Shown here piece after piece: positions 1 to 55,868 of a stretch of DNA of 55,868 bases; the stretch's first letter is position 1, and the number at the start of each line of letters is the position of its first letter. Both the position numbers and the translations under genes were made by a program. Origin of the DNA: a virus; IMG/VR virus record IMGVR_UViG_3300046542_000211, positions 1 to 55,868 of that record; one strand, given 5' to 3'. The notes beneath the pieces were generated by a model. It was not told where the DNA came from and searched no databases. It saw nothing but the letters and a program-made list of their open reading frames with translations.

Positions 1-894
1 GCCGGTCGCCAGTTCGGCGTCGGTTGGGGACTTGCCGCCGTTGGTGACATCCCAGGTGTAACCCTTCAGGCCCAGGCCGAAGGTGTAGTCGACCTGGATG
101 GTGGTCTCGATGCGCTCCTTGCCGTTCGAGGTGTCGACGTTCGAGATCTGGTCGCGAGCGTCGTGAACCAGCGCGGCGCCCGACACCAGGGACAGGATGA
201 TCTCTTTGTTCGGCGTGCCAGCCTGGGCAAGCGCCGGGGCGTCGGTGACGACGGAGACCTTGCCGAGAATGTCGACGACGCGGACATTGCCGGCCTGGAA
301 CAGCTGCGCGGCGTTGGCCAGGTTCTGACCGACCAGCTTGTGGTAGGTGGTGCCCTGCATGATCTGGGCTACCAGGTTCTGCGAGGCATCGCCGAACTTG
401 GCGTGCGCGTTGTTCAGAGCAGCCTGGCTGATGCCCAAGGTTGCCGATACGTCGTTGACGGCAGCTGCCTGGGCAGTGATCGCAGCAACCAGCGCGGCGA
501 TAGCGGTGTTCAGCTGGTCTTTCAGCAGGATCTCGGCGAAGGCGCGCGATGCGACCTCGATGCCCTGCACGGTTGGGCGCTGCAGCCAGGTCATCTGGGA
601 TGGCTCGTAGCGGATCGGACCGAAGCCGCCGGCAACCTTCACCGTGGCGTTTTTCAGCTCGGTCAGGTCGGTGACAGCTGCTGCGCCGTTGGCAGCGTAG
701 CGATCTACGCGGCGCTGGGCAGCGGCCAGGGTCTGGAAGAACGACTCTTGCAGGAAGTCGCCAGTGAAGCCGTCCGGAGACAGGATGATCGCGCCATTGC
801 TGGCAGCGTTGAACGCCGCGGTCATCTGGTCCAGGGATTCCAGCGCAGCCGGCATGATGTATTCGTTGAACACTTGCATTTGAGACAGGGACAT
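1..894 (-). CDS. major capsid protein, C-terminus cut off by window edge
   Basis: This holds the first 298 codons of the 322-residue protein that is complete at 52468-53436; the visible part is identical. It starts at 894 and runs off the left edge. It sits 12 bp downstream of the scaffold gene, as a major capsid gene should in a terminase-portal-MuF-scaffold-capsid order. The protein begins MSLSQMQVFNEYIMPAAL and is rich in Ala/Gln helices, with no cleaved prohead domain because the scaffold is a separate gene. The capsid assignment rests on gene order and size. Confidence 0.8.
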   Translation of the reverse strand, partial: MSLSQMQVFNEYIMPAALESLDQMTAAFNAASNGAIILSPDGFTGDFLQESFFQTLAAAQRRVDRYAANGAAAVTDLTELKNATVKVAGGFGPIRYEPSQMTWLQRPTVQGIEVASRAFAEILLKDQLNTAIAALVAAITAQAAAVNDVSATLGISQAALNNAHAKFGDASQNLVAQIMQGTTYHKLVGQNLANAAQLFQAGNVRVVDILGKVSVVTDAPALAQAGTPNKEIILSLVSGAALVHDARDQISNVDTSNGKERIETTIQVDYTFGLGLKGYTWDVTNGGKSPTDAELATG

Positions 895-906
895 AAAGTC
901 AATCCT

Positions 907-1617
907 TTACTTGAGAGGGAGGTCTGGGTACTTGCTTGCGATCGCCTTGGTGCGCTCGTCTTTGTTGCCGCCGATGTTGCCTTTTGCGGCCCCGCCGCCA
1001 TTCCCAGCACCTGAAGCCCCGCCACCAGATGCCTTGCTACCCGCGATCAACGGCGCGAAGGCCGTGTTGTTTGCGAATTCTGCTTTCAGCTCGTCCAGCG
1101 TTGCCGCCGAGAGCTTGCCCTGCTTGTCGAGTACGACCACAACGGGCTTGCCGTCGCGCTGCTCGACGCTCAGACGGCGTTCAATGTGTGGCAGCAATGC
1201 TTCGGCACTGCCTGGAATTGCCAGGGAAGACGCGATGTCAGTAGCGGTGCGACCGACAGTCAGATCACGGATCTGAGTGCTCAGCGTGCCGCGCTCGCTT
1301 TCCAGCATGCCGTTCAGCTCAGCTTCGCGGCGGGCGTACTTCTCGGACCAGGAACGCTCGAGCTCTTCGACGTTGCCGGACTTGCGGGCGGCGTCTTCAC
1401 GATCCAGGCGGGCCTGATCCTCGGCCTCCTTGCGCGCCTTGTCGGCGGCCTTCTTCTCGTCGAGCAGTTCCTGAACCTTTGATTTCAGGCCGGAGACATC
1501 CTCAGGCTGCGGCAGACCTTCAATGCCGAGGACGAACTTGCCATCCTTCTCGACGTACAGGGTTTTTACCGATTCATCGACACCTTCGAGGGTGTCAAGT
1601 TGGAATTTCAACGCCAT
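907..1617 (-). CDS. capsid scaffolding protein
   Basis: 236 aa. I chose the ATG at 1617 (MALKFQLDTLEG) because GGGAGA lies just upstream and the second copy starts at the same place; an upstream in-frame start would run through a terminator hairpin. Residues about 40-120 are a charged coiled coil (KKAADKARKEAEDQARLDRED), followed by a Gly/Ala-rich segment and a short C-terminal helix ending LPLK. This is the usual build of a scaffold of the GPO/DUF4355 type, which directs procapsid assembly. The gene directly precedes the capsid gene. It differs from its second copy mainly in residues 1-80. Confidence 0.8.
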   Translation of the reverse strand: MALKFQLDTLEGVDESVKTLYVEKDGKFVLGIEGLPQPEDVSGLKSKVQELLDEKKAADKARKEAEDQARLDREDAARKSGNVEELERSWSEKYARREAELNGMLESERGTLSTQIRDLTVGRTATDIASSLAIPGSAEALLPHIERRLSVEQRDGKPVVVVLDKQGKLSAATLDELKAEFANNTAFAPLIAGSKASGGGASGAGNGGGAAKGNIGGNKDERTKAIASKYPDLPLK

Positions 1618-1661
1618 TTCTGTCTCCCAGAGACTTAGTGCAGGCCCTGCCCGCAGATGTG

Positions 1662-1686
1662 AAAAACCCCGCACTTGGCGGGGCTT
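1662..1686 (-). terminator. intrinsic terminator upstream of scaffold gene
   Basis: On the minus strand CCCCGC-caagt-GCGGGG is followed by TTTTT. It lies between the HNH/MuF genes and scaffold/capsid, so it should reduce or reset transcription into the capsid genes unless late transcription is antiterminated. The second copy keeps it at about 54206-54228. Confidence 0.75.
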
Positions 1687-1694
1687 GGTGATTT

Positions 1695-1736
1695 GTCGCG
1701 CTACGTTTTGCGCATTCGCTGTTTCGTGGCGCGCTA
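1695..1736. repeat. inverted repeat element CGCGCTACGTTT...GTGGCGCG
   Basis: CGCGCTACG and CGTGGCGCG flank a spacer of about 20 bp. Related elements occur near 7650, 22528, 23415 and 54236, always 5' of a minus-strand gene. Read as RNA of the plus strand the single mismatch becomes a U-G pair. The HNH stop codon at 1734-1736 lies at its edge. Confidence 0.7.
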
Positions 1737-2531
1737 TATGTGGGCCCACGTTTTTCGGCCAACAATTGAACTGATGTTCGATTTCGACACGAAGAACATC
1801 GCAGCGATCTCACTAAGGGTTGAGCCATCGCCGGAAAGACTTCGGATCTTCAATATATCCAAGCTGTTTAGCTTGGCTCGGCCAGACTTCTCGCCTCTCG
1901 CCCTGCCTTTGTGCGAGCGCTTTTCGCCGTCCTGCATTGGAAGGACCATCTGCACCATGCTGCGCCTGGCCTCGGCTATGCGGTGACAAGACTGGCACCG
2001 ACATGCAAGGTTGCTTAGCTGGTTTGCCTTCCTGTAGCTGGAGAAGTTGTGAAACGGGATCACATGATCAACATCAAGGCCCCTGCCGAACCGTTCGGCG
2101 CTTTCGTCGCCGGTCATTCCGCAGTCTACGCAGGCATCGCCATCACGATTGATTGCCAGCAGTCGCTGCTTCTGCCAGTTAGGCCCGCGGCTGTTGACGT
2201 TATTCAGGGCCGACTTTCCACCCTGCCAGTTCGGATGCTTCTCTTGCGAGAAGGCCAGCCCTATCTTCCGCTTGCGCTCAGGATTGTTGCGTATCCAGTC
2301 GTTGTGGCACTTCTGCGTACACGTTCCGGCGCCGCTATAGGCGACCACGCGAAGGTGCCCGGCGCGATTGCGCACAAACTTGATGGCGGTAAATACCACC
2401 GAACAACTCTTGCATGTGCACGGTGCAGGCTTTTTGTCTGCAACCCGACAGGCGTGTGAGCAGTATTTATAACTGCGGACTTTTGGCGGCTTTCCGCATG
2501 ACGCGCACGCAGATAGAATGGCGGTACCCAT
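1734..2531 (-). CDS. free-standing HNH homing endonuclease
   Basis: 265 aa, ATG at 2531 with GAGAGG upstream. The N-terminal 90 residues carry Cys pairs of two small zinc-binding modules (CASCGK...CSHAC, CKSC...CTQKCHNDW). The central HNH core is CVDCG...LDVDHVIPFHNFSS...NQLSNLACRCQSCH. The C-terminal 50 residues form a helix-turn-helix-like segment (ILKIRSLSGDGSTLSEIAAMF) such as is used for target recognition. It sits between MuF and scaffold in an 876-bp insertion that is absent from the second copy at 54276, so the empty site is visible in this window. Upstream, 2562-2596 forms a GAGCCGGA/TCCGGCTC hairpin. Genes of this kind cut the HNH-free allele and copy themselves in by repair. Confidence 0.9.
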   Translation of the reverse strand: MGTAILSACASCGKPPKVRSYKYCSHACRVADKKPAPCTCKSCSVVFTAIKFVRNRAGHLRVVAYSGAGTCTQKCHNDWIRNNPERKRKIGLAFSQEKHPNWQGGKSALNNVNSRGPNWQKQRLLAINRDGDACVDCGMTGDESAERFGRGLDVDHVIPFHNFSSYRKANQLSNLACRCQSCHRIAEARRSMVQMVLPMQDGEKRSHKGRARGEKSGRAKLNSLDILKIRSLSGDGSTLSEIAAMFFVSKSNISSIVGRKTWAHI

Positions 2532-2610
2532 TTTGACCTCTCGTACAGGCTGAAGTGGTTAGAGCCGGACTGGTGTTGGAAGCACCTTTCCGGCTCGTTC
2601 ATTTTAGCCT

Positions 2611-3684
2611 CTACAGCCCCGCTCTAGCGAACATTTCCGGCTCTAATTCCTTAAGCTGCACAAGGGTTAGAGGCTTGAAGTTGGTGCCGAGCTGCAATGC
2701 CGAGAACTTCTCAGCGCTGATCCCGCCATCCCGCAGCAATTTCCCCCTTGTCGGCCCGATCGCCAGATCCTGGAATGCAGCGCTCTGCGTCCGCAACCAC
2801 TGGTAGTACGTCAAATCCGCAGATACCTGGCCGTGCATACTCGACTGCGTGGCGCCCTTGCTGAATAGCTCGCTGTACTTGGTGATCAAGATGAACGAGC
2901 TTCGGCAATTCGGGTGCATTGGCGGTCGCGGCCCGGAATCAACCGGAAACACCTTCCCGCTTAGCGAGCGGCATATCTGCGAAGTGCGGTTGTCGAGGGT
3001 ACTGATAAACCTAATTCCCTTGACGATGTCGTCATTCGCCTTTGCCACCTCATTTCTAGCCTGGCTTGCCACATGCTGGACGGCGGTTCGTACCACCGTG
3101 CCGGCGTTGCGCTCGGTCGTGGCGAGAATGCCGTCGGAGTAGGCCAGCGCCTTGGTACCCCGGATCTGCCGGACTATCTCGGCGTTGGTCTGCCCTTCGA
3201 ACCAGCCCTGACGGATCGCGCCGCTGATTTTCTCGACCTCGGCCGCCGACCAGTCCTTGATGAAGGGCTCCAGCAGCTTGCCGCCACCATTGCCCTTGAT
3301 GCTAAGTGGGTTCTTGAAGGCCGCGGTCTTGAGCGTCTGGAGCGCCGGCACCGCCGCGTCGAGACTGATGCCGACCGGTAGCGTGTTGGTCAGCAGCGTG
3401 GCTTCGAAGCTGGCCTGCGACTGCGCGATATCCATCAGGTCGAGCTGTAGCTGATCAGTGAAGCCGGCAAGGATGTCGACCAGGATCGCGTCGACCTCCT
3501 TCAGCAGCTTGTCCAGGCGAGCCCGGGTGAAGTCGGTCAGCTCATCGCCGCTCAGCCTCTCCCGGATGCTCTGGTCGATCCGCACCAGGAAGGGCGCGAA
3601 CTTCTCCGCCTCCCCTGCCTTCAGCCGCTCGAGCATGACCATGTTGCGGATGCTGCTGTCGAGCTGCTCGATGGTCGTCATCAT
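2611..3684 (-). CDS. MuF-like minor head protein (SPP1 gp7 family)
   Basis: 357 aa. A long helical N-terminal part is followed by the Phage_Mu_F core at about 215-270, with TLDNRTSQICRSL and the conserved PPMHPNCRSSF metal-site-like motif. MuF proteins sit at the portal vertex and help head morphogenesis. The start at 3684 overlaps the portal stop as ATGA, indicating translational coupling. Compared with the second copy (54277-55350) the first 210 residues differ at roughly ten positions, whereas the C-terminal 145 residues differ heavily. The divergent end lies next to the HNH insertion. Confidence 0.9.
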   Translation of the reverse strand: MMTTIEQLDSSIRNMVMLERLKAGEAEKFAPFLVRIDQSIRERLSGDELTDFTRARLDKLLKEVDAILVDILAGFTDQLQLDLMDIAQSQASFEATLLTNTLPVGISLDAAVPALQTLKTAAFKNPLSIKGNGGGKLLEPFIKDWSAAEVEKISGAIRQGWFEGQTNAEIVRQIRGTKALAYSDGILATTERNAGTVVRTAVQHVASQARNEVAKANDDIVKGIRFISTLDNRTSQICRSLSGKVFPVDSGPRPPMHPNCRSSFILITKYSELFSKGATQSSMHGQVSADLTYYQWLRTQSAAFQDLAIGPTRGKLLRDGGISAEKFSALQLGTNFKPLTLVQLKELEPEMFARAGL

Positions 3685-5105
3685 TCACCGCCAAGGGCCA
3701 GGCCCGACGTACTGGCTTCCAGCTCGCCCTGGATGTCCTCGTCGGTCTTCTCCGGGTTGATCACCCCGCGGTCACGCAGGTATTGCCAGAAGTCCGACGC
3801 AGGAAGGCGACCGCCCTGCACAGCATTGAACAGGGCAGACATGATCGCCGCGTCCAGGCTGACTTGCGTGAAGTCCTGATTGATCTTGTAGACGGTCTCG
3901 CCTGCAGCGTTCGAGAACTCAGCCATCCAGGCCAGGCACTGACTGTATGCCTCGCTGACGTTGCTCACGATCAGCGACAGGACGCTATGCTCGGCGGCGC
4001 TGTCATTGTCGGCCTGGGTTGCGGTCTTCACCGCGCTGCCCCGCTCGATCAGCCGGGCGCCGATGGAAACCATGTCGTCTTTCTTGGCGTCCATGGCCTC
4101 TTTTACGAGGGTGTTTGGCTCAGGCTGGGCAAACCCGCACGACCCATCCTTTGGCAGCGTGAGCGGCGCACGGGAGCCGACATAGATGCCGGCCGCCTCC
4201 AGGTGATCGCGCCAGGCCTCATCGAGCCCGGCAATCCAGAACTGCGGCTGCCCGGCAAAGTAGGCCGAATCCTCATAGTCCGCGCTGTTGTGATAATGGC
4301 CGATATTGATCTCGGCCATGTCGTACAGCGGGGAGTCGTCTACCGAAGAATCGTTGTTCTCGCTGCCCAGGAACTGGAACGGGATCACGCGCCAGGGCTG
4401 GCCGAGTCCATTCAGCGGGGCGAATGGCGCAGTGACCATTGCCGTCTGGCTACCACCCGCTTCCCACACCTCTTGCGTATAAACGCCGGCGGCATCCAGG
4501 CGTAGCACCCGGTATTGAACCTTCTGCTCACTGCCAAACCCGTCGTCGGTGTCGACATCGACCGTCTCGCGCAGCACGACCAGGCACAGCAGATGCTGGC
4601 CGCCGACTTGGCGAGTCTTCCAGTTTATGATGGTCTCGGCCGGGTAGCTGGCAATATTCGCCCGAGCACGGCCGGATTGTTCGTCCGCCTTGCTCACGGT
4701 GCCCGCCTGGACAGCGACGTAATCCACCAACAGCCCGTGTCGGCCGACTTCGAGCAGATGCCCGGTGACCGACTGCGATTGCTGATAGATGCTCACGCCT
4801 TGGCCGTCGATGTCCTTGGCCACGTAGTCGAGAGCGCCGGGAACAGTCAGCGTGGGCCAGGTGCGGAACGCCGCCCCGACCAGACTATGCTTCGTCCGGC
4901 CGGTGGCGTTGTAGAACACCGCGCGCTTCTTGTAATCCTCATAGCGCGCCTTGTTCTCGGCGCTGGTATCCGTCGAGTTGGGCCGCGGCAGGTACAGGTC
5001 GCCAGCCGCCTTGATGGTTTCCGAGCCCTTGCAGACGTCGCGCACCAGGCGCCAGCGGGACTGTGCCGCGTCGTACTCCGGGCGGGTGAAAGTGACGTCT
5101 GCCAT
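3681..5105 (-). CDS. portal protein (DUF4055 type)
   Basis: 474 aa from the ATG at 5105, which overlaps the terminase stop by one base (TAATG). The N-terminus MADVTFTRPEYDAAQSRW and the wing/stem pattern resemble the DUF4055 portals found beside MuF in many Pseudomonas phages. The protein would form the dodecameric DNA channel and the docking site for terminase. A longer reading frame extends upstream inside terminase, but its extra N-terminus is not plausible. The second copy is cut by the right edge. Confidence 0.85.
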   Translation of the reverse strand: MADVTFTRPEYDAAQSRWRLVRDVCKGSETIKAAGDLYLPRPNSTDTSAENKARYEDYKKRAVFYNATGRTKHSLVGAAFRTWPTLTVPGALDYVAKDIDGQGVSIYQQSQSVTGHLLEVGRHGLLVDYVAVQAGTVSKADEQSGRARANIASYPAETIINWKTRQVGGQHLLCLVVLRETVDVDTDDGFGSEQKVQYRVLRLDAAGVYTQEVWEAGGSQTAMVTAPFAPLNGLGQPWRVIPFQFLGSENNDSSVDDSPLYDMAEINIGHYHNSADYEDSAYFAGQPQFWIAGLDEAWRDHLEAAGIYVGSRAPLTLPKDGSCGFAQPEPNTLVKEAMDAKKDDMVSIGARLIERGSAVKTATQADNDSAAEHSVLSLIVSNVSEAYSQCLAWMAEFSNAAGETVYKINQDFTQVSLDAAIMSALFNAVQGGRLPASDFWQYLRDRGVINPEKTDEDIQGELEASTSGLALGGE

Positions 5106-6592
5106 TAGCGTGCGAATCCCATTTTGATTGATTTGACCGGCTTCCGCGCGCTCTTGGCCACGGCGAAGTAGCGGAAGGCGTCGGATCCGTGCGATGTCCA
5201 GTCGTGCAGCGGCTTGTCTTTCCAGCAGCCGCGCTTGTCGTCCCACTCCTTGCGGTAGCCCTCAAGACAGGCAATGCCTTCCTCGCACTTGGCGTTGTCG
5301 AACACGCACTTGGGCAGGATCTCGCGCGCCTGCTCGATGCCATCATTGATGCCGAGCTTTGGCACGACCTGGAACGTCATGCTGTATTTCTGCCCGTCGA
5401 TGTCGTAGCCCTCACGGGCCAGCTCGCGGCGGGTCTTGGCATCGCTGCCGAACTCACGGTTGTCGATGTCGTGCGGGCCCCAGTGCTCGGAATAGGTGTA
5501 ACCCTTGTCCTTGAGCACCTTCATGTAGTGCCGCAGGCCTTCGCCCGAGTTCTCGTAGTAATCGATGACGTGGTATTCGTCGCCGACCTGGCGCACGAAC
5601 CAGATGGCCGTGGAGTCGCCGACGCCAATGTCCCAGAAGGTCATCACCGGTAGGTGGCTGTTGTCCGGGACAGTGCCGATGCGCTGATTCAGGTAAAGCT
5701 TGGCGAACTGCTGGGCGTAGTAGGCGCCCTCGACCGACTGCTGGAAGGCCTCGGCCGGTATCGACGGGTATTCCCGCTTCATGTCGTCGCCGAGCGTCTT
5801 CTCCTTGGCCGCGTACCAGGCCCTCTGACCGTCGTTCGTGACGATCCCGTGCTTGGCGTGCAGTTCGTTGAGGTAATCGGTCAGGCGCTGCGGCACGACG
5901 GCGCCGACAGGGTCCAGCCAGTAGCCTTTGTTCTTCCACCAGGAGAAGAAGAAGAATTTCCAGTCCAGCAGACCCAGGGGCGCGCCGCTCAGCTGCTGCT
6001 TTTCAGCGCTCTGCGAATAGTCGTAGAAGTAGCCGGCCCGGCCCTCCGCCGTCGACTCAATCGTGACGAAGCAATCGGTGGCGACAGCCTCGAAGGCGCC
6101 GGTGACGATCTCTCTGGCCTTGTGGGGAAACTTGGCGCAGATCTTCCCGAACTCGGATACGTGCAGATACCGTAGAGTCCCGCCCCGGAAGGATGTGGAC
6201 ACGTAGAGCGATCCGCCCTTGCGAAACACAAGCTCGCCAGCAGCATCGTTAGAAGCAGGGTTGGCAGCGCGTATCTCCGCAGGAAGGTTGTCATAGGCAT
6301 ATTTGATCTTCTCCCGGAACAGGCGCTTGGCGTCCGTCAGGGTGTGAGCAATCAGGGCGCACTTGGCCGACTCGAACAGGGCGGCGTCCAGCTGGATGAT
6401 GCACTGCTCAGTCGTGAAGCCGAGCTGCCGGGCCTTCAGGATGATGTTCCGGGTGTGCAGGCCGTCGTAGTACTCCAGCTGCTCGTCCGTCATCCGGAAG
6501 CGGACTTTCTTGCCCTGCTTGTCGGTGATGTTGTAGAGGTTGTTCAGCCGCCACCGCTTATCCCTGAGCAGCTGCATGTGCTCGGGCTTCAT
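5105..6592 (-). CDS. terminase large subunit
   Basis: 495 aa. The ATPase motor shows the terminase-type Walker A KARQLGFTT near residue 55 and the Walker B/catalytic segment YLHVSEFG near 145. The RNase H-like nuclease domain starts at TFWDIGVGDSTAIWFV near 315 and ends with the last acidic residue in SHGSDAFRYF near 470. It cuts concatemeric DNA and pumps it into the prohead. It is separated from the small subunit gene by 2 bp. Confidence 0.95.
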   Translation of the reverse strand: MKPEHMQLLRDKRWRLNNLYNITDKQGKKVRFRMTDEQLEYYDGLHTRNIILKARQLGFTTEQCIIQLDAALFESAKCALIAHTLTDAKRLFREKIKYAYDNLPAEIRAANPASNDAAGELVFRKGGSLYVSTSFRGGTLRYLHVSEFGKICAKFPHKAREIVTGAFEAVATDCFVTIESTAEGRAGYFYDYSQSAEKQQLSGAPLGLLDWKFFFFSWWKNKGYWLDPVGAVVPQRLTDYLNELHAKHGIVTNDGQRAWYAAKEKTLGDDMKREYPSIPAEAFQQSVEGAYYAQQFAKLYLNQRIGTVPDNSHLPVMTFWDIGVGDSTAIWFVRQVGDEYHVIDYYENSGEGLRHYMKVLKDKGYTYSEHWGPHDIDNREFGSDAKTRRELAREGYDIDGQKYSMTFQVVPKLGINDGIEQAREILPKCVFDNAKCEEGIACLEGYRKEWDDKRGCWKDKPLHDWTSHGSDAFRYFAVAKSARKPVKSIKMGFAR

Positions 6593-6594
6593 GG

Positions 6595-7119
6595 TCAGGC
6601 GTCCTTCGATAGTTCATCCATCAGATCGGACAGGCCGCTGACTGTCTTGTCGCCTTCCTCGGTGTCGAGGTTGTAGGCCTGGCGCTCGCCCTTGATGACC
6701 TTGAGCTGGGCGTCGACGCCGGCATTCAGTGCGCGGGAGAAGTCGCCAAGGTTCTCGGCGACCACATCCATATCGCCAAGAGCATCGCTGAGCTTGTCGG
6801 CGATCTTGCGCCACCTGGCCAGTCCGGTACGGTGCGACAGCACGACAGCGGCGGCAGCGTCGGATGCTTCCTCGATGATGTCGTCATCGGTACGCAGTGC
6901 GTCCTGCGTACCGTCCGTGCGTACCTCGGCGCGGACCAGCTTGTCTTTGGTGGCCTGCTGGACCTTCTCGGTCAGGTCGCGGGCCCACCCTTCCTTCTTG
7001 GCTCGCTTGCGTATCGCGCCGTCAGTCAGGCTGTTCTGGTCTGCGATTGCTCGCACCGAAAGCGACCCGGCCCGGTAGGCTCGTTCGATCGCCTCCCAGT
7101 CGGGTTGCTTCGTTGCCAT
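6595..7119 (-). CDS. terminase small subunit
   Basis: 174 aa, ATG at 7119 with AAGGAA upstream. The N-terminal 45 residues form a helix-turn-helix typical of TerS (AYRAGSLSVRAIADQNSLTDGAIRKRAKKEGW), for packaging-site recognition. The rest is a helical oligomerisation region. It is placed immediately before the large subunit. Confidence 0.85.
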   Translation of the reverse strand: MATKQPDWEAIERAYRAGSLSVRAIADQNSLTDGAIRKRAKKEGWARDLTEKVQQATKDKLVRAEVRTDGTQDALRTDDDIIEEASDAAAAVVLSHRTGLARWRKIADKLSDALGDMDVVAENLGDFSRALNAGVDAQLKVIKGERQAYNLDTEEGDKTVSGLSDLMDELSKDA

Positions 7120-7128
7120 GGTGATTCC

Positions 7129-7362
7129 TTAACAGATAGCGGAGGGCATGCCCGGACGCTGATTGCGCAACGCGTCCTCCAGGCGTAGCTCTGCGGACCG
7201 ATAGACGCCAAGCTGCGGACCGAGCTGAACAGGAGGCGTCACCTTGTTGAATACAAGGCCCAGGTGCTCGCAGATCGACTTCCACTGCTCGGGCGTTGGC
7301 TGCTTCCACTCCGACAGCTCAGTGAAGCCTTGTAGCCAATATGCGAATTGTTCGGCGGTCAT
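7129..7362 (-). CDS. small conserved phage protein of unknown function
   Basis: 77 aa, beginning MTAEQFAYWLQGF. It has a Trp-rich amphipathic N-terminal half (LSEWKQPTPEQWKSICEHL) and no recognised catalytic motif. Proteins of this look are common just upstream of terminase in Pseudomonas phages. The stop lies 9 bp before the small terminase start, so it is probably cotranscribed with it. Confidence 0.65.
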   Translation of the reverse strand: MTAEQFAYWLQGFTELSEWKQPTPEQWKSICEHLGLVFNKVTPPVQLGPQLGVYRSAELRLEDALRNQRPGMPSAIC

Positions 7363-7429
7363 CTGCCTTTCCCCTTGCCGTGGTTGGTATCTCGTCAGCG
7401 CACTCAGCGAATGCGCTCAGGGGATACGG

Positions 7430-7618
7430 TCATTCCGACCTGTCCAGCCCTTCGATAGCCTTCGGCACCAAGTAGCGGGCCGCTTCTGGCGTAACCTCAA
7501 AGGTGAAGACCACTGGCGCTGTCGATTCCAGCTCTACGTCACGAGGCCAGTGATAGCCGGCGGAGAAGGCCGAGATCAGCAAAAACAGTTCAATGACAGG
7601 CTTAATCAATCGCCTCAT
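7430..7618 (-). CDS. small protein with one N-terminal membrane helix
   Basis: 62 aa. Residues 5-22 (IKPVIELFLLISAFSAGYHW) form a signal-anchor-like hydrophobic segment; the remainder is polar and would face the periplasm. It lies next to the holin genes, so a role in lysis (for example a spanin component) is possible, but no spanin coiled coil is present. Function not recognised. Confidence 0.55.
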   Translation of the reverse strand: MRRLIKPVIELFLLISAFSAGYHWPRDVELESTAPVVFTFEVTPEAARYLVPKAIEGLDRSE

Positions 7619-7647
7619 AGCAATAACACCCCTTTTTCCGTGCGATA

Positions 7648-7672
7648 CATGCGTCGCGCTACGTTTCGCGCT
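7648..7672. repeat. short copy of the CGCGCTACGTTT element
   Basis: GTCGCGCTACGTTTCGCGC matches the left arm of the element at 1695 and can form a small GCGC hairpin, but the full right arm is missing. It lies between two small membrane-protein genes. Confidence 0.45.
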
Positions 7673-7816
7673 TTATGAATTCGTAGTGCGGGACAATCGA
7701 ATCTCGCCCTTCGCCACTCTCTGCCGTCGATCCAGCTTGCGGATCCAGTACAGGACCACGCAGAACATCGCGACCAGGAACCCCAGCCACAGATGGATCA
7801 GGATGTCGGCCGGCAT
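7673..7816 (-). CDS. 47-aa membrane protein in the lysis cluster
   Basis: ATG at 7816 is one base after the stop of the holin-like gene, and TAA ends at 7673. The peptide MPADILIHLWLGFLVAMF continues into one membrane helix (about residues 4-25), followed by a basic tail (IRKLDRRQRVAKGEIRL). The spacing and composition indicate a real gene. The single helix and basic cytoplasmic end suit a small holin or antiholin-type protein, but this is inferred from context. Confidence 0.6.
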   Translation of the reverse strand: MPADILIHLWLGFLVAMFCVVLYWIRKLDRRQRVAKGEIRLSRTTNS

Positions 7817-7817
7817 G

Positions 7818-8012
7818 TCACTTGCTCACATTCGGCTGGAGCACGACGCGGGCAATCATGACCAGCGCACCCAGGATCGCGTAGATACCGGTCGGCAGTG
7901 CCGCTTGCAGTGCTGGCAATACCTGCTCAGCCACGCCCAGCGCAGTGATGGCCGCACCTGCCTGAACGCTGCTCAGCTTCCAGGCGTCTTTCCAGTTGTC
8001 GATCAGTTGCAT
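7818..8012 (-). CDS. holin-like protein (DUF7940 type)
   Basis: 64 aa, starting MQLIDNWKDAWKLSSVQAGA. The N-terminal DNWxxAWKxxSVQ motif, followed by a hydrophobic helix ending near VVLQ, is the pattern of a small holin-associated family often annotated DUF7940. It starts one base before the end of the larger holin gene spacing (stop at 8014), so the two are coupled. It probably helps form or regulate inner-membrane holes for endolysin release. Confidence 0.65.
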   Translation of the reverse strand: MQLIDNWKDAWKLSSVQAGAAITALGVAEQVLPALQAALPTGIYAILGALVMIARVVLQPNVSK

Positions 8013-8013
8013 G

Positions 8014-8340
8014 TCACTGCCCTCGGGTCGGGAATTTGATGTCGGCGTATTGCTCGGCCATGGAAACGATCTTTTTCACGCCCAGCGTTCCGATACCTGC
8101 GCCCAGCGCCGCCGCAAGGCTCGCCGGCAGGCCGATGTAATCCAGCAGCGGGAATGCCCCGGCAGTGATTGCACCGCACAGGCCCGCCTCAAGGATCGAC
8201 TGTCGCCACCCGCCGCGGTTGTACATAACCCGCAAGAAGGCGATCCAGCACGACAGGGTCGCGGCGTAGATCACCGGGTAGTTGCTCAGCCACTCAAGGG
8301 CTTTGGTCACGCTGTCAGGGGTTTCAGTCATGGGGCGCAT
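8014..8340 (-). CDS. phage holin, three membrane helices
   Basis: 108 aa from the ATG at 8340, with AGGGG 7 bp upstream; the ATG at 8331 is the alternative. Three hydrophobic stretches (YPVIYAATLSCWIAFL; LEAGLCGAITAGAFPLL; LPASLAAALGAGIGTLG) and a charged C-terminus ending FPTRGQ match the lambda-type class I holins of the phage_holin_3 family. Unlike in many phages the endolysin is not adjacent: it lies at 36270, the other end of the late operon. Confidence 0.75.
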   Translation of the reverse strand: MRPMTETPDSVTKALEWLSNYPVIYAATLSCWIAFLRVMYNRGGWRQSILEAGLCGAITAGAFPLLDYIGLPASLAAALGAGIGTLGVKKIVSMAEQYADIKFPTRGQ

Positions 8341-8419
8341 ACTCTGGCCCCTCGGGGCTGAATTAGATCCGGTCCCCGTGCATGGCCTTGCCGAAGCGAT
8401 TAGAGGCTGCACGGGCACC

Positions 8420-8451
8420 AGAAACGAGAAAGCCCAGCGCGATGGCTGGGC
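8420..8451 (-). terminator. intrinsic terminator before the holin genes
   Basis: On the minus strand GCCCAGC-catcgc-GCTGGGC is followed by a T-rich tail (TTTCTCGTTTC). It lies downstream of the two tRNA genes and upstream of the holin gene. Confidence 0.6.
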
Positions 8452-8555
8452 CTTGTAATTGGCACCGGGCTCTTCCCCCGGTCTGGTCGAGTCTTTTTGG
8501 AGAGCTTCGGCCATCATTTAGGCCAGTCTCCGCAGACGCTCGACGCGCCATGCTC

Positions 8556-8639
8556 TGGTGCCGCCTGATGGAATCGAACCACATATCCTAGGCAAGGGAT
8601 TTACAGCCCCCCGTGCGTCCCAGCGCACTTTCAGTCGGC
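8556..8639 (-). tRNA. tRNA-Tyr (anticodon GTA)
   Basis: 84 nt including an encoded CCA. The anticodon loop is CTGTAAA with GTA, the T loop is TTCGATT, and there is a class II variable arm, as expected for tRNA-Tyr. The acceptor stem pairs GCCGACT with AGGCGGC at six of seven positions. Oddities are an unusually strong five-pair D stem (GTGCG/CGCAC), a non-T at position 8 and a weak T stem, so it may be a degenerate or specialised phage tRNA. Confidence 0.72.
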
Positions 8640-8643
8640 AATT

Positions 8644-8729
8644 TGGCGGAAGGTGAAAGAGTCGAACTCTTACCGTTTCCGATAGCTCCGGGTTCAAACC
8701 GGATTGCCCACCACTGGGCGCCACCTTCC
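8644..8729 (-). tRNA. tRNA-Ser (anticodon TGA)
   Basis: 86 nt with encoded CCA. The acceptor stem GGAAGGT/ACCTTCC pairs perfectly and has discriminator G. The anticodon stem TCCGG/CCGGA holds the loop TTTGAAC, giving TGA. The long variable arm is the serine class II type. The gene is separated by 4 nt from tRNA-Tyr and was probably cotranscribed with it. Confidence 0.88.
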
Positions 8730-8962
8730 TTAACTTGCTGCAGATGGCCGGCGCTGATCTCCGGCTTGTCCGTAATTCAGGGAACGGATACTCCCGGCGC
8801 ACATCAGCCTGCGCATTCATCTGCATCGGGGTGCCAGCTCAACGACGCTCGCCAGGGGTGAGAGCGAAAAGAAGAAGGAAGGACTTCCGGTCGGAAAGCT
8901 GACACTCCGATGTAGACGATTTTCCGCATCTGCGGGCACTGATCTTTGGCTCTGGTTGTTCT
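8730..8962. other. gene-free stretch upstream of tRNAs
   Basis: I see no convincing gene here. A small inverted repeat TCCGCATCTGCGGGCA at about 8925-8940 resembles one at 9584-9599 (TCCGCATGTGCGGGCA); both lie near the ends of this two-gene TerB block. A minus-strand open frame through this stretch continues across both tRNAs and is rejected. Confidence 0.5.
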
Positions 8963-9124
8963 TTACTTCGCCTTTCGGCCGATCAGCATTACCGCCAAGA
9001 GCAGCAACACTATGATCAGGTCCGAAACCATTGAGACCATCCGGCTTGCTGAATCCACCAGGACGATGCCTCCCGCAAGACCGAACGACATTGGCGTGCG
9101 CAGACGCTCAAGCAGATTACGCAT
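8963..9124 (-). CDS. 53-aa membrane protein downstream of TerB-like gene
   Basis: The ATG at 9124 overlaps the last codons of the TerB-like gene, and TAA is at 8963. The N-terminal 30 residues are amphipathic (MRNLLERLRTPMSFGLAGG) and residues about 34-49 form one membrane helix (VSDLIIVLLLLAVMLIG), ending in GRKAK. The overlap suggests translational coupling and a joint role with the TerB-like protein at the membrane. No family recognised. Confidence 0.65.
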   Translation of the reverse strand: MRNLLERLRTPMSFGLAGGIVLVDSASRMVSMVSDLIIVLLLLAVMLIGRKAK

Positions 9125-9554
9125 CGATGCCAAAGTCTTTCAGGCGAAGGCCGAGCTCTACACCAAGCTCCGCCAGCACCTTCATTTCTTCCGGGCTGAT
9201 ATTGCCGTCACCTTCCGCAACGGTGAGCATGTTCACGAACACCTCTTCCGCGTCAGCTGGGTTGTTCTTGATGTCGCGGATCTCACGAAGGATGTTCATG
9301 CGACCAAGGCGGAAGCCGGCTTGAAGCTGCTCAGTGAACAGATTCACGGTGCTGGTAATTTCGCTGCCGAAGTGTTCCAGGTTCTTGTTTGCACGAATCT
9401 GGATGTCGATCTGCGCCGCTTCGTTCTTGCTGATCTCGCCGTCAGCCGCTGCCACCAGAAGGCAGCCGCCCACGATAGCCTGCATCAGATCGCGATTTTC
9501 CAGCTTCTTGACTGCACGCTTAGCGCCGAAGAGTTTTTTGCCGATACCGAACAT
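9117..9554 (-). CDS. TerB-like protein (tellurite-resistance TerB family)
   Basis: 145 aa from the ATG at 9554 (MFGIGKKLFG) with AAGGG upstream; longer starts read through the leader. The all-helical TerB repeat is visible: ADGEISKNEAAQI near residue 40 and AEGDGNISPEEMKVLAELG near 115, both with acidic metal-binding loops (ADGEIS, GDGNIS). TerB domains bind metal ions and associate with membrane stress or phage-defence complexes; the role in phages is not settled. Two 18-bp operator palindromes lie 57 and 135 bp upstream, so it appears to have its own repressed promoter. Confidence 0.8.
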   Translation of the reverse strand: MFGIGKKLFGAKRAVKKLENRDLMQAIVGGCLLVAAADGEISKNEAAQIDIQIRANKNLEHFGSEITSTVNLFTEQLQAGFRLGRMNILREIRDIKNNPADAEEVFVNMLTVAEGDGNISPEEMKVLAELGVELGLRLKDFGIDA

Positions 9555-9610
9555 GGGTAATCCCTTAATTTGAGTTAGGAGATCCGCATGTGCGGGCATT
9601 TGTCTTTTCG

Positions 9611-9628
9611 GGTCTCTTGCGAGGGACC
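9611..9628. promoter_or_regulatory. 18-bp operator palindrome, site 1
   Basis: GGTCTCTTGCGAGGGACC is a near-perfect palindrome of the dispersed family GGTCYCT-N4-AGRGACC, located 57 bp upstream of the TerB-like start. Confidence 0.75.
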
Positions 9629-9688
9629 CAGTTATTACTACCTGATCCGCAATTACCGCAGGATGGACATAGAATGGCTCACTGGCTC

Positions 9689-9706
9689 AGTCCCTGTCAA
9701 GAGACC
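9689..9706. promoter_or_regulatory. 18-bp operator palindrome, site 2
   Basis: AGTCCCTGTCAAGAGACC. On the minus strand its centre contains TTGACA, a consensus -35 hexamer pointing toward the TerB-like gene, so a bound repressor would cover the promoter. It overlaps the 3' end of the 9697-10242 gene. Confidence 0.75.
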
Positions 9707-10242
9707 AATGCAAGCAAAAGTCCTTCATTGTCGAGAATCACCTGAGCCTCCGACAGAGCCTCGTCCACTTGGCGCTCCAGCGCCTTGCGGATATCTCGCC
9801 GCCAGCGCTCTTGGGTCTTGATCGGCGCCGGGTCATCACTCCAGTTATCCATTTCGTACCACTTGGCCTGCAGGGTGTTCACGCTGCGCTTCCCTTCTGC
9901 GCCTGGCAGCTTTGGGATTGCCCAGGTCACTACGGCGCATTTGCGGAACTGCTCGGGCGCCGGGGAGCTGACCGCTCGCGTCAATTCCTTGATGGCGTCG
10001 TGCTTGCGCTCGGTGTGCGTCGAGAACTTCGCCACCAGGGCGAGCCAGTGCGCCGAGCTCAGGTTCTTGTGTAGCCGGCTGAACAACATGCAGTCGACGA
10101 GCAATGCCTCGTCCTTACCGATAATCGCGCCCTTCTGCTTGGCGCATTGAACCTTCGGCTCGAAGTCCTGGCCACCGGTGCCGCTCATGGTTTCCGCTGC
10201 CAGCGCCCGGACGACTGCTGCGATTACGCTTCTGTAGATCAT
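9697..10242 (-). CDS. unrecognised 181-aa protein, possible late regulator
   Basis: ATG at 10242 with AGGGG upstream. The protein is helical and basic in the middle (LVAKFSTHTERKHDAIKELTRAV), has a WAIPKLPGAEGKRSVNTLQAKWYEMD segment and an acidic C-terminus. I do not recognise the family with certainty. It is the last gene before the TerB, tRNA, lysis and packaging genes, where lambdoid phages carry antiterminator Q. Together with the many terminators between the late genes this makes a Q-like role possible, but no Q motif is seen. Confidence 0.6.
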   Translation of the reverse strand: MIYRSVIAAVVRALAAETMSGTGGQDFEPKVQCAKQKGAIIGKDEALLVDCMLFSRLHKNLSSAHWLALVAKFSTHTERKHDAIKELTRAVSSPAPEQFRKCAVVTWAIPKLPGAEGKRSVNTLQAKWYEMDNWSDDPAPIKTQERWRRDIRKALERQVDEALSEAQVILDNEGLLLALVS

Positions 10243-10305
10243 CTATCACCCCTGATATTTACTGATGCGGCCCCGTACTGCTCCGCCCTTGGTTGTGTCA
10301 TCCAT

Positions 10306-10635
10306 TCAGGATGGTTCGTTGCCCGGGTACAGGTTTCGGCCAGCACGGTCGCTCGACTCGTACATGCTCGCGTGTCGCTTATCCCGGGTGTTCCACTTGC
10401 CTATCGCCTTGACCATCACGTCGTCGTAACTCTCGGCGTCGTAGATCTCATCCTCGGCAATCTGCCCACTTGCACCGCACTCATGGCAGTAGACGTGAGC
10501 CTCAACGCTCAATCCGTCTTCGCCGTAATCCGCCAGCCGCTCAACATGTCGAATCGGGCGGAAGATGGTTTTGATAATGGTCACGGGCGGGCCGCCGCAG
10601 AATGGGCAGCCCAGCATTTTGACTTGCTCGGTCAT
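10306..10635 (-). CDS. Lar-like restriction alleviation zinc protein
   Basis: 109 aa. The N-terminal CPFCGG, a second Cys pair CHECG about 40 residues later and the final AIGKWNTR correspond to the Lar/zinc-ribbon pattern (CPFCGG...C..CGA...A...WN.R). Lar of Rac modulates host type I restriction; many phage members are only inferred. The start overlaps the upstream stop as ATGA. Confidence 0.7.
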   Translation of the reverse strand: MTEQVKMLGCPFCGGPPVTIIKTIFRPIRHVERLADYGEDGLSVEAHVYCHECGASGQIAEDEIYDAESYDDVMVKAIGKWNTRDKRHASMYESSDRAGRNLYPGNEPS

Positions 10636-12179
10636 GCCGCGCCCTCCGCCTGATCGTTACGGAAGAACGAGCCCCCGATGCAGTGGATCAGCGTCTGCTT
10701 GCCGTTGGCGTAGGTGATGTCGTGCGTCCAGGTCCAGCCTGATGGCGAGTCGGCGTTGTAGCCCATGTTCATCTTTGACGTGGTACCGACCGAGCGGGCG
10801 CCGTCGACGATCTCAGCCCCGTGGCTGTGACCCTTGACGACCTTGGCGCCGATGTTGGCGAAGCCCTTGGTTGAGCCTCGCGCACCGTTCGGCCCCTTGT
10901 GCCCATGGAACGAATACTCGATTCCGAAGCGGGAGAACGATTCGGCGGGCTTGAGCCAGCGAAGATTGCCTTGGCGCATCAGCTTGCCCATCCAGTGCTG
11001 GAACGGGTCGATATAGCCGCCGTCGTGGATCGCCTGGAGCATGACGGTCTTTGTTTCGTGGTAGACCAGGGCGTTTTCCAGGTCGTTGGCGTGCTCGGCC
11101 TTCTCCAGCCACTGCTTGAAGTGGTCGTGATGGTTCGAGTTGACCATGACCACTTGATCGGCCAGGCCGCTGATCTCGTCCAGCACCTTGGCGGTGGCCT
11201 GCAATTCCTTGAGTACGCTGGAAGTGCCGCGCATCTGGCGCTCGAACTTCTCGAAGTATTTGCTGTGATGGCTGGCCGATCCGAAGTTGAGCACGTCATG
11301 CGCAACAATGGTCTTTGGCTTGAGCATGGTCGCCAGCTCGGCGGTAGCCTTCAGCACGCGGCGCTCGGCCACCTCGGCATGGATGTCGCCCATGGTCAGC
11401 GCTTCGGCCCGTGGCGCAGGCTCGACGCCCTTGGTGGTGTACTTGGTCGCTAGGTCGATAAACGATCCGTCCTTGAGCGGGCAGATCTGCCGGGTGTGCG
11501 CATGGTCGCCACTGACCTCGACCACGCAGGCGCCGAGCGTATGGTGAAACTGGCCCTTGGCCCCGGCATTGGTGTCGCTGTAGTTCTCGACGGTGCAGGC
11601 GCCCGTGGTCATGACCAGCTTGGCAGGGCTGCCCATCTTGGATGCTACGGACTTCAGCGCGATTTTGGTGTGACCCAGGATCGCCGAGTCGGTACCGCTC
11701 ACGGTTAGCCAGCCTTGCAGCGGGTTGATCGCGGTCGGCTGGATCTTGATGTCGGCCAGTACAACCAGGCTCTTGGCAATCCGGGTGCGCTCATGCGTAA
11801 GGTACGGGACAAGGCGGTCATCCCACCATTCGTCCGTGCCGTCTTCGTTGCGGCTGGTTGGGTTGCGGTACCGCATCGGAATAACGATCAGCTGAGCCCC
11901 GCGCAGCGCGCAGTAGAGCTGCAGCGTCTTCATGAACCCGGCGTGCGCCTTGGTGGCGTTTACCGCGGCGGTGACGACGAAGGTCTTGGAGTTGGTGGCG
12001 TCGATGGTCTTGGCGGATGCTTGGGTGACTGGGCGTGCCGGCGATGGCGCCAGGCCGGTAAGCTTGGCCTTTCGCGACCAGACAGTGCGCTCGTTCATGC
12101 CGAAGTGCTCAGCGGTCTGCGCCACGGTCATGGTGGCCAGTGCCTCGCGCAATTGATCGTCGGTCGCCTTCGCCTTCAT
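10632..12179 (-). CDS. T5 A1-like metallophosphatase with N-terminal HTH
   Basis: 515 aa. Residues 8-45 form a helix-turn-helix (MTVAQTAEHFGMNERTVWSRKAKL). From about 255 the calcineurin-like metallophosphoesterase motifs appear in order: GDIHAE, AHDVLNFGSASHH, a GNHD-like VNSNHHDHF, HGHKG and KGHSHGAEI. Together they supply the usual Asp/His/Asn dimetal ligands. The architecture resembles the A1 pre-early protein of phage T5, which is needed for host DNA degradation. In a temperate phage it could act in host takeover or on nucleotides. It is coupled to neighbours on both sides by ATGA overlaps. The general fold is secure, the biological role inferred. Confidence 0.8.
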   Translation of the reverse strand: MKAKATDDQLREALATMTVAQTAEHFGMNERTVWSRKAKLTGLAPSPARPVTQASAKTIDATNSKTFVVTAAVNATKAHAGFMKTLQLYCALRGAQLIVIPMRYRNPTSRNEDGTDEWWDDRLVPYLTHERTRIAKSLVVLADIKIQPTAINPLQGWLTVSGTDSAILGHTKIALKSVASKMGSPAKLVMTTGACTVENYSDTNAGAKGQFHHTLGACVVEVSGDHAHTRQICPLKDGSFIDLATKYTTKGVEPAPRAEALTMGDIHAEVAERRVLKATAELATMLKPKTIVAHDVLNFGSASHHSKYFEKFERQMRGTSSVLKELQATAKVLDEISGLADQVVMVNSNHHDHFKQWLEKAEHANDLENALVYHETKTVMLQAIHDGGYIDPFQHWMGKLMRQGNLRWLKPAESFSRFGIEYSFHGHKGPNGARGSTKGFANIGAKVVKGHSHGAEIVDGARSVGTTSKMNMGYNADSPSGWTWTHDITYANGKQTLIHCIGGSFFRNDQAEGAA

Positions 12180-12616
12180 TGATCAGCCGCCTTCGCGATG
12201 GTGTAGTGCTCAGGATTCTTGCCCGAGTGGATGGCCTTCAGGCGATCGACGTGAGGCGTGAGGCTGTTGATCAGGTCGCGATAGCCGCCCGGGTGCATCC
12301 GGTCATCATTCAGCTTTCCGGCCGCCTCGGCATCGACGATTATCGCGAGGCAGGCCAGGGCGTGCGCCAAGTGAGGCAGGCCGCTGTCCGGGTCTACGCT
12401 CTCCCCCTCGAACCATGCGTTCAGGTGACGGCTTGCTGCGTCGTAGTAGATCGATGCGCGAATGCCCACGGCCCGGAAGTTGGATCGCCCGTACTTCAGC
12501 ATGCCGTCGAGCAATCCGAGACTGCCCAGGGCGGTAGCCGTTACAGGCCAAAGGTGCAGGGGAAGCTTTCCGCTTCCGACCAGGTCCTTTGGGTTCGAAG
12601 GTTTCAATTCGCTCAT
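12176..12616 (-). CDS. dATP/dGTP diphosphohydrolase-like protein (DUF5664)
   Basis: 146 aa from the ATG at 12616 (MSELKPSNPKDLVGSGK), with AGGGAG 8 bp upstream; an in-frame GTG nine bases earlier is less likely. The sequence NPKDLVGSGKLPLHLWP, then LLDGMLKYGRSNFR and an H...HLAHALACLAIIVDA segment, fits the phage family PF18909. Some members hydrolyse purine dNTPs to remodel the nucleotide pool. No 2-aminoadenine synthesis gene is seen, so base replacement is not implied. An operator palindrome lies 54 bp upstream. Confidence 0.75.
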   Translation of the reverse strand: MSELKPSNPKDLVGSGKLPLHLWPVTATALGSLGLLDGMLKYGRSNFRAVGIRASIYYDAASRHLNAWFEGESVDPDSGLPHLAHALACLAIIVDAEAAGKLNDDRMHPGGYRDLINSLTPHVDRLKAIHSGKNPEHYTIAKAADQ

Positions 12617-12669
12617 GCAATCCACTCCCTGAAATTTATATCGCGTACGCGCGTCAGGATAACCGATAT

Positions 12670-12687
12670 GGTCCCTTCGTAGGGACC
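12670..12687. promoter_or_regulatory. 18-bp operator palindrome, site 3 (perfect)
   Basis: GGTCCCTTCGTAGGGACC has perfect seven-base arms. It lies in the 89-bp gap upstream of the DUF5664 gene. On the minus strand a TATTCT, possibly a -10, directly precedes it. Confidence 0.8.
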
Positions 12688-12705
12688 AGAATAATCAAAA
12701 TGACA

Positions 12706-12954
12706 TCACTTATTTTCGGCTGCCTCGACCGGCCGGCGATCATCCCTGGCCAGCATGTTGAAAGCCCGGCGCAGCAGGTAGCCCCGCGCTATGGATATCG
12801 CGGTGTAGATCAGCGTTATTCCGATGTTGTCGAGCAGAGACGGATGGAAGCCGTACAGCGGGAAGACATAGGCGTTTGCGATCATGCTGACAATCAAGCC
12901 GACTGCCGTACCGGTTAGAGCCTCGGCCGCACTGGATTTTCTGGACTGACTCAT
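12706..12954 (-). CDS. DUF7220-type two-helix membrane protein
   Basis: 82 aa from the ATG at 12954. MSQSRKSSAAEALTGTAVG, then a membrane helix ending YVFPLYGF, then a second one (LLDNIGITLIYTAISIARGYLLRR) and a charged tail match a very common Pseudomonas phage family. It is inserted in the inner membrane with unknown function. The start overlaps the previous stop (ATGA). Confidence 0.75.
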   Translation of the reverse strand: MSQSRKSSAAEALTGTAVGLIVSMIANAYVFPLYGFHPSLLDNIGITLIYTAISIARGYLLRRAFNMLARDDRRPVEAAENK

Positions 12955-13154
12955 GAATTTCTCCCCTTTCGCCATTGCTTGTACTGCCAAAAAGCGAATC
13001 CAGCCGGCCATAGCGCCGCCACGCCGATCATGGTCACCGGCAAGCCGTAAATATCCCGCGACCGCCAAACGTGCCCGCCGACACTGAACTGAACGATCAT
13101 CCCCGCCCAAGTGATCAGGCCGACGATGGCGTATGCGATGAAGAAAGCGATCAT
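12951..13154 (-). CDS. 67-aa membrane protein
   Basis: ATG at 13154 chosen because it overlaps the upstream TGA. It has two hydrophobic segments: MIAFFIAYAIVGLITWAGMI and YGLPVTMIGVAALWPAGFAF. A basic end (YKQWRKGRNS) follows. Coupled to genes on both sides. Function unknown. Confidence 0.6.
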   Translation of the reverse strand: MIAFFIAYAIVGLITWAGMIVQFSVGGHVWRSRDIYGLPVTMIGVAALWPAGFAFWQYKQWRKGRNS

Positions 13155-13309
13155 GCCCTGTTCTCCCCCGCAAACCGCATCTGCCGCGCCCGGCTGCACT
13201 TCGCATGATTGCCCTCAGCGCGAAACTTGCCGCACTCGGTGCATTTGGTTTTGGTGACGTACCAGGGCGATGGCGCTGGCTGCTGGAACATGGATGGGCG
13301 GCGGTTCAT
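13151..13309 (-). CDS. 52-aa Cys-containing small protein
   Basis: ATG at 13309 has the strong ribosome site GGAGGATATGGC, and TGA overlaps the next start. The peptide includes CTECGKFRAEGNHAKC, a single-ligand-set zinc knuckle-like motif (C-x2-C-x11-C with a His), and a basic C-terminus, which suggests nucleic-acid binding. Not assigned to a known family. Confidence 0.6.
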   Translation of the reverse strand: MNRRPSMFQQPAPSPWYVTKTKCTECGKFRAEGNHAKCSRARQMRFAGENRA

Positions 13310-13377
13310 GCCATATCCTCCGAAACTCGAATTCGCACCGGCAAGGCGTGATATCCGTCGAACTGCTCCTCGATCAT
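13306..13377 (-). CDS. 23-codon micro-ORF linking ninG to the next gene
   Basis: ATG at 13377 overlaps the ninG stop as ATGA, and its own TGA overlaps the next ATG at 13309 in the same way. It would encode MIEEQFDGYHALPVRIRVSE plus three residues, and it contains the ribosome site of the following gene. It may be a real micropeptide or a device that passes ribosomes along the operon. Confidence 0.45.
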   Translation of the reverse strand: MIEEQFDGYHALPVRIRVSEDMA

Positions 13378-13955
13378 GCTGTCGCTCTCTTCAGTTCACG
13401 GGCCAGCGCCCGGTAGTGGGCCTTGATGGCCTTCAGGTCTTCGATGGTGTAGCGCTTTGGCTCATGCGGGCCTTCCAGCCAATCGACCTTTTCCTGCCCA
13501 ATGCGCTTTATCAGCTCGATCCGGTAAGGCCCAAGGTTTCCGGACTTGGCCATGTTGCAGTTGCGATTGCATTGAAGGTGAACATTGAGCGGGTCAAACC
13601 TGAGTTCCGGGTGCCCTCCGGCAGATCTGAAATGCCCCGCTGCATACTGGATATCCGCCGTTGTTCCGCACGATATGCATGGAAGGCCTGCATCCCTGGC
13701 GCGCACCCAAGCATTGAAAGCGGTCTGGGCGTCCTTCATGTGCTCCGCACGGGTCTTGATCTTTTCCTTGGCGGCCCTCAGCTCCTTGCGCCCTACGTCG
13801 ACCAGGGCCTTACGCGCCTTCTCCTGGTTCACATCCTTGATGGCCAGGCCGCAGGCGTAGTTGCAGACGGCTTGCCCGAGGCGCTGCGGGACGAATTTGG
13901 TTTTGCACGCTGGGTTTTTGCAGGTTTTCGGCTTTGGTTGTTTGGCAGGGAGCAT
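13374..13955 (-). CDS. ninG: NinG/Rap-like recombination protein
   Basis: 193 aa. The N-terminal CKNPACKTKF...CNYAC zinc-ribbon is followed by a coiled coil (KARKALVDVGRKELRAAKEKIK). The conserved nuclease-like region is CISCGTTADIQYAAGHFRS...FDPLNVHLQCNRNCNMAKSGNLGPYRI. NinG (Rap) is a Holliday/D-loop endonuclease that assists phage recombination. The ATG at 13955 overlaps the previous stop. It lies, as in lambda, between replication genes and late regulators. Confidence 0.9.
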   Translation of the reverse strand: MLPAKQPKPKTCKNPACKTKFVPQRLGQAVCNYACGLAIKDVNQEKARKALVDVGRKELRAAKEKIKTRAEHMKDAQTAFNAWVRARDAGLPCISCGTTADIQYAAGHFRSAGGHPELRFDPLNVHLQCNRNCNMAKSGNLGPYRIELIKRIGQEKVDWLEGPHEPKRYTIEDLKAIKAHYRALARELKRATA

Positions 13956-14203
13956 CAACGACCCTCCCGCTTTTCGCGCATGTAGAAGCTCGTCACCACT
14001 TCAGCAAGGAACCGACAACCGAACTCAGAGAGCCCGCCTGCAAACTCGTTGGCGGCATTGGCGCGCTCGGCATACTGGTCATTCAGTCGAAGGGCGACAG
14101 CGCTGCAAAACCCTGCAATGTCTTCCGCATCCATTTCCTTGACCAGCTTGTCGACGGACAGAAACACCGTCGTTTCCGTTGTAATCCCCAGTCCTTCGCT
14201 CAT
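13955..14203 (-). CDS. unrecognised 82-aa protein
   Basis: Acidic helical protein beginning MSEGLGITTETTVFLSVDKL and ending FYMREKREGR. It is coupled by four-base overlaps to the DUF1367 gene upstream and ninG downstream. I recognise no motif. Its place in the nin-like block suggests an accessory of replication or recombination. Confidence 0.6.
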   Translation of the reverse strand: MSEGLGITTETTVFLSVDKLVKEMDAEDIAGFCSAVALRLNDQYAERANAANEFAGGLSEFGCRFLAEVVTSFYMREKREGR

Positions 14204-14727
14204 GCCGTCTCCCTAAAGCCTTCAAATTCCGCCATTTCGGTCAATCGCTCAGGCGTGAGCGTCGGCCAGTCCTTCAGCACCAGGTAACCGCAGACCTTCG
14301 CCCAGAAGTCCTGGAACACTTCCTCGCCCATCGAGTCGTAGGACAGGCTCTGCGGGCGCTTGATGATCAGGGAGCCGATGCCGGGCACCTCCAGGCTGTC
14401 TTCCTCGCAGTAGATGCCAGACTCGGTTTGCAGCGCCTTGATGGCTGCGTGCGACTGCTTTCCGCTGAATCGGTCGATGTTCTGCGCCAGGATCTTGCCC
14501 AGGCCGTGGACCAACTTGTTGAACCGCTCGTTGCGCGGCTGCTTCAGGTCGGCCCGGACCTTGGCGTTCCAGCGATAGCCCTTCTCGCCCAGGATCGACT
14601 TGTCGGCATCCGAGGCCGGAACGAACGCTGCCACCTCATTGCCCGTAGCCGGGTCGATCATCTTCCTGAGCATCAGATAGACCGGCATCGGTTTTGGCTT
14701 CGGCGCCGCCTTCGGAGCGCTAGCCAT
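14200..14727 (-). CDS. DUF1367-like protein
   Basis: 175 aa, ATG at 14727. A Pro/Lys-rich start is followed by a LMLRKMIDPATGNEVAAFVP strand region and the segment VRADLKQPRNERFNKLVHGLGKIL. That segment resembles the RN...FHRK/FNKL signature of DUF1367, a phage family usually sited beside NinG. Function unknown, perhaps in recombination. NinB is an alternative, but its typical spacing of conserved residues is not evident. Confidence 0.55.
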   Translation of the reverse strand: MASAPKAAPKPKPMPVYLMLRKMIDPATGNEVAAFVPASDADKSILGEKGYRWNAKVRADLKQPRNERFNKLVHGLGKILAQNIDRFSGKQSHAAIKALQTESGIYCEEDSLEVPGIGSLIIKRPQSLSYDSMGEEVFQDFWAKVCGYLVLKDWPTLTPERLTEMAEFEGFRETA

Positions 14728-14827
14728 GCCTGAACACCTCGTCAAACTTGCGCTTTTGGCGCTGAACCCGGCCGATCAGGTGGCCAAGCGGGAGCTGGAT
14801 TGCCAGCCAGAGAGCGAGCCCGATCAT
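14720..14827 (-). CDS. 35-aa single-helix membrane peptide
   Basis: The ATG at 14827 overlaps the upstream gene's stop (ATGA), and TAG at 14720 overlaps the DUF1367 start by eight bases. Residues 2-18 (IGLALWLAIQLPLGHLI) form a membrane helix, followed by a strongly basic stretch (RVQRQKRKFDE). The tight overlaps on both sides support it as a gene. Confidence 0.55.
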   Translation of the reverse strand: MIGLALWLAIQLPLGHLIGRVQRQKRKFDEVFRHG

Positions 14828-15153
14828 TGCGCCTCCTTCAGCTTTTCTGCCGCCGAGACCCTGATCACCATGGCAACCATCGCGTAGAGCGCAGCCAGGA
14901 TCGGAAACCCTGCGTAGATGAGCGCTGCCACGTACATGCAGTGAATGGAAATGCCGATAACCTTCTTGGCGATCGACAGACCTTGGATCTTCTCGGCGAT
15001 CTTGGCATCCATCCCGAATATCCCGAGGAACATCAAAGCAACCATGATGCTAATCAGCCAGAAGGCGAACGTCCTGACATCTGAGGCTCCGAACACAAGA
15101 CAGGCGAGCAGCGCGGCATCAAAAATACGAATTACCAATTGATTCGCTTTCAT
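14824..15153 (-). CDS. 109-aa polytopic membrane protein
   Basis: Three or four hydrophobic segments span the protein: IRIFDAALLACLVFGAS, FAFWLISIMVALMFLGIFGM, VIGISIHCMYVAALIYAG and ILAALYAMVAMVIRV. It ends in a charged AAEKLKEAQ tail. Start and stop overlap neighbours by four bases. Function unknown; an inner-membrane exclusion or stress role is conceivable. Confidence 0.6.
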   Translation of the reverse strand: MKANQLVIRIFDAALLACLVFGASDVRTFAFWLISIMVALMFLGIFGMDAKIAEKIQGLSIAKKVIGISIHCMYVAALIYAGFPILAALYAMVAMVIRVSAAEKLKEAQ

Positions 15154-16334
15154 TGGTTGCCACCCTTTCCGCCCTTAGCTTTCGGCCAGCCTTCAAGGTC
15201 AAGTTCGGCCTCGCAGTGTGGGCAGTTGCCGTCAGCGTCGGCGCGGTTCGCCATGGTCACAGGGGCGTGACAGCTCCAGCACGGAAAGGATTCAAGCTTG
15301 GCCTTTTCAATTTCCGCGATCCGGCGCTTGGCCTTGTTGCCGCTGCCTCCGCCGAACGACGACAGGAATTCGTCAGCCTCAGCTTCGGTCATTGCCACGT
15401 ATGGCTTCGGCGCATTCATCACGCCAGTCTCGACAGCCCGCTCGATCACAGGCTCGTCGGCAGCCTCAAACGCGGCGTAACTGACAAAGTCGAAGCCCCA
15501 GCCCGGCGCGATCTCGCAGCGACCGAAGTCGTCGTACTGACCTTTCTCGTAGAAGAAGTCGAAGGTGTAGATGCCGTCGCCCTGCTCAAGCTCATCAGGC
15601 AGGTTCTCGCGAAAGTCGCGCTGAGCCGCCTCAAGCTGCTCGACACAGATGCGCCCGCGCACGGCGCAGATGAATGGGTCGTCGCCCTTCTGGAAAAACA
15701 CCTCAGCGAGCACGTTCCGCTTGCCGTCTTCGGAGAATGCCGCCAGCCCATCCCGGAAACCGTCAGCCGCAGCGGTGGTCATGTCGACGGCGGTGTACTG
15801 GGCTGCCGGCTCGTCATCGAGCGCAAGAAGTGCGGCCTTCTCGTCTTCCGGCATCTTGGTCGCGACGGCTGTGATCTCGATAGCCGTTGCCCACGGGACT
15901 GGCCGTCCATGCACGCTTGCCCATGCCTGGATCAGCTGCCTGACAACATTGCTCTCGTCCAGCTGGGCGCGCAGGCCAACCAGTTCATCGTTCATTTCGC
16001 GGATAACGTCGCCAGGCGCACCGGCACGCTCAATCTCGGCGCAGGCCTCCTTTGCATCATCGTAGGCAGACTCACCGTCCGCACCGTGAGTACCATTATC
16101 ACCATCCCACTCCAGCGCGCCGGGGATGGCCAGGTGGGCGGGCTGTGCATCCAGAGGTCCTTCTTTAAAGTTCGGCTCAGGATCTACCGCCAGGATCACG
16201 AAACCGTCGCCATCTTCCATCACCTCGGCGACCGTGCAGAACAGGCGATTGCCCGCGTCATGATCACCCGTCGACACGTCAACGCTGACTGTTTTGCCCT
16301 CGATGAGAGCTGCAACTTGCTCTACCAGATTCAT
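15150..16334 (-). CDS. unrecognised 394-aa acidic protein with C-terminal zinc ribbon
   Basis: MNLVEQVAALIEGKTVSVDV starts an N-terminal beta-rich part. A middle segment (about 110-250) contains FRDGLAAFSEDGKRNVLAEVFFQKGD. The C-terminus has CWSCHAPVTMANRADADGNCPHC, a CxxC...CxxC zinc ribbon common in phage early proteins. No enzyme motif recognised. It is probably an early protein cotranscribed with the HTH gene upstream, since the start overlaps that stop. Confidence 0.65.
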   Translation of the reverse strand: MNLVEQVAALIEGKTVSVDVSTGDHDAGNRLFCTVAEVMEDGDGFVILAVDPEPNFKEGPLDAQPAHLAIPGALEWDGDNGTHGADGESAYDDAKEACAEIERAGAPGDVIREMNDELVGLRAQLDESNVVRQLIQAWASVHGRPVPWATAIEITAVATKMPEDEKAALLALDDEPAAQYTAVDMTTAAADGFRDGLAAFSEDGKRNVLAEVFFQKGDDPFICAVRGRICVEQLEAAQRDFRENLPDELEQGDGIYTFDFFYEKGQYDDFGRCEIAPGWGFDFVSYAAFEAADEPVIERAVETGVMNAPKPYVAMTEAEADEFLSSFGGGSGNKAKRRIAEIEKAKLESFPCWSCHAPVTMANRADADGNCPHCEAELDLEGWPKAKGGKGGNQ

Positions 16335-16537
16335 TTATTCACCCCGTAACGAACCAAACACTCCAGCGCGTACTGCGCCGGGTAGGACCACTTGATTTTG
16401 CCGCCGAGCCAGTCGCCGATCGTTCGGTGACCGACGCCCAATGCCGCGGCCGCTTCCTTCTGCGTCATCCCGGACGATGCGATCAGCTGCCTGATGTGCG
16501 CCGGGTCACTGCTTAACTTGCTTGGGTCCAGCTTCAT
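16331..16537 (-). CDS. 68-aa HTH protein (XRE-like)
   Basis: ATG at 16537 overlaps the stop of the methyltransferase remnant (ATGA). The core AHIRQLIASSGMTQKEAAAA, then LGVGHRTIGDWLGG, is a clear helix-turn-helix. The C-terminus (YPAQYALECLVRYG) resembles small phage regulators of the Cro/C1 type. It may bind DNA in the early region; its operator is not identifiable from sequence alone. Confidence 0.7.
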   Translation of the reverse strand: MKLDPSKLSSDPAHIRQLIASSGMTQKEAAAALGVGHRTIGDWLGGKIKWSYPAQYALECLVRYGVNK

Positions 16538-17266
16538 GCGGCTTTCTCTACTGCTTTCACGGATTCGTTGATGAATCGGCCCCACTGGTCGCCCATGGCG
16601 GCAGCGATGCCGGGGTAGGTCTTGGATCGCTCAAGCCAGCGATCTTGGCGCGGCGGCAATCTGTTTTGGCCGGTGTCGGTCTGGTTGTCCCATCGCGGCA
16701 GGGTCTTTCCGTTCGGTTGCAGGCACCAGCGCGGCTGGACGTAGTCGGCAGGATCGATCACCAGCTTTGGCGTGCCCTTGGTCAGCCAGAAGCCCGTGCC
16801 CTTGCTGGCGTCGTCGCCGAAGTGGTACGGATGAACGACCTGATCAGGCGGTCGAATTGCAGTGTTGATGGCCGACGTCCCCGGGTTCTCGATCGCGACC
16901 GGAAACGGCAGATCAAGCAACATGCGGAAGTTGTCCAGCTCGATGGCTTGTGCGGCTCGGCGCTCGGCGCTCGGCGCCATAGAGCTTTTCCGGGTTTGGC
17001 TTTTGGTGGTAGCCAACGCCCGGATATTTTTCAAAGTTGGCATCCATCAAGGCCCAAGCTCCCGACGTCGTCAGGTAGGTGCACATCGGATGCAGCACGG
17101 CGAAATCCCACCCCATCGCCAGCGCTACCCATATGTCGCACTGCAAGTGCTTGCTCTGCTCGCCGCGCGCCGGAAGCTTGTCGCAGGTCCAGACGTCGTG
17201 CCCATGCTGCTCAAAGGCTTTTCGGGTCAGCTCGCACGCCGAGTACCCAATCAGAATCTTTGCCAT
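16534..17266 (-). pseudogene. DNA methyltransferase-like gene, frameshifted by a 7-bp repeat
   Basis: The 5' part from the ATG at 17266 gives MAKILIGYSACELTRKAFEQ...GWDFAVLHPMCTYLTTSGAW. The 3' part in another frame gives AIELDNFRMLLDLPFPVAIENPG...DRWLERSKTYPGIAAAMGDQWG. Both match one phage family annotated as DNA cytosine methyltransferase, in which a PPC loop and ENP motif are typical; here PPC reads PMC. The frames switch within three tandem copies of TCGGCGC at 16957-16977. With two copies the gene would read through for 241 aa. It is either a pseudogene, a phase-variable gene or a sequencing variant. Confidence 0.85.
16957..16977. repeat. three tandem 7-bp repeats (TCGGCGC)3
   Basis: The repeat lies in the methyltransferase-like gene exactly where homology changes frame. 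Removing one unit restores the frame (Y-G-A-E-R-R-A-A-Q-A). Unit length is not a multiple of three, so copy number sets on or off states. Confidence 0.85.
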
Positions 17267-17296
17267 TTCTCCAACCCCTGTTGCCGGTCCCTTACT

Positions 17297-17339
17297 GGTC
17301 CCTCTGAAGAGACTATATGCGATGCTCGCGAATATGCAA
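17297..17339 (-). promoter_or_regulatory. leftward promoter overlapped by operator site 4
   Basis: On the minus strand TTGCAT (17339-17334) and TATAGT (17317-17312) are 16 bp apart, a good sigma-70 promoter for the methyltransferase-like gene and following genes. The operator palindrome GGTCCCTCTGAAGAGACT (17297-17314) overlaps the -10 and the expected start site. Another half-site, GGTCCCT, lies at 17286. Confidence 0.7.
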
Positions 17340-17366
17340 AGCGATTTCCGCACATTCGTGTAATCT

Positions 17367-17400
17367 GTGAGTCAAATACTCACGATGGGCACTGTACTCA
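17367..17400. promoter_or_regulatory. ACTCAC inverted repeat at parA start
   Basis: GTGAGTCAAATACTCAC (17367-17383) is an inverted repeat, followed by GTACTCAT that runs into the parA ATG at 17400. The same ACTCAC word recurs after the partner gene at 18219 and at 18546-18567. It is a likely binding site for the ribbon-helix-helix protein, giving autoregulation and possibly partition. Confidence 0.65.
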
Positions 17401-18008
17401 TGAAATTTATCGGGCTATGGACGCAGAAGGGCGGAGCTGGAAAGTCAACCAGCGCGGTCACCCTGGCCGGGGCGCTGGCTCAGAAACACCGTGTTGCCCT
17501 GATCGATACAGACCCTCAAGGCAGCGTCGGCCGGTGGGTGGAGATTGCGCAGCTGCCGGCCACGCTTGAGATATTCACCGCCGAGCGCCTGTCGGACCTG
17601 AAGGGCCTGTCGGGATATGACTACGCGGTGATCGACACAAAGGGGGAGCTGTCAGCGGATGCACTGCCCTACCTGGACATGGCGCTGCTGCCGTGCGCAC
17701 CGAGCATCTTTGACATCTGGGCAGCCGCTGACTCCATCGAGCTGATGAAGGCGCATCAGGCGCACCGGCCCGAGTTCATCGCCGCGCTGTACGTCAACCG
17801 CCTGGACCAGAACACGCTGCTCGGCCGGGACATCGCCGAGGCGCTGAACGGCTACGGCCTGCCCGTGCTCAGCGTGCCCCTGTGCGACCGGATCGGATAC
17901 CCGACAGCCATCGCCAGAGGGAGAACGCCAACGAGAAGCGGCGACAGCGCCATACGCCTGGAGTCGCTACGCTTCGCTGAAGCCGTCAAGAAACTATTGG
18001 AGGCCTGA
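17400..18008 (+). CDS. parA: ParA-family partition ATPase
   Basis: 202 aa from the ATG at 17400; upstream in-frame GTG and ATG codons lie inside the operator. The deviant Walker A KGGAGKST is at residues 10-17, the A' motif LIDTDPQGS near 38-46 and Walker B YAVIDTKG near 73. There is no N-terminal HTH, so this is the small ParA (type Ib) class that works with a small RHH partner. It would move or position the prophage DNA as a plasmid. It is the only plus-strand operon inside the leftward early region. Confidence 0.92.
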   Translation: MKFIGLWTQKGGAGKSTSAVTLAGALAQKHRVALIDTDPQGSVGRWVEIAQLPATLEIFTAERLSDLKGLSGYDYAVIDTKGELSADALPYLDMALLPCAPSIFDIWAAADSIELMKAHQAHRPEFIAALYVNRLDQNTLLGRDIAEALNGYGLPVLSVPLCDRIGYPTAIARGRTPTRSGDSAIRLESLRFAEAVKKLLEA

Positions 18009-18010
18009 TC

Positions 18011-18229
18011 ATGGCACTACTCACCACAGCAACCAGCAAGGTCGCCGACAGGGCGCCGAAGATCCTGGCCCAGGCCAGCAAGGCCGCAAGGAAGGAAGCG
18101 CGCCTAAATGTCCGGCTAGATCCAGACAAGCACGAACAGTTCTGGCGGGCGTGTAGCCGCAACGAGACCGACATGACGACGGAAGTGAAGCGATTTATCG
18201 ACGAGTACATTGCCAAAAACTCACGGTGA
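18011..18229 (+). CDS. ribbon-helix-helix ParB-like partner
   Basis: 72 aa, starting 3 bp after parA. A basic, disordered N-terminus (about 25 residues) precedes the RHH fold: RLNVRLDPDKHEQFWRACSR, then MTTEVKRFIDEYI. Small RHH proteins beside type Ib ParA bind centromere repeats and stimulate the ATPase. The size, order and flanking ACTCAC repeats fit this. Confidence 0.8.
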   Translation: MALLTTATSKVADRAPKILAQASKAARKEARLNVRLDPDKHEQFWRACSRNETDMTTEVKRFIDEYIAKNSR

Positions 18230-18251
18230 TTACCGGTATCACCGTACTCAC
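18219..18251. repeat. centromere-like repeat downstream of RHH gene
   Basis: ACTCACGGTGATTACCGG leads into a palindrome (CGGTGAT-taccggt-ATCACCG) and ends with GTACTCAC. A similar direct copy, ACTCACTTGATTACCGG, lies at 18563-18579. This is a candidate parS/parC. Confidence 0.6.
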
Positions 18252-18274
18252 AACACGACAGAAAGGAGACCATC

Positions 18275-18520
18275 ATGACTGAGCCATACACCGCAAAAAT
18301 CACTATCGACATCAAGGCTGTCAGTGCCGAGCACGCCAACGAGCTATGGATGGAGGCCGTGAAGCTGGTCGAAACAACGACCGCCAGCGGGAGCTGCTAC
18401 ATACCAGGAAAAGGCGAGGCCAGCTTTACAGTGGTCGAGACTGGCAACCCGGACGCCGGATCGCTTCAGCGCGAAATGAACGAACTATTGGCCAAGGCAC
18501 TGCGCGGCGAACTGGACTGA
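18275..18520 (+). CDS. unrecognised 81-aa protein in par operon
   Basis: ATG at 18275 with AAAGGAG upstream. MTEPYTAKITIDIKAVSAEH suggests a small alpha/beta fold, with an acidic helical C-terminus (LQREMNELLAKALRGELD). It follows the RHH gene after a 45-bp gap that contains centromere-like repeats. Its role in partition or plasmid copy control is unknown. Confidence 0.6.
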   Translation: MTEPYTAKITIDIKAVSAEHANELWMEAVKLVETTTASGSCYIPGKGEASFTVVETGNPDAGSLQREMNELLAKALRGELD

Positions 18521-18523
18521 ACG

Positions 18524-18560
18524 AGGCGCACCGTGAGCATGGTACTCACGGTGCGCCTTG
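18524..18560. terminator. 15-bp inverted repeat between convergent genes
   Basis: GAGGCGCACCGTGAG and CTCACGGTGCGCCTT pair at 14 of 15 positions around a 7-nt loop. The hairpin sits between the converging par operon and the 18572-19420 gene, so it could terminate from both sides, although no long T-run is present. It also contains the ACTCACGGTG word of the par repeats. Confidence 0.55.
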
Positions 18561-18571
18561 TACTCACTTGA

Positions 18572-19420
18572 TTACCGGGAGAACTTGAGCATGGCGGCGT
18601 CAATCTCACGCTCAAGGAAATCCGAGTTGAACCACTCGCCGTTCGGCACCAGCTTCACCTTTGGCCACTCATGCGCAAGAAAACGCCAACGCGCGGCATC
18701 CTTGCTCAGCTCCAGGACCTGATCCAGCAACTGATCGTTGGCTTCAGACTGCTCCAGCACCTCAGTCCAGCAGGTCGGAAGTTTGCGCAGGCGCTCAATG
18801 AGCGGAACCACCTCACCGCTAACGCTGGCCGTAAAATCCAGGCCGAGCGCGTCCTTCACGGCGCGCAGCTCAGGGGCGAGTCGGCTGTCGGAGCTGGCCA
18901 GAAATTCGTTGTGCTCGGTCAGCAGGCGGTTTTCTTGCGTAAGCCGATCGACTTCCGCCTGCAACTGGTCGCGCTCATCCTCGGCAGCCAGTAGCGAATC
19001 ACTCAGCACCTGGTTGGTATCTCGCTCGGCGCTGACATTGGCGGCATTGGTCAGCAGCGCTTCCCGCGTCTCGGCGCCGCACTGGTTGCGCCAGTGGCTG
19101 ACCATCCTGGCGTTGGAGTTGGCCAGAGTACGCAGCGACAGGAACTGCTTGCGCAGCGCGTCGTAGTCGGCGGCCGGCTCGGCGGTCACGCTTTCGGGTG
19201 CCGACAGTGAAGCCTTGAGCTGGTCTCGCTGCTGGGCGACGTTCTCCATTCCGGGCTTGTAGGTCATGGCGTCGCCTTCGGCAGTCCGCAGGCGATCGAT
19301 CTCGGCCAGCAGCTCCAGGCCCACGGATGGCGTGCAAACCATGCTCCACTGATCCTCCAGGGCTGGGAACTGTTCGTTCGCGTCCTGGGCCAGCTTCTTC
19401 AAAACACTGAAATCATCCAT
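18572..19420 (-). CDS. coiled-coil early protein (Ea22-like)
   Basis: 282 aa from the ATG at 19420 (MDDFSVLKKLAQDAN), with AGGGG upstream. Residues about 120-185 form a coiled coil (AAEDERDQLQAEVDRLTQEN). The C-terminal DAARWRFLAHEWPKVKLVPN, then a WFNSDFLEREIDAAM segment, is common in phage Ead/Ea22-type proteins. Function unknown; such genes lie in non-essential early regions. A second protein of similar build is at 33851-34606. Confidence 0.6.
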   Translation of the reverse strand: MDDFSVLKKLAQDANEQFPALEDQWSMVCTPSVGLELLAEIDRLRTAEGDAMTYKPGMENVAQQRDQLKASLSAPESVTAEPAADYDALRKQFLSLRTLANSNARMVSHWRNQCGAETREALLTNAANVSAERDTNQVLSDSLLAAEDERDQLQAEVDRLTQENRLLTEHNEFLASSDSRLAPELRAVKDALGLDFTASVSGEVVPLIERLRKLPTCWTEVLEQSEANDQLLDQVLELSKDAARWRFLAHEWPKVKLVPNGEWFNSDFLEREIDAAMLKFSR

Positions 19421-19506
19421 CCCTTCCACCCCTATATCCCGTTGATCCTGCCTGACATCGCGCCAGGCAGGTTCTATTCAGCTTTGCGAGCAATCACCGC
19501 GCTTGC

Positions 19507-19515
19507 TTATCCACA
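19507..19515 (+). promoter_or_regulatory. consensus DnaA box
   Basis: TTATCCACA is a perfect 9-mer DnaA box lying in the gap between early genes, 2 kb from the predicted phage origin. Being a single site it may be fortuitous or part of a second, plasmid-state origin. Confidence 0.35.
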
Positions 19516-19520
19516 CGGGA

Positions 19521-19688
19521 TTAGGCGCGCTTGTGCTCGACGTGGTTGGCTCGTTTTTGGCTGCCATCAGGGAAAACGATGCGTCGGTCTGCGCCCTTGG
19601 TCACCCGGACCACCTCGACGCTGGGAGTTACGACCTTGAATCCGTCAGCGACGAGCTGGTTGACGGTGGCGCGCTGGAGAGCGGTCAT
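19521..19688 (-). CDS. 55-aa conserved small protein
   Basis: ATG at 19688 overlaps the upstream stop (ATGA). MTALQRATVNQLVADGFKVV is followed by VVRVTKGADRRIVFPDGSQK, a compact beta-rich pattern repeatedly seen as a small orphan gene in Pseudomonas phages. No function known. Confidence 0.6.
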   Translation of the reverse strand: MTALQRATVNQLVADGFKVVTPSVEVVRVTKGADRRIVFPDGSQKRANHVEHKRA

Positions 19689-19891
19689 GGGGTCGCCGCC
19701 TTGCATGCCGAATCAGCCAGATAGCAGGGCACGACCCAAACCTCGACAATCCCGACCTTTTCAGCCGCGACAATCCCGCCGAGAGACAGAATCGAAACGA
19801 CCCCGACAACCTCGAAGGCCATACGCAGCGTCTTCTTCACTGCGCCCCAGACAATCTGATTAGCCAATTTGTGAGCTTCGTCGACGGTCAT
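19685..19891 (-). CDS. 68-aa single-helix membrane protein
   Basis: ATG at 19891 (MTVDEAHKLANQIVWGAVKK) overlaps the previous stop. One membrane segment lies at about 28-45 (VVGVVSILSLGGIVAAE). Coupled on both sides. Unknown function. Confidence 0.55.
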   Translation of the reverse strand: MTVDEAHKLANQIVWGAVKKTLRMAFEVVGVVSILSLGGIVAAEKVGIVEVWVVPCYLADSACKAATP

Positions 19892-20076
19892 GGCTTCACC
19901 GCCTGCCAATAGGCCGTTGTCCTTCTGCATTCGACCAACCCTTTGCGCTTTAGGCGCTGCAATGCCTGCTTGACCGGGCCCGGCTCTCCTCCGAACTGCC
20001 CGCACATCGCCCAGGCCGTCGAGCCTTCGATTGTGCGCAGGTAGTCGAGGACCTGCTGATCAAGTGGGCTGCTCAT
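19888..20076 (-). CDS. 62-aa winged-helix-like protein
   Basis: ATG at 20076 (MSSPLDQQVLDYLRTIEGST) is coupled to the upstream stop. The helix-turn-helix and wing pattern is GEPGPVKQALQRLKRKGLVE, then CRRTTAYWQAV, which resembles small MarR/DprA-type winged helices in phage early operons. Probably a DNA-binding regulator. Confidence 0.6.
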   Translation of the reverse strand: MSSPLDQQVLDYLRTIEGSTAWAMCGQFGGEPGPVKQALQRLKRKGLVECRRTTAYWQAVKP

Positions 20077-20351
20077 GGTTTCACCTTCAGGCCGATGGCA
20101 TTCAGCGCATGCTTCGACATGGTTATCCCCTGGCGCATGGCCTCGCACTCATCTGAGGTGCAGGCCCAGTCTGCGTTTTTGATGGTTGGCAGCTCAATCA
20201 CCAGCGACTCGCGGGAGGCCTTCCACCCATCCCATGCGCCATTGGCGTATGGGCTTTCGTAGTAATCGGGATGGCCTGGCGCTCTGGTGAAGTCCATGCC
20301 CTTGAATCGCGGGGAATTCTCGAACTCTTCACGCATCTTTTCCGTGCTCAT
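20073..20351 (-). CDS. 92-aa phage early protein
   Basis: MSTEKMREEFENSPRFKGMD, then YESPYANGAWDGWKASRESL, follows the REEFE...Y.....WxGWxAS pattern of a common early phage family. The start at 20351 shares one base with the stop of the helicase loader gene (TGATG). Function unknown. Confidence 0.6.
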   Translation of the reverse strand: MSTEKMREEFENSPRFKGMDFTRAPGHPDYYESPYANGAWDGWKASRESLVIELPTIKNADWACTSDECEAMRQGITMSKHALNAIGLKVKP

Positions 20352-21181
20352 CAGAAAGTCTCCTTGCCGCGCTGTGATTCCCAGTCGAACTTGACGGCGA
20401 TCCCGCCACCCTCGCGCAACCGGTCAAAGCTGCGCTCGCCAATCGCCGCCGGCAGTTCCTCGGCCTTCAAGTTGGACACGACCACCGTGGGCCGCTGCTG
20501 CTCGTAACGACCGTTGATGATGGCGAACAGGGTTGTCAGCTCGAAGTCGCTCGGCTTCTCCTTGGTCACGCCGATCTCATCCAGGATCAACAGGGAAGGG
20601 CTGACCAGGGCGGCCAGGATCTTGGCCTCGCTCTGCTCCGCGCCTTTGTCGTAGGTCGCCCGGATCGCATGCAGGATGCTGCCCACGGTGCGATACACGG
20701 CAGTCGCGGCGGTCTCGGCCATGATCTGGTTTGCAATCGCGGCGGCCAGGTGTGTTTTCCCGGTACCGGGCTTGCCCAGCAGCAGCAGGCAGCGACCAGA
20801 CTTGTAGATCTCCTGGAACACCTCGGCGTACTTTCGGCAAATGCGCAGCGCCTCCCTCTGACCTTCGTTCTCGACCTTGTAGTCAGCAAAGCGGCGATCA
20901 GCGAAGCGCTTCGGGATCATGGCAGCGCCCAGCTTGTTTTCCATGGCGATACGGGCGTCACGCGCTTTCTCGGCCAGTTCGGCGGCTTCCTCCTGCACTC
21001 GGCGCTCAGCCGAACACTTCGGGCAGGTGGTCCGGAATTGCTTTTTGAAAAGAGTGGTCACGCGGCTTTCGTAGCGGCCGTGAGTCTCGCAATCAGCCTG
21101 CTCGACGTAGGCCGGCAGGTCCTGGCCAGCGCTGGGCATAGTGATTGGCGAATCAGCTCGGGCAATGGCTTCAGAACGCAT
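20351..21181 (-). CDS. DnaC-like helicase loader
   Basis: 276 aa from the ATG at 21181 (MRSEAIARADSP). An N-terminal zinc motif (CETH...CPKC) at about 30-60 precedes an AAA+ domain with Walker A GKPGTGKTH near 152 and Walker B LLILDEIG near 210. An arginine-finger-like segment (ERSFDRLREGGG) lies near the end. It should load host DnaB onto the origin bound by the protein of the adjacent upstream gene. No phage helicase gene is present, which agrees with this. Confidence 0.9.
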   Translation of the reverse strand: MRSEAIARADSPITMPSAGQDLPAYVEQADCETHGRYESRVTTLFKKQFRTTCPKCSAERRVQEEAAELAEKARDARIAMENKLGAAMIPKRFADRRFADYKVENEGQREALRICRKYAEVFQEIYKSGRCLLLLGKPGTGKTHLAAAIANQIMAETAATAVYRTVGSILHAIRATYDKGAEQSEAKILAALVSPSLLILDEIGVTKEKPSDFELTTLFAIINGRYEQQRPTVVVSNLKAEELPAAIGERSFDRLREGGGIAVKFDWESQRGKETF

Positions 21182-21977
21182 AGCCGCCACCCTCCCGCGG
21201 CACCAGGCCGGCGTTGTAGTCGCGGTTATCAAATCCAGCGTGCTTGGTCTGGATTTGCTGGTGACCGATGACGACAGGCGCAGGCGTTACTTCATCCTCC
21301 CAGCGCTTGGCGTTCAGCCAGGTCGCCGGGTGCGGGATGAATTGGCCTTGGTCCTTGGTCCAGTCGACCGACAGCTTGTGCGCCTGCACCGCGCTGATGA
21401 TCGTTTCGGCAAGCTTGTGATCAGGCTTGATCTTCGCCCATACCTTCTCGGCAGAGCCCTTGGCCTTCTTGTTCGGGTAGGCCGCCCAGAACATCGCGAA
21501 CGCATCGGCCGGCTTGTCGGCCAAAGGGTTTTTATCTTGATTATTGGTACCTTGATTATTGGTATCTTGATTTGTCGGAGATTTTTCCGACCCTGCTCGG
21601 ATTTTTTTCCGACCTGCCTCGGAAATTTTTCCGCCCTCAGGGGTCGGATATTTTTCCGACCCATCTATCTTCTTGTTCCACTCCTTCCCCTTGGCCGTCA
21701 AGCGAACCAGGGTGATGGATGGAGTGCTGGATAGATCAATCACTTCCTTCTCATGAAGGACCTTGAGCATTCGATAAATTGTGTCGGGCTTGCCGGTGAG
21801 CAGCGGCATTTCTTCGATGATCTTCGCCTTGCTGATGGCGAAGTAGATCCCGTTTTCGGTCGTCACCGCATTCGTCCAGCTCGGGCACTCGTACAGGAAT
21901 GCGAACAGCATGGCCTGCTGGGCATTAAGGCCCCAGGCAAGTGATAGCGTCTGGTTTATGGATATGGTGTATTGCAT
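21171..21977 (-). CDS. replication initiator (lambda O-like role)
   Basis: 268 aa from the ATG at 21977 (MQYTISINQTLSLAWGLNAQ). The N-terminal 115 residues form a winged helix (LLTGKPDTIYRMLKVLHEKEVIDLSS). A low-complexity Lys/Gly/Asn linker (about 115-165) is encoded by repeats that look like an origin. The C-terminal domain (ADAFAMFWAAYPNKKAKGSA, WTKDQGQFIPHPATWLNAKRWED) is the usual loader-interaction part of phage initiators. It overlaps the loader gene by 11 bp. Confidence 0.85.
   Translation of the reverse strand: MQYTISINQTLSLAWGLNAQQAMLFAFLYECPSWTNAVTTENGIYFAISKAKIIEEMPLLTGKPDTIYRMLKVLHEKEVIDLSSTPSITLVRLTAKGKEWNKKIDGSEKYPTPEGGKISEAGRKKIRAGSEKSPTNQDTNNQGTNNQDKNPLADKPADAFAMFWAAYPNKKAKGSAEKVWAKIKPDHKLAETIISAVQAHKLSVDWTKDQGQFIPHPATWLNAKRWEDEVTPAPVVIGHQQIQTKHAGFDNRDYNAGLVPREGGGYAF
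21533..21662. other. predicted phage replication origin (iterons plus AT-rich repeats)
   Basis: Inside the initiator gene, three tandem 15-bp A+T-rich repeats (TATCTTGATTATTGG and variants, 21533-21576) are followed by four iterons. Each iteron is an inverted repeat TCGGA-N-ATTTTTCCGA (21575-21662). Iterons inside the initiator gene plus an unwinding region are the layout of lambda ori in O. Confidence 0.82.
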
Positions 21978-21979
21978 GG

Positions 21980-22504
21980 CTATACACCCCCCTCTGATGG
22001 GATTGAAACGTGATCCCAGGCTTCCAGCTCGCAAAGGAAAACGAAGGTCTTCGGCAGGCCAAGGTCAATGCCCATAGCCTCAAGTGCGAGCGCCTGCTTT
22101 GGCAGGATGACGCCAGCAACCTTGCTCCGCCTCACGCGAATCATGTTCCGGACCTCCGAAATACTCCGATGGCACTTCCCGGAATTGCATGGAGTGCAGG
22201 CGTACATCATGTTCGGCGGGACGTGAGAACCCCCAAGGGCTTGCGGGATGATGTGGTCAATCTGGGCATTGCCGCCAGGAGCCATATCATCGCCGCAATA
22301 GCCGCAGCGACCGCCCTGCATGGACCAAAGCCAGTGCTTGAAGTGGGCTGAGTAAATGGGCTGGCCTTGATTGGAGATCTTGCCGATGCGCCGGGAGTAA
22401 CCGAAACGCGACACTGTCTCTGGGCTGACAATCTCGCCAGCATCCTTGTGCGGGATCTTCTTTGGGCGGCTGGAAATAGTGGCGACCTCATACAGGCTGT
22501 TCAT
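21980..22504 (-). CDS. HNH endonuclease
   Basis: 174 aa from the ATG at 22504 (MNSLYEVATISSRP). The HNH core reads CGYCGDDMAPGGNAQIDHII, then NMMYACTPCNSGKCHRSISE, with four Cys forming the structural zinc site. It stands between a regulator gene and the initiator gene, a usual place for a mobile or accessory nuclease. It may instead act in replication or packaging, but the location near the origin favours a homing-type gene. Confidence 0.85.
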   Translation of the reverse strand: MNSLYEVATISSRPKKIPHKDAGEIVSPETVSRFGYSRRIGKISNQGQPIYSAHFKHWLWSMQGGRCGYCGDDMAPGGNAQIDHIIPQALGGSHVPPNMMYACTPCNSGKCHRSISEVRNMIRVRRSKVAGVILPKQALALEAMGIDLGLPKTFVFLCELEAWDHVSIPSEGGV

Positions 22505-22602
22505 GCCTCGCCCCCTGCAATTTCCCGCGCTACATTTTCTTTGATCGGAAAACGTGGCGCGCACGACAATCCCTTATTGCTCACTGCATTTGACGCGTCC
22601 AT
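22501..22602 (-). CDS. 33-codon leader ORF upstream of HNH gene
   Basis: ATG at 22602, and TGA at 22501-22503 overlaps the HNH start (ATGA). The reading frame runs through the CGCGCYACGTTT repeat and contains the HNH ribosome site. It is probably a leader peptide coupling translation; alternatively it is fortuitous. Confidence 0.35.
   Translation of the reverse strand: MDASNAVSNKGLSCAPRFPIKENVAREIAGGEA
22528..22564. repeat. inverted repeat element CGCGCTACATTTT...AAAACGTGGCGCG
   Basis: The arms CGCGCTACATTTT and AAAACGTGGCGCG are separated by 10-11 bp. It has the same family and orientation as 1695, 23415 and 54236, and lies immediately 5' of the HNH gene. Confidence 0.75.
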
Positions 22603-22633
22603 AATGACTGCTCTCTAGATGTAGATGTATCCA

Positions 22634-22664
22634 GCCCCGGCCTGATCCGCCGGGGCATTTTTTT
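22634..22664 (+). terminator. strong intrinsic terminator reading rightward
   Basis: GCCCCGG-(9 nt)-CCGGGGC is followed by ATTTTTTT. It would stop plus-strand transcription; no plus-strand gene lies just before it. It may protect the leftward regulator genes from antisense read-through. Confidence 0.75.
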
Positions 22665-22673
22665 GTGCGCTCC

Positions 22674-22691
22674 GGTCCCTCTGGAGAGACT
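22674..22691. promoter_or_regulatory. 18-bp operator palindrome, site 5
   Basis: GGTCCCTCTGGAGAGACT, in the gap between the TrfB/KorA-like gene and the HNH leader. Confidence 0.75.
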
Positions 22692-22731
22692 GGCTTGCAC
22701 GGTATACCGCCTTGAAACGAAAATCTAGGCT

Positions 22732-22935
22732 CTACTGATGGACAGCCTTAGCCAGCTCGAATGCTTTCTTGAAGCGGCGCACGGACTTGTAGACCGATTG
22801 GAAGGTCACACCCACCACCTCGGCAGCCTCTTTTGCCTTCACGCCTTCCACCAGGACGAGCCTTGCGCCTTGTGCGCCTGGGCCGCCATCTGAATCGATG
22901 AGCTCTGACAGTTTGTCGAATTGGTCGCTATTCAT
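22732..22935 (-). CDS. TrfB/KorA-like transcriptional regulator
   Basis: 67 aa, ATG at 22935 with AGAGGGG upstream. ARLVLVEGVKAKEAAEVVGV, then FQSVYKSVRRFKKAFEL, is the helix-turn-helix of the TrfB-related (KorA-type) family. KorA represses maintenance genes of IncP plasmids. Together with the parA locus it gives this phage a plasmid-control flavour. It could be the protein that reads one of the palindrome families here, though KorA's own operator (GTTTAGCTAAAC) is not seen. Confidence 0.75.
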   Translation of the reverse strand: MNSDQFDKLSELIDSDGGPGAQGARLVLVEGVKAKEAAEVVGVTFQSVYKSVRRFKKAFELAKAVHQ

Positions 22936-22958
22936 GGTTCACCCCTCTGGTACGAATC

Positions 22959-22987
22959 ACAGTAACCCTGACGGCGCGAATGTTCAA
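22959..22987 (-). promoter_or_regulatory. promoter for the KorA-like gene
   Basis: On the minus strand TTGAAC (22987-22982) and TACTGT (22964-22959) are separated by 17 bp, 24 bp upstream of the start codon. Confidence 0.45.
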
Positions 22988-22997
22988 CCTGAAAGGG

Positions 22998-23390
22998 TTA
23001 TTTATTTTCGACCAGTTCGGCCGGCACTCTCACGACCTCGCCCAGGTGCGCAGCGACGATGGCCCGGCAGGCGGCAATAAGCGGGGTTTCGCCCATCTGA
23101 AATTGAACGATGTCCTGGTGCGTGGCCTTCCACCATAGGGCCTTGCCGTCTACGCCATCCCACGACAGTTCGATCTGGTGCGTCTCGATCAGCAGGCCGC
23201 CCTGCCTCCATTCGACTGAGGGCTGATAAAGCCCTATGCACCAGTAGCCGCAAGGGAAGTCGACCCGGTGTCCGTCACGAACGCCGCCAAGCGCCAACTC
23301 AATCGACCAGTCCAGCGCCGGCCCAACAAGGCCCGAAACCTGCATTTCTACCACTCGACCAGTGGCCTCACTATTTTCTGGCGCCATCAT
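22998..23390 (-). CDS. NinX-like protein (DUF2591)
   Basis: 130 aa from the ATG at 23390, with AGGGG 6 bp before; an upstream frame through the repeat element is not used. The protein contains VSGLVGPALDWSIELALGG, YQPSVEWRQGGLLIE, ETPLIAACRAIVAAHLG and a final VRVPAEL. This is the order of conserved blocks in the P22 NinX/DUF2591 family. Function unknown. Confidence 0.8.
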   Translation of the reverse strand: MMAPENSEATGRVVEMQVSGLVGPALDWSIELALGGVRDGHRVDFPCGYWCIGLYQPSVEWRQGGLLIETHQIELSWDGVDGKALWWKATHQDIVQFQMGETPLIAACRAIVAAHLGEVVRVPAELVENK

Positions 23391-23414
23391 CGTCACCCCT
23401 AATTCTGATCTATA

Positions 23415-23457
23415 TGATGCCGCGCTACGTTTGCCTGGATCGTAAAACGTGGCGCGT
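23415..23457. repeat. inverted repeat element CGCGCTACGTTT...AAAACGTGGCGCG
   Basis: CGCGCTACGTTTG and TAAAACGTGGCGCG flank a short spacer. It is the best-preserved member of the family and lies 25 bp upstream of the NinX-like start. Confidence 0.75.
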
Positions 23458-23476
23458 GCATGCCCGGTCTGGTAAG

Positions 23477-23872
23477 TTAACAACTACTGTATGGAATAAC
23501 AGTATCAGGTGACGTGGAAGGGACCGGCGCAGAATTAGAAGCTGGTGCCGTGGAAGGGACTCTGATAGGCATGAGGCTGACGCGATTGGCGAACTGGCGG
23601 CGTTTTGATGGCGCCTGGTACGTTTTCCGGCCATTCCAGGAAGCTACCGCCCTGGCGCTGAAGTTGACCTGAATTACATTCCCGCTGACCTGGGCAACGA
23701 CCGCATTGCGCGGCGCTCCCAGGTTGCGATCTATCACCTCTTTCAGGGTCTGAATGCTGGACCCTGAAATGTATTCAACCAGCTCTTTGCCGGTCTTGCC
23801 CGCGAGCGCTGCGATCTCTTCGATCAAGGCAAGGTCGGTGCCTGCAAACAGAACATATTCATCCTTGGTCAT
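23477..23872 (-). CDS. unrecognised 131-aa protein
   Basis: MTKDEYVLFAGTDLALIEEI opens a helical N-terminal half. The C-terminal 35 residues are Ser/Pro-rich and of low complexity (PIRVPSTAPASNSAPVPSTS), and two variant operator sequences (23508-23525 and 23544-23561) fall in that part. The N-terminus resembles the 50-aa product just upstream, indicating a tandem duplication. Confidence 0.55.
   Translation of the reverse strand: MTKDEYVLFAGTDLALIEEIAALAGKTGKELVEYISGSSIQTLKEVIDRNLGAPRNAVVAQVSGNVIQVNFSARAVASWNGRKTYQAPSKRRQFANRVSLMPIRVPSTAPASNSAPVPSTSPDTVIPYSSC
23508..23561. promoter_or_regulatory. two variant operator-like sites inside a gene end
   Basis: GGTGACGTGGAAGGGACC (23508) and GGTGCCGTGGAAGGGACT (23544) share the right half of the 18-bp operator and each other's left half. 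The same variant, in opposite orientation, occurs at 25336. They may bind the same repressor weakly. Confidence 0.4.
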
Positions 23873-24021
23873 GGATTAACTCCCTTGCTGATCATGCCTG
23901 CACGCACTGAAGGCATAACCGCCTCGACCTGGTAAATCCTGGTCAGGCCATGGACTGCAGCGGCTACTACAATGACGGCGAACTCATCGCCGGCAAACTC
24001 TACAAATTCATCCTTGGTCAA
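23869..24021 (-). CDS. 50-aa protein with TTG start, paralogue of next gene
   Basis: A TTG at 24021 has GGGG 8 bp upstream, and the TGA at 23869 overlaps the next ATG. The start LTKDEFVEFAGDEFAVIVVA aligns with MTKDEYVLFAGTDLALIEEI of the 23477-23872 product, so the two arose by duplication. Function unknown. Confidence 0.55.
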   Translation of the reverse strand: MTKDEFVEFAGDEFAVIVVAAAVHGLTRIYQVEAVMPSVRAGMISKGVNP

Positions 24022-24049
24022 AGCGGTCACCCCAAAAATTTAGTGAATA

Positions 24050-24253
24050 TTATGCGCGCTGTTTGGCGATGAACTCAGGCAGCTCACCGGTCCTGCGGTA
24101 CTCTTCGAGAATGGCCCGCATGGCGATTCTAGCCATTACGCTGTGCAGCTGTCCTTCCTTGTGGGCCATTTCTTTCCACTCGTCATACTCTTTGTCGACT
24201 AGTCGAACCTTTATCTGTTTTTCGTGCATCAGTTCTTCTGGTACGTATGCCAT
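24050..24253 (-). CDS. 67-aa ribbon-helix-helix-like protein
   Basis: ATG at 24253 with GGGG upstream. KQIKVRLVDKEYDEWKEMAH, then HSVMARIAMRAILEEYRRTG, fits the strand-helix-helix pattern of small RHH regulators. It is second in the leftward operon after cro, where lambda has cII. No CII-type sequence is seen. Confidence 0.6.
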   Translation of the reverse strand: MAYVPEELMHEKQIKVRLVDKEYDEWKEMAHKEGQLHSVMARIAMRAILEEYRRTGELPEFIAKQRA

Positions 24254-24277
24254 ATCAACCCCTTGGTTTTACGATGA

Positions 24278-24481
24278 TCAGTCTGGTGCTGCTTTCTTTT
24301 TTGCAGGAGGGAAGCTGCTTAGCTCGGTCCCCTCCACCTTTCCGTCTGGCAATATATTGATAAATATCTTTCTATCTGACGCTGCTGCCCGAATAAGCGG
24401 CGGATGACTCATGCCCAGCATTCTTGCTGCCTGGGCTGGCCCAACCTGGGCGACGTACTCTTTCAGAGACATCTTTTCCAT
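24278..24481 (-). CDS. cro: Cro repressor (lambda Cro family)
   Basis: 67 aa. SLKEYVAQVGPAQAARMLGM, SHPPLIRAAASDRKIFINIL and PDGKVEGTELSSFPPAKKKA follow lambda Cro closely: LKDYA..FGQTKTAKDLGV, then NKAIHAGRKIF, then the DGSVYAEEVKPFPSNKK arm. It is the first gene of the leftward operon and is preceded by promoters carrying palindromes in their spacers. It should lower early transcription and favour lytic growth. Confidence 0.9.
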   Translation of the reverse strand: MEKMSLKEYVAQVGPAQAARMLGMSHPPLIRAAASDRKIFINILPDGKVEGTELSSFPPAKKKAAPD

Positions 24482-24511
24482 ACAGCGAACCCCTTGCCAG
24501 TTGATAGCTTT

Positions 24512-24540
24512 ATTGTACCTTCGGGGTACACGGCTTTCAA
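24512..24540 (-). promoter_or_regulatory. leftward cro promoter with 15-bp Cro-type operator
   Basis: On the minus strand TTGAAA (24540-24535) and TACAAT (24517-24512) are 17 bp apart. The palindrome GTACCTTCGGGGTAC (24515-24529; arms GTACC/GGTAC, 5-bp centre) lies in the spacer and -10. A related palindrome sits in the facing promoter. Confidence 0.82.
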
Positions 24541-24553
24541 CGACACCATGCTC

Positions 24554-24581
24554 AGTTTAGTCCCTATAGAGGGGCTGGCAA
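24554..24581 (-). promoter_or_regulatory. second leftward promoter with operator site 6 as spacer
   Basis: TTGCCA (24581-24576) and TAAACT (24559-24554) are 16 bp apart. The operator-family palindrome AGTCCCTATAGAGGGGCT (24559-24576) fills the spacer exactly, so this promoter would be shut by the second repressor rather than by Cro. Confidence 0.72.
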
Positions 24582-24606
24582 GTAAAAAAATATTCACACC
24601 AAGCCC

Positions 24607-24635
24607 TTTACAGACTCGTACCTCGGGGGTACAGT
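24607..24635 (+). promoter_or_regulatory. rightward early promoter with 15-bp Cro-type operator
   Basis: TTTACA (24607-24612) and TACAGT (24630-24635) are 17 bp apart. GTACCTCGGGGGTAC (24618-24632) lies in spacer and -10, mirroring the cro promoter. It should drive the recombination/integration operon to the right. Confidence 0.82.
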
Positions 24636-24650
24636 TCAATCCATCGAGAC

Positions 24651-24668
24651 GGTCCCTTGCAAGAGACC
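24651..24668. promoter_or_regulatory. 18-bp operator palindrome, site 7
   Basis: GGTCCCTTGCAAGAGACC, just downstream of the expected start site of the rightward promoter, where a bound protein would block elongation. Confidence 0.8.
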
Positions 24669-24678
24669 GAAAACGAAC

Positions 24679-24695
24679 CGCTCTTTACACAATCT
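24679..24695 (+). promoter_or_regulatory. boxA-like antitermination sequence
   Basis: CGCTCTTTACACAATCT closely resembles lambda nut boxA (CGCTCTTACACA) and rrn boxA (TGCTCTTTAACAAT). It lies at the right place, early in the rightward transcript. I do not see a clear boxB hairpin after it and no N-like gene is recognised. Confidence 0.5.
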
Positions 24696-25126
24696 GCGCA
24701 ACACACCGTCAAGTGGGAAAGGCCGCTGGCATGTTCATAGGTAGGAACCTCCCTGAGCATAGCTGTACCGGCCTCGGTAGCTTGACGGATTGCAACGAAT
24801 TAGCGCCCTGAGCTTCGGCTATGAGGGGTGCCGGACCTCATGCGGTGTGCCTACTTAACCGGGCGCCAGGGGCTGTACGCCGCATGTTGTATTGACCAAT
24901 GACCATCCAGCAACGCTGATCGAGCCTGGATGAACAGGAAGCCCCGATGCCAACCAACGACAGACGCGCCAGGCCCTGCAATCAGCAGCGGGCAACCGGC
25001 AACACCGATGACGCAGCAATCCAGGCCGGTCGCCAGTAGCGCGGCCTGGACCCTTTCACCAGTGCCGATTCGATGAGTCGGCAGTGGGAAACCAACTACT
25101 ACCAACGCAAGCAGGGGTGCAAGCAC
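24696..25126. other. leader region without a convincing gene
   Basis: About 430 bp follow the rightward promoter. A perfect inverted repeat ATGAGG...CCTCAT (about 24821-24842) and several G+C-rich stem-forming stretches are present. Open frames on both strands have no ribosome site or have improbable composition. A cI gene is absent. The stretch may be a structured leader or encode a small RNA. Confidence 0.5.
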
Positions 25127-25321
25127 ATGAACAGCGAAACAGGGATGAGCCTACAGGGCGAGGATTTTGAAATGGACGTGATCAGCCTTCGCGGGCTGTT
25201 CGTCACCGGGAAGATGGGCGGTTCTGCCACCTACCCGAGCGAGCGAGTTGCACGCCAGGCGCGCCAGCGTATTCCAGGTAGCGGCCAGGCTCGCACTTTC
25301 CGCCATCACAGCCGCCTTTAA
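25127..25321 (+). CDS. 64-aa protein, first gene of rightward operon
   Basis: ATG at 25127 (MNSETGMSLQGEDFEMDVIS) with AGGGG about 9 bp upstream; a longer frame from 25073 is possible. The basic Arg-rich C-terminus (RVARQARQRIPGSGQARTFR) suggests RNA or DNA binding, as in N-like antiterminators, but this is only positional inference. Not recognised. Confidence 0.45.
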   Translation: MNSETGMSLQGEDFEMDVISLRGLFVTGKMGGSATYPSERVARQARQRIPGSGQARTFRHHSRL

Positions 25322-25335
25322 AGCACGAAGTTAGC

Positions 25336-25353
25336 GGTCTCTTCCACGTCACC
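25336..25353. promoter_or_regulatory. variant operator-like site before small gene
   Basis: GGTCTCTTCCACGTCACC is, on the other strand, nearly identical to the sites at 23508 and 23544. It lies 23 bp upstream of the next start codon. Confidence 0.4.
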
Positions 25354-25375
25354 AGCGCAGCAGCAAGGAGACAAC

Positions 25376-25609
25376 ATGAACGAACAGCAGCGAGATCACC
25401 AAACGGCGATCACCTGGATCGAAGGCGAACTGGATAACACCAGACGCTCGGTAGGCCAGCCAAACGCCAGCGCAGCAGCGAGATCAGCCATCACCCTGTC
25501 ATTCCTTCTGCGAGCCATCAGCGAGGACGAGCAGCGAATGTATGCGGCCCGTATCGACATGATCTACGCAAACCACAACGCATCGCTATCTCAGGGGATT
25601 CCAGCATGA
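25376..25609 (+). CDS. unrecognised 77-aa early protein
   Basis: ATG at 25376 with AAGGAG upstream. Helical and acidic: MNEQQRDHQTAITWIEGELD, then ASAAARSAITLSFLLRAISE. The stop overlaps the next start (ATGA). Similar small genes are usual in the early operon of Pseudomonas phages. Confidence 0.6.
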   Translation: MNEQQRDHQTAITWIEGELDNTRRSVGQPNASAAARSAITLSFLLRAISEDEQRMYAARIDMIYANHNASLSQGIPA

Positions 25610-25803
25610 GCACCACGCCAATCTATGAATCGTTGATCGACGAACAGATCGCCGAGATCGAGCGCGGCCTGGCCATCATCGCCCACGGCATTCCGTTCTA
25701 CCAGGTGATCGGCAAGTCGCCGGACTTCAAGGTGTGCGACCTGACCGTCAAGCTCTCCGCCACGCAGAAAGGCAACAGGATTGCCGTGAGAGCGCGGCCA
25801 TGA
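25606..25803 (+). CDS. unrecognised 65-aa early protein
   Basis: MSTTPIYESLIDEQIAEIER opens a helical N-terminus, followed by a short beta segment with one Cys. The start and stop overlap neighbours by four bases. No motif recognised. Confidence 0.55.
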   Translation: MSTTPIYESLIDEQIAEIERGLAIIAHGIPFYQVIGKSPDFKVCDLTVKLSATQKGNRIAVRARP

Positions 25804-26183
25804 CGCAGACGGCAGAGGAAAAGCTTGTCGAGCTGGCCAAGGCGTATTCGAAGCACCGCAAGGCCCTGCGCGATAACGAGATGGCTCGCAAATCCGTGAT
25901 CGGCGACGCCGACATCAAGGGTTTTGTCGACCTGAAGCCCTTCCGGGATCGGTACATGAGTGGCGAAGTAACCGACGACCCCGACTGCAGCATAGTTTGG
26001 CGAGGATGGCTCGAAGCGGTCGACACCTGCATGGTGTGGGATGGCGAAGAGCTTCACGAAGACGACGCTTCCAGGGTCATGGCCAAGCTGCTCGATGAGC
26101 GCAAAGAGATCAACGCCCAGGGCGCCCGCATCCGCAACCGCCTGCGCATCATCGGCGACCAGTTGCTGAGGGCTGACCCATGA
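25800..26183 (+). CDS. unrecognised 127-aa early protein
   Basis: ATG at 25800 (MTQTAEEKLVELAKAYSKHR) is coupled to the previous stop. It is helical, charged and Trp-containing in the middle (CSIVWRGWLEAVDTCMVWDG), and its C-terminal helix (RKEINAQGARIRNRLRIIGD) may oligomerise. Function unknown. Confidence 0.6.
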   Translation: MTQTAEEKLVELAKAYSKHRKALRDNEMARKSVIGDADIKGFVDLKPFRDRYMSGEVTDDPDCSIVWRGWLEAVDTCMVWDGEELHEDDASRVMAKLLDERKEINAQGARIRNRLRIIGDQLLRADP

Positions 26184-27496
26184 GCACCAGTTACGCAGAC
26201 AGCGCCCAGGCCCGGGAGTGGGATAGGCGATTCGATGACTACGGCCGACCCAAGGTTGCACCGACTGACCTGTTCCACGACTACGAGGCGCTTGATGCCC
26301 GGAGCGCTGAGCGGGAAGCCATCCGACTGGCCGATCGCAAGGCCGCCCAGGTGCGGATCAATGCGGCAGTAGGGCAGATCGGCGACTTCTTCGGCCTGAA
26401 TGGAAACGTTTCTAACAGTCCCTTGCACGGGACTTTCGAAGTACAAGGGGTGAACATGAACGCAACGACTGAGCTGGCCACCGTGCCACCAAAGGAAACC
26501 GCGCTGGCCGTGTACAGCGCGCCGAACGGCCTGGAGCCGTGGCTGCAAAAGATCCGCGACGAGGTTCTGTCGTTCGTGCCGGACACCAGCACCGCAAAGG
26601 GCCGCGCCGCCATCGCCTCGATTGCCCACAAGGTCGCCAAGTCGAAAGTGGCCCTGGACGACGCCGGCAAGAAGCTGGTGGCCGAGCTGAAGGAAGTCCC
26701 GAAGCTGATCGACGCCGAGCGCAAACGGATGCGCGAAACGCTTGAAGCGCTTCAGGACCAGGTCCGCCGCCCGCTGAATGAGTGGGAGGCCGCCGAGGAA
26801 GCCCGGGTCGCTGCGCACAAGGCCGTGATCGCGCACATCGAAAACACCGACACCGCCGGCATGACCGCGGCACTGATCGGCGCCAAGGTCCAGGACCTGG
26901 ACAGCCTGGAGATCAACCAGGAACTGGAAGAGTTCGAGGCCGACGCGCACCGGGCAAAGGCTGCCGCTCTGGTGATCCTGCGCAAGGCCCTGGCCGACCA
27001 GGAGAAGTACGAGGCGGAACAGGCTGAACTGATCAGGCTGCGCGCCGAGAAAGAGGCGCAGGAGCAGAAAGACCGCGAGGCCCGCATCGCCCAGGAGGCC
27101 GCCGACAAGGCGCGCATCGAGGCGGAACAGAAGGCGCAGCGCGAAAAGGACGAAGCAGCCAAGCGCGAGAACGACCTGAAGCTGCAGGTGGCCAAGGCCG
27201 AAGCTGATCGCATATGGGCTGAAGAACAGACCGAGCAAGCGAAGCATCAGGCCGAAAAGCGCGCATCAATCGCAGCCTCTGAGGCCCGCGCTGCCGAGAA
27301 GAAGCGCGCAGACGATGCCGCCGCCGAGATCGTCCGCCAGCAGGACGCCCGCGCAGCCGATACGGCGCACCGCGGCAAGGTCAACCGGGCCGCACTGGAA
27401 GCCTTCACCGCCAACGGGTTGACCGAAGCATGCGCCAAGCAAGCCATCACGCTGATTGTGCAGGGAAAGATCCCGGCCATCGCCCTGACCTACTGA
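26180..27496 (+). CDS. 438-aa coiled-coil protein, apparent fusion over an operator
   Basis: The start at 26180 overlaps the upstream stop (ATGA). Residues 1-92 look like a separate small protein (MSTSYADSAQAREWDRRFDD). An operator palindrome (26417-26434) and a strong ribosome site AAGGGG precede an in-frame ATG at 26456, which begins MNATTELATVPPKETALAVY, the normal-looking start of the coiled-coil protein. Residues about 270-400 form a long Glu/Lys/Arg coiled coil (LIRLRAEKEAQEQKDREARI). Two products, 438 and 346 aa, may be made. The function of this common phage early protein is unknown; it precedes the recombinase genes. Confidence 0.75.
   Translation: MSTSYADSAQAREWDRRFDDYGRPKVAPTDLFHDYEALDARSAEREAIRLADRKAAQVRINAAVGQIGDFFGLNGNVSNSPLHGTFEVQGVNMNATTELATVPPKETALAVYSAPNGLEPWLQKIRDEVLSFVPDTSTAKGRAAIASIAHKVAKSKVALDDAGKKLVAELKEVPKLIDAERKRMRETLEALQDQVRRPLNEWEAAEEARVAAHKAVIAHIENTDTAGMTAALIGAKVQDLDSLEINQELEEFEADAHRAKAAALVILRKALADQEKYEAEQAELIRLRAEKEAQEQKDREARIAQEAADKARIEAEQKAQREKDEAAKRENDLKLQVAKAEADRIWAEEQTEQAKHQAEKRASIAASEARAAEKKRADDAAAEIVRQQDARAADTAHRGKVNRAALEAFTANGLTEACAKQAITLIVQGKIPAIALTY
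26417..26434. promoter_or_regulatory. 18-bp operator palindrome, site 8, inside coding frame
   Basis: AGTCCCTTGCACGGGACT lies 22 bp upstream of the internal ATG at 26456. The surrounding 70 bp look like an intergenic leader that has become part of an open frame. Confidence 0.75.
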
Positions 27497-27503
27497 GGCA
27501 CCC

Positions 27504-27647
27504 ATGAACACACCACGACTGACCGCCCAGCTCGACTGGGTGACGGTAGGCGCGTTCAACCCTGAGCAGTTCCAGGGTGACCAGCGCAAAGAATACGAAG
27601 ACGAGGCGATCAAAATTGAACGCCAGTGGGACAACCAGCCGATTTAA
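27504..27647 (+). CDS. 47-aa early protein
   Basis: ATG at 27504 and TAA at 27647, filling the gap between the coiled-coil and ATPase genes. MNTPRLTAQLDWVTVGAFNP, then a charged helix (QRKEYEDEAIKIERQWDNQP). Its good spacing (7 bp after the previous stop, 14 bp before the next start) supports it. Function unknown. Confidence 0.55.
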   Translation: MNTPRLTAQLDWVTVGAFNPEQFQGDQRKEYEDEAIKIERQWDNQPI

Positions 27648-27661
27648 CCGAGGAAAACACC

Positions 27662-28519
27662 ATGTTCAAGAAAGCCGAACGTAAGCAAGCGAGGCTACGG
27701 CTCGCTCTTTCTGGCCCTTCTGGATCAGGTAAGACGTATTCAGCGCTCCTGCTCGCTACCGGCCTGGGCGGAAAGATCGCAGTAATCGACACCGAACACG
27801 AAAGCGCATCGCTGTATGCCGACGTGGCCGACTTCGACGTGATGGGCCTGAGTGCTCCGTATTCGCCCGAGCGTTACATCGAGGCGATTCGTGATGCCGA
27901 GGCGTCCGGTTATTCGGTCCTGATCATCGACAGCTACTCGCACGAATGGATCGGCGCCGGCGGCTGCCTGGAGATCAACGACTCGATCGCCAAGCAGAAA
28001 TACAAGGGCAACACCTGGTCGGCCTGGAACGAAACCACGCCGCGGCACCGGAAGCTGGTCGACAAGATCCTGACGAGCCCCCTGCACATCATCTGCACCA
28101 TGCGTAGCAAGACGGAAACCGTACAGGGCGAGGGCAAGAAGATCATCAAGCTCGGCATGAAGTCCGAGCAGCGCGACGGCAGCGACTTCGAGTTCACCGT
28201 CGTGCTGGACCTTGTCCATGACGGAAACGTGGCGATCGCCACCAAGGACCGGACTCGAGTATTCGACCAGCCGGAGGTGATCAGCGCCGAAACCGGTCGC
28301 AGGCTGATCGCCTGGTTGAACGACGGCAAGAAGCAGGAGGAAGTCGACAAATCCGTTGTCGAGGACGCGATTTCGAAGATCCCGATGGCCGAAACGATGC
28401 AGGAGCTGCAGTCGGTGTACTCCGCGGCCTATCGGGCGGCGCAGACCGATCCGGCGATGCTGACCAAGCTCAACGAGGCGAAGGATCAACGCAAGGCTGA
28501 GCTTTCTCAGGCTGCATAA
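27662..28519 (+). CDS. RecA/Sak4-like recombination ATPase
   Basis: 285 aa from the ATG at 27662 (MFKKAERKQARLRLALSGPS), with GAGG upstream. Walker A GPSGSGKTYSALLL lies at 18-31 and Walker B SVLIIDSYSHEW near 92. The PYSPERYIEAIRDAEASGY segment is typical of the phage AAA/RecA-fold family that includes Sak4 single-strand annealing proteins. The C-terminus is a helical tail. Pairing with SSB directly downstream supports a role in homologous recombination of phage DNA. Confidence 0.85.
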   Translation: MFKKAERKQARLRLALSGPSGSGKTYSALLLATGLGGKIAVIDTEHESASLYADVADFDVMGLSAPYSPERYIEAIRDAEASGYSVLIIDSYSHEWIGAGGCLEINDSIAKQKYKGNTWSAWNETTPRHRKLVDKILTSPLHIICTMRSKTETVQGEGKKIIKLGMKSEQRDGSDFEFTVVLDLVHDGNVAIATKDRTRVFDQPEVISAETGRRLIAWLNDGKKQEEVDKSVVEDAISKIPMAETMQELQSVYSAAYRAAQTDPAMLTKLNEAKDQRKAELSQAA

Positions 28520-28568
28520 CCATTCAAGCCCTGGCAGACGCCGGGGCATTCAATCGAGGTAATGAAAC

Positions 28569-29042
28569 ATGGCCCGTGGTGTAAACAAAGTCATCCTGGT
28601 GGGGACGTGCGGACAAGATCCTGAAGTCCGCTACCTGCCAAACGGCAACGCAGTCACGAACCTGAGCCTGGCAACCAGCGAACAGTGGACCGACAAGCAG
28701 ACCAGCCAGAAGGTTGAAAAAACCGAATGGCACCGGGTGTCGCTGTTCGGCAAGGTCGCCGAGATCGCCGGGGAGTACCTGCGCAAGGGTTCGCAGGTCT
28801 ACATCGAGGGCAAGTTGCAGACCCGCGAATGGGAAAAGGACGGCATCAAGCGCTACACCACGGAAATCGTCGTCGACATGCAGGGCACCATGCAGCTCCT
28901 GGGCGGCCGTCCCGATAGCCAACAAGGCGGCGGAAGCCATCAGCAATCGGCGCCGCGCCAGCAGTCGCAGCAACGGCCTCGGCAGGCCGCACCTCAGCCG
29001 GCGCCGGATGACTCGCAATACGATCCAGATATTCCCTTCTGA
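28569..29042 (+). CDS. ssb: single-stranded DNA-binding protein
   Basis: 157 aa. The OB-fold starts [20 protein letters not shown] and includes [20 protein letters not shown] and [21 protein letters not shown] Gln/Pro-rich linker leads to the acidic tip DPDIPF, a version of the DDIPF tail that recruits partner proteins. It sits 50 bp after the recombination ATPase. Confidence 0.95.
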
Positions 29043-29059
29043 CCACCAAAACCACCAAC

Positions 29060-29086
29060 AGGGCGCCAATGAGCGCCCTTTCTTTT
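29060..29086 (+). terminator. intrinsic terminator after ssb
   Basis: GGGCGC-caatga-GCGCCC followed by TTTCTTTT. It should reduce transcription from the recombination genes into the downstream small genes and the integrase. Confidence 0.82.
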
Positions 29087-29095
29087 GGGTGCCAA

Positions 29096-29587
29096 ATGAA
29101 CCAATACAACGACCTCCGAATGATGGACCGATCGACCCTGGCCTCTGCGCAAGACGCATTCCTGCGCTCTGGCGGAAAGATCGATGTTCTCCAAACCTTC
29201 GAATTCAAGCCATTGCCCCCGCGCATAGAGCCTCAGCTGACGCAGGAAGAGATCGAGCTACGACAGATGGCCGATCAAATCCGAACGCTGAGCGAAACGA
29301 TGACCAAGACGGAAATGGCCAAGCACATGGGTGTTTCTCAGGACCGGATAACGAAGGTCTGCAAGCTTTCAGGAATTCAGCTGCGCAATGGCGCCGGACG
29401 CAACCCGGGCAGCAGGCAGGTAAACCCGATCGAGGACAAGGTTCTGGTCGAGCGGATCAAGTCTCTGGCACAGATTGGCCTGGGTAAAAAGAAGGCGCAG
29501 GCACACCTCGGCATCGGCTGGCACAAGATGGATCGACTGGTGAATACCTACCGCATCACCTTCCCTGGTCCGTCGCAGTGCGAATGA
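29096..29587 (+). CDS. 163-aa HTH protein
   Basis: ATG at 29096 (MNQYNDLRMMDRSTLASAQD) was chosen because the longer frame starts inside the terminator. Two helix-turn-helix-like units are visible: TLSETMTKTEMAKHMGVSQD, then RITKVCKLSGI, and later IGLGKKKAQAHLGIGWHKMD. Probably a transcription regulator of the recombination/integration operon. Confidence 0.65.
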   Translation: MNQYNDLRMMDRSTLASAQDAFLRSGGKIDVLQTFEFKPLPPRIEPQLTQEEIELRQMADQIRTLSETMTKTEMAKHMGVSQDRITKVCKLSGIQLRNGAGRNPGSRQVNPIEDKVLVERIKSLAQIGLGKKKAQAHLGIGWHKMDRLVNTYRITFPGPSQCE

Positions 29588-29653
29588 TTCGATCAAGGGT
29601 GCGCCAGCGGGCGCGCCAACATCAACACGACCTACCTTCCAGCGGTATCACCC

Positions 29654-29875
29654 ATGACTATGCCCAATACCAGCCACCAGTTAACGATGATGGACGCGAT
29701 CCTGATCCTGCTGCTCGCCTACCGGATTCACTGGACCGATGCAGCCATCAAGGCTTCAGCCTACTCAGTGCGCGATAAGGTCCGCATCGCCTGCCGACCG
29801 GTAATCAACCAGGTTATCCGCTGCTCGTCGCCGATCAAGTGGGCCGAGGCTATCTGCCGGGATGACGAATTATGA
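29654..29875 (+). CDS. unrecognised 73-aa protein
   Basis: MTMPNTSHQLTMMDAILILL includes a short hydrophobic stretch, followed by a basic helix-rich part (VRDKVRIACRPVINQVIRCS). The stop overlaps the next start (ATGA). Function unknown. Confidence 0.5.
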   Translation: MTMPNTSHQLTMMDAILILLLAYRIHWTDAAIKASAYSVRDKVRIACRPVINQVIRCSSPIKWAEAICRDDEL

Positions 29876-30075
29876 GCCAGATCACAAGGGCGCCCAGCGG
29901 CTGCCGGGTCGGCGCATCGCATCAGAAGGCGAAGCTGACCAGTGAACAGGTAGCCGAAATGCGGGCTATCTACGAAACCGGCGGCAAGGGCTACGGCTTC
30001 TTGGCCGAGATCTACAAGTGCGGAACCTCGACTGTCCGCGACATCGTGCAGTACCGCACGCGCTTTGCAGGATAA
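29872..30075 (+). CDS. 67-aa NUMOD/HTH-like DNA-binding protein
   Basis: KLTSEQVAEMRAIYETGGKG, then YGFLAEIYKCGTSTVRDIVQ, is the helix-turn-helix form found at the C-terminus of HNH homing endonucleases and in small phage regulators. The HNH part is absent, so it may be a stand-alone regulator or a remnant. Confidence 0.65.
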   Translation: MSQITRAPSGCRVGASHQKAKLTSEQVAEMRAIYETGGKGYGFLAEIYKCGTSTVRDIVQYRTRFAG

Positions 30076-30086
30076 GGGATAGGGAT

Positions 30087-30479
30087 ATGGCGAAGAGTAC
30101 GCAGGAGCGGTCAGCGAAGGCCGCGAAGAAGCGCGAGCAGTACGACGAGAAGGAGCTGCGGCACCGGGTCAGGCTTGGCGCCCGAAACATGCTGGCAGAC
30201 CTGATGCTCTGGACCGAGGATTCCGAGCAAGCATCGGTGATGGAAGGCTGCATTCGCTATCTGCACTCGCTCGGGCGTGACGGCGCAATCGAAGCGCTAA
30301 GGCAGAGCCACGAAATCACGATCAGCAAAGCGTTGTGCGATCGATTCGACAACGAGTCGCGACGTGAAGCCGGTCATCACCGTGATGACAGTGAGTACGA
30401 AGTGCTCGAGCCGGACCGTCTGCCGCACGGCCCGGACGAATGCGCCAAGGCCCAACTCGACATCCTCAGTCAGGAGTAA
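30087..30479 (+). CDS. 130-aa basic phage protein
   Basis: ATG at 30087 with AGGG upstream. MAKSTQERSAKAAKKREQYD, then ELRHRVRLGARNMLADLMLW, resembles RHH-type small DNA-binding proteins. The acidic C-terminus ends LDILSQE. Seen in many Pseudomonas prophages without assigned function. Confidence 0.6.
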   Translation: MAKSTQERSAKAAKKREQYDEKELRHRVRLGARNMLADLMLWTEDSEQASVMEGCIRYLHSLGRDGAIEALRQSHEITISKALCDRFDNESRREAGHHRDDSEYEVLEPDRLPHGPDECAKAQLDILSQE

Positions 30480-30484
30480 CCCGC

Positions 30485-30640
30485 ATGGAAACGATCTACA
30501 CCCCCCGCCCGACCGGGCGCACCTACTCGCTGGCTCGGGCTTCTGCCGAGTTCGCGATCCTGCATCACCTGACGGGCGGGGCGAAGTTTGTCCGCCGCGG
30601 TGACCTGGTAGACGGCAGCGTTTGGAGTGTGAAGGCATGA
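30485..30640 (+). CDS. 51-aa conserved small protein
   Basis: ATG at 30485 (METIYTPRPTGRTYSLARAS), with TGA overlapping the next ATG. It contains a short beta/helix pattern (FVRRGDLVDGSVWSV). Function unknown. Confidence 0.55.
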   Translation: METIYTPRPTGRTYSLARASAEFAILHHLTGGAKFVRRGDLVDGSVWSVKA

Positions 30641-30927
30641 GATATCCAAAGGGCCGGCGCGCCCCGAAGAACGACGGAACGAAGAGCGCGGTAACTGTCG
30701 TTTGGGCGCATGAGCCGGGCGACAGCAACGAACTGACCTACTTCTGGCGCAACAGCGAGGCTCATAACGATGCTGGATCGTCGAGCTGCCGCCGCGATAC
30801 GCCAATCCTGATGGAGCACTTCGAGAAATTGACCGGGATGTTCGGACGAACGCTCAAGGATGAACTGATCGAGCGCGGCTACGACATCAGCACCTTCAAA
30901 TTCACCATTGAGAAGCTGAAGCCATGA
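30637..30927 (+). CDS. 96-aa protein of unknown function
   Basis: ATG at 30637 overlaps the previous stop. MRYPKGRRAPKNDGTKSAVT opens with a basic segment. DTPILMEHFEKLTGMFGRTL, then KDELIERGYDISTFKFTIEK, forms the helical C-terminus. Coupled to neighbours; not recognised. Confidence 0.55.
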   Translation: MRYPKGRRAPKNDGTKSAVTVVWAHEPGDSNELTYFWRNSEAHNDAGSSSCRRDTPILMEHFEKLTGMFGRTLKDELIERGYDISTFKFTIEKLKP

Positions 30928-31109
30928 GCGAACAACTGACCGTCCACGAATGGGAAGCCGTCCTGCGAGGCACGCCAGCCGCCGACATGCGCCCAGGTGA
31001 GACAATCGCCCGCTACATCCATCGCAAGGTTGAGGCGCTGACCAGTGAGCGCGACCGACTGAAGCGGGACTATGACGGCCTGCTCGAAGACTACGCGGGG
31101 TGCCTATGA
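30924..31109 (+). CDS. 61-aa small protein with coiled-coil end
   Basis: MSEQLTVHEWEAVLRGTPAA, then VEALTSERDRLKRDYDGLLE. It ends GCL and its stop overlaps the next start. This ERDxLKxDY helix also appears in several neighbours (34961, 35410), indicating a shared module. Confidence 0.55.
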   Translation: MSEQLTVHEWEAVLRGTPAADMRPGETIARYIHRKVEALTSERDRLKRDYDGLLEDYAGCL

Positions 31110-31282
31110 ACCTGGTCGACTGCTACGTCACAGAGATAATCGGCGAGCCATATGAAGCCTACGGCAAATGGTGGCGAAAGGTCCGATACGAAAGCTGGGG
31201 ATCGCCCAGTACCAGCGAATTGATGTTCAGCACCGAAGCAGAGGCGGCATCTGTCGCCATCGGCCACCACTTCCTGGCTTAA
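31106..31282 (+). CDS. 58-aa small protein
   Basis: ATG at 31106 (MNLVDCYVTEIIGEPYEAYG) followed by KWWRKVRYESWGSPSTSELM, a small beta-rich domain of the type frequently found in phage early operons. Function unknown. Confidence 0.55.
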   Translation: MNLVDCYVTEIIGEPYEAYGKWWRKVRYESWGSPSTSELMFSTEAEAASVAIGHHFLA

Positions 31283-31332
31283 CCCCTACCCCACACAAGA
31301 GCCTGCCGGTGAACGGCGGGCGAGGACTACCT

Positions 31333-31653
31333 ATGTCTCTTGATGTCTCCCTGTACGTCGATGGCAAGTGCGTCTATGACGCGAACATCACCCACAACCT
31401 GAACAAAATGGCCGAAGAGGCCGGAATCTATAAGCACTTGTGGAGGCCCGAGGAGATCGGCGCCACAACCGCGGAAGACATTACCGAGGGATTACGGCAA
31501 GGGCTGCACAAACTGGTAGAGCGCCCAGCTCACTTCGAGAAATTCAACTCTCCAAATGGCTGGGGCATGTACAAGCACTTCGTCCCGTTCGTGGCGAAAT
31601 ACCTTGAGGCCTGCGTGGCGAACCCCTCTGCGATACTAAGCATTTCTCGCTGA
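31333..31653 (+). CDS. 106-aa conserved phage protein
   Basis: ATG at 31333 (MSLDVSLYVDGKCVYDANIT). The following HNLNKMAEEAGIYKHLWRPE and FNSPNGWGMYKHFVPFVAKY are hallmark segments of a widespread small phage and bacterial family of unknown function. The start was chosen because everything before it lacks a ribosome site. Confidence 0.7.
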   Translation: MSLDVSLYVDGKCVYDANITHNLNKMAEEAGIYKHLWRPEEIGATTAEDITEGLRQGLHKLVERPAHFEKFNSPNGWGMYKHFVPFVAKYLEACVANPSAILSISR

Positions 31654-31733
31654 CAGCCTGCTCAGCCTTCTGCCGCCCAGCGCGGCACAGGTCTAAACTG
31701 TCGGCCAAACAAACGAATCGTCAGGGGTGGCGT

Positions 31734-32915
31734 ATGGCTGCGAAGCGCGGGGTGCGTGCGGCATCGAAAAGCAGTATCGAGATCAGCTTTATGGTCGACG
31801 GCAAGCAGTGCCGGGAGCGCCTGCCGCTGGAGCCTACGCCTGCCAACCTGAAGCGGGCGCAGCAGCAGAAGGCGTCGATTGATCTGGCGATTCACCGGGG
31901 CGAGTTTGAATACGCCGAGGCGTTCCCCCGGTCGAAGCGGGCGGCGTCGGCTGTCGGCCAGTCGGGACAGGTGCCGCTGGGCCAGTACCTGGAGGAATGG
32001 CTTGAGCGCAAGGCCGGCATCCTGAAGGCATCCACGCTGGACGGTTACCGCAAGATCGTTGCGGGGGTGCTGGCCCCTGCGCTGGGCAGCCTGGCGCTGG
32101 CATCGGTCACGCGCAAAGAGGTCAAGGCGGCCATGGCCAAGATGTCGGCGACGAACAAGCGGCTGGCCAACGTGCAAAGCTGCCTGCGCTCGGCCCTGAG
32201 CGATGCCGTAGACGACGAACTGATCGAATCGAACCCACTGGCCGGCTGGACGTATTCAGTGAAGGGCAAGCCGCGAACCGAGGACGAGATCGACCCGTTC
32301 AGTCCTGACGAGCAGCGCGCAATTCTGGCGGCGGCGACCGGGCAGTATCGGAACCTGTTGCAGTTCGCATTCTGGACCGGCCTGCGCACGTCGGAGCTGG
32401 TAGCGCTGGAGTGGGGCGACATTGACTGGCATCGCGGGGAAGTGAGGGTGTCGCGGGGGTTGACGGCGGCGGCCAGCGAGGCAGAGACGCCGAAGACAGC
32501 GGCAGGGGTACGCAGTGTGCGCCTGTTGCCCATGTCGTTCGAGGCGCTGAAGGCCCAGCGCGAGCACACCTATATAGAAGGGAAGGCTGTTTTCCACGAC
32601 CCGAGGCACAACCGGGCATTCAACGGTGACCAGGAGATCAGGAAGTCATTCTGGACGCCGACCATCCGCCGGGCAGGCGTGCGCTACCGGAACCCGTACC
32701 AGACCCGGCACACTTACGCATCCATGATGCTGAGCGCGGGCGAGCATCCTATGTGGGTGGCCAAGCAGATGGGGCACGCATCCTGGCTCATGATTGCGCG
32801 GGTATACGGGCGCTGGATTCCAACCGATGGCGACTCGTCGGGGGATAAGGCGGCGGCGATGTTTGGCGGGGCCACGCAAGGCGATGATCGGGCCAGATAC
32901 CAATCATCGAAATAG
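31734..32915 (+). CDS. int: tyrosine recombinase (phage integrase)
   Basis: 393 aa. The N-terminal arm-binding part is DUF3596-like (SIEISFMVDGKQCRERLPLE, residues about 15-60). The SAM-like core-binding domain is at about 80-165. The catalytic domain has Arg in TGLRTSELVALEWGDID near 222, a TRHTYASMM (H/R) motif near 325, GHAS near 346, and the nucleophile Tyr in ARVYGRW near 358. It inserts phage DNA at a host att site and is the last large gene of the rightward operon. No att core can be fixed because both flanks here are phage DNA. Confidence 0.95.
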   Translation: MAAKRGVRAASKSSIEISFMVDGKQCRERLPLEPTPANLKRAQQQKASIDLAIHRGEFEYAEAFPRSKRAASAVGQSGQVPLGQYLEEWLERKAGILKASTLDGYRKIVAGVLAPALGSLALASVTRKEVKAAMAKMSATNKRLANVQSCLRSALSDAVDDELIESNPLAGWTYSVKGKPRTEDEIDPFSPDEQRAILAAATGQYRNLLQFAFWTGLRTSELVALEWGDIDWHRGEVRVSRGLTAAASEAETPKTAAGVRSVRLLPMSFEALKAQREHTYIEGKAVFHDPRHNRAFNGDQEIRKSFWTPTIRRAGVRYRNPYQTRHTYASMMLSAGEHPMWVAKQMGHASWLMIARVYGRWIPTDGDSSGDKAAAMFGGATQGDDRARYQSSK

Positions 32916-32967
32916 GATCAAAAGACCTAAAATAACGCTATCTTAATAGGATCAATGATCCTATAAT
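32911..32967 (+). promoter_or_regulatory. promoter with TAGGATCA palindromic operators
   Basis: A perfect -10 TATAAT (32962-32967) overlaps the 19-bp palindrome ATAGGATCAATGATCCTAT (32946-32964). A related imperfect site TAGGATCAAAAGACCTA begins at 32913. This is a third operator type, specific to the genes after the integrase, and suggests autoregulation. Confidence 0.7.
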
Positions 32968-33018
32968 CACTCCTGTTGGTGGCATGCAGAAAGCCACTCG
33001 ACGCTGAGGGGGCTAGTC

Positions 33019-33327
33019 ATGCCGCCAGCGGAGAGCGTAATGAGACTTTCTGAGGTGGCGACCATCCGCACGAACTTTCCCGAGGCGCATTTCTGGATAG
33101 TTCGGCGGGGCTCAGCGGATCGATGCGGAGAGCCTACCCGGGTGTTTAACCCCGAGCATATCGGGGTAAGGGTGGAACGAATCGATCTTCTGTTACCGGA
33201 TTACCTTTTCTACTGCCTCGCAGCGATTCATCAGCGAGGAGACTGGCAAAGGGTGGCAACCGGAACGCTGAGCCTGGTCAATATCCGTGTCCAAGACGTT
33301 CGACGCATCGAACTGTCACCACGGTGA
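33019..33327 (+). CDS. TRD-like single-domain protein (HsdS half-subunit fold?)
   Basis: 102 aa from the ATG at 33019 (GGGGG upstream); the ATG at 33040 (GGAG upstream, MRLSEVATIRTNF) is equally good. LSEVATIR at the start and LLLPDYLFYCLAAIHQRGDW, then ATGTLSLVNIRVQDVRRIEL, at the end follow the pattern of one target recognition domain of type I restriction HsdS. No methyltransferase or restriction subunit is nearby. It may be a stand-alone DNA-binding regulator or an anti-restriction decoy. The fold assignment is tentative. Confidence 0.6.
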   Translation: MPPAESVMRLSEVATIRTNFPEAHFWIVRRGSADRCGEPTRVFNPEHIGVRVERIDLLLPDYLFYCLAAIHQRGDWQRVATGTLSLVNIRVQDVRRIELSPR

Positions 33328-33385
33328 GGAAGGGGCCGAAAGGCCCCGGACTCTTTACCGACACCCAGCGCAACAGGAGCGCACC

Positions 33386-33796
33386 ATGAACATCGAGTTA
33401 CCGGCGATCAGCGAGCAACAGGCCTTCATTTTCGAGGCCGCCACAAAGGAAGCAGTGGCGCAGCTCAAGGCGAACCTCAAGGCGCCGCGCCTGCCTGGCC
33501 AGACCGAAGTAGATGAAAGCCAATACCCGCGCACCCACTTGCTACGTGAGGCCGAAGGCTGGGAGCCTCCGCACCGGGACATAGCGGGCGCCTATTTCCG
33601 GCACTTCCAGTCGCATTTCCCCGAGTACGGCACCGACGCCAAGCTGGCCGGACTGCTCGGTCTGTCATCGGATCGCAGGGTTCGAGCATTCAAGGATGGC
33701 AGCAAGAGTCCGCCCTATGGCGTGTGGCGCCGCTTCCTGGTGCTGACTGGCCGTGCACCGCAAGAGATTTACCCGGTACTGGCTTTCATGGCCTAA
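33386..33796 (+). CDS. 136-aa protein with C-terminal Cro/CI-type HTH, candidate repressor
   Basis: ATG at 33386 with AGGAG upstream (MNIELPAISEQQAFIFEAAT). The N-terminal half is helical. The C-terminal part, DAKLAGLLGLSSDRRVRAFK, then SPPYGVWRRFLVLTGRAPQE, looks like a lambda-repressor-type HTH. It shares a promoter region with the TRD-like gene and sits next to the integrase. As no cI exists at the switch, it is a reasonable candidate for the lysogeny regulator, but direct evidence is lacking. Confidence 0.65.
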   Translation: MNIELPAISEQQAFIFEAATKEAVAQLKANLKAPRLPGQTEVDESQYPRTHLLREAEGWEPPHRDIAGAYFRHFQSHFPEYGTDAKLAGLLGLSSDRRVRAFKDGSKSPPYGVWRRFLVLTGRAPQEIYPVLAFMA

Positions 33797-33850
33797 CGCC
33801 GAATCAATGAGGCCGGGCAGTCCGGCGAAAAATAAACGAAGGGGTGAGTG

Positions 33851-34606
33851 ATGAGCAAGGAAGAGAGCACGCCGTACAGCTTCAAAGGCGATAACGCCAA
33901 ACTGGTCGACAGCATCAAGTCGCTGCTGGCCCTCGATAGCAAAGGCGCACTTGTGCCGAACGGCGTCTGCGGGCTGGCCCGCCAGTTGCTGGAATCGGCA
34001 GCTGAGCGGCTGGCAGTCGAGACGCAGCCGGCGGCGTGGATCAAGCCGGATGTACTGGCAACGCTTCGAAAAGATGAGTGCTGCTACGCCTTCGGGGAGC
34101 AATCGCCAAAGGGTAACTTGGTTCCACTCTTCACCCGATCCGATGCCGGCGAGGTCGAGTCGCTGCGCGAAGCCTATGTCGCCGCGGGAGAGCGCGAGCA
34201 TGCTTTGCGGGAAGAGCTGGCCGCCGCCAAACGCAACGAACACAACTCTGAAGTTGCGTACAAGGCTGCAATCGAAAAGCAGGATGAGTTGCGGGGCGAT
34301 CTGGCGCGCATGACTGAAGGCCGCGACGGGCTGCGATTGGCTCTGGATGAGGCGAACAAGGTTATTGCCTGGCAGCGTGACGAAAAGCCAGACCTTGCCG
34401 AGCTTGCGAGCCTGCGCGCCGCATTGAAGTTCTACGCTGACCGCGACCACTACTCTACGGACGATGGCCTGAACTGGGATAGCGTGAGCGGAGAGCCAAT
34501 GAACATCCTTTGGCATGAAGAACAGCCGTGGTTTATCGAGGACGGCTCTGTCGCCCGTGCTGCCCTGTCCGCCGGCGTAGAGCCAACAAAAGCAGGTGCC
34601 GTATGA
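33851..34606 (+). CDS. 251-aa coiled-coil protein (Ea22-like)
   Basis: ATG at 33851 with AAGGGG upstream. Central coiled coil (AAGEREHALREELAAAKRNE) at about 110-190. The C-terminus has LRAALKFYADRDHYSTDDGL, then a W/F-containing ARAAL end, a pattern of phage Ead/Ea22-type proteins that occurs in many non-essential genes. Its stop overlaps the next start. Confidence 0.6.
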   Translation: MSKEESTPYSFKGDNAKLVDSIKSLLALDSKGALVPNGVCGLARQLLESAAERLAVETQPAAWIKPDVLATLRKDECCYAFGEQSPKGNLVPLFTRSDAGEVESLREAYVAAGEREHALREELAAAKRNEHNSEVAYKAAIEKQDELRGDLARMTEGRDGLRLALDEANKVIAWQRDEKPDLAELASLRAALKFYADRDHYSTDDGLNWDSVSGEPMNILWHEEQPWFIEDGSVARAALSAGVEPTKAGAV

Positions 34607-34791
34607 GCGAACAACGCCAACCCTACCGCCGCGCCATTGTTGACGATGGTATGAACCTGCCCGAAGGCAAGACCTGCGGTGACTGTGTGCACTGCCGTCG
34701 GTGCACGATGATGTTCGGGCATATCCCTGAGGATGAAGCGTGCGACTGGGCGCCGTCGCGCTTTACGCCGAAAAAGGAGATCGCGCAATGA
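34603..34791 (+). CDS. 62-aa Cys-rich small protein
   Basis: ATG at 34603 is coupled to the previous stop. CGDCVHCRRCTMMFGHIPED, with a further Cys in ACDWAPSRF, forms a four-Cys zinc site seen in many phage early proteins. It also ends in a four-base overlap. Role unknown. Confidence 0.65.
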   Translation: MSEQRQPYRRAIVDDGMNLPEGKTCGDCVHCRRCTMMFGHIPEDEACDWAPSRFTPKKEIAQ

Positions 34792-34964
34792 GCAAGCTGA
34801 AGCTGCATTACGACGACTTTGACGGCGGCACCGAAGCAGACACCGACCACCCTGACACATTGATTTGCGGGACCGAGGTCGGCGACGCGCAACTCACGCA
34901 GTACAAGGATCAGGTGACGTGCAAGCGCTGCCTTAAAATTATCGAAGAATGGAGCAAGCCATGA
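34788..34964 (+). CDS. 58-aa small protein with CxxC
   Basis: ATG at 34788. MSKLKLHYDDFDGGTEADTD, then DTLICGTEVGDAQLTQYKDQ and VTCKRCLKII, have spaced Cys (C...CKRC) that could bind zinc. Coupled at both ends. Confidence 0.6.
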   Translation: MSKLKLHYDDFDGGTEADTDHPDTLICGTEVGDAQLTQYKDQVTCKRCLKIIEEWSKP

Positions 34965-35413
34965 CCGAGGCCAAACAGACCTATCAGCAACTCGAGCAAG
35001 AGCTTGAGGTTTGGCGACACGGCCCGTCGTGCTGGAGCTGCGGCGATTCGGGCGACGTGCACCAGCTCGACGGCGAATGGCTCGGGAAGTGCGATTGCTT
35101 TGCCGCTCAATTGATCGATGTGACTGCCGAGCGCGACCGGATGAAGAGTGAGGTCGAGGCGCTACGCAAGGACGCCTTTTTTCATCGTCACGCACAACGG
35201 CAAGCCGAGCTGTACCAGAACGTCCAGATGGCGGCGGGCAGCCTTCCTGATGGCTGGCAGGTGGTTATCGAGATCGAACGCGACGCCGGCACCGTGAGCC
35301 TGCTCGATGGCGATGGCGAGGCTGTCGATGAGGAATTTGGTGACTCTGGCGATCTGGCTGATCAGGTGGCCGAGGCGCTGAAGTACGCCGTGAGCAAGGA
35401 GGGCGAGCAATGA
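34961..35413 (+). CDS. 150-aa protein with zinc motif and coiled coil
   Basis: ATG at 34961. CWSCGDSGDVHQLDGEWLGK, then CDCF, supplies four Cys. A coiled coil follows (TAERDRMKSEVEALRKDAFF), and the C-terminus is acidic (GDGEAVDEEFGDSGDLADQV). Probably an accessory early protein; not recognised. Confidence 0.6.
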   Translation: MTEAKQTYQQLEQELEVWRHGPSCWSCGDSGDVHQLDGEWLGKCDCFAAQLIDVTAERDRMKSEVEALRKDAFFHRHAQRQAELYQNVQMAAGSLPDGWQVVIEIERDAGTVSLLDGDGEAVDEEFGDSGDLADQVAEALKYAVSKEGEQ

Positions 35414-35721
35414 GCGAGGTTCATCGTTATAAAGTCGTGAAAATGCTTTCTGAAGTTGGCAACCGCATCAACTATGCACCGCATGGTCCCGAGGTCGTTA
35501 TCGCCTCAGACTATGACGCACTGCTGGACGAGCGCGACCAGCTCAAGGCGAAACTGGCCGAGCTGATCAGTGCCGTCAGGTCGATCAATCACGGTCCATC
35601 TCACAAGGTTGTAGTTCCGGGAGACGATGAGCCGCAGTACAGGCAGCGAAAGGAATGGATCGAGTGGATTCTAGAGCTTTGTGATACGGCCATGCCCGCT
35701 GACAAAAAAACGGGTGACTAG
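35410..35721 (+). CDS. 103-aa small coiled-coil protein
   Basis: MSEVHRYKVVKMLSEVGNRI, then IASDYDALLDERDQLKAKLA. The phrase VxASDYDALxxERDxL is common to phage early proteins that carry the C-terminal helix of Ea22-like genes. A variant operator-like sequence GGTGACTAGAAAGGGACT (35713-35730) overlaps its stop. Confidence 0.6.
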   Translation: MSEVHRYKVVKMLSEVGNRINYAPHGPEVVIASDYDALLDERDQLKAKLAELISAVRSINHGPSHKVVVPGDDEPQYRQRKEWIEWILELCDTAMPADKKTGD

Positions 35722-35806
35722 AAAGGGACTATCAGCCACGCCTAAATGCGGTTTCAGCAGCTTTTCAGCTACCACACCGCTACAGGCCACGGAATACAAC
35801 GACCGA

Positions 35807-35827
35807 CCGGGGGTTTAAATCCCCCGG
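35807..35827. promoter_or_regulatory. 21-bp perfect palindrome upstream of zinc gene
   Basis: Arms CCGGGGG and CCCCCGG enclose TTTAAAT. Its loop resembles a tRNA T arm, but no tRNA body surrounds it. It lies 30 bp upstream of the next start codon; a terminator lacking a T-run or an operator is possible. Confidence 0.5.
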
Positions 35828-35856
35828 ATGGAATACACAACAGCGAGGATGAAATC

Positions 35857-36000
35857 ATGAAGGCATTCGGAACTTGTCCAAAATGCAAAGAGTGGGGAGC
35901 GCTTTGGCCGGTTGAGCGACTGGTGCGTCGATTCTGGATATTTGGCCCTCTTGTGCCGCACAAGGTCTACCGATGCGACGAATGCGAGATGAAGCCATGA
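35857..36000 (+). CDS. 47-aa zinc-ribbon protein
   Basis: ATG at 35857 (MKAFGTCPKCKEWGALWPVE), with CDEC near the C-terminus, so CPKC...CDEC forms one zinc ribbon. TGA overlaps the next ATG. Function unknown. Confidence 0.65.
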   Translation: MKAFGTCPKCKEWGALWPVERLVRRFWIFGPLVPHKVYRCDECEMKP

Positions 36001-36251
36001 GCCTATGGTCGCTGTACCTGGCCGGCGCAATCGCTACGACGGTCCTGTTCGTGTTATTCATCGGTCGTGAGCTTCCACAATGGATGCGCGAGGTCGCCGA
36101 TAAGGAGCGCGTGCCTGTCGAGATGCTAGAGCGCTTCGCTCCTGCAATCTTCGCACTGGCAGCGCTTGCGATGTTGCTATTGGCCGTTGTGGCAGGCGCG
36201 CTCTGGCCTCTGACCCTTCCGGCATATCTGCTCGAGAAGGAAAAGCCATGA
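35997..36251 (+). CDS. 84-aa two-helix membrane protein, last rightward gene
   Basis: ATG at 35997. Helices at about 3-23 (LWSLYLAGAIATTVLFVLFI) and 55-78 (IFALAALAMLLLAVVAGALW). It is the last gene before the convergence with the endolysin gene. Possible superinfection exclusion or accessory membrane protein; not recognised. Confidence 0.6.
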   Translation: MSLWSLYLAGAIATTVLFVLFIGRELPQWMREVADKERVPVEMLERFAPAIFALAALAMLLLAVVAGALWPLTLPAYLLEKEKP

Positions 36252-36269
36252 CCGGATGCCCGCAACCGA

Positions 36270-36821
36270 TCAGGCCAGAACTTTCAGCGCTGCCTTATAG
36301 AAGGCCTCGCGCTCTGCCAGGCCATTCAGCCCGCCATTGACCCGACGAGTGATCCCTTGGAAGTCACCCTTATCAGCCAGAGCGTTCAGGCTGCGCGAAT
36401 TCCAGAACCAGGCCGCCGACTTGCACGCCCACTCGGCCTGCTCGAGCAGTTCAGGCGTGCGCAGAAGGCGGTCATCGCCGAACAGGGCTTTGCTGCACGC
36501 GAGGTAGTTGTCGCGGCCGGTGATCTGGATCAGGCCACGGCCGCGGTACTTCTGGCCGTCGCCGTCAGCCTGGGGCGTATTGCCCAAGCGAGCAGCCAGC
36601 GTCCCGGTGTCGTACTTGCTCAGGTACTGGTCGCCGCCCAGCTCGCGCACGTAGCGGAACTGGCCGGACTCATGGCCGACCTGGGCAATGAAGGCTGCCA
36701 TGCGCAGCCGCGTGTTGATCTGGTATTTATCCATAGCCAGGGTGAGCGCGGACGCAAAAACGCCGGCTTGCTTGCCGGCGCTCGGGAGGATCTGCAGCAG
36801 TTGCTGCGATGTGATGGGCAT
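36270..36821 (-). CDS. GH19-type endolysin
   Basis: 183 aa from the ATG at 36821 (MPITSQQLLQILPSAGKQAG), with GGAG upstream. The catalytic Glu region is MAAFIAQVGHESGQFRYVRE, followed by YRGRGLIQITGRDNYLACSK and the later AAWFWNSRSLNALAD. It is a GH19 chitinase-fold lysozyme as in many Pseudomonas phages, and cuts peptidoglycan during lysis. No signal peptide, so a holin is required. It is the final gene of the leftward late operon and is far from the holin genes. Confidence 0.92.
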   Translation of the reverse strand: MPITSQQLLQILPSAGKQAGVFASALTLAMDKYQINTRLRMAAFIAQVGHESGQFRYVRELGGDQYLSKYDTGTLAARLGNTPQADGDGQKYRGRGLIQITGRDNYLACSKALFGDDRLLRTPELLEQAEWACKSAAWFWNSRSLNALADKGDFQGITRRVNGGLNGLAEREAFYKAALKVLA

Positions 36822-36826
36822 ACCTT

Positions 36827-36860
36827 TCTCCAGGCGAAAAAAAGCCCGCGCGTGACGGGC
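36827..36860 (-). terminator. terminator-plus-ribosome-site module upstream of endolysin
   Basis: The minus strand reads GCCCGTCACGCGCGGGC, seven T, then GCCTGGAGAAAGG and the start codon. A hairpin, T-run and GCCTGGAGA are repeated upstream of the fibre and tape measure genes. Confidence 0.75.
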
Positions 36861-36977
36861 GTGAAGCCGAAAAGCTACTATTGGCCAATTTAGCCTCGGC
36901 CAAGGCAATGCTTTGCTGCGAAGGTACCCACAGAAACTGAATTTTCAGACTTACTTAAATACAGCGCGGAAAGAAAA

Positions 36978-38309
36978 ATGGATTTTAAGCAAAGCCTAAT
37001 CATCACAAAGATAGAAACTGGTCAAAGCAATATCAAGTACGCGATAGACCTCCCCAAATCTGGATCGCCTTGCGACGCTAGCAATCTTTACATAGGATTC
37101 TGCGGATGGATTTACAGTCTTGATGGAGCGCCTGTTAGCTTTGTGTTTAGCCATATGCCAGAGGCTAATTTTAGTCCGAACAGAGACCGTCCAGATGTCC
37201 AGGCGTTGTTCCAGGGTGCTCCACTTAAGTGCGGCGCAAGGTATCCTATTGATTATCAGGGATCGTTTAAAATTGGGGCAAATTGCGGAGGCAAGATATA
37301 TTGGCTAGCTGAGGCGAATTTATCAAACTCAAATGCAAAGGTTATAGTTGGTGGTCAGGGACACCTATTTCTTGCCAATGATACAAACGAAAGCATTAAT
37401 CAGTTTATTGGAAAAACACTTATTCCAGACGATGTCATAGGCAAGTGGGGAACGTATTTTGACGCACTCAATTCTTGGTCCTTGCGATCACTGAAGCCTT
37501 TCACGTTCATGGTCGCACCAGCGAAAGAATATATTTACCCTGAGCACTACCATGAAAAAAAGGCAAGCATAACCCCAATAGAACAGTTTTCGGTGCACTT
37601 TTCAAAAATGGCCAACCTCCTGAATCCAGAGGCAGAACTGGTCAAGGATAAAGAGTTCGCATATTTCAAAACAGATTCCCACTGGAATGACTACGGAGCA
37701 TCACTAGCTGCTGCCGCTTTCTGTCGAAGGGCTGGATTTGTTTACGAGCCCCCGAACGTTGAATATGTCGTAAAGCAGTTTGCCGGGGATCTAGGCTCAA
37801 AACTCACACCCCCAAAAACCGAAAGCGCTCTATTAGTCAGCGACATACATAGGCTTATCAAGCATAAAGTATTTGATAATAGCGTAGCGAATAGGGGGAA
37901 CATTGCAGTTTATGAGAACCCTAACGCAGCCAATAAAAAAACCATCATGATATTCGGAGATTCTTTTTCCGTATTTTTGGCGAATAGCCTTTCACACTCT
38001 TTCTCCAGAGTAGTTAGGATTATTTCAGGAGCCGACATAGATTGGTGCGCTGTAGATTCTGAGCGCCCCGATCATTTATTGATCGAGTTAACCTCAAGAT
38101 TCTTGATCCGGGCGCCGAGCAGTGGATTCTCAATATCCAATGAAATAAAGAAAAAATACTCGCTAATGGATGCCTCAACATTGCAAAACCTTGCGCAAAT
38201 TTTGAAATCTCATCCCACTTCAAAAGGTAATTTCCACTTGGCGGCGTGTCGCGAAGCTATGAGCGGTTTAGCTCCAGAAATCCAACAGGAAAACCAGCTA
38301 GAACTATGA
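36978..38309 (+). CDS. AlgX/SGNH-like acetyltransferase-fold protein (moron)
   Basis: 443 aa, ATG at 36978 with GGAAAG upstream. Residues about 115-385 resemble the SGNH-like catalytic domain of AlgX/AlgJ: FFDALNSWSLRSLKPFTFMV, the TDSHWNDYGASLAAAA motif (Asp/His) and IFGDSFSVFLA (nucleophile Ser in GDSxS). AlgX-type proteins O-acetylate alginate. No signal peptide is visible, unlike AlgX. The gene is A+T-rich, on the opposite strand to the late genes and flanked by terminators. These are signs of a recently acquired conversion gene that could modify host surface polysaccharide. Confidence 0.8.
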   Translation: MDFKQSLIITKIETGQSNIKYAIDLPKSGSPCDASNLYIGFCGWIYSLDGAPVSFVFSHMPEANFSPNRDRPDVQALFQGAPLKCGARYPIDYQGSFKIGANCGGKIYWLAEANLSNSNAKVIVGGQGHLFLANDTNESINQFIGKTLIPDDVIGKWGTYFDALNSWSLRSLKPFTFMVAPAKEYIYPEHYHEKKASITPIEQFSVHFSKMANLLNPEAELVKDKEFAYFKTDSHWNDYGASLAAAAFCRRAGFVYEPPNVEYVVKQFAGDLGSKLTPPKTESALLVSDIHRLIKHKVFDNSVANRGNIAVYENPNAANKKTIMIFGDSFSVFLANSLSHSFSRVVRIISGADIDWCAVDSERPDHLLIELTSRFLIRAPSSGFSISNEIKKKYSLMDASTLQNLAQILKSHPTSKGNFHLAACREAMSGLAPEIQQENQLEL

Positions 38310-38532
38310 ATTGAAGATAGCCGCATTACCGGTCTCAGCAGGATCGGTAGGCGTCTTCCGCGAGACTAGCCCAGAAGCGCGAGAGGATGTCACGGTCTCT
38401 TTAAATTGCCGTCATTTATTTTCTCCAGGCATAAAAAAGCCCGCTCGGAGCGGGCATTCTTCAGGTACAAAAAAACCGATCAAGGCGGCTGACTGTTGCG
38501 ATTGAGTCATATTGGGCTCAGGCGGAATAATG
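38310..38532. other. gap between moron and fibre gene
   Basis: This holds a terminator module and, on the minus strand, a truncated reading frame of four codons (ATG-ACG-GCA-ATT-TAA at about 38413-38399) placed where the module would start a gene. An in-frame 32-codon frame through the hairpin overlaps it. It is likely a scar left when the moron was inserted between the fibre and endolysin genes. Confidence 0.5.
38421..38455 (-). terminator. terminator-plus-ribosome-site module downstream of fibre
   Basis: GCCCGCTCCGAGCGGGC is followed on the minus strand by TTTTTTATGCCTGGAGAA. It ends the tail fibre transcript and is homologous to the module upstream of the endolysin; the two copies flank the moron. 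Confidence 0.8.
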
Positions 38533-41007
38533 CTAGGCCCCATCTAGCAGAGCCAATCGAGCCTCAAGGCGCTGAATTGCGCGATTAAGACGCTCAGTTT
38601 GAGCAGCTAGAACTTCTTCGTAACGGACGCCGTAACGATTGCCGGCAGCGACGTATGGTTGCATCACATTGCCGTCTTCGTCTTTGATCTCTGGCTGTTC
38701 TGGCCACTCATCGTAGCAGAGCAGGCCATAATCGAAGGCATCCAGCCCTTCCGACTCGAAAGCCTCCTTGACTCGTTGGGCGGAAACGCCGAAGTGCCAG
38801 CGCGCCCCATCACCTTTTATCTCCACTGCATCATTGAACTTGTACTGTATGCATTTGACTTTGGCCAATGCTTCCAGGCAAGCGTCATCAATAGGTCGAA
38901 TCTGCTGTTTGGTGCGCTCGTCTGAGGTGTTGATTGTACCTGTCGCGGAATAGACAACAGACCATAGGTTGCTCGACAGGCCAAGCGACGGGCCATTAGT
39001 CGTCTCGGGATAAAGGGAAGTCGAAGAAAAGTACAGCCGTACCGTCTCGCCTGTTGATTTTCGCACCGACCAATCCCAGCGAGACGCCGCAGTCCCTGAA
39101 GCAAATGCAGAGGTTTGGTACAGGCGAGTTTCACCCAATACAACTTCAGCTCCTGAGTTGTTCCCGTTCCATGTGTCGTATTTGAGTAAGGTGTTGAGTC
39201 CAGTTGTAGCGCCGCCACGCACCCCCTGCATGAGACAAGGACCATCTACAGAATACTGGCGATGCGTTGCGGAACTGACGTAGGAGGCCATCCCAGAAGT
39301 GGAAGAAAGGTGCCAGCCTACTTTCATACCAAACGGCATGGCCACTGCTTCATCAGTGACCAGGGAGTTATTGTAGAAAATGATCCCTCGGTTAAACTTT
39401 TTGCCTGCGGGGATTACACCCAAAGCAGCAGTAGAATCGTAGTCACCGATAGCACTTGCCCAATAAGCACAAGTGACCCCAGACGTCTCGCCAGGTTGCT
39501 GATAAGGGTTATTAGAGATCAGCGGTGCGTAGTTGAACGTGGATACCTCGCAGCCAAACGCATTGCCGGTGCCTGGTAACGCCCGAATCCCTTCGCCGTA
39601 CAGCCCCCAAACGGTTTTTGGTGTGGTTACGTTGTCGTTGTAGCCTTGGCCGGCGACACCGATACAGGCTTGGTCAGCACCATCGCGACCTGACGAGTAA
39701 GAGAACCCAGACACGCCGCCCGCCGCACGGTTAGACGCACCCATAAGCTGCGCTGCAAGTACGCGGCCAGTTTTCTTTTGGCTGGTGTAAGCAGAATCGC
39801 CCACGTACAGGGTGGTGTACTGATCGATACCACTGAAGCGCATAACCGTACCGGTCAGGTAACTGGTATCGGATTGGTACGACGGCGGAACACCAGGCAG
39901 ATCAAACATCTCAGCTCCAGCCTCAAGCTTCCACAAGGCGGCCGGGGTAGCCGTGGTGAGATACCAATTGCCTACTGGAACATGCACCGGAGGAGTCTTG
40001 CGAGTGCCATTTTGCTTGGACAGTGCATAGTTCGCCGCAGCAGCAAACGCGACATCGCAGTTCTGGCCACTCACGGCACCGAACTTCACGACATCAATAG
40101 TAGAAGTATCGACACGTTGCCAAACCACCCCGTTAGTGCTGATGATGGTCACACCACCATCATCAACATACCCCCCCACAACGCCAAGGCTCTTAAACGC
40201 CCCGGCGATCCCTTTCTTGGTAATGACTACTCGGTCAGCCCGACCTGAGTAACTGCGCAAGGCTGCATAATCGGCCAGCTTCTTGCCTTGATCCAACTGA
40301 GAGCCGACAGTTTCACCGTCCCAGCCAACCTTAGTCGCGCCCTTAGCAGGGTCAGTGGCGTCCTGGATGTCGGCAATCGCCTGAGACCGCGCCACGTCCG
40401 CGCTGAGCCAATCGGAATTAATTTTCCCGCCCGCATCTGCCAGAGGGATTTTCCCAGGGGCCGGGGCAATAGTTGCAGTTCCGCCAGTCACAACAGCGGC
40501 CGCATTCAGAGCACTGAGAGCAGCACTATCAGCGTTGATCTGCGCTGACGCGCTATCCGCCTCGACTTGCTGCGCGAGCGTCTCCACAACAAGCCGATCG
40601 GCGCTGCTGGATTCCGCATTCTCGGCCGAAATCTGCTCTGAAAGACCGGCTGCGACCTGGCTTTGAGCGGCCGCAGAGGCGCTGGAGGTCGCCGAGGCTT
40701 GGCTTGTTTGGGCGGAGCCGGCGGAAAGCGAAGCGGCATCCTTGGCGCTTACCGCCACCACAGAGGCCGAAAGGGTCTCGTCGTGCGCTTGCTCTACCTC
40801 GGTCGCGCGAGCCAGAACCTGGGCAGTTTGCGCGCTGACGGTTGCCGCCTTGGTTGCGACCTGATCGGCGTTATCGTCAACCTGGGAAGCCAAGGCAGAG
40901 ACTTCGACAAGGTCGCTGGCTGTTGCATCCCGAGCGTCTTGGATCTGCCCGAGCATTTGTACGGCGGCGTCAATCTCTGGGCCGGTATGGGCGCTGTTGT
41001 AAGCCAT
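38533..41007 (-). CDS. tail fibre/spike with S74 chaperone domain
   Basis: 824 aa from the ATG at 41007 (MAYNSAHTGPEIDAAVQMLG). Residues 20-190 are an Ala/Ser-rich trimeric coiled coil. A beta-helical receptor-binding region follows from about 270 (VDVVKFGAVSGQNCDVAFAA). The C-terminal 130 residues are a Peptidase_S74 intramolecular chaperone with the self-cleavage Ser in TSDERTKQQIRPID. A chaperone of this kind trimerises and then cuts itself off. It is the host-range determinant and is directly upstream of the moron. Confidence 0.92.
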   Translation of the reverse strand: MAYNSAHTGPEIDAAVQMLGQIQDARDATASDLVEVSALASQVDDNADQVATKAATVSAQTAQVLARATEVEQAHDETLSASVVAVSAKDAASLSAGSAQTSQASATSSASAAAQSQVAAGLSEQISAENAESSSADRLVVETLAQQVEADSASAQINADSAALSALNAAAVVTGGTATIAPAPGKIPLADAGGKINSDWLSADVARSQAIADIQDATDPAKGATKVGWDGETVGSQLDQGKKLADYAALRSYSGRADRVVITKKGIAGAFKSLGVVGGYVDDGGVTIISTNGVVWQRVDTSTIDVVKFGAVSGQNCDVAFAAAANYALSKQNGTRKTPPVHVPVGNWYLTTATPAALWKLEAGAEMFDLPGVPPSYQSDTSYLTGTVMRFSGIDQYTTLYVGDSAYTSQKKTGRVLAAQLMGASNRAAGGVSGFSYSSGRDGADQACIGVAGQGYNDNVTTPKTVWGLYGEGIRALPGTGNAFGCEVSTFNYAPLISNNPYQQPGETSGVTCAYWASAIGDYDSTAALGVIPAGKKFNRGIIFYNNSLVTDEAVAMPFGMKVGWHLSSTSGMASYVSSATHRQYSVDGPCLMQGVRGGATTGLNTLLKYDTWNGNNSGAEVVLGETRLYQTSAFASGTAASRWDWSVRKSTGETVRLYFSSTSLYPETTNGPSLGLSSNLWSVVYSATGTINTSDERTKQQIRPIDDACLEALAKVKCIQYKFNDAVEIKGDGARWHFGVSAQRVKEAFESEGLDAFDYGLLCYDEWPEQPEIKDEDGNVMQPYVAAGNRYGVRYEEVLAAQTERLNRAIQRLEARLALLDGA

Positions 41008-41016
41008 GTGTCTTTT

Positions 41017-41050
41017 CTCCAGGCACAAAAAAGCCGCCCATAAGGACGGC
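41017..41050 (-). terminator. terminator-plus-ribosome-site module upstream of fibre
   Basis: GCCGTCC-ttat-GGGCGGC, TTTTTT and then GTGCCTGGAGAA before the fibre start at 41007. Same module as at 36827, 38421 and 48406. Confidence 0.78.
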
Positions 41051-41068
41051 CTGGTTAAATAGGTTTCT

Positions 41069-41689
41069 TCAGAACGCGGTGAGGATCAGGTTGCGTTCAG
41101 CGCCAGAGAGCGTGTCGACGTAAACTCCCAGCAGCTGCTTGGGGTATTCGATGTTCGCCGAGTAGACCTGCATGGCTGGAGAGAGGGCTCTCTCGACTCT
41201 TGCGGTTGCTACGGCCCCCGGCATATATCCAGCCCAACCCTTCGTTGTCTGCGGCGTGATGCCAACGCTCAACACAAGCTCATTCTGTGCTCGGGTCGTA
41301 ATATCAACCGGTGCAGCCGGGGAAACCTGCGATTCAAGCTTGATGTTTGACCAGCCCGGAGCGCGGAACACCAGGACCGATACATACAGGGGATTGGATG
41401 CGGCCTTTTCCCATCGTGGCGGCGGGAGACCCGGGACATACCTCGCCGCGCAGACGTAGTCCTGCGATCCGTTGTCCCAGCGCTGCCACCCTTCCGAAGT
41501 CATGGTGGTATGGATCGATTCGCTGCGCGGTGACATGACCCCCACGACCAAGTCGCCAGGCTGTACGCCACTTGGAAACTGAGGCGCAGCCGGCGCTGAG
41601 CCATCTGACAGAAGATTCGTTACGCCAATGAACAGCCACGCAGAGCGGGGGCCCAGCAGGCCGCCACCCATAAATGCCGCTTCCATCAT
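41069..41689 (-). CDS. 206-aa tail protein
   Basis: ATG at 41689 overlaps the previous stop (ATGA). MMEAAFMGGGLLGPRSAWLF, then SDGSAPAAPQFPSGVQPGDL, is a beta-rich pattern (QPGDLVVGVM) shared by tail-fibre accessory or receptor-binding proteins. It lies between the tail tip genes and the fibre and is probably part of the distal tail; exact role unknown. Confidence 0.6.
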   Translation of the reverse strand: MMEAAFMGGGLLGPRSAWLFIGVTNLLSDGSAPAAPQFPSGVQPGDLVVGVMSPRSESIHTTMTSEGWQRWDNGSQDYVCAARYVPGLPPPRWEKAASNPLYVSVLVFRAPGWSNIKLESQVSPAAPVDITTRAQNELVLSVGITPQTTKGWAGYMPGAVATARVERALSPAMQVYSANIEYPKQLLGVYVDTLSGAERNLILTAF

Positions 41690-42414
41690 GAGCGCGCCCC
41701 CACCTTGCCGACCCACCCCGTGCCGATCCAGATCAGGATCACTGTCATCCACTCGGCGCCGGGGGCCGGCGCCTGGCTGTTGTCCCACAGAATTCCGGCA
41801 GGCCACGTTATTGCGGCAGTACCGGTGATGTGCACTACAACGGACATCGCCCGGGTGGCCGATGGCGCATTGGTGAGCGACAGCGTGCGCGGCACGGTGG
41901 CGCTGATTCTGAACACCTGGCTGATGGATAGATCAAGCGCGGCGGTGGCCGGGATCACGTCCAGGTCATAGCGCCGCAGGCTGCCTGAAAACTCCACGCC
42001 GGTCCCGTCCATCTTGGCTACAAGAGGGAGCCCGCCCTTCCCTGCTACGGCCGGCAAGCCAGCAGAGGATTGGGCCGCCGCCGCAGCAGCCTGCGCAGTG
42101 TCGCGCGAGGCCTTGCTGATCTCGGCTTGAGCTTTCGAAATTACCGCCTGGTCAGTAGCTACCTGAGCGCTTTGAGCGGCCGCGCTGGCCTTCGTGGTTG
42201 CCGCGGACACCTGGACCTCACCATTGATAGTGGCCTGCTGCGCACTTTCAGCGGCCGTTTCAACGCACTGATCGATGTAGGCCGCAACCACATTGACCTG
42301 GTCGCCGAAGGGCGGCAGCGCCTGCATGAAATTGTCCGCCAGTGTTGCAAATGTCCCGGCGGCGTTCTGCCGGCTGGGCGCCTTCGGAAGTGGCGCGATG
42401 GTTGGCGTCGTCAT
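41686..42414 (-). CDS. 242-aa tail-tip/fibre-like protein
   Basis: [20 protein letters not shown], then FATLADNFMQALPPFGDQVN, is followed by an Ala-rich coiled coil (about 55-115) and a beta domain (LSLTNAPSATRAMSVVVHIT). This N-terminal type occurs in many Pseudomonas siphophages immediately after the tape measure gene cluster. Probably a short side fibre or tail-tip protein. Confidence 0.65.
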   Translation of the reverse strand: MTTPTIAPLPKAPSRQNAAGTFATLADNFMQALPPFGDQVNVVAAYIDQCVETAAESAQQATINGEVQVSAATTKASAAAQSAQVATDQAVISKAQAEISKASRDTAQAAAAAAQSSAGLPAVAGKGGLPLVAKMDGTGVEFSGSLRRYDLDVIPATAALDLSISQVFRISATVPRTLSLTNAPSATRAMSVVVHITGTAAITWPAGILWDNSQAPAPGAEWMTVILIWIGTGWVGKVGARS

Positions 42415-43394
42415 TAAACAAGTCCTTCAACAGAAATTGAGCAGTCCGACACCGTCGGGCTACTGATCACCAGGTTAAATTCCCGGTAATAGCCATAGAG
42501 AATGGTCGACTGGTAACCGGCCTCGCCGATCCAGACGATCGGCTTTGCGCGGTGCCTGGCGAGCGTGCGCTGAACCGCGCTCAGTCTCGCCGTCTCGATC
42601 ACCAGGTCGAACTCGGCGCGCTTGGAATAGCCGCGCTCGATGACGGTAACGTTGCCGAAGTCATCAAAATCCTTGCGGCTGTAATCGGTGATTCCCACAG
42701 ATGTGCCGTACAGCGCTTTGCCAAGCTCGGCCATCTTGCCCAGAATCAGCGCGCCGGCCTTGGCCACGCCGCCCGGCTGGGAGATGACGATCTCGATAGA
42801 GCCGTAATTCCCTACCGGCACATCCAGCATCACAAAGTCTTCATTCAACTCGACAGGGTTGAAGAAGTAGTCATACCAATCCGTGATCCCGTCGGTTGAC
42901 ACAGGCGAGGCCTGCGACTCGTACACGATGCCCTGATAGGGGTCGGTCACCCGTACCAGGATCGAGGCCGCCTCGATGCCGAAGAACGCCAGCGCATCGG
43001 TCGCCCTGCCCGGCGCGACCGTTACCGAAATGCTTTCTGGGTTTGTGGTGGCGGTACCGATCTTGTCGTCGAACATCTTCCAACGGTTGGTTGCGCCCAA
43101 ATCCAGCCAGGTCGGCGGGTCAGTAGGCGCCGCCTCGGGGCTCACATTGGTATTGGCAACAAGCGCCTCATAGTTGCGGCTATTCAGCATTACCCGGCCG
43201 CCGACAACGTAGGCCGTAGTAGAGACCCAGACTGCGTAGTCGGCTTCTGGAACGTTGGTAATGAGTGATGCAACTTGGAAAGCCTGCCCAACTTGAACAA
43301 TCAGCGGCTCAGCATCCGGCTCAACCAGCAAGGCCCCCATGGGGCCCAGGGTCGACATGCTGGGCGTGATTTCTATCGGCTCAATAATCCTCAC
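42414..43394 (-). CDS. minor tail protein, 326 aa
   Basis: [20 protein letters not shown]. The middle carries [20 protein letters not shown], a carbohydrate-binding-like small module, and the C-terminus is [20 protein letters not shown]. The position right after the tape measure gene suggests a distal tail protein. The start overlaps the tape measure stop (ATGA). Confidence 0.65.
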
Positions 43395-46300
43395 GCGAAC
43401 AACTCCTGTTCCAGTTTCTGCGGCAGCAGGTCGGTGTTTTTCGCTGCTTTCATGGTGTTTTTCGCGATCGCAAATAGCGCCGATTTGAGCTCAGCCCTGA
43501 GTTGACGCACCTCATCTGCCGCCTCCCGCCCATTTCCCCCCTTGAGCATCGCGGCCGTCTGGTTGGCGTTGTAGATCCGGCTCGGGCCTGTAACCTCCAG
43601 TTCCGGACCGTTCTCGCCAACCAGGCGCAGGCCGCCGCCGAAGCTGCCACCGGCAGCGAAGCCCGGTATGCCGGCCGCTTTTTTCTGCGCGTACTCATCC
43701 GACCCAAACAGCAATGCTGTCAGTTGGTCTGGGGTCATCGCGCCAGAGGCCATTTGGCTAATCCAGAAATCGAGCCCAGACCGGTCGGCATCGCGATGCA
43801 ATACCGACTTGTATGCGCCCGACACATACCGCTCCAGGTAGCTTTTGGCATTGGCCTGACCGGCCGAACCATCGCCCTCGGTTGTGATTCCGGTGGCTGC
43901 CACCCTGGCTGCGATCTGGTCATAGGTAAGGGCGCCCGATTGAAGCTCACTAACCCAAGAGGCCTTGCCTTCAGCGTCCGATTTGCGACCGAGCACCGAG
44001 TTGTAAATCGACTCGACCAAATTATCATTGTTGGTTGCGGTGCCGTCCGCCGCTGAGCCGGTGATGGCAGAGATCGCGGCAACCACCGTGGCACTCATTG
44101 CCGATATCGCCGTCGCCACGTCAATGACTGATGAGTCGATGCCGTTGAGCGCATCCATCTGCGCCTGGGCGAACGCCAGTTGCTGATCGAACTGCGCCAT
44201 TTGATCGTCATACGACTTTTCAGCCTGATCCAGCTGCTCTTGCAGGGTTTTCACTGTCTGCTCTGCAGTGGTCAGTTGCTTGCCATTCAGCGCATTGAGC
44301 TCGGCAATCTTGTTGGCGGTGCGCCCTTGGTCACGCTGAAAGTCCAGCATTGAGCTGTAGGCGTCGGTGTTGTTGCTGTCGAGTACGTCGAGCGCATCGC
44401 TGAGACCGGTGAAGTCTGCCAACGATCCGCCCGAGCGAGCCTTTTCCAAGGCGCCTTGCAGCGTGGCCTGAGCCTGATTGCGCAGCGCCTTGACTGCCTC
44501 GTCCGAGTCGCCACGCAACCGCTTCAGCGCAGTGCCGAGGTCATTGCTGACTCCAGTCAAGTCGCTGACGTTACTGCCTGCCGTGCTGAGCATGTCGTTG
44601 AGCGATGTAACGCGAGCGTTGTAAGCCTCGGTGACCGCTTTCTGCTCGGCGGCAACGGCCCGCTGAACCGCACCATATGCAGCGTTCACCGCCCCCATCA
44701 GGGAGTCAACAATGGCTTTGGCCGCTTCTTCCGCTGCCTTTTGAGCCGCTTCCGCTGCCGCCTTCTGGGCCTCCTCGGCCGCTGCCGCGCGCTGCTCAAG
44801 GATCGAGTAGGACGCCGCTGCGTTGCCGGCCAGGCCAGTCAGCGTGATGAACATGGACCGGCCGGCCTCGGTGGTCACGTCCAGCGCCTCGATCATATCC
44901 CGGTAACCCTTGCGGGTTTCCGGCAGCGCAATATTCAGATTCGCGAACTGCTTGTTGACGGCCTCCAGGGTGTCGTCAGCCTTCTCGGTTTCGCTGAAGA
45001 AGTTGGCGTAGTAAGTGTTGACGCGAGCTGACAGCGCATCGAATCCGCCAGCCATGGCCGACAACTGCTCAGCCATCTTGCCGCCAGTCACCGACACATC
45101 GAACAGACCGACGTTCAGGTTGGTCATGACCGAGTTGACGCTTTCGAGGTTCTGCACGAACGCCGTCAGCGCCTCGACGTTGTAGCCATCCAGGCCTGAC
45201 CCTGTTGCCGAATTGATCGCCGAGGCCATCGAGTCAGCGGTGCTGCTGAACCACTTGGTCACCTCCTCCTGGATCTGCTCGGCAGTCTTGTCCTTGGTGC
45301 TGATCTTTGTCGCAGCGACGTTCAGGCCGTCGAGCACGCCGTCGTTCAGGTTTACGTTGAGGCGATCGAACAGGCCAAGCACAGCCCCTTCGGTGGCGTC
45401 ATAGGTCGCATCCAGCGATGCCTGCATTTCAGGATCGAGCGCAGACAGGCGGGTGCGCTTCTTATTGCTGGAGAACAGCCCGCCTTTTTTCTTCTGGTAC
45501 TCGAACTGCTTGGCACTGAGATCACCATCCTCAACGCCGAGCTGGATGCCCTGGTCCTTGGTCTGCCATTTTCCGCCAAACAGTGAGCCGCCCAGGTATC
45601 CGCCGATGGCCGCACCAATGGCCGCGCCTATGCCTGGAATCGGGATCAGGATCTGCCCGGCTACAGCACCGGCTGCAGCGCCGACCCCGCCAGCTACAGC
45701 ACCCTTGACGCCGCTTTGACCGTAACCGTACAGCGCACCGCCGAGCCCGTAACCGGCGGCACCCAGACCGCTCAGGCCTGAGCCCGCTATGCCGTTAACG
45801 CTGCCGCCAGCCCCGGCCGAGAAGTTCGACACGTTGGCATATCCAGCCGCGGTGGAACCGCTGCCACTGCTGAACATGCCGCCGACTGCGCTGCTGCCGT
45901 AGTCGTAAACACCGCTCAGGCCGCCTGCCTGATAGGCGCCATAGAGATTGCTGCCGGTACCACTCAGGAACTTGTAGGCCGACGTTCCGTAGTTGGCAAC
46001 GTCCGCAAGGCCAATACCGCCCGAACCAGCAGAGCCAGCGGAGCCGCCAAGAGCGCTCGCCGCGGCGCTGCCAGAAAGGCCAAGCGTCCCCAGAATGACC
46101 GGCATCACCTGGGACTTGACGGCAATCCTGGCGATCTCGGCAATGATTGTGTTCGCGAAATCCTTGAACGATGCCTTGCCAGTCGTGATAAAGCTGACCA
46201 GCACGTCCTCGAGGCCGGTGAAGGCCTTGGTGAAAGCCGAGTTGACTTGCCCTGCAACGTTTTTGACTTGCTCCAGATACGTCTCATAGGCCGATGTGGC

Positions 46301-48400
46301 GCCGTTGAGCCAGTTGGTCTGCTCTGCTTCGACGGCGCTGTAGTAATCCTTCTGCATGGCCAGGCGCTGAGCCAAGGCCTGCCGAACGGCCGCTGTCTCC
46401 TGTTTGTAGACGCTGTCGTCGATCTGGTTTTTGTTTTTCTGAGCCAACAGTCTGTCCAGCTTGTCTTGGTACTCCTGCTGGATCTTGATATCTTCCTGCA
46501 GGCGACGACGGGCCTCGTCGCCCATGCCGACGCCGGCAACCGACAACTCCAGTTGCTTCTTGGTCGTCGAAAGCTGATCGTTCAGCGCATCGACGTAGGA
46601 CTGCACTGCTGCCTCTTGCTTCTTGAGGCGGCCCGTCTCATTGGTGGACAGGATGTTGAGCTTGGTGTCTGCGTCCTGCTCGGCCTTGACCATATTGGCC
46701 CGGGCGTCTGCGATCTTCTGGTCAAGCGCGATTCGCTGATCGGACGAAGTGCTTTTTCTACCCTTGATCGATTCGAGGGCATCGATTTCAGCCTGATACG
46801 CCGCTGTGATTCGCCCCTTATCCTTCTCGACCAGGGCCGTGCTCTGCTCGCTGTATTCCTTCTGCGTGATCAGGCTGTTCTTTTGCGCCGCATCCAGGAT
46901 CCGCTGGGAATTCTGGTATTCGTCGGTGATCAGCTTCAGCTTGTTCTGGGCGTCGTTGAACGCGGTGAGATCGACTGCGGAGTTTGGCAACTTCGCAGCC
47001 TTGGCCTGGTCATCGGCAATCTGCTTTCTCAGTGCTGCCGCGGCCTTCTCATACTTGGCCTGCTCGTCAGAACTCCAAGAGTCATTGGTGATGTTCTTCG
47101 TTCGCGCCTTATCCAGAGCCGAAAGGCGATCATTCAGCTTCTCGACATTGGTGGCGGCCGCGCCGGCTTCTTTGTTGATCAGCTCGATGCCGGCGATGGC
47201 GTCTTTCTGGTTTTGCCCTCGAAGACCTTCAGTTGCTTCATTCAGTGCGTTGTTTTGCAAGGCGATCTTGAGGCGGGCGATCTCTTTTGTGTCCGCCTCA
47301 TAGCGGAACGGGTCTTCCTTCGCAGCATCGCGACCGCCGGCTGTCATCTGGGCTAGTCGGGCCTCAGCGTCTGCAAGTTGCTCGCTCATGCTGCGTTCAC
47401 GGCCCACGCTGGCCAGCCCGCTCAGCGCTTCGCTGGTTGCAGACTTGATCCCGTTCCAGCCCCGCTGCCAAAGGTTCAGGTTCTCGACCACCTGCTTGGA
47501 TCGGTTCTGAACGGTGTCTGCGTAGGTGTCCGTCAGCAGCTTGACCGCTTCCTGTTCGCGGCCCTGCTCCTTGAGAGAGGCGATTTGCGCGTAGACGGAA
47601 GCCGTCAGAAATCCGTATTGGTCGTTCAGCTCCTTGGCAGCTGCAACCGGGTCTTTGCCGATCTTTACGAACTCGGCGACCGTTTCGGCAACAGCCCGTC
47701 CGGTTGACTCCTGCATCTGCAGGGCCGCCGTAGCGACCGCCTCAAAGCTGCTGCTGGCAAGCTTTCCGCTGCCGGCCATCTGAGCCAGTACGTCGGCTGC
47801 TTTGCTAGTGGTTCCGACGGTTTCGCCGATTTTGCCGGCCATGGCCGACAGGCTATCAGCCGAGGTGCCGGCCGCATTGCCGGTCAGGATCAGTGCCTCC
47901 CTGTAGCGCGCAGACTCTTCGGCGCCCTTGTAGTAGGCAAACCCAAGGCCAGCGGCTGCGGCCGCCGCCAGGGTGAACGGGTTGATCAGGCCCGCGACAT
48001 AGCCACCCAGCGCCTTCGCTGCCGGGCCGACGCCACCGAACATATCCTTGAGCTGGCCGCCCTGCTGCAGGAGCACGGTCAGCGGAGCCTGGCCAGCCTG
48101 GAGGCTGGTTACAATGTCGGTCATCTGCGCCGGAACGCCACGAAGGGCCGCGGCCGTCTGCTTGGCGGAAACGCCCAGCTTTTCGGTTTGCCTGGTCAAT
48201 CCTTCAGTGGATTTCTCGGTGGTCTTGGTCTGAGCCCCCAAGCCCTGCATGGACTCCTCAGCCTTATCAGCAGACTGGGCCAGCGACAAGGTGGCCTTTT
48301 CGGCCTTGCCGCCAGACAGGGCCAGCTTGTCGAGGTCGTCTGCCGCCTGCGTGGCCTCGTCCGAGTTAATGCGTATGCCAAGCTCGGCAATCGAGGTCAT
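43391..48400 (-). CDS. tail tape measure protein with DUF4214
   Basis: 1669 aa, the largest gene. [20 protein letters not shown] opens a tape measure N-terminus with extensive coiled coils. Gly/Ala-rich hydrophobic segments occur near 830-960 ([20 protein letters not shown]). Two DUF4214-like repeats are at about 1450-1580 ([40 protein letters not shown]), and the C-terminus ends [12 protein letters not shown]. It sets tail length, so this length predicts a tail of roughly 0.25 micrometre. Confidence 0.95.
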
Positions 48401-48405
48401 ATGAG

Positions 48406-48440
48406 TCTCCAGGCAATAAAAAACCCGCCGATGCGGGCCC
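48406..48440 (-). terminator. terminator-plus-ribosome-site module upstream of tape measure
   Basis: CCCGC-atcg-GCGGG, TTTTTT, then ATTGCCTGGAGACTCAT before the start at 48400. Confidence 0.75.
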
Positions 48441-48451
48441 TGTGTTCTGAA

Positions 48452-48769
48452 TTAATCGCCGCGATTCGCCTGCATTACCTCAAGCGCCGCTGCTTCCATT
48501 GTGCGGATATCCTCGAAGGTGCTTTTGTGCTCGGCCTTTGGGATGCCCTGTAGCCGCATGACCGGCTCAAGTGCCACGTAATCGAGGCCGGTTGCACCGG
48601 ACATGCCCGTGCGCCACTGGGTCTGCATCGCTGCAAAGCACTCAAAGGACGCCCAGCAGTCCGGCCAGACGCCGACCTCAACCTCGAAGTCCTCGGCGCT
48701 GAAGCCAAACGCCGCCATTTGATCCTCAGCCGCTGCGCCCTGGTACAGAGCGCGAGCCGAGGCAATCAG
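48452..48769 (-). CDS. tail chaperone T part (DUF1799-like), reached by -1 frameshift
   Basis: After the -1 slip at 48769-48775 the reading frame continues LIASARALYQGAAAEDQMAA, then FGFSAEDFEVEVGVWPDCWA, and MSGATGLDYVALEPVMRLQG, matching the DUF1799 family of tail-assembly proteins. The fusion with the G part would be 208 aa. An internal ATG at 48718 with GAGG 5 bp upstream could also give a free 88-residue DUF1799 protein. The pair sits before the tape measure, as gpG/gpGT in lambda, and chaperones it. Confidence 0.85.
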   Translation of the reverse strand: MIASARALYQGAAAEDQMAAFGFSAEDFEVEVGVWPDCWASFECFAAMQTQWRTGMSGATGLDYVALEPVMRLQGIPKAEHKSTFEDIRTMEAAALEVMQANRGD

Positions 48770-49077
48770 TTTTTTTGGCGGGCCTGGGAAAGTTCGCCGA
48801 GGTAGGCGTCCAGGATCACGCGAGGGGCGCCGGAGAAGTTCTGGCACAGAAGCTCCAGCGATTCGCGGCAGAACGGCTCGTCGATGTTCCATCCGGTCAG
48901 CACGTCGTCGAGAAGATCAACGTCCTTGAGCTTGGCGAGGCCCTTAGCCCACTCGGCAAGCTGGTCGCGGGTTCGGTGCTTGAATTCGAATTCCAGTTCG
49001 ACGGTGTCGCCGCCGTGAAGTGGCATCTGGATCTTGGCTTTGAAGGTCGGTTTCACTTCCAGCTTGAACTTGGCCAT
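48766..49077 (-). CDS. tail assembly chaperone G part
   Basis: 103 aa, ATG at 49077. MAKFKLEVKPTFKAKIQMPL, then GGDTVELEFEFKHRTRDQLA, is typical of Pseudomonas phage tail assembly chaperones. It ends QARQKN, with the slippery A7 covering its last codons, so a fraction of ribosomes shifts into the T frame. Confidence 0.85.
   Translation of the reverse strand: MAKFKLEVKPTFKAKIQMPLHGGDTVELEFEFKHRTRDQLAEWAKGLAKLKDVDLLDDVLTGWNIDEPFCRESLELLCQNFSGAPRVILDAYLGELSQARQKN
48769..48775 (-). other. slippery heptamer A AAA AAC for -1 frameshift
   Basis: Seven A followed by C directly before the TGA of the G gene. In zero frame the codons are CAA-AAA-AAC-TGA; slipping back one base gives CCA-AAA-AAA-CTG, the frame of the DUF1799-like part. 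Confidence 0.85.
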
Positions 49078-49140
49078 GTCGGCTCCTTATGGGGTAGAGA
49101 AAATAAGGCGAGGGACCGTCTCCCCCGCCTTGACCGCTAT

Positions 49141-49842
49141 TTAGGCGGCGTAACGGGTTGGACGGGAGAGCAGGGAGAACGACGAGCTCACGGTGTCGAC
49201 CTGGCCCTTGTTCTTGGTTGGCGTCTCGTTCAGGGACACGTAGCCGTAGTAGTAAATCTTCGAGCCGTTCTTGTTCTGCAGCAGCAGCGGACGAATGGCG
49301 CGGGCGTCGGCGGCCTTCTTCAGAGCTTGATAACCAGCCAGAGTCGGGTCGTCGCCGATTTCCATGGACAGGCTCTGCGCCGAGTACATGGTCGGGATCT
49401 GGATTTCGAAGTCGGACTCGAGCGGCGACACGGTGGCGAACTGCTGATCACCGCCAGAAGTGCTGATTCCGATCACCTGAGTGATCTGGGTGAAGGTCAG
49501 CGTTTTGACTGCGCTGCCCGCCGAGGTGCCGACCGGGAAGGCGCTGGTGTCGCTGGTGTCCAGGCCTTCCAGCTCGAAGGTGCCTGACGCCGGGTTGGCT
49601 ACGCGGAAAACGCGCTCGTTGATGCGCTGCCAGCCGCTCTTGAGGGTGATGATGTCGCCGGCAGCAAAGCCGTGCGCAGCAGCAGTAACAACTGCGGTGG
49701 CCGCGTTGCTGATCGCGGTGATGGAGACTGCGGTGCCGAATGTGGCGCCCAGGTGAATGGTGGTGCCGTCAGGGATCGAGAAAGCTATGGTAGTTCCTTT
49801 GCGGCCGCATGGGCCGACGCTGGGTTGCGCCCGAACGGGCAA
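49141..49842 (-). CDS. major tail tube protein
   Basis: TTG at 49842 is the only in-frame start; the first secure residues are KGTTIAFSIPDGTTIHLGAT. The protein is beta-rich with an Ig-like N-terminal part, SGWQRINERVFRVANPASGT, and a C-terminus SSSFSLLSRPTRYAA. It forms the tail tube rings. No ATG in this frame exists near the homologous start. An out-of-frame ATG at 49811 (ATG-CGG-CCG) lies next to a GCGGCCGC, so a one-base indel in the start region is possible. Counted from the TTG the protein has 233 aa. Confidence 0.85.
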   Translation of the reverse strand: MPVRAQPSVGPCGRKGTTIAFSIPDGTTIHLGATFGTAVSITAISNAATAVVTAAAHGFAAGDIITLKSGWQRINERVFRVANPASGTFELEGLDTSDTSAFPVGTSAGSAVKTLTFTQITQVIGISTSGGDQQFATVSPLESDFEIQIPTMYSAQSLSMEIGDDPTLAGYQALKKAADARAIRPLLLQNKNGSKIYYYGYVSLNETPTKNKGQVDTVSSSFSLLSRPTRYAA

Positions 49843-49865
49843 TAAAAAACCCGCTCAGTGGCGGG
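49841..49865 (-). terminator. intrinsic terminator upstream of tail tube
   Basis: CCCGC-cactga-GCGGG followed by TTTTTT on the minus strand, at the boundary of the tail tube gene and the tail terminator gene. Confidence 0.78.
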
Positions 49866-49889
49866 TTGTGGTTTTGCGGTGCGGGTGGT

Positions 49890-50306
49890 TCAGTTGGTGT
49901 CGGCGCGGTACTGGAAGGACGCAGACACTGTCCAGTTGCTGCCGTCCGGGATGCCCGGGCCTTGCTCAACCGGCGTCATCGTCACGACAGTCAGGCCTGC
50001 CTTGCTGTATCGATCGAACAGCGGGAACAGGGCGGCCAGCTCGTCGACGATGCCTTCGGACTTGCCGGTGCCGCTGCCTGCCGGGGCCACGACACTGACC
50101 TGAAACAGGCCGGTATAAACTTTATGGTCTCCTCCAAGGGACTCGCTACCGGTGCCAGCTGGCAGCGTGAAGGCCTGCAAGTAGGTTTCGCCTGGCGTCG
50201 GAGTGAACGGCACGCCTTGATAGGCGATTCGCAGCACCGGCACTCTGGCGGAAGCCAAGGCAGCAAGCCGGGCCTCGTAAATCTGGCGAATCAGCTTGTG
50301 GCTCAT
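49890..50306 (-). CDS. tail terminator-like protein (DUF4128)
   Basis: 138 aa. MSHKLIRQIYEARLAALASA, then VPFTPTPGETYLQAFTLPAG, resembles DUF4128, a family of siphophage head-tail joining proteins of the gpU/tail terminator type. An operator-like sequence, GGTCTCCTCCAAGGGACT (50126-50143), lies within it. The start overlaps the upstream stop by four bases. Confidence 0.75.
   Translation of the reverse strand: MSHKLIRQIYEARLAALASARVPVLRIAYQGVPFTPTPGETYLQAFTLPAGTGSESLGGDHKVYTGLFQVSVVAPAGSGTGKSEGIVDELAALFPLFDRYSKAGLTVVTMTPVEQGPGIPDGSNWTVSASFQYRADTN
50126..50143. promoter_or_regulatory. operator-like palindrome inside a late gene
   Basis: GGTCTCCTCCAAGGGACT deviates from the 18-bp family at one arm position. 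It may be a stoperator or coincidence, because no promoter is obvious here. Confidence 0.3.
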
Positions 50307-50977
50307 ATCTGGTTGTTCCTGACTGCCTCGTTGACGATCTGCTGGAAGCGGGCGAGCGTAATTCTGACCATGCCCCCAGGAGCTTGCGTCGAGTGTCCGT
50401 ATTCCAAACTGATCGCGTATGGCAGGTTGTTCACGATGTAGGCCGTCTGGCCTGCCGTCAGCGTTGCCACCTGAGACCTCAACGCTTCGAGCGTTGCAGA
50501 GCCGTTCGGGTCGATCCGGTCCAGTTCGCCCGCGGCAGGAGCGCCGATGGTGAACTGCCAGTTGCCCCGGAAGCGCCCGCCGACGTAGCCCTTGCCAGAC
50601 ACAAGACCGTTGACATTGAAGTTCTGGTCGCGCTCGGTCTTGGTCAGTGGCTTGGCGTACTTCACGCCTTTTTTCAGGTTTCCCGACTTGGTGAAATTGC
50701 TTTCGGTCAGGTTGGTGACCGTGTTGCGCAGCTTCACGTTGTAGTCGTAGGCGTCCGCTGCCGCGGTGTTCTTCGCTCGGTGCGCGACGTTTTCAGCCCA
50801 CAACTCAGGGTTGCCGACTGGCGACATCCTGATGAGGCTGCTGCCAATCTCGATCACGATCTCGCGCAGGCTTGCGTCGATCGCGCCCTGGGCCTGCTCG
50901 GCGAACTGCTGCAACTGATGTGCAAAGTCGCCGTTCATCCCGCCGTATCGCGCCTTCATGGCGCTGCCGCGGGCCAT
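50303..50977 (-). CDS. head-tail joining/minor tail protein (HK97 gp10-like)
   Basis: 224 aa. MARGSAMKARYGGMNGDFAH, then EIGSSLIRMSPVGNPELWAE, with C-terminal YIVNNLPYAISLEYGHSTQAPGG. The last segment, NxLPYAxxLEYGHSxxAP, is a signature of tail completion proteins such as gp10. ATG at 50977 shares a base with the upstream TAA. Confidence 0.8.
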   Translation of the reverse strand: MARGSAMKARYGGMNGDFAHQLQQFAEQAQGAIDASLREIVIEIGSSLIRMSPVGNPELWAENVAHRAKNTAAADAYDYNVKLRNTVTNLTESNFTKSGNLKKGVKYAKPLTKTERDQNFNVNGLVSGKGYVGGRFRGNWQFTIGAPAAGELDRIDPNGSATLEALRSQVATLTAGQTAYIVNNLPYAISLEYGHSTQAPGGMVRITLARFQQIVNEAVRNNQI

Positions 50978-51348
50978 TACGCGCGAACCTGCAATTCGTA
51001 CAACAGCGGCGTGCCGGCCGGGTTGATCTCTTTCAGCGGCGGGACGATCGAATACGTCTTGCCGTCGGCGATGACCTTGCTCAGCAGTGACGGCGCCGAA
51101 GTCAGGCCCTTGGCCGCGAGCTTGAGCTTCTTGTCGCCCTGCTTGATCAGGCTGTTCGCCTGGAACTCCAGGCCGGTGTAGTCGATCAGGATCCCCTGCC
51201 CTGCCTGCTCAGCGATCGTCTCTGGCGTCGTCTCGCTCGTCTCCGGGTCATATCCGCCCGGGGTAACAGTGCGCAGGGTGACGGCCAGGCCGTATTGCGC
51301 AATCAGGCGCAGGGCCGTTGCGGCCATTCGGTCGTAGAACGCGCTCAT
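50977..51348 (-). CDS. head-tail connector/stopper protein
   Basis: 123 aa. MSAFYDRMAATALRLIAQYG, then TVTPGGYDPETSETTPETIA and DGKTYSIVPPLKEINPAGTP, resemble the gpFII/head closure family. It precedes the gp10-like gene, the usual order. Confidence 0.75.
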   Translation of the reverse strand: MSAFYDRMAATALRLIAQYGLAVTLRTVTPGGYDPETSETTPETIAEQAGQGILIDYTGLEFQANSLIKQGDKKLKLAAKGLTSAPSLLSKVIADGKTYSIVPPLKEINPAGTPLLYELQVRA

Positions 51349-51350
51349 AG

Positions 51351-51845
51351 TCAGGCCCTGATGGCGAACCGGCCCTTGATGGCCAGATACGACTTGAAGT
51401 TGATGCTGCTCGACCTCGATGCCACGGCGCGCGCCTGCTGAACGGTAGGCGCGGCGTATTGCACGTCTACAGCGCCTTCGACGCGTTCCTTGGTGATCGG
51501 GCCCTGGCGTTTCTCGACAGGATCTAGGTCGTCAGCGTGGATCTCGGCGGCAAGCGCCATCTGCCCGTGTTTGATTCGAGCAGGGATTAAGTTGTCCGGC
51601 TTTACATCGCCGTCGATGTCAACATATCGGCGCGGCCACGACAGGGCCTGGTCACCGGTGGTGCGCTCGCCCTTCCAGTTGTAGTCGTCCATGGCCACGG
51701 CTGCGCGGCGCAACAGAGCTTCCTGGGCCGGCTCATCGGCAGGGATGGTCGCGCCGTATTTGGCGGCGTAGTCGACCAGTTCTGCGGACGTGGTGAAGCT
51801 CTCGGCGTCCGGCTTCCCGGTGCCATCTTCAATGATCAGTGACAC
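51351..51845 (-). CDS. head-tail adaptor (DnaT-like family), GTG start
   Basis: 164 aa from a GTG at 51845 preceded by GGAGGGG. The first residues are MSLIIEDGTGKPDAESFTTS, a typical start of this adaptor family, followed by DYNWKGERTTGDQALSWPRR. The longer frame upstream is not needed. It bridges portal and stopper. Confidence 0.75.
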   Translation of the reverse strand: MSLIIEDGTGKPDAESFTTSAELVDYAAKYGATIPADEPAQEALLRRAAVAMDDYNWKGERTTGDQALSWPRRYVDIDGDVKPDNLIPARIKHGQMALAAEIHADDLDPVEKRQGPITKERVEGAVDVQYAAPTVQQARAVASRSSSINFKSYLAIKGRFAIRA

Positions 51846-51893
51846 GGTTACCCCTCCGAGGTGCGCCCCTCCGAAGAAGGGCTGCATTGCTGG

Positions 51894-52418
51894 TTACTCG
51901 CTGGCCTGGGCCGCCTTGTCAGCTGGCTGCTTGGCGTCAGGCTTTGGCTTGGCCGCCTTCTCGACGCGATCGGCTTCAGCCTTCTTCAGCGCCTCGACCT
52001 CTGCCTGCAGGGCGTTGCGCTCCTGGGCGATCTGGTCGCGACTGCCTGCCAACTCGTCAACCTTGGCGCGGATATGATCGAGGGAATCGAACAAGCGGAT
52101 CGCCAGCTCGCCAGCCTCTGGCTTCAAAATCTCGCCAGACTCTAGGCCGTCGACCAGCGCGCGAATGGTGTCGCTTTCGGCTTGCAGCCTGCCGATCAGC
52201 TCTTCCATCACCGCCTTGTCATCGCCGACTACCGCTACCACCAAAGGGGCCGGAAGCACCTTCAGGGTCACCTTTGGCGCCTTCTCGCACTCGCCGTCGC
52301 GACTCTCGGTCACGTTGGCGTCGACGATACGCAGGCCATGCTTCTTGGCGATGGCCTTCACGTCGCCTTCGTAGCGGTGAAACGGGCCTGGCAGATACCA
52401 GATGTTGTTGTCGGTCAT
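51894..52418 (-). CDS. unrecognised 174-aa head-region protein
   Basis: MTDNNIWYLPGPFHRYEGDV, then a beta part, a long coiled coil (SRDQIAQERNALQAEVEALK) and a Lys/Ala/Pro tail. It lies between capsid and adaptor, where decoration or head-neck proteins are found. Family not recognised. Confidence 0.6.
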   Translation of the reverse strand: MTDNNIWYLPGPFHRYEGDVKAIAKKHGLRIVDANVTESRDGECEKAPKVTLKVLPAPLVVAVVGDDKAVMEELIGRLQAESDTIRALVDGLESGEILKPEAGELAIRLFDSLDHIRAKVDELAGSRDQIAQERNALQAEVEALKKAEADRVEKAAKPKPDAKQPADKAAQASE

Positions 52419-52467
52419 GCTTAATCCTCATCCGCGCCAGGATTCGCCCGGCGCGGCATTCAGTGGG

Positions 52468-53436
52468 TTACTTGGAAGCGTCACCGATCAGGGCCACGCC
52501 AGCGGTGTGCTTGATGCTGGTGGCGGTCTTGTCCCAGTTGGTGCCGGTCGCCAGTTCGGCGTCGGTTGGGGACTTGCCGCCGTTGGTGACATCCCAGGTG
52601 TAACCCTTCAGGCCCAGGCCGAAGGTGTAGTCGACCTGGATGGTGGTCTCGATGCGCTCCTTGCCGTTCGAGGTGTCGACGTTCGAGATCTGGTCGCGAG
52701 CGTCGTGAACCAGCGCGGCGCCCGACACCAGGGACAGGATGATCTCTTTGTTCGGCGTGCCAGCCTGGGCAAGCGCCGGGGCGTCGGTGACGACGGAGAC
52801 CTTGCCGAGAATGTCGACGACGCGGACATTGCCGGCCTGGAACAGCTGCGCGGCGTTGGCCAGGTTCTGACCGACCAGCTTGTGGTAGGTGGTGCCCTGC
52901 ATGATCTGGGCTACCAGGTTCTGCGAGGCATCGCCGAACTTGGCGTGCGCGTTGTTCAGAGCAGCCTGGCTGATGCCCAAGGTTGCCGATACGTCGTTGA
53001 CGGCAGCTGCCTGGGCAGTGATCGCAGCAACCAGCGCGGCGATAGCGGTGTTCAGCTGGTCTTTCAGCAGGATCTCGGCGAAGGCGCGCGATGCGACCTC
53101 GATGCCCTGCACGGTTGGGCGCTGCAGCCAGGTCATCTGGGATGGCTCGTAGCGGATCGGACCGAAGCCGCCGGCAACCTTCACCGTGGCGTTTTTCAGC
53201 TCGGTCAGGTCGGTGACAGCTGCTGCGCCGTTGGCAGCGTAGCGATCTACGCGGCGCTGGGCAGCGGCCAGGGTCTGGAAGAACGACTCTTGCAGGAAGT
53301 CGCCAGTGAAGCCGTCCGGAGACAGGATGATCGCGCCATTGCTGGCAGCGTTGAACGCCGCGGTCATCTGGTCCAGGGATTCCAGCGCAGCCGGCATGAT
53401 GTATTCGTTGAACACTTGCATTTGAGACAGGGACAT
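52468..53436 (-). CDS. major capsid protein
   Basis: 322 aa, ATG at 53436. MSLSQMQVFNEYIMPAALES leads to a long helix, then VTDLTELKNATVKVAGGFGP, MTWLQRPTVQGIEVASRAFA and the C-terminal VDYTFGLGLKGYTWDVTNGG. It follows the scaffold gene by 12 bp. The first 298 codons are repeated at the left edge of the window. Confidence 0.85.
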   Translation of the reverse strand: MSLSQMQVFNEYIMPAALESLDQMTAAFNAASNGAIILSPDGFTGDFLQESFFQTLAAAQRRVDRYAANGAAAVTDLTELKNATVKVAGGFGPIRYEPSQMTWLQRPTVQGIEVASRAFAEILLKDQLNTAIAALVAAITAQAAAVNDVSATLGISQAALNNAHAKFGDASQNLVAQIMQGTTYHKLVGQNLANAAQLFQAGNVRVVDILGKVSVVTDAPALAQAGTPNKEIILSLVSGAALVHDARDQISNVDTSNGKERIETTIQVDYTFGLGLKGYTWDVTNGGKSPTDAELATGTNWDKTATSIKHTAGVALIGDASK

Positions 53437-53448
53437 AAAGTCAATCCT

Positions 53449-54159
53449 TTACTTGAGAGGGAGGTCTGGGTACTTGCTTGCGATCGCCTTGGTGCGCTCG
53501 TCTTTGTTGCCGCCGATGTTGCCTTTTGCGGCCCCGCCGCCATTCCCAGCACCTGAAGCCCCGCCACCAGATGCCTTGCTACCCGCGATCAACGGCGCGA
53601 AGGCCGTGTTGTTTGCGAATTCTGCTTTCAGCTCGTCCAGCGTTGCCGCCGAGAGCTTGCCCTGCTTGTCGAGTACGACCACAACGGGCTTGCCGTCGCG
53701 CTGCTCGACGCTCAGACGGCGTTCAATGTGTGGCAGCAATGCTTCGGCACTGCCTGGAATTGCCAGGGAAGACGCGATGTCAGTAGCAGTGCGGCCGACA
53801 GTCAGATCGCGAATCTGAGTGCTCAGCGTGCCGCGCTCGTTTTCCAGCATGCCGTTCAGCTCAGCTTCGCGGCGGGCGTACTTCTCGGACCAGGAGCGCT
53901 CGAGCTCTTCGACGTTTCCGGACTTGCGGGCCGCCTCTTCACGATCAAGGCGGGCCTGATCTTCGGCATCCTTGCGAGCCTTGTCGGCCGCCTTCTTCTC
54001 GTCCAGGAGCTCTTGGACCTTCGATTTCAGGCCTGACACGTCTTCAGGCTGAGGCAGCCCCTCGATGTTCAGGACGTACTTGCCGCCCTTCTCGACGTAC
54101 ATGGTCTGGATGGATTCATCGACGCCTTCGAGGCTGTCCAGTTGAAATTTCAAAGTCAT
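53449..54159 (-). CDS. capsid scaffolding protein, second copy
   Basis: 236 aa (MTLKFQLDSLEGVDESIQTM). Identical to the first copy over about the C-terminal half and divergent in the N-terminal half; the same coiled coil, Gly/Ala segment and end LPLK are present. It supports the start choice for copy one. Confidence 0.8.
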   Translation of the reverse strand: MTLKFQLDSLEGVDESIQTMYVEKGGKYVLNIEGLPQPEDVSGLKSKVQELLDEKKAADKARKDAEDQARLDREEAARKSGNVEELERSWSEKYARREAELNGMLENERGTLSTQIRDLTVGRTATDIASSLAIPGSAEALLPHIERRLSVEQRDGKPVVVVLDKQGKLSAATLDELKAEFANNTAFAPLIAGSKASGGGASGAGNGGGAAKGNIGGNKDERTKAIASKYPDLPLK

Positions 54160-54205
54160 TGCTGTCTCCCAGAGACTTTCGTGCAGGCCCTGCCCGCAGA
54201 TGTGG

Positions 54206-54228
54206 AAAACCCCGCACTTGGCGGGGCT
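54206..54228 (-). terminator. intrinsic terminator upstream of scaffold, second copy
   Basis: Same CCCCGC/GCGGGG hairpin and T-run as 1662-1686. Confidence 0.72.
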
Positions 54229-54235
54229 TGGTGAT

Positions 54236-54280
54236 TTGTCGCGCTACGTTTTGCGCATTCGCTGTTTCGTGGCGCGCTAC
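54236..54280. repeat. CGCGCTACGTTT inverted repeat, second copy
   Basis: Identical in core to 1695-1736, but here followed directly by the MuF stop codon (54277-54279). This is the uninterrupted, HNH-free arrangement. Confidence 0.7.
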
Positions 54281-55350
54281 AGCCCTGCCCGCTTGAACAT
54301 TTCCGGCTCAAGCTCGCGCATGCGGTCCAGGGTGATCGGCTTGAAGTTCCTCCCCAGCTGCAGGGCGGCGAACTTGTCAGCGTCGAGGCCGCCATTCATC
54401 AGCAGCTTTGCCCGGTTCGGCCCTATGGCCAGCTCGATGAAGCTCATCGGCTGGGTCTTGAGCCATTCGTAATAACTGAGGCTCGCCGGCACCTGGCCGT
54501 TGATGCTCGCCCGGGTCGCGCCCTTGCTGAACATCGCGCTGAACTTGGTCAGCAGGATGAAGCTGGTGCGGCAGCGGACGTGAAAGGGTGGACGAGGGCC
54601 TGAGTCGACCGGGTAGACCTGATGGTCGATCGATCGGCAATAGGGCGTCGTCTTGCTGTCCAGGGTGGCAATCATCTGCACGCCCGTGACGAAGTCGTCG
54701 TTGGCCTTGGCCGTCTCGTTGCGCGCCTGGCTGGCGACGTGCTGTACAGACGTATGCACGACCGCCTGAGCGTTTCGCTCGGTTGTGGCCAGGATTCCGT
54801 CGGAGTAGGCCAGCGCCTTGGTGCCGCGGATCTGCCGGGCTATCTCGGCGTTGGTCTGTCCTTCGAACCAGCCCTGCCTGATCGCACCGCTGATCTTCTC
54901 GACCTCGGCCGCCGACCAGTCCTTTATGAATGGCTCCAGCAGCTTGCCGCCACCATTGCCCTTGATGCTAAGCGGGTTCTTGAAGGCCGCAGTCTTGAGT
55001 GTCTGGAGCGCCGGCACTGCCGCATCGAGGCTGATGCCGACCGGTAGCGTGTTGGTCAGCAGCGCGGCTTCGAAGCTGGCCTGCGACTGCGCGATGTCCA
55101 TCAGGTCGAGCTGTAGCTGATCAGTGAAGCCGGCAAGGATGTCGGCAAGGATCGCGTCGACCTCCTTCAGCAACTTGTCCATGCGCGCCCGGGTGAAGTC
55201 GGTCAGCTCATCGCCGCTCAGCCTTTCCCGGATGCTCTGGTCAATCCGCACCAGGAAGTGGCCGAACTTCTCCGCCTCCCCTGCCTTCAGACGCTCGAGC
55301 ATGACCATGATGCGGATGCTGCTGTCGAGCTGCTCGATGGTCGTCATCAT
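54277..55350 (-). CDS. MuF-like minor head protein, second allele
   Basis: 357 aa. The N-terminal 210 residues are close to the first copy. The C-terminal part is a clearly different allele (ATLDSKTTPYCRSIDHQVYP, PPFHVRCRTSFILLTKF) with the same motif order. No HNH gene follows. It is useful as the empty-site control for the homing gene. Confidence 0.9.
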   Translation of the reverse strand: MMTTIEQLDSSIRIMVMLERLKAGEAEKFGHFLVRIDQSIRERLSGDELTDFTRARMDKLLKEVDAILADILAGFTDQLQLDLMDIAQSQASFEAALLTNTLPVGISLDAAVPALQTLKTAAFKNPLSIKGNGGGKLLEPFIKDWSAAEVEKISGAIRQGWFEGQTNAEIARQIRGTKALAYSDGILATTERNAQAVVHTSVQHVASQARNETAKANDDFVTGVQMIATLDSKTTPYCRSIDHQVYPVDSGPRPPFHVRCRTSFILLTKFSAMFSKGATRASINGQVPASLSYYEWLKTQPMSFIELAIGPNRAKLLMNGGLDADKFAALQLGRNFKPITLDRMRELEPEMFKRAGL

Positions 55351-55868
55351 TCACCGCCAAGGGCCAGGCCCGCCGGGCTTGACTCCAGCTCGCCCTGGAT
55401 ATGCTCGTCAGTCTTCTCCGGGTTGATCACTCCGCGGTCACGCAGGTATTGCCAGAAGTCCGACGCAGGAAGGCGACCGCCCTGCACAGCATTGAACAGG
55501 GCAGACATGATCGCTGCGTCCAGGCTGACCTGCGTGAAGTCCTGATTGATTTTGTAGACGGTCTCGCCTGCAGCGTTCGAAAACTCAGCCATCCAAGCCA
55601 GGCACTGGGTGTAGGCCTCGCTGACGTTGCTCACGATCAGCGACAGGACGCTATGCTCAGCCGCGCTGTCATTGTCGGCCTGGGTCGCGGTCTTCACCGC
55701 GCTGCCTCGCTCGATCAGCCTGGCACCAAGGGAAACCATGTCCCCCTTCTTGGCGTCCATGGCCTCTTTGACGAGGGTGTTTGGCTCAGGCTGGGCAAAC
55801 CCGCACGACCCATCCTTTGGCAGCGTGAGCGGCGCACGGGAGCCGACATAGATGCCGGCCGCCTCCAG
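55347..55868 (-). CDS. portal protein, C-terminal part, second copy
   Basis: The last 174 codons including the stop, with the start beyond the right edge. Nearly identical to the first copy, with differences near the end (SSPAGLALGGE against TSGLALGGE). Confidence 0.85.
   Translation of the reverse strand: MEAAGIYVGSRAPLTLPKDGSCGFAQPEPNTLVKEAMDAKKGDMVSLGARLIERGSAVKTATQADNDSAAEHSVLSLIVSNVSEAYTQCLAWMAEFSNAAGETVYKINQDFTQVSLDAAIMSALFNAVQGGRLPASDFWQYLRDRGVINPEKTDEHIQGELESSPAGLALGGE

Follow-up and report, generated by a model that had tools for sequence, protein, structure and literature searches.

Seroconverting phages are best known for AT3 membrane acetylases, MBOAT-SGNH pairs and Gtr systems. 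In phage D3 of Pseudomonas aeruginosa, the seroconversion genes iap-oac-wzy(beta) lie between the tail-fibre gene and the endolysin. The Pseudomonas phage JBD44, whose receptor is the O antigen (PMC9112912), encodes an MBOAT protein (gp41) and an SGNH protein (gp40) beside its endolysin. The characterised AlgX, AlgJ and PatB proteins are extracytoplasmic enzymes that have an MBOAT protein as donor (PMC9487903, PMC9558356), and in the permuted AlgX family the block carrying the Asp and His residues precedes the Ser block (PMC9487903). Our search of the literature, partial in coverage, found no signal-less AlgX-like phage gene described.

The window analyzed here is a 55,868-base IMG/VR virus record. 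It encodes a tyrosine integrase (phrog_1; 31734-32915, plus strand), which marks the phage as temperate, together with portal, head-morphogenesis and DnaC-like proteins, and was therefore assigned to a tailed phage with a temperate lifestyle; in the phage collection searched, only Pseudomonas phages matched its DNA closely. An open reading frame on the plus strand (36978-38309), encoding a protein of 443 amino acids (P0001), lies between the endolysin (GH19-type chitinase/lysozyme, phrog_181; 36270-36821) and a tail fibre in which a domain match identified a C-terminal Peptidase_S74 (endosialidase chaperone) domain (38533-41007), both of which are on the minus strand. The G+C content of this frame is 43.7%, compared with about 60% for the window. 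The initial annotation had described an A+T-rich AlgX/SGNH-like accessory gene (moron) between fibre and endolysin, contrary in orientation and low in G+C, and all of these features were confirmed. The ATG at 36978 is the earliest start available to the frame, with none upstream. It is preceded by what may be a weak Shine-Dalgarno-like sequence (GGAAAG, 36968-36973, plus strand), and a promoter search found no sigma-70-like or strong promoter directly upstream of 36978. Judged from relatives and from the sequence module described below, the predicted endolysin start is the minus-strand ATG at 36821 and not the longer frame's start at 36908. Elsewhere in the window, a stretch of lower G+C (about 50-52%) occurs at 24063-24811, with two plus-strand open reading frames, near a switch in gene direction.

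Pfam, alignment, an AlphaFold model, Foldseek and hydropathy were combined to characterize P0001 as an AlgX/AlgJ-like SGNH protein. Pfam ALGX (PF16822) matched residues 176-250 at 29.5 bits against a cut-off of 26.5, and a profile search returned AlgJ, a DHHW protein and PatB1; NCBIfam and PHROGs returned no usable family, and a domain search found no Acyl_transf_3 membrane domain in P0001. The protein comprises an N-terminal beta domain (about residues 1-117) and a circularly permuted SGNH domain with predicted catalytic positions D233, H235 and S329. Both motifs named in the initial annotation are present, with TDSHW (D233, H235) ahead of GDSFS (S329), the order seen in the permuted AlgX family. 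In an alignment of 31 members H235, W236, G327 and S329 were invariant and D233 was conserved in at least 90%. The nucleophile block reads GSSS instead of GDS in most bacterial relatives, while the window's own branch retains GDS, and the chemistry within the family may therefore have drifted.

The AlphaFold model of P0001 (mean pLDDT 90.7) shows the fold of AlgJ, PatB1 and AlgX, in agreement with the SGNH assignment made initially. Its best PDB matches in Foldseek were the DHHW protein 4nzk, AlgJ 4o8v, PatB1 5v8d/5v8e and AlgX 4knc (E 1e-10 to 4e-7, probability 1.00), and all eleven matches with E <1e-3 were DHHW, AlgJ, PatB1 or AlgX structures. The N-terminal beta domain has no match, which keeps the TM-scores modest (0.3-0.4 by query, up to 0.6 by target). 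No phage protein in the viral fold library BFVD matched the model; the sole strong viral structure match, A0A1V0SDU0, is AlgX/AlgJ-like and comes from a giant virus (Indivirus ILV1).

Neither a signal peptide nor a transmembrane segment was found in P0001. The maximum 19-residue hydropathy within the first 70 residues was at most 1.25 in P0001 and all 30 aligned relatives, leaving 31 of 31 members without an N-terminal hydrophobic segment, whereas the SGNH proteins of JBD44 and of a related locus (L022), both paired with an MBOAT, have such a segment (1.96 and 2.24, respectively). A profile search gave no MBOAT or AT3 match anywhere in the window, and no MBOAT/AT3 partner was found in the homologue-encoding plasmid loci of E. 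coli and Thioclava. Among 55 bacterial loci of the family, MBOAT, sought with a profile built from two phage sequences that highly divergent MBOATs could escape, was found only at the locus of the most distant relative (L142), in addition to a weak AT3-like match at another locus (L133). As far as its sequence allows, P0001 is classified as a signal-less, partner-free AlgX-like protein and not as a typical AlgX.

The nearest plasmid homologues of P0001 (33-35% identity) are hypothetical proteins encoded on plasmids of E. coli and Thioclava, within capsule operons of the ABC-transporter type. A genome scan for the family yielded the 55 bacterial loci mentioned above, and within about 8 kb of these a homologue of the E. 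coli operon's large GT2 was present at 37, one of its methyltransferase at 23 and one of its nucleotide-sugar dehydrogenase at 15. A GT2 domain was found in 20 of 59 neighbour proteins sampled from bacterial loci. KpsM/KpsT-like genes occurred at only 2 of the 55 loci, and therefore no tie to one export route is established. A homologue from Pseudomonas viridiflava (L088) is likewise located in a polysaccharide locus. P0001 and its relatives thus appear to form a family of AlgX-like proteins without a signal, found repeatedly in polysaccharide loci across many Pseudomonadota and unannotated where annotated records were read. Three loci (L002, L003, L004) are large E. coli plasmids with ABC-transporter capsule/polysaccharide operons and rfbABCD, two of them typed as IncY (P1-type replicon).

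A tblastn search of annotated phage genomes detected no copy of the gene at 1e-5, and at a loose limit it recovered only a distant JBD44/DO4-type group. A single-sequence scan of IMG/VR gave nothing, and an alignment-based scan gave five loci. In three of these (L143, 70% identity; L144, 67%; L145, 67%, partial) the gene is divergent and the adjoining endolysin is only about 51% identical to that of the window. A fourth contig (L146, 37%) carries the gene after an S74 fibre, and the fifth (L147, 22%) has a distant copy between a lysozyme-like open reading frame and an S74 fibre. In phylogenetic analysis the window protein grouped with L143 and L144, then with the P. viridiflava homologue, and L146 clustered with the E. 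coli plasmid proteins. The family would therefore have entered phages on two or more occasions, unless transfer ran from phage to plasmid. Nei-Gojobori dN/dS was 0.19 for L143 against L144 and 0.07-0.12 against the window, where dS is close to saturation; the range of 0.07-0.19 indicates purifying selection on the gene.

The slot between fibre and endolysin was surveyed in the best 80 endolysin relatives (L008-L087, 913 kb) and the 19 nearest tail relatives (L148-L166). Far from standing in the same place in all relatives with phage-like composition, the gene was absent from all 80 and all 19 of those read, and its composition is foreign. The slot was otherwise occupied in many relatives. Among the 80 endolysin relatives, 12 of 18 AT3 open reading frames, found with a profile made from this site's own examples and including the near-identical L026 and L028, lie no more than 3 kb upstream of the endolysin; further occupants are MBOAT, DUF2142, GDSL and weak GT87 proteins. 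In the nearest tail relative (L148), 5.5 kb of tail genes match the window at 96%, and the N-terminus of the fibre is common to both (82%); the rest of its fibre differs and its endolysin is 42% identical to the window's. In its slot (15092-16953, minus strand) are genes for a LicD protein and for a cytidylyltransferase-like one, both on the opposite strand and of 42-44% G+C, which suggests that the phage brings a phosphoryl-type decoration to a surface glycan. Other tail relatives have, in the fibre-lysis gap (about 15.1-16.6 kb), a DUF6270 protein (L149), DUF6492 proteins (L152, L156) or a polysaccharide pyruvyltransferase (L166). Judged by context, the DUF6270 and DUF6492 families may be glycan-modifying enzymes. 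The fibre-endolysin slot is a hotspot for surface-glycan-modifying cargo, an already known kind of site. The role in altering host surface polysaccharide that had been proposed for the gene is supported by these other occupants and by the homologues in bacterial polysaccharide loci. More AT3 acyltransferase open reading frames were observed on the downstream side of the endolysin, at a distance of about 0.6-2.3 kb (L012, L029, L069, L074), which suggests that the far end of the lysis cassette is another cargo site.

The gene is flanked by direct repeats of 36 nt (36825-36860 and 38420-38455; 83% identical, 1595 nt apart). Both copies are terminator-like on the minus strand and consist of a hairpin (stems at 36844-36860 and 38439-38455), a T-run and CCTGGAGAAA, so that homologous terminator modules are present on both flanks as first reported. 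One copy stands immediately ahead of the endolysin ATG and the second lies on the fibre side; a pattern search located a third, comprising T-run and CCTGGAGAAA, ahead of the fibre ATG (41014-41032, minus strand). The T-run/CCTGGAGAAA pattern had 3 exact matches in the window versus 0 in 100 shuffles. About 30 of 80 related loci have the same module ahead of the endolysin, with or without an insert, and in four (L033, L034, L060, L068) it stands ahead of a different gene. A clear fibre-side copy is missing from L143-L145, where readable. We considered whether the two flanking modules mark a moron cassette, and this was ruled out by the third copy ahead of the fibre and by the presence of the module ahead of the endolysin in many relatives that lack this insert. 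The modules are generic to the late genes of the phage and therefore give no evidence for a special moron cassette; the gene sits between two ordinary gene-start modules.

As a separate observation, a module of hairpin, T-run, GCCTGGAGAAA and ATG repeats ahead of successive late genes, also in many related phages. With its terminator-like hairpin abutting a ribosome-binding site, the module may be something other than a plain terminator, such as a target of antitermination or an element of the mRNA 5' end. Directly after the fibre-side module, the four-codon gene stub that had been noted on the fibre side was found at 38401-38415 on the minus strand (ATGACGGCAATTTAA, encoding MTAI and a stop codon). 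A pattern search of IMG/VR for its parent gene gave only six unrelated matches. Our preferred reading of the stub is that it is the leftover start of whichever gene came after the fibre; it could be the beginning of a lost endolysin, as some relatives begin ATGACGATTAC, or of another gene.

The interpretation we favor, and hold to be probable, is that the gene is lysogenic-conversion cargo encoding a signal-less AlgX/AlgJ-like SGNH enzyme, probably a cytoplasmic glycan O-acyltransferase that changes the surface sugars of the lysogen. In the mechanism proposed, a signal-less SGNH gene would have moved from a gammaproteobacterial polysaccharide biosynthesis locus into the fibre-endolysin slot of temperate Pseudomonas-type phages. 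We infer that its product transfers a group instead of hydrolysing one, that this group is acetyl, that the protein acts in the cytoplasm and is expressed in the lysogen, and that phage adsorption is affected. The protein would most likely remain in the cytoplasm and O-acylate a polysaccharide precursor ahead of export, the group added being probably O-acetyl taken from acetyl-CoA. The O antigen or capsule of the lysogen would be altered as a result, and adsorption of the same or competing phages changed. The best-studied candidate for a cytosolic capsule acetyltransferase, WcbI, counts against this mechanism, having a different fold and no in vitro activity (PMC4104973).

A different mechanism, implied by the initial annotation, would be that of a periplasmic AlgX/PatB-like O-acetyltransferase fed by an MBOAT or AT3 donor of the host. 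In its favor, P0001 resembles the AlgX/AlgJ/PatB1 proteins in fold and motifs, and in JBD44 this slot is filled by an MBOAT+SGNH pair. WecH can stand in for PatA with PatB, so an SGNH domain is able to work with an unrelated donor (PMC9558356). However, the sole start of the frame permits no signal peptide, none of the 31 family members has one, and across the window, the plasmid loci and about 8 kb around nearly all family loci an MBOAT/AT3 partner was not found, the MBOAT at L142 and the weak AT3-like match at L133 excepted. This part of the earlier annotation was not supported, and we regard a periplasmic, donor-fed enzyme as distinctly unlikely. Most SGNH enzymes are esterases. A deacetylase stripping acyl groups off the host glycan, either from intracellular precursors or as a virion-associated receptor enzyme, would suit a gene that adjoins the fibre, and capsule-deacetylating SGNH tail fibres are common in Klebsiella prophages (PMC13123978). 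We nevertheless consider it unlikely here: the gene lies on the strand opposite the tail genes and is foreign in composition, its product has no fibre or trimerisation domain and the fibre is a separate S74 protein, the relatives are found in biosynthetic loci and not in tail modules, and the permuted AlgX-type core is typical of transferases.

The remaining two explanations concern what the protein does in a polysaccharide locus and whether it does anything at all. Steady linkage to one type of GT2, an N-terminal beta domain without a match and GSSS in place of GDS in most relatives would be in keeping with an enzyme of other chemistry, transferring a different acyl or a non-acyl group, or with a non-catalytic glycosyltransferase partner. 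Against this, the invariance of S329 and H235 and near-invariance of D233 point to catalysis, and GDS is kept in the window's own branch, making such a role quite improbable for P0001. A non-functional passenger, captured by chance and decaying, might be expected from the few contigs that carry the gene and from its foreign composition. We give this very little credence, given that the frame is intact in the window, L143 and L144, that dN/dS is low, and that the position beside the endolysin is repeated in other phages.

Building on the favored interpretation of a cytoplasmic O-acyltransferase, we tentatively suggest, as a possibility that may well prove wrong, a broader picture. A cytoplasmic, partner-free AlgX-like family would O-acylate precursors before export, and temperate phages would swap the receptor-binding part of the neighbouring fibre along with such soluble decorating enzymes (AlgX-like, LicD with cytidylyltransferase, pyruvyltransferase, DUF6270/DUF6492), exchanging recognition and alteration of the receptor as one cassette. 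The locus suggests that the slot also gathers soluble enzymes that decorate at the precursor level, which would widen the known prophage routes to disguise the host from other phages. An AlgX-like family with neither signal nor MBOAT partner is open to biochemical testing, and the fibre-endolysin gap offers a practical marker whose scanning should uncover a library of glycan-modifying enzymes.

Compared with described systems, the window resembles D3 in being a temperate Pseudomonas phage with cargo in the fibre-endolysin slot, cargo that in D3 modifies the O antigen. D3 carries a membrane AT3-SGNH acetylase, a polymerase and an inhibitor peptide, in contrast to the single soluble AlgX-like enzyme of the window. 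The JBD44 pair occupies the same slot beside the endolysin, on the fibre side and in contrary orientation, and its SGNH protein is about 25% identical to P0001; unlike P0001, it is paired with an MBOAT and carries a membrane segment at its N-terminus. With AlgX and AlgJ, which act in alginate O-acetylation, and with PatB1/DHHW proteins, P0001 shares the permuted SGNH fold, the D-x-H-W motif and the catalytic serine block, but it lacks their signal and partner and has an extra N-terminal beta domain. The hypothetical proteins from capsule loci on E. coli plasmids (WP_187439418.1, WP_325909130.1) are closer, being signal-less and of the same architecture with 33-35% identity over about 90%, although theirs is a full ABC-transporter capsule operon and the phage gene stands alone. 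WcbI, a putative acetyltransferase of the Burkholderia capsule that binds CoA and is thought to acetylate it, is similarly soluble, but was reported as a novel fold and not as SGNH (PMC4104973). Lysogenic conversion of a surface glycan from this slot is of a known kind, and what sets this phage apart is the soluble AlgX-like enzyme, a type without a close match in the annotated phage genomes searched.
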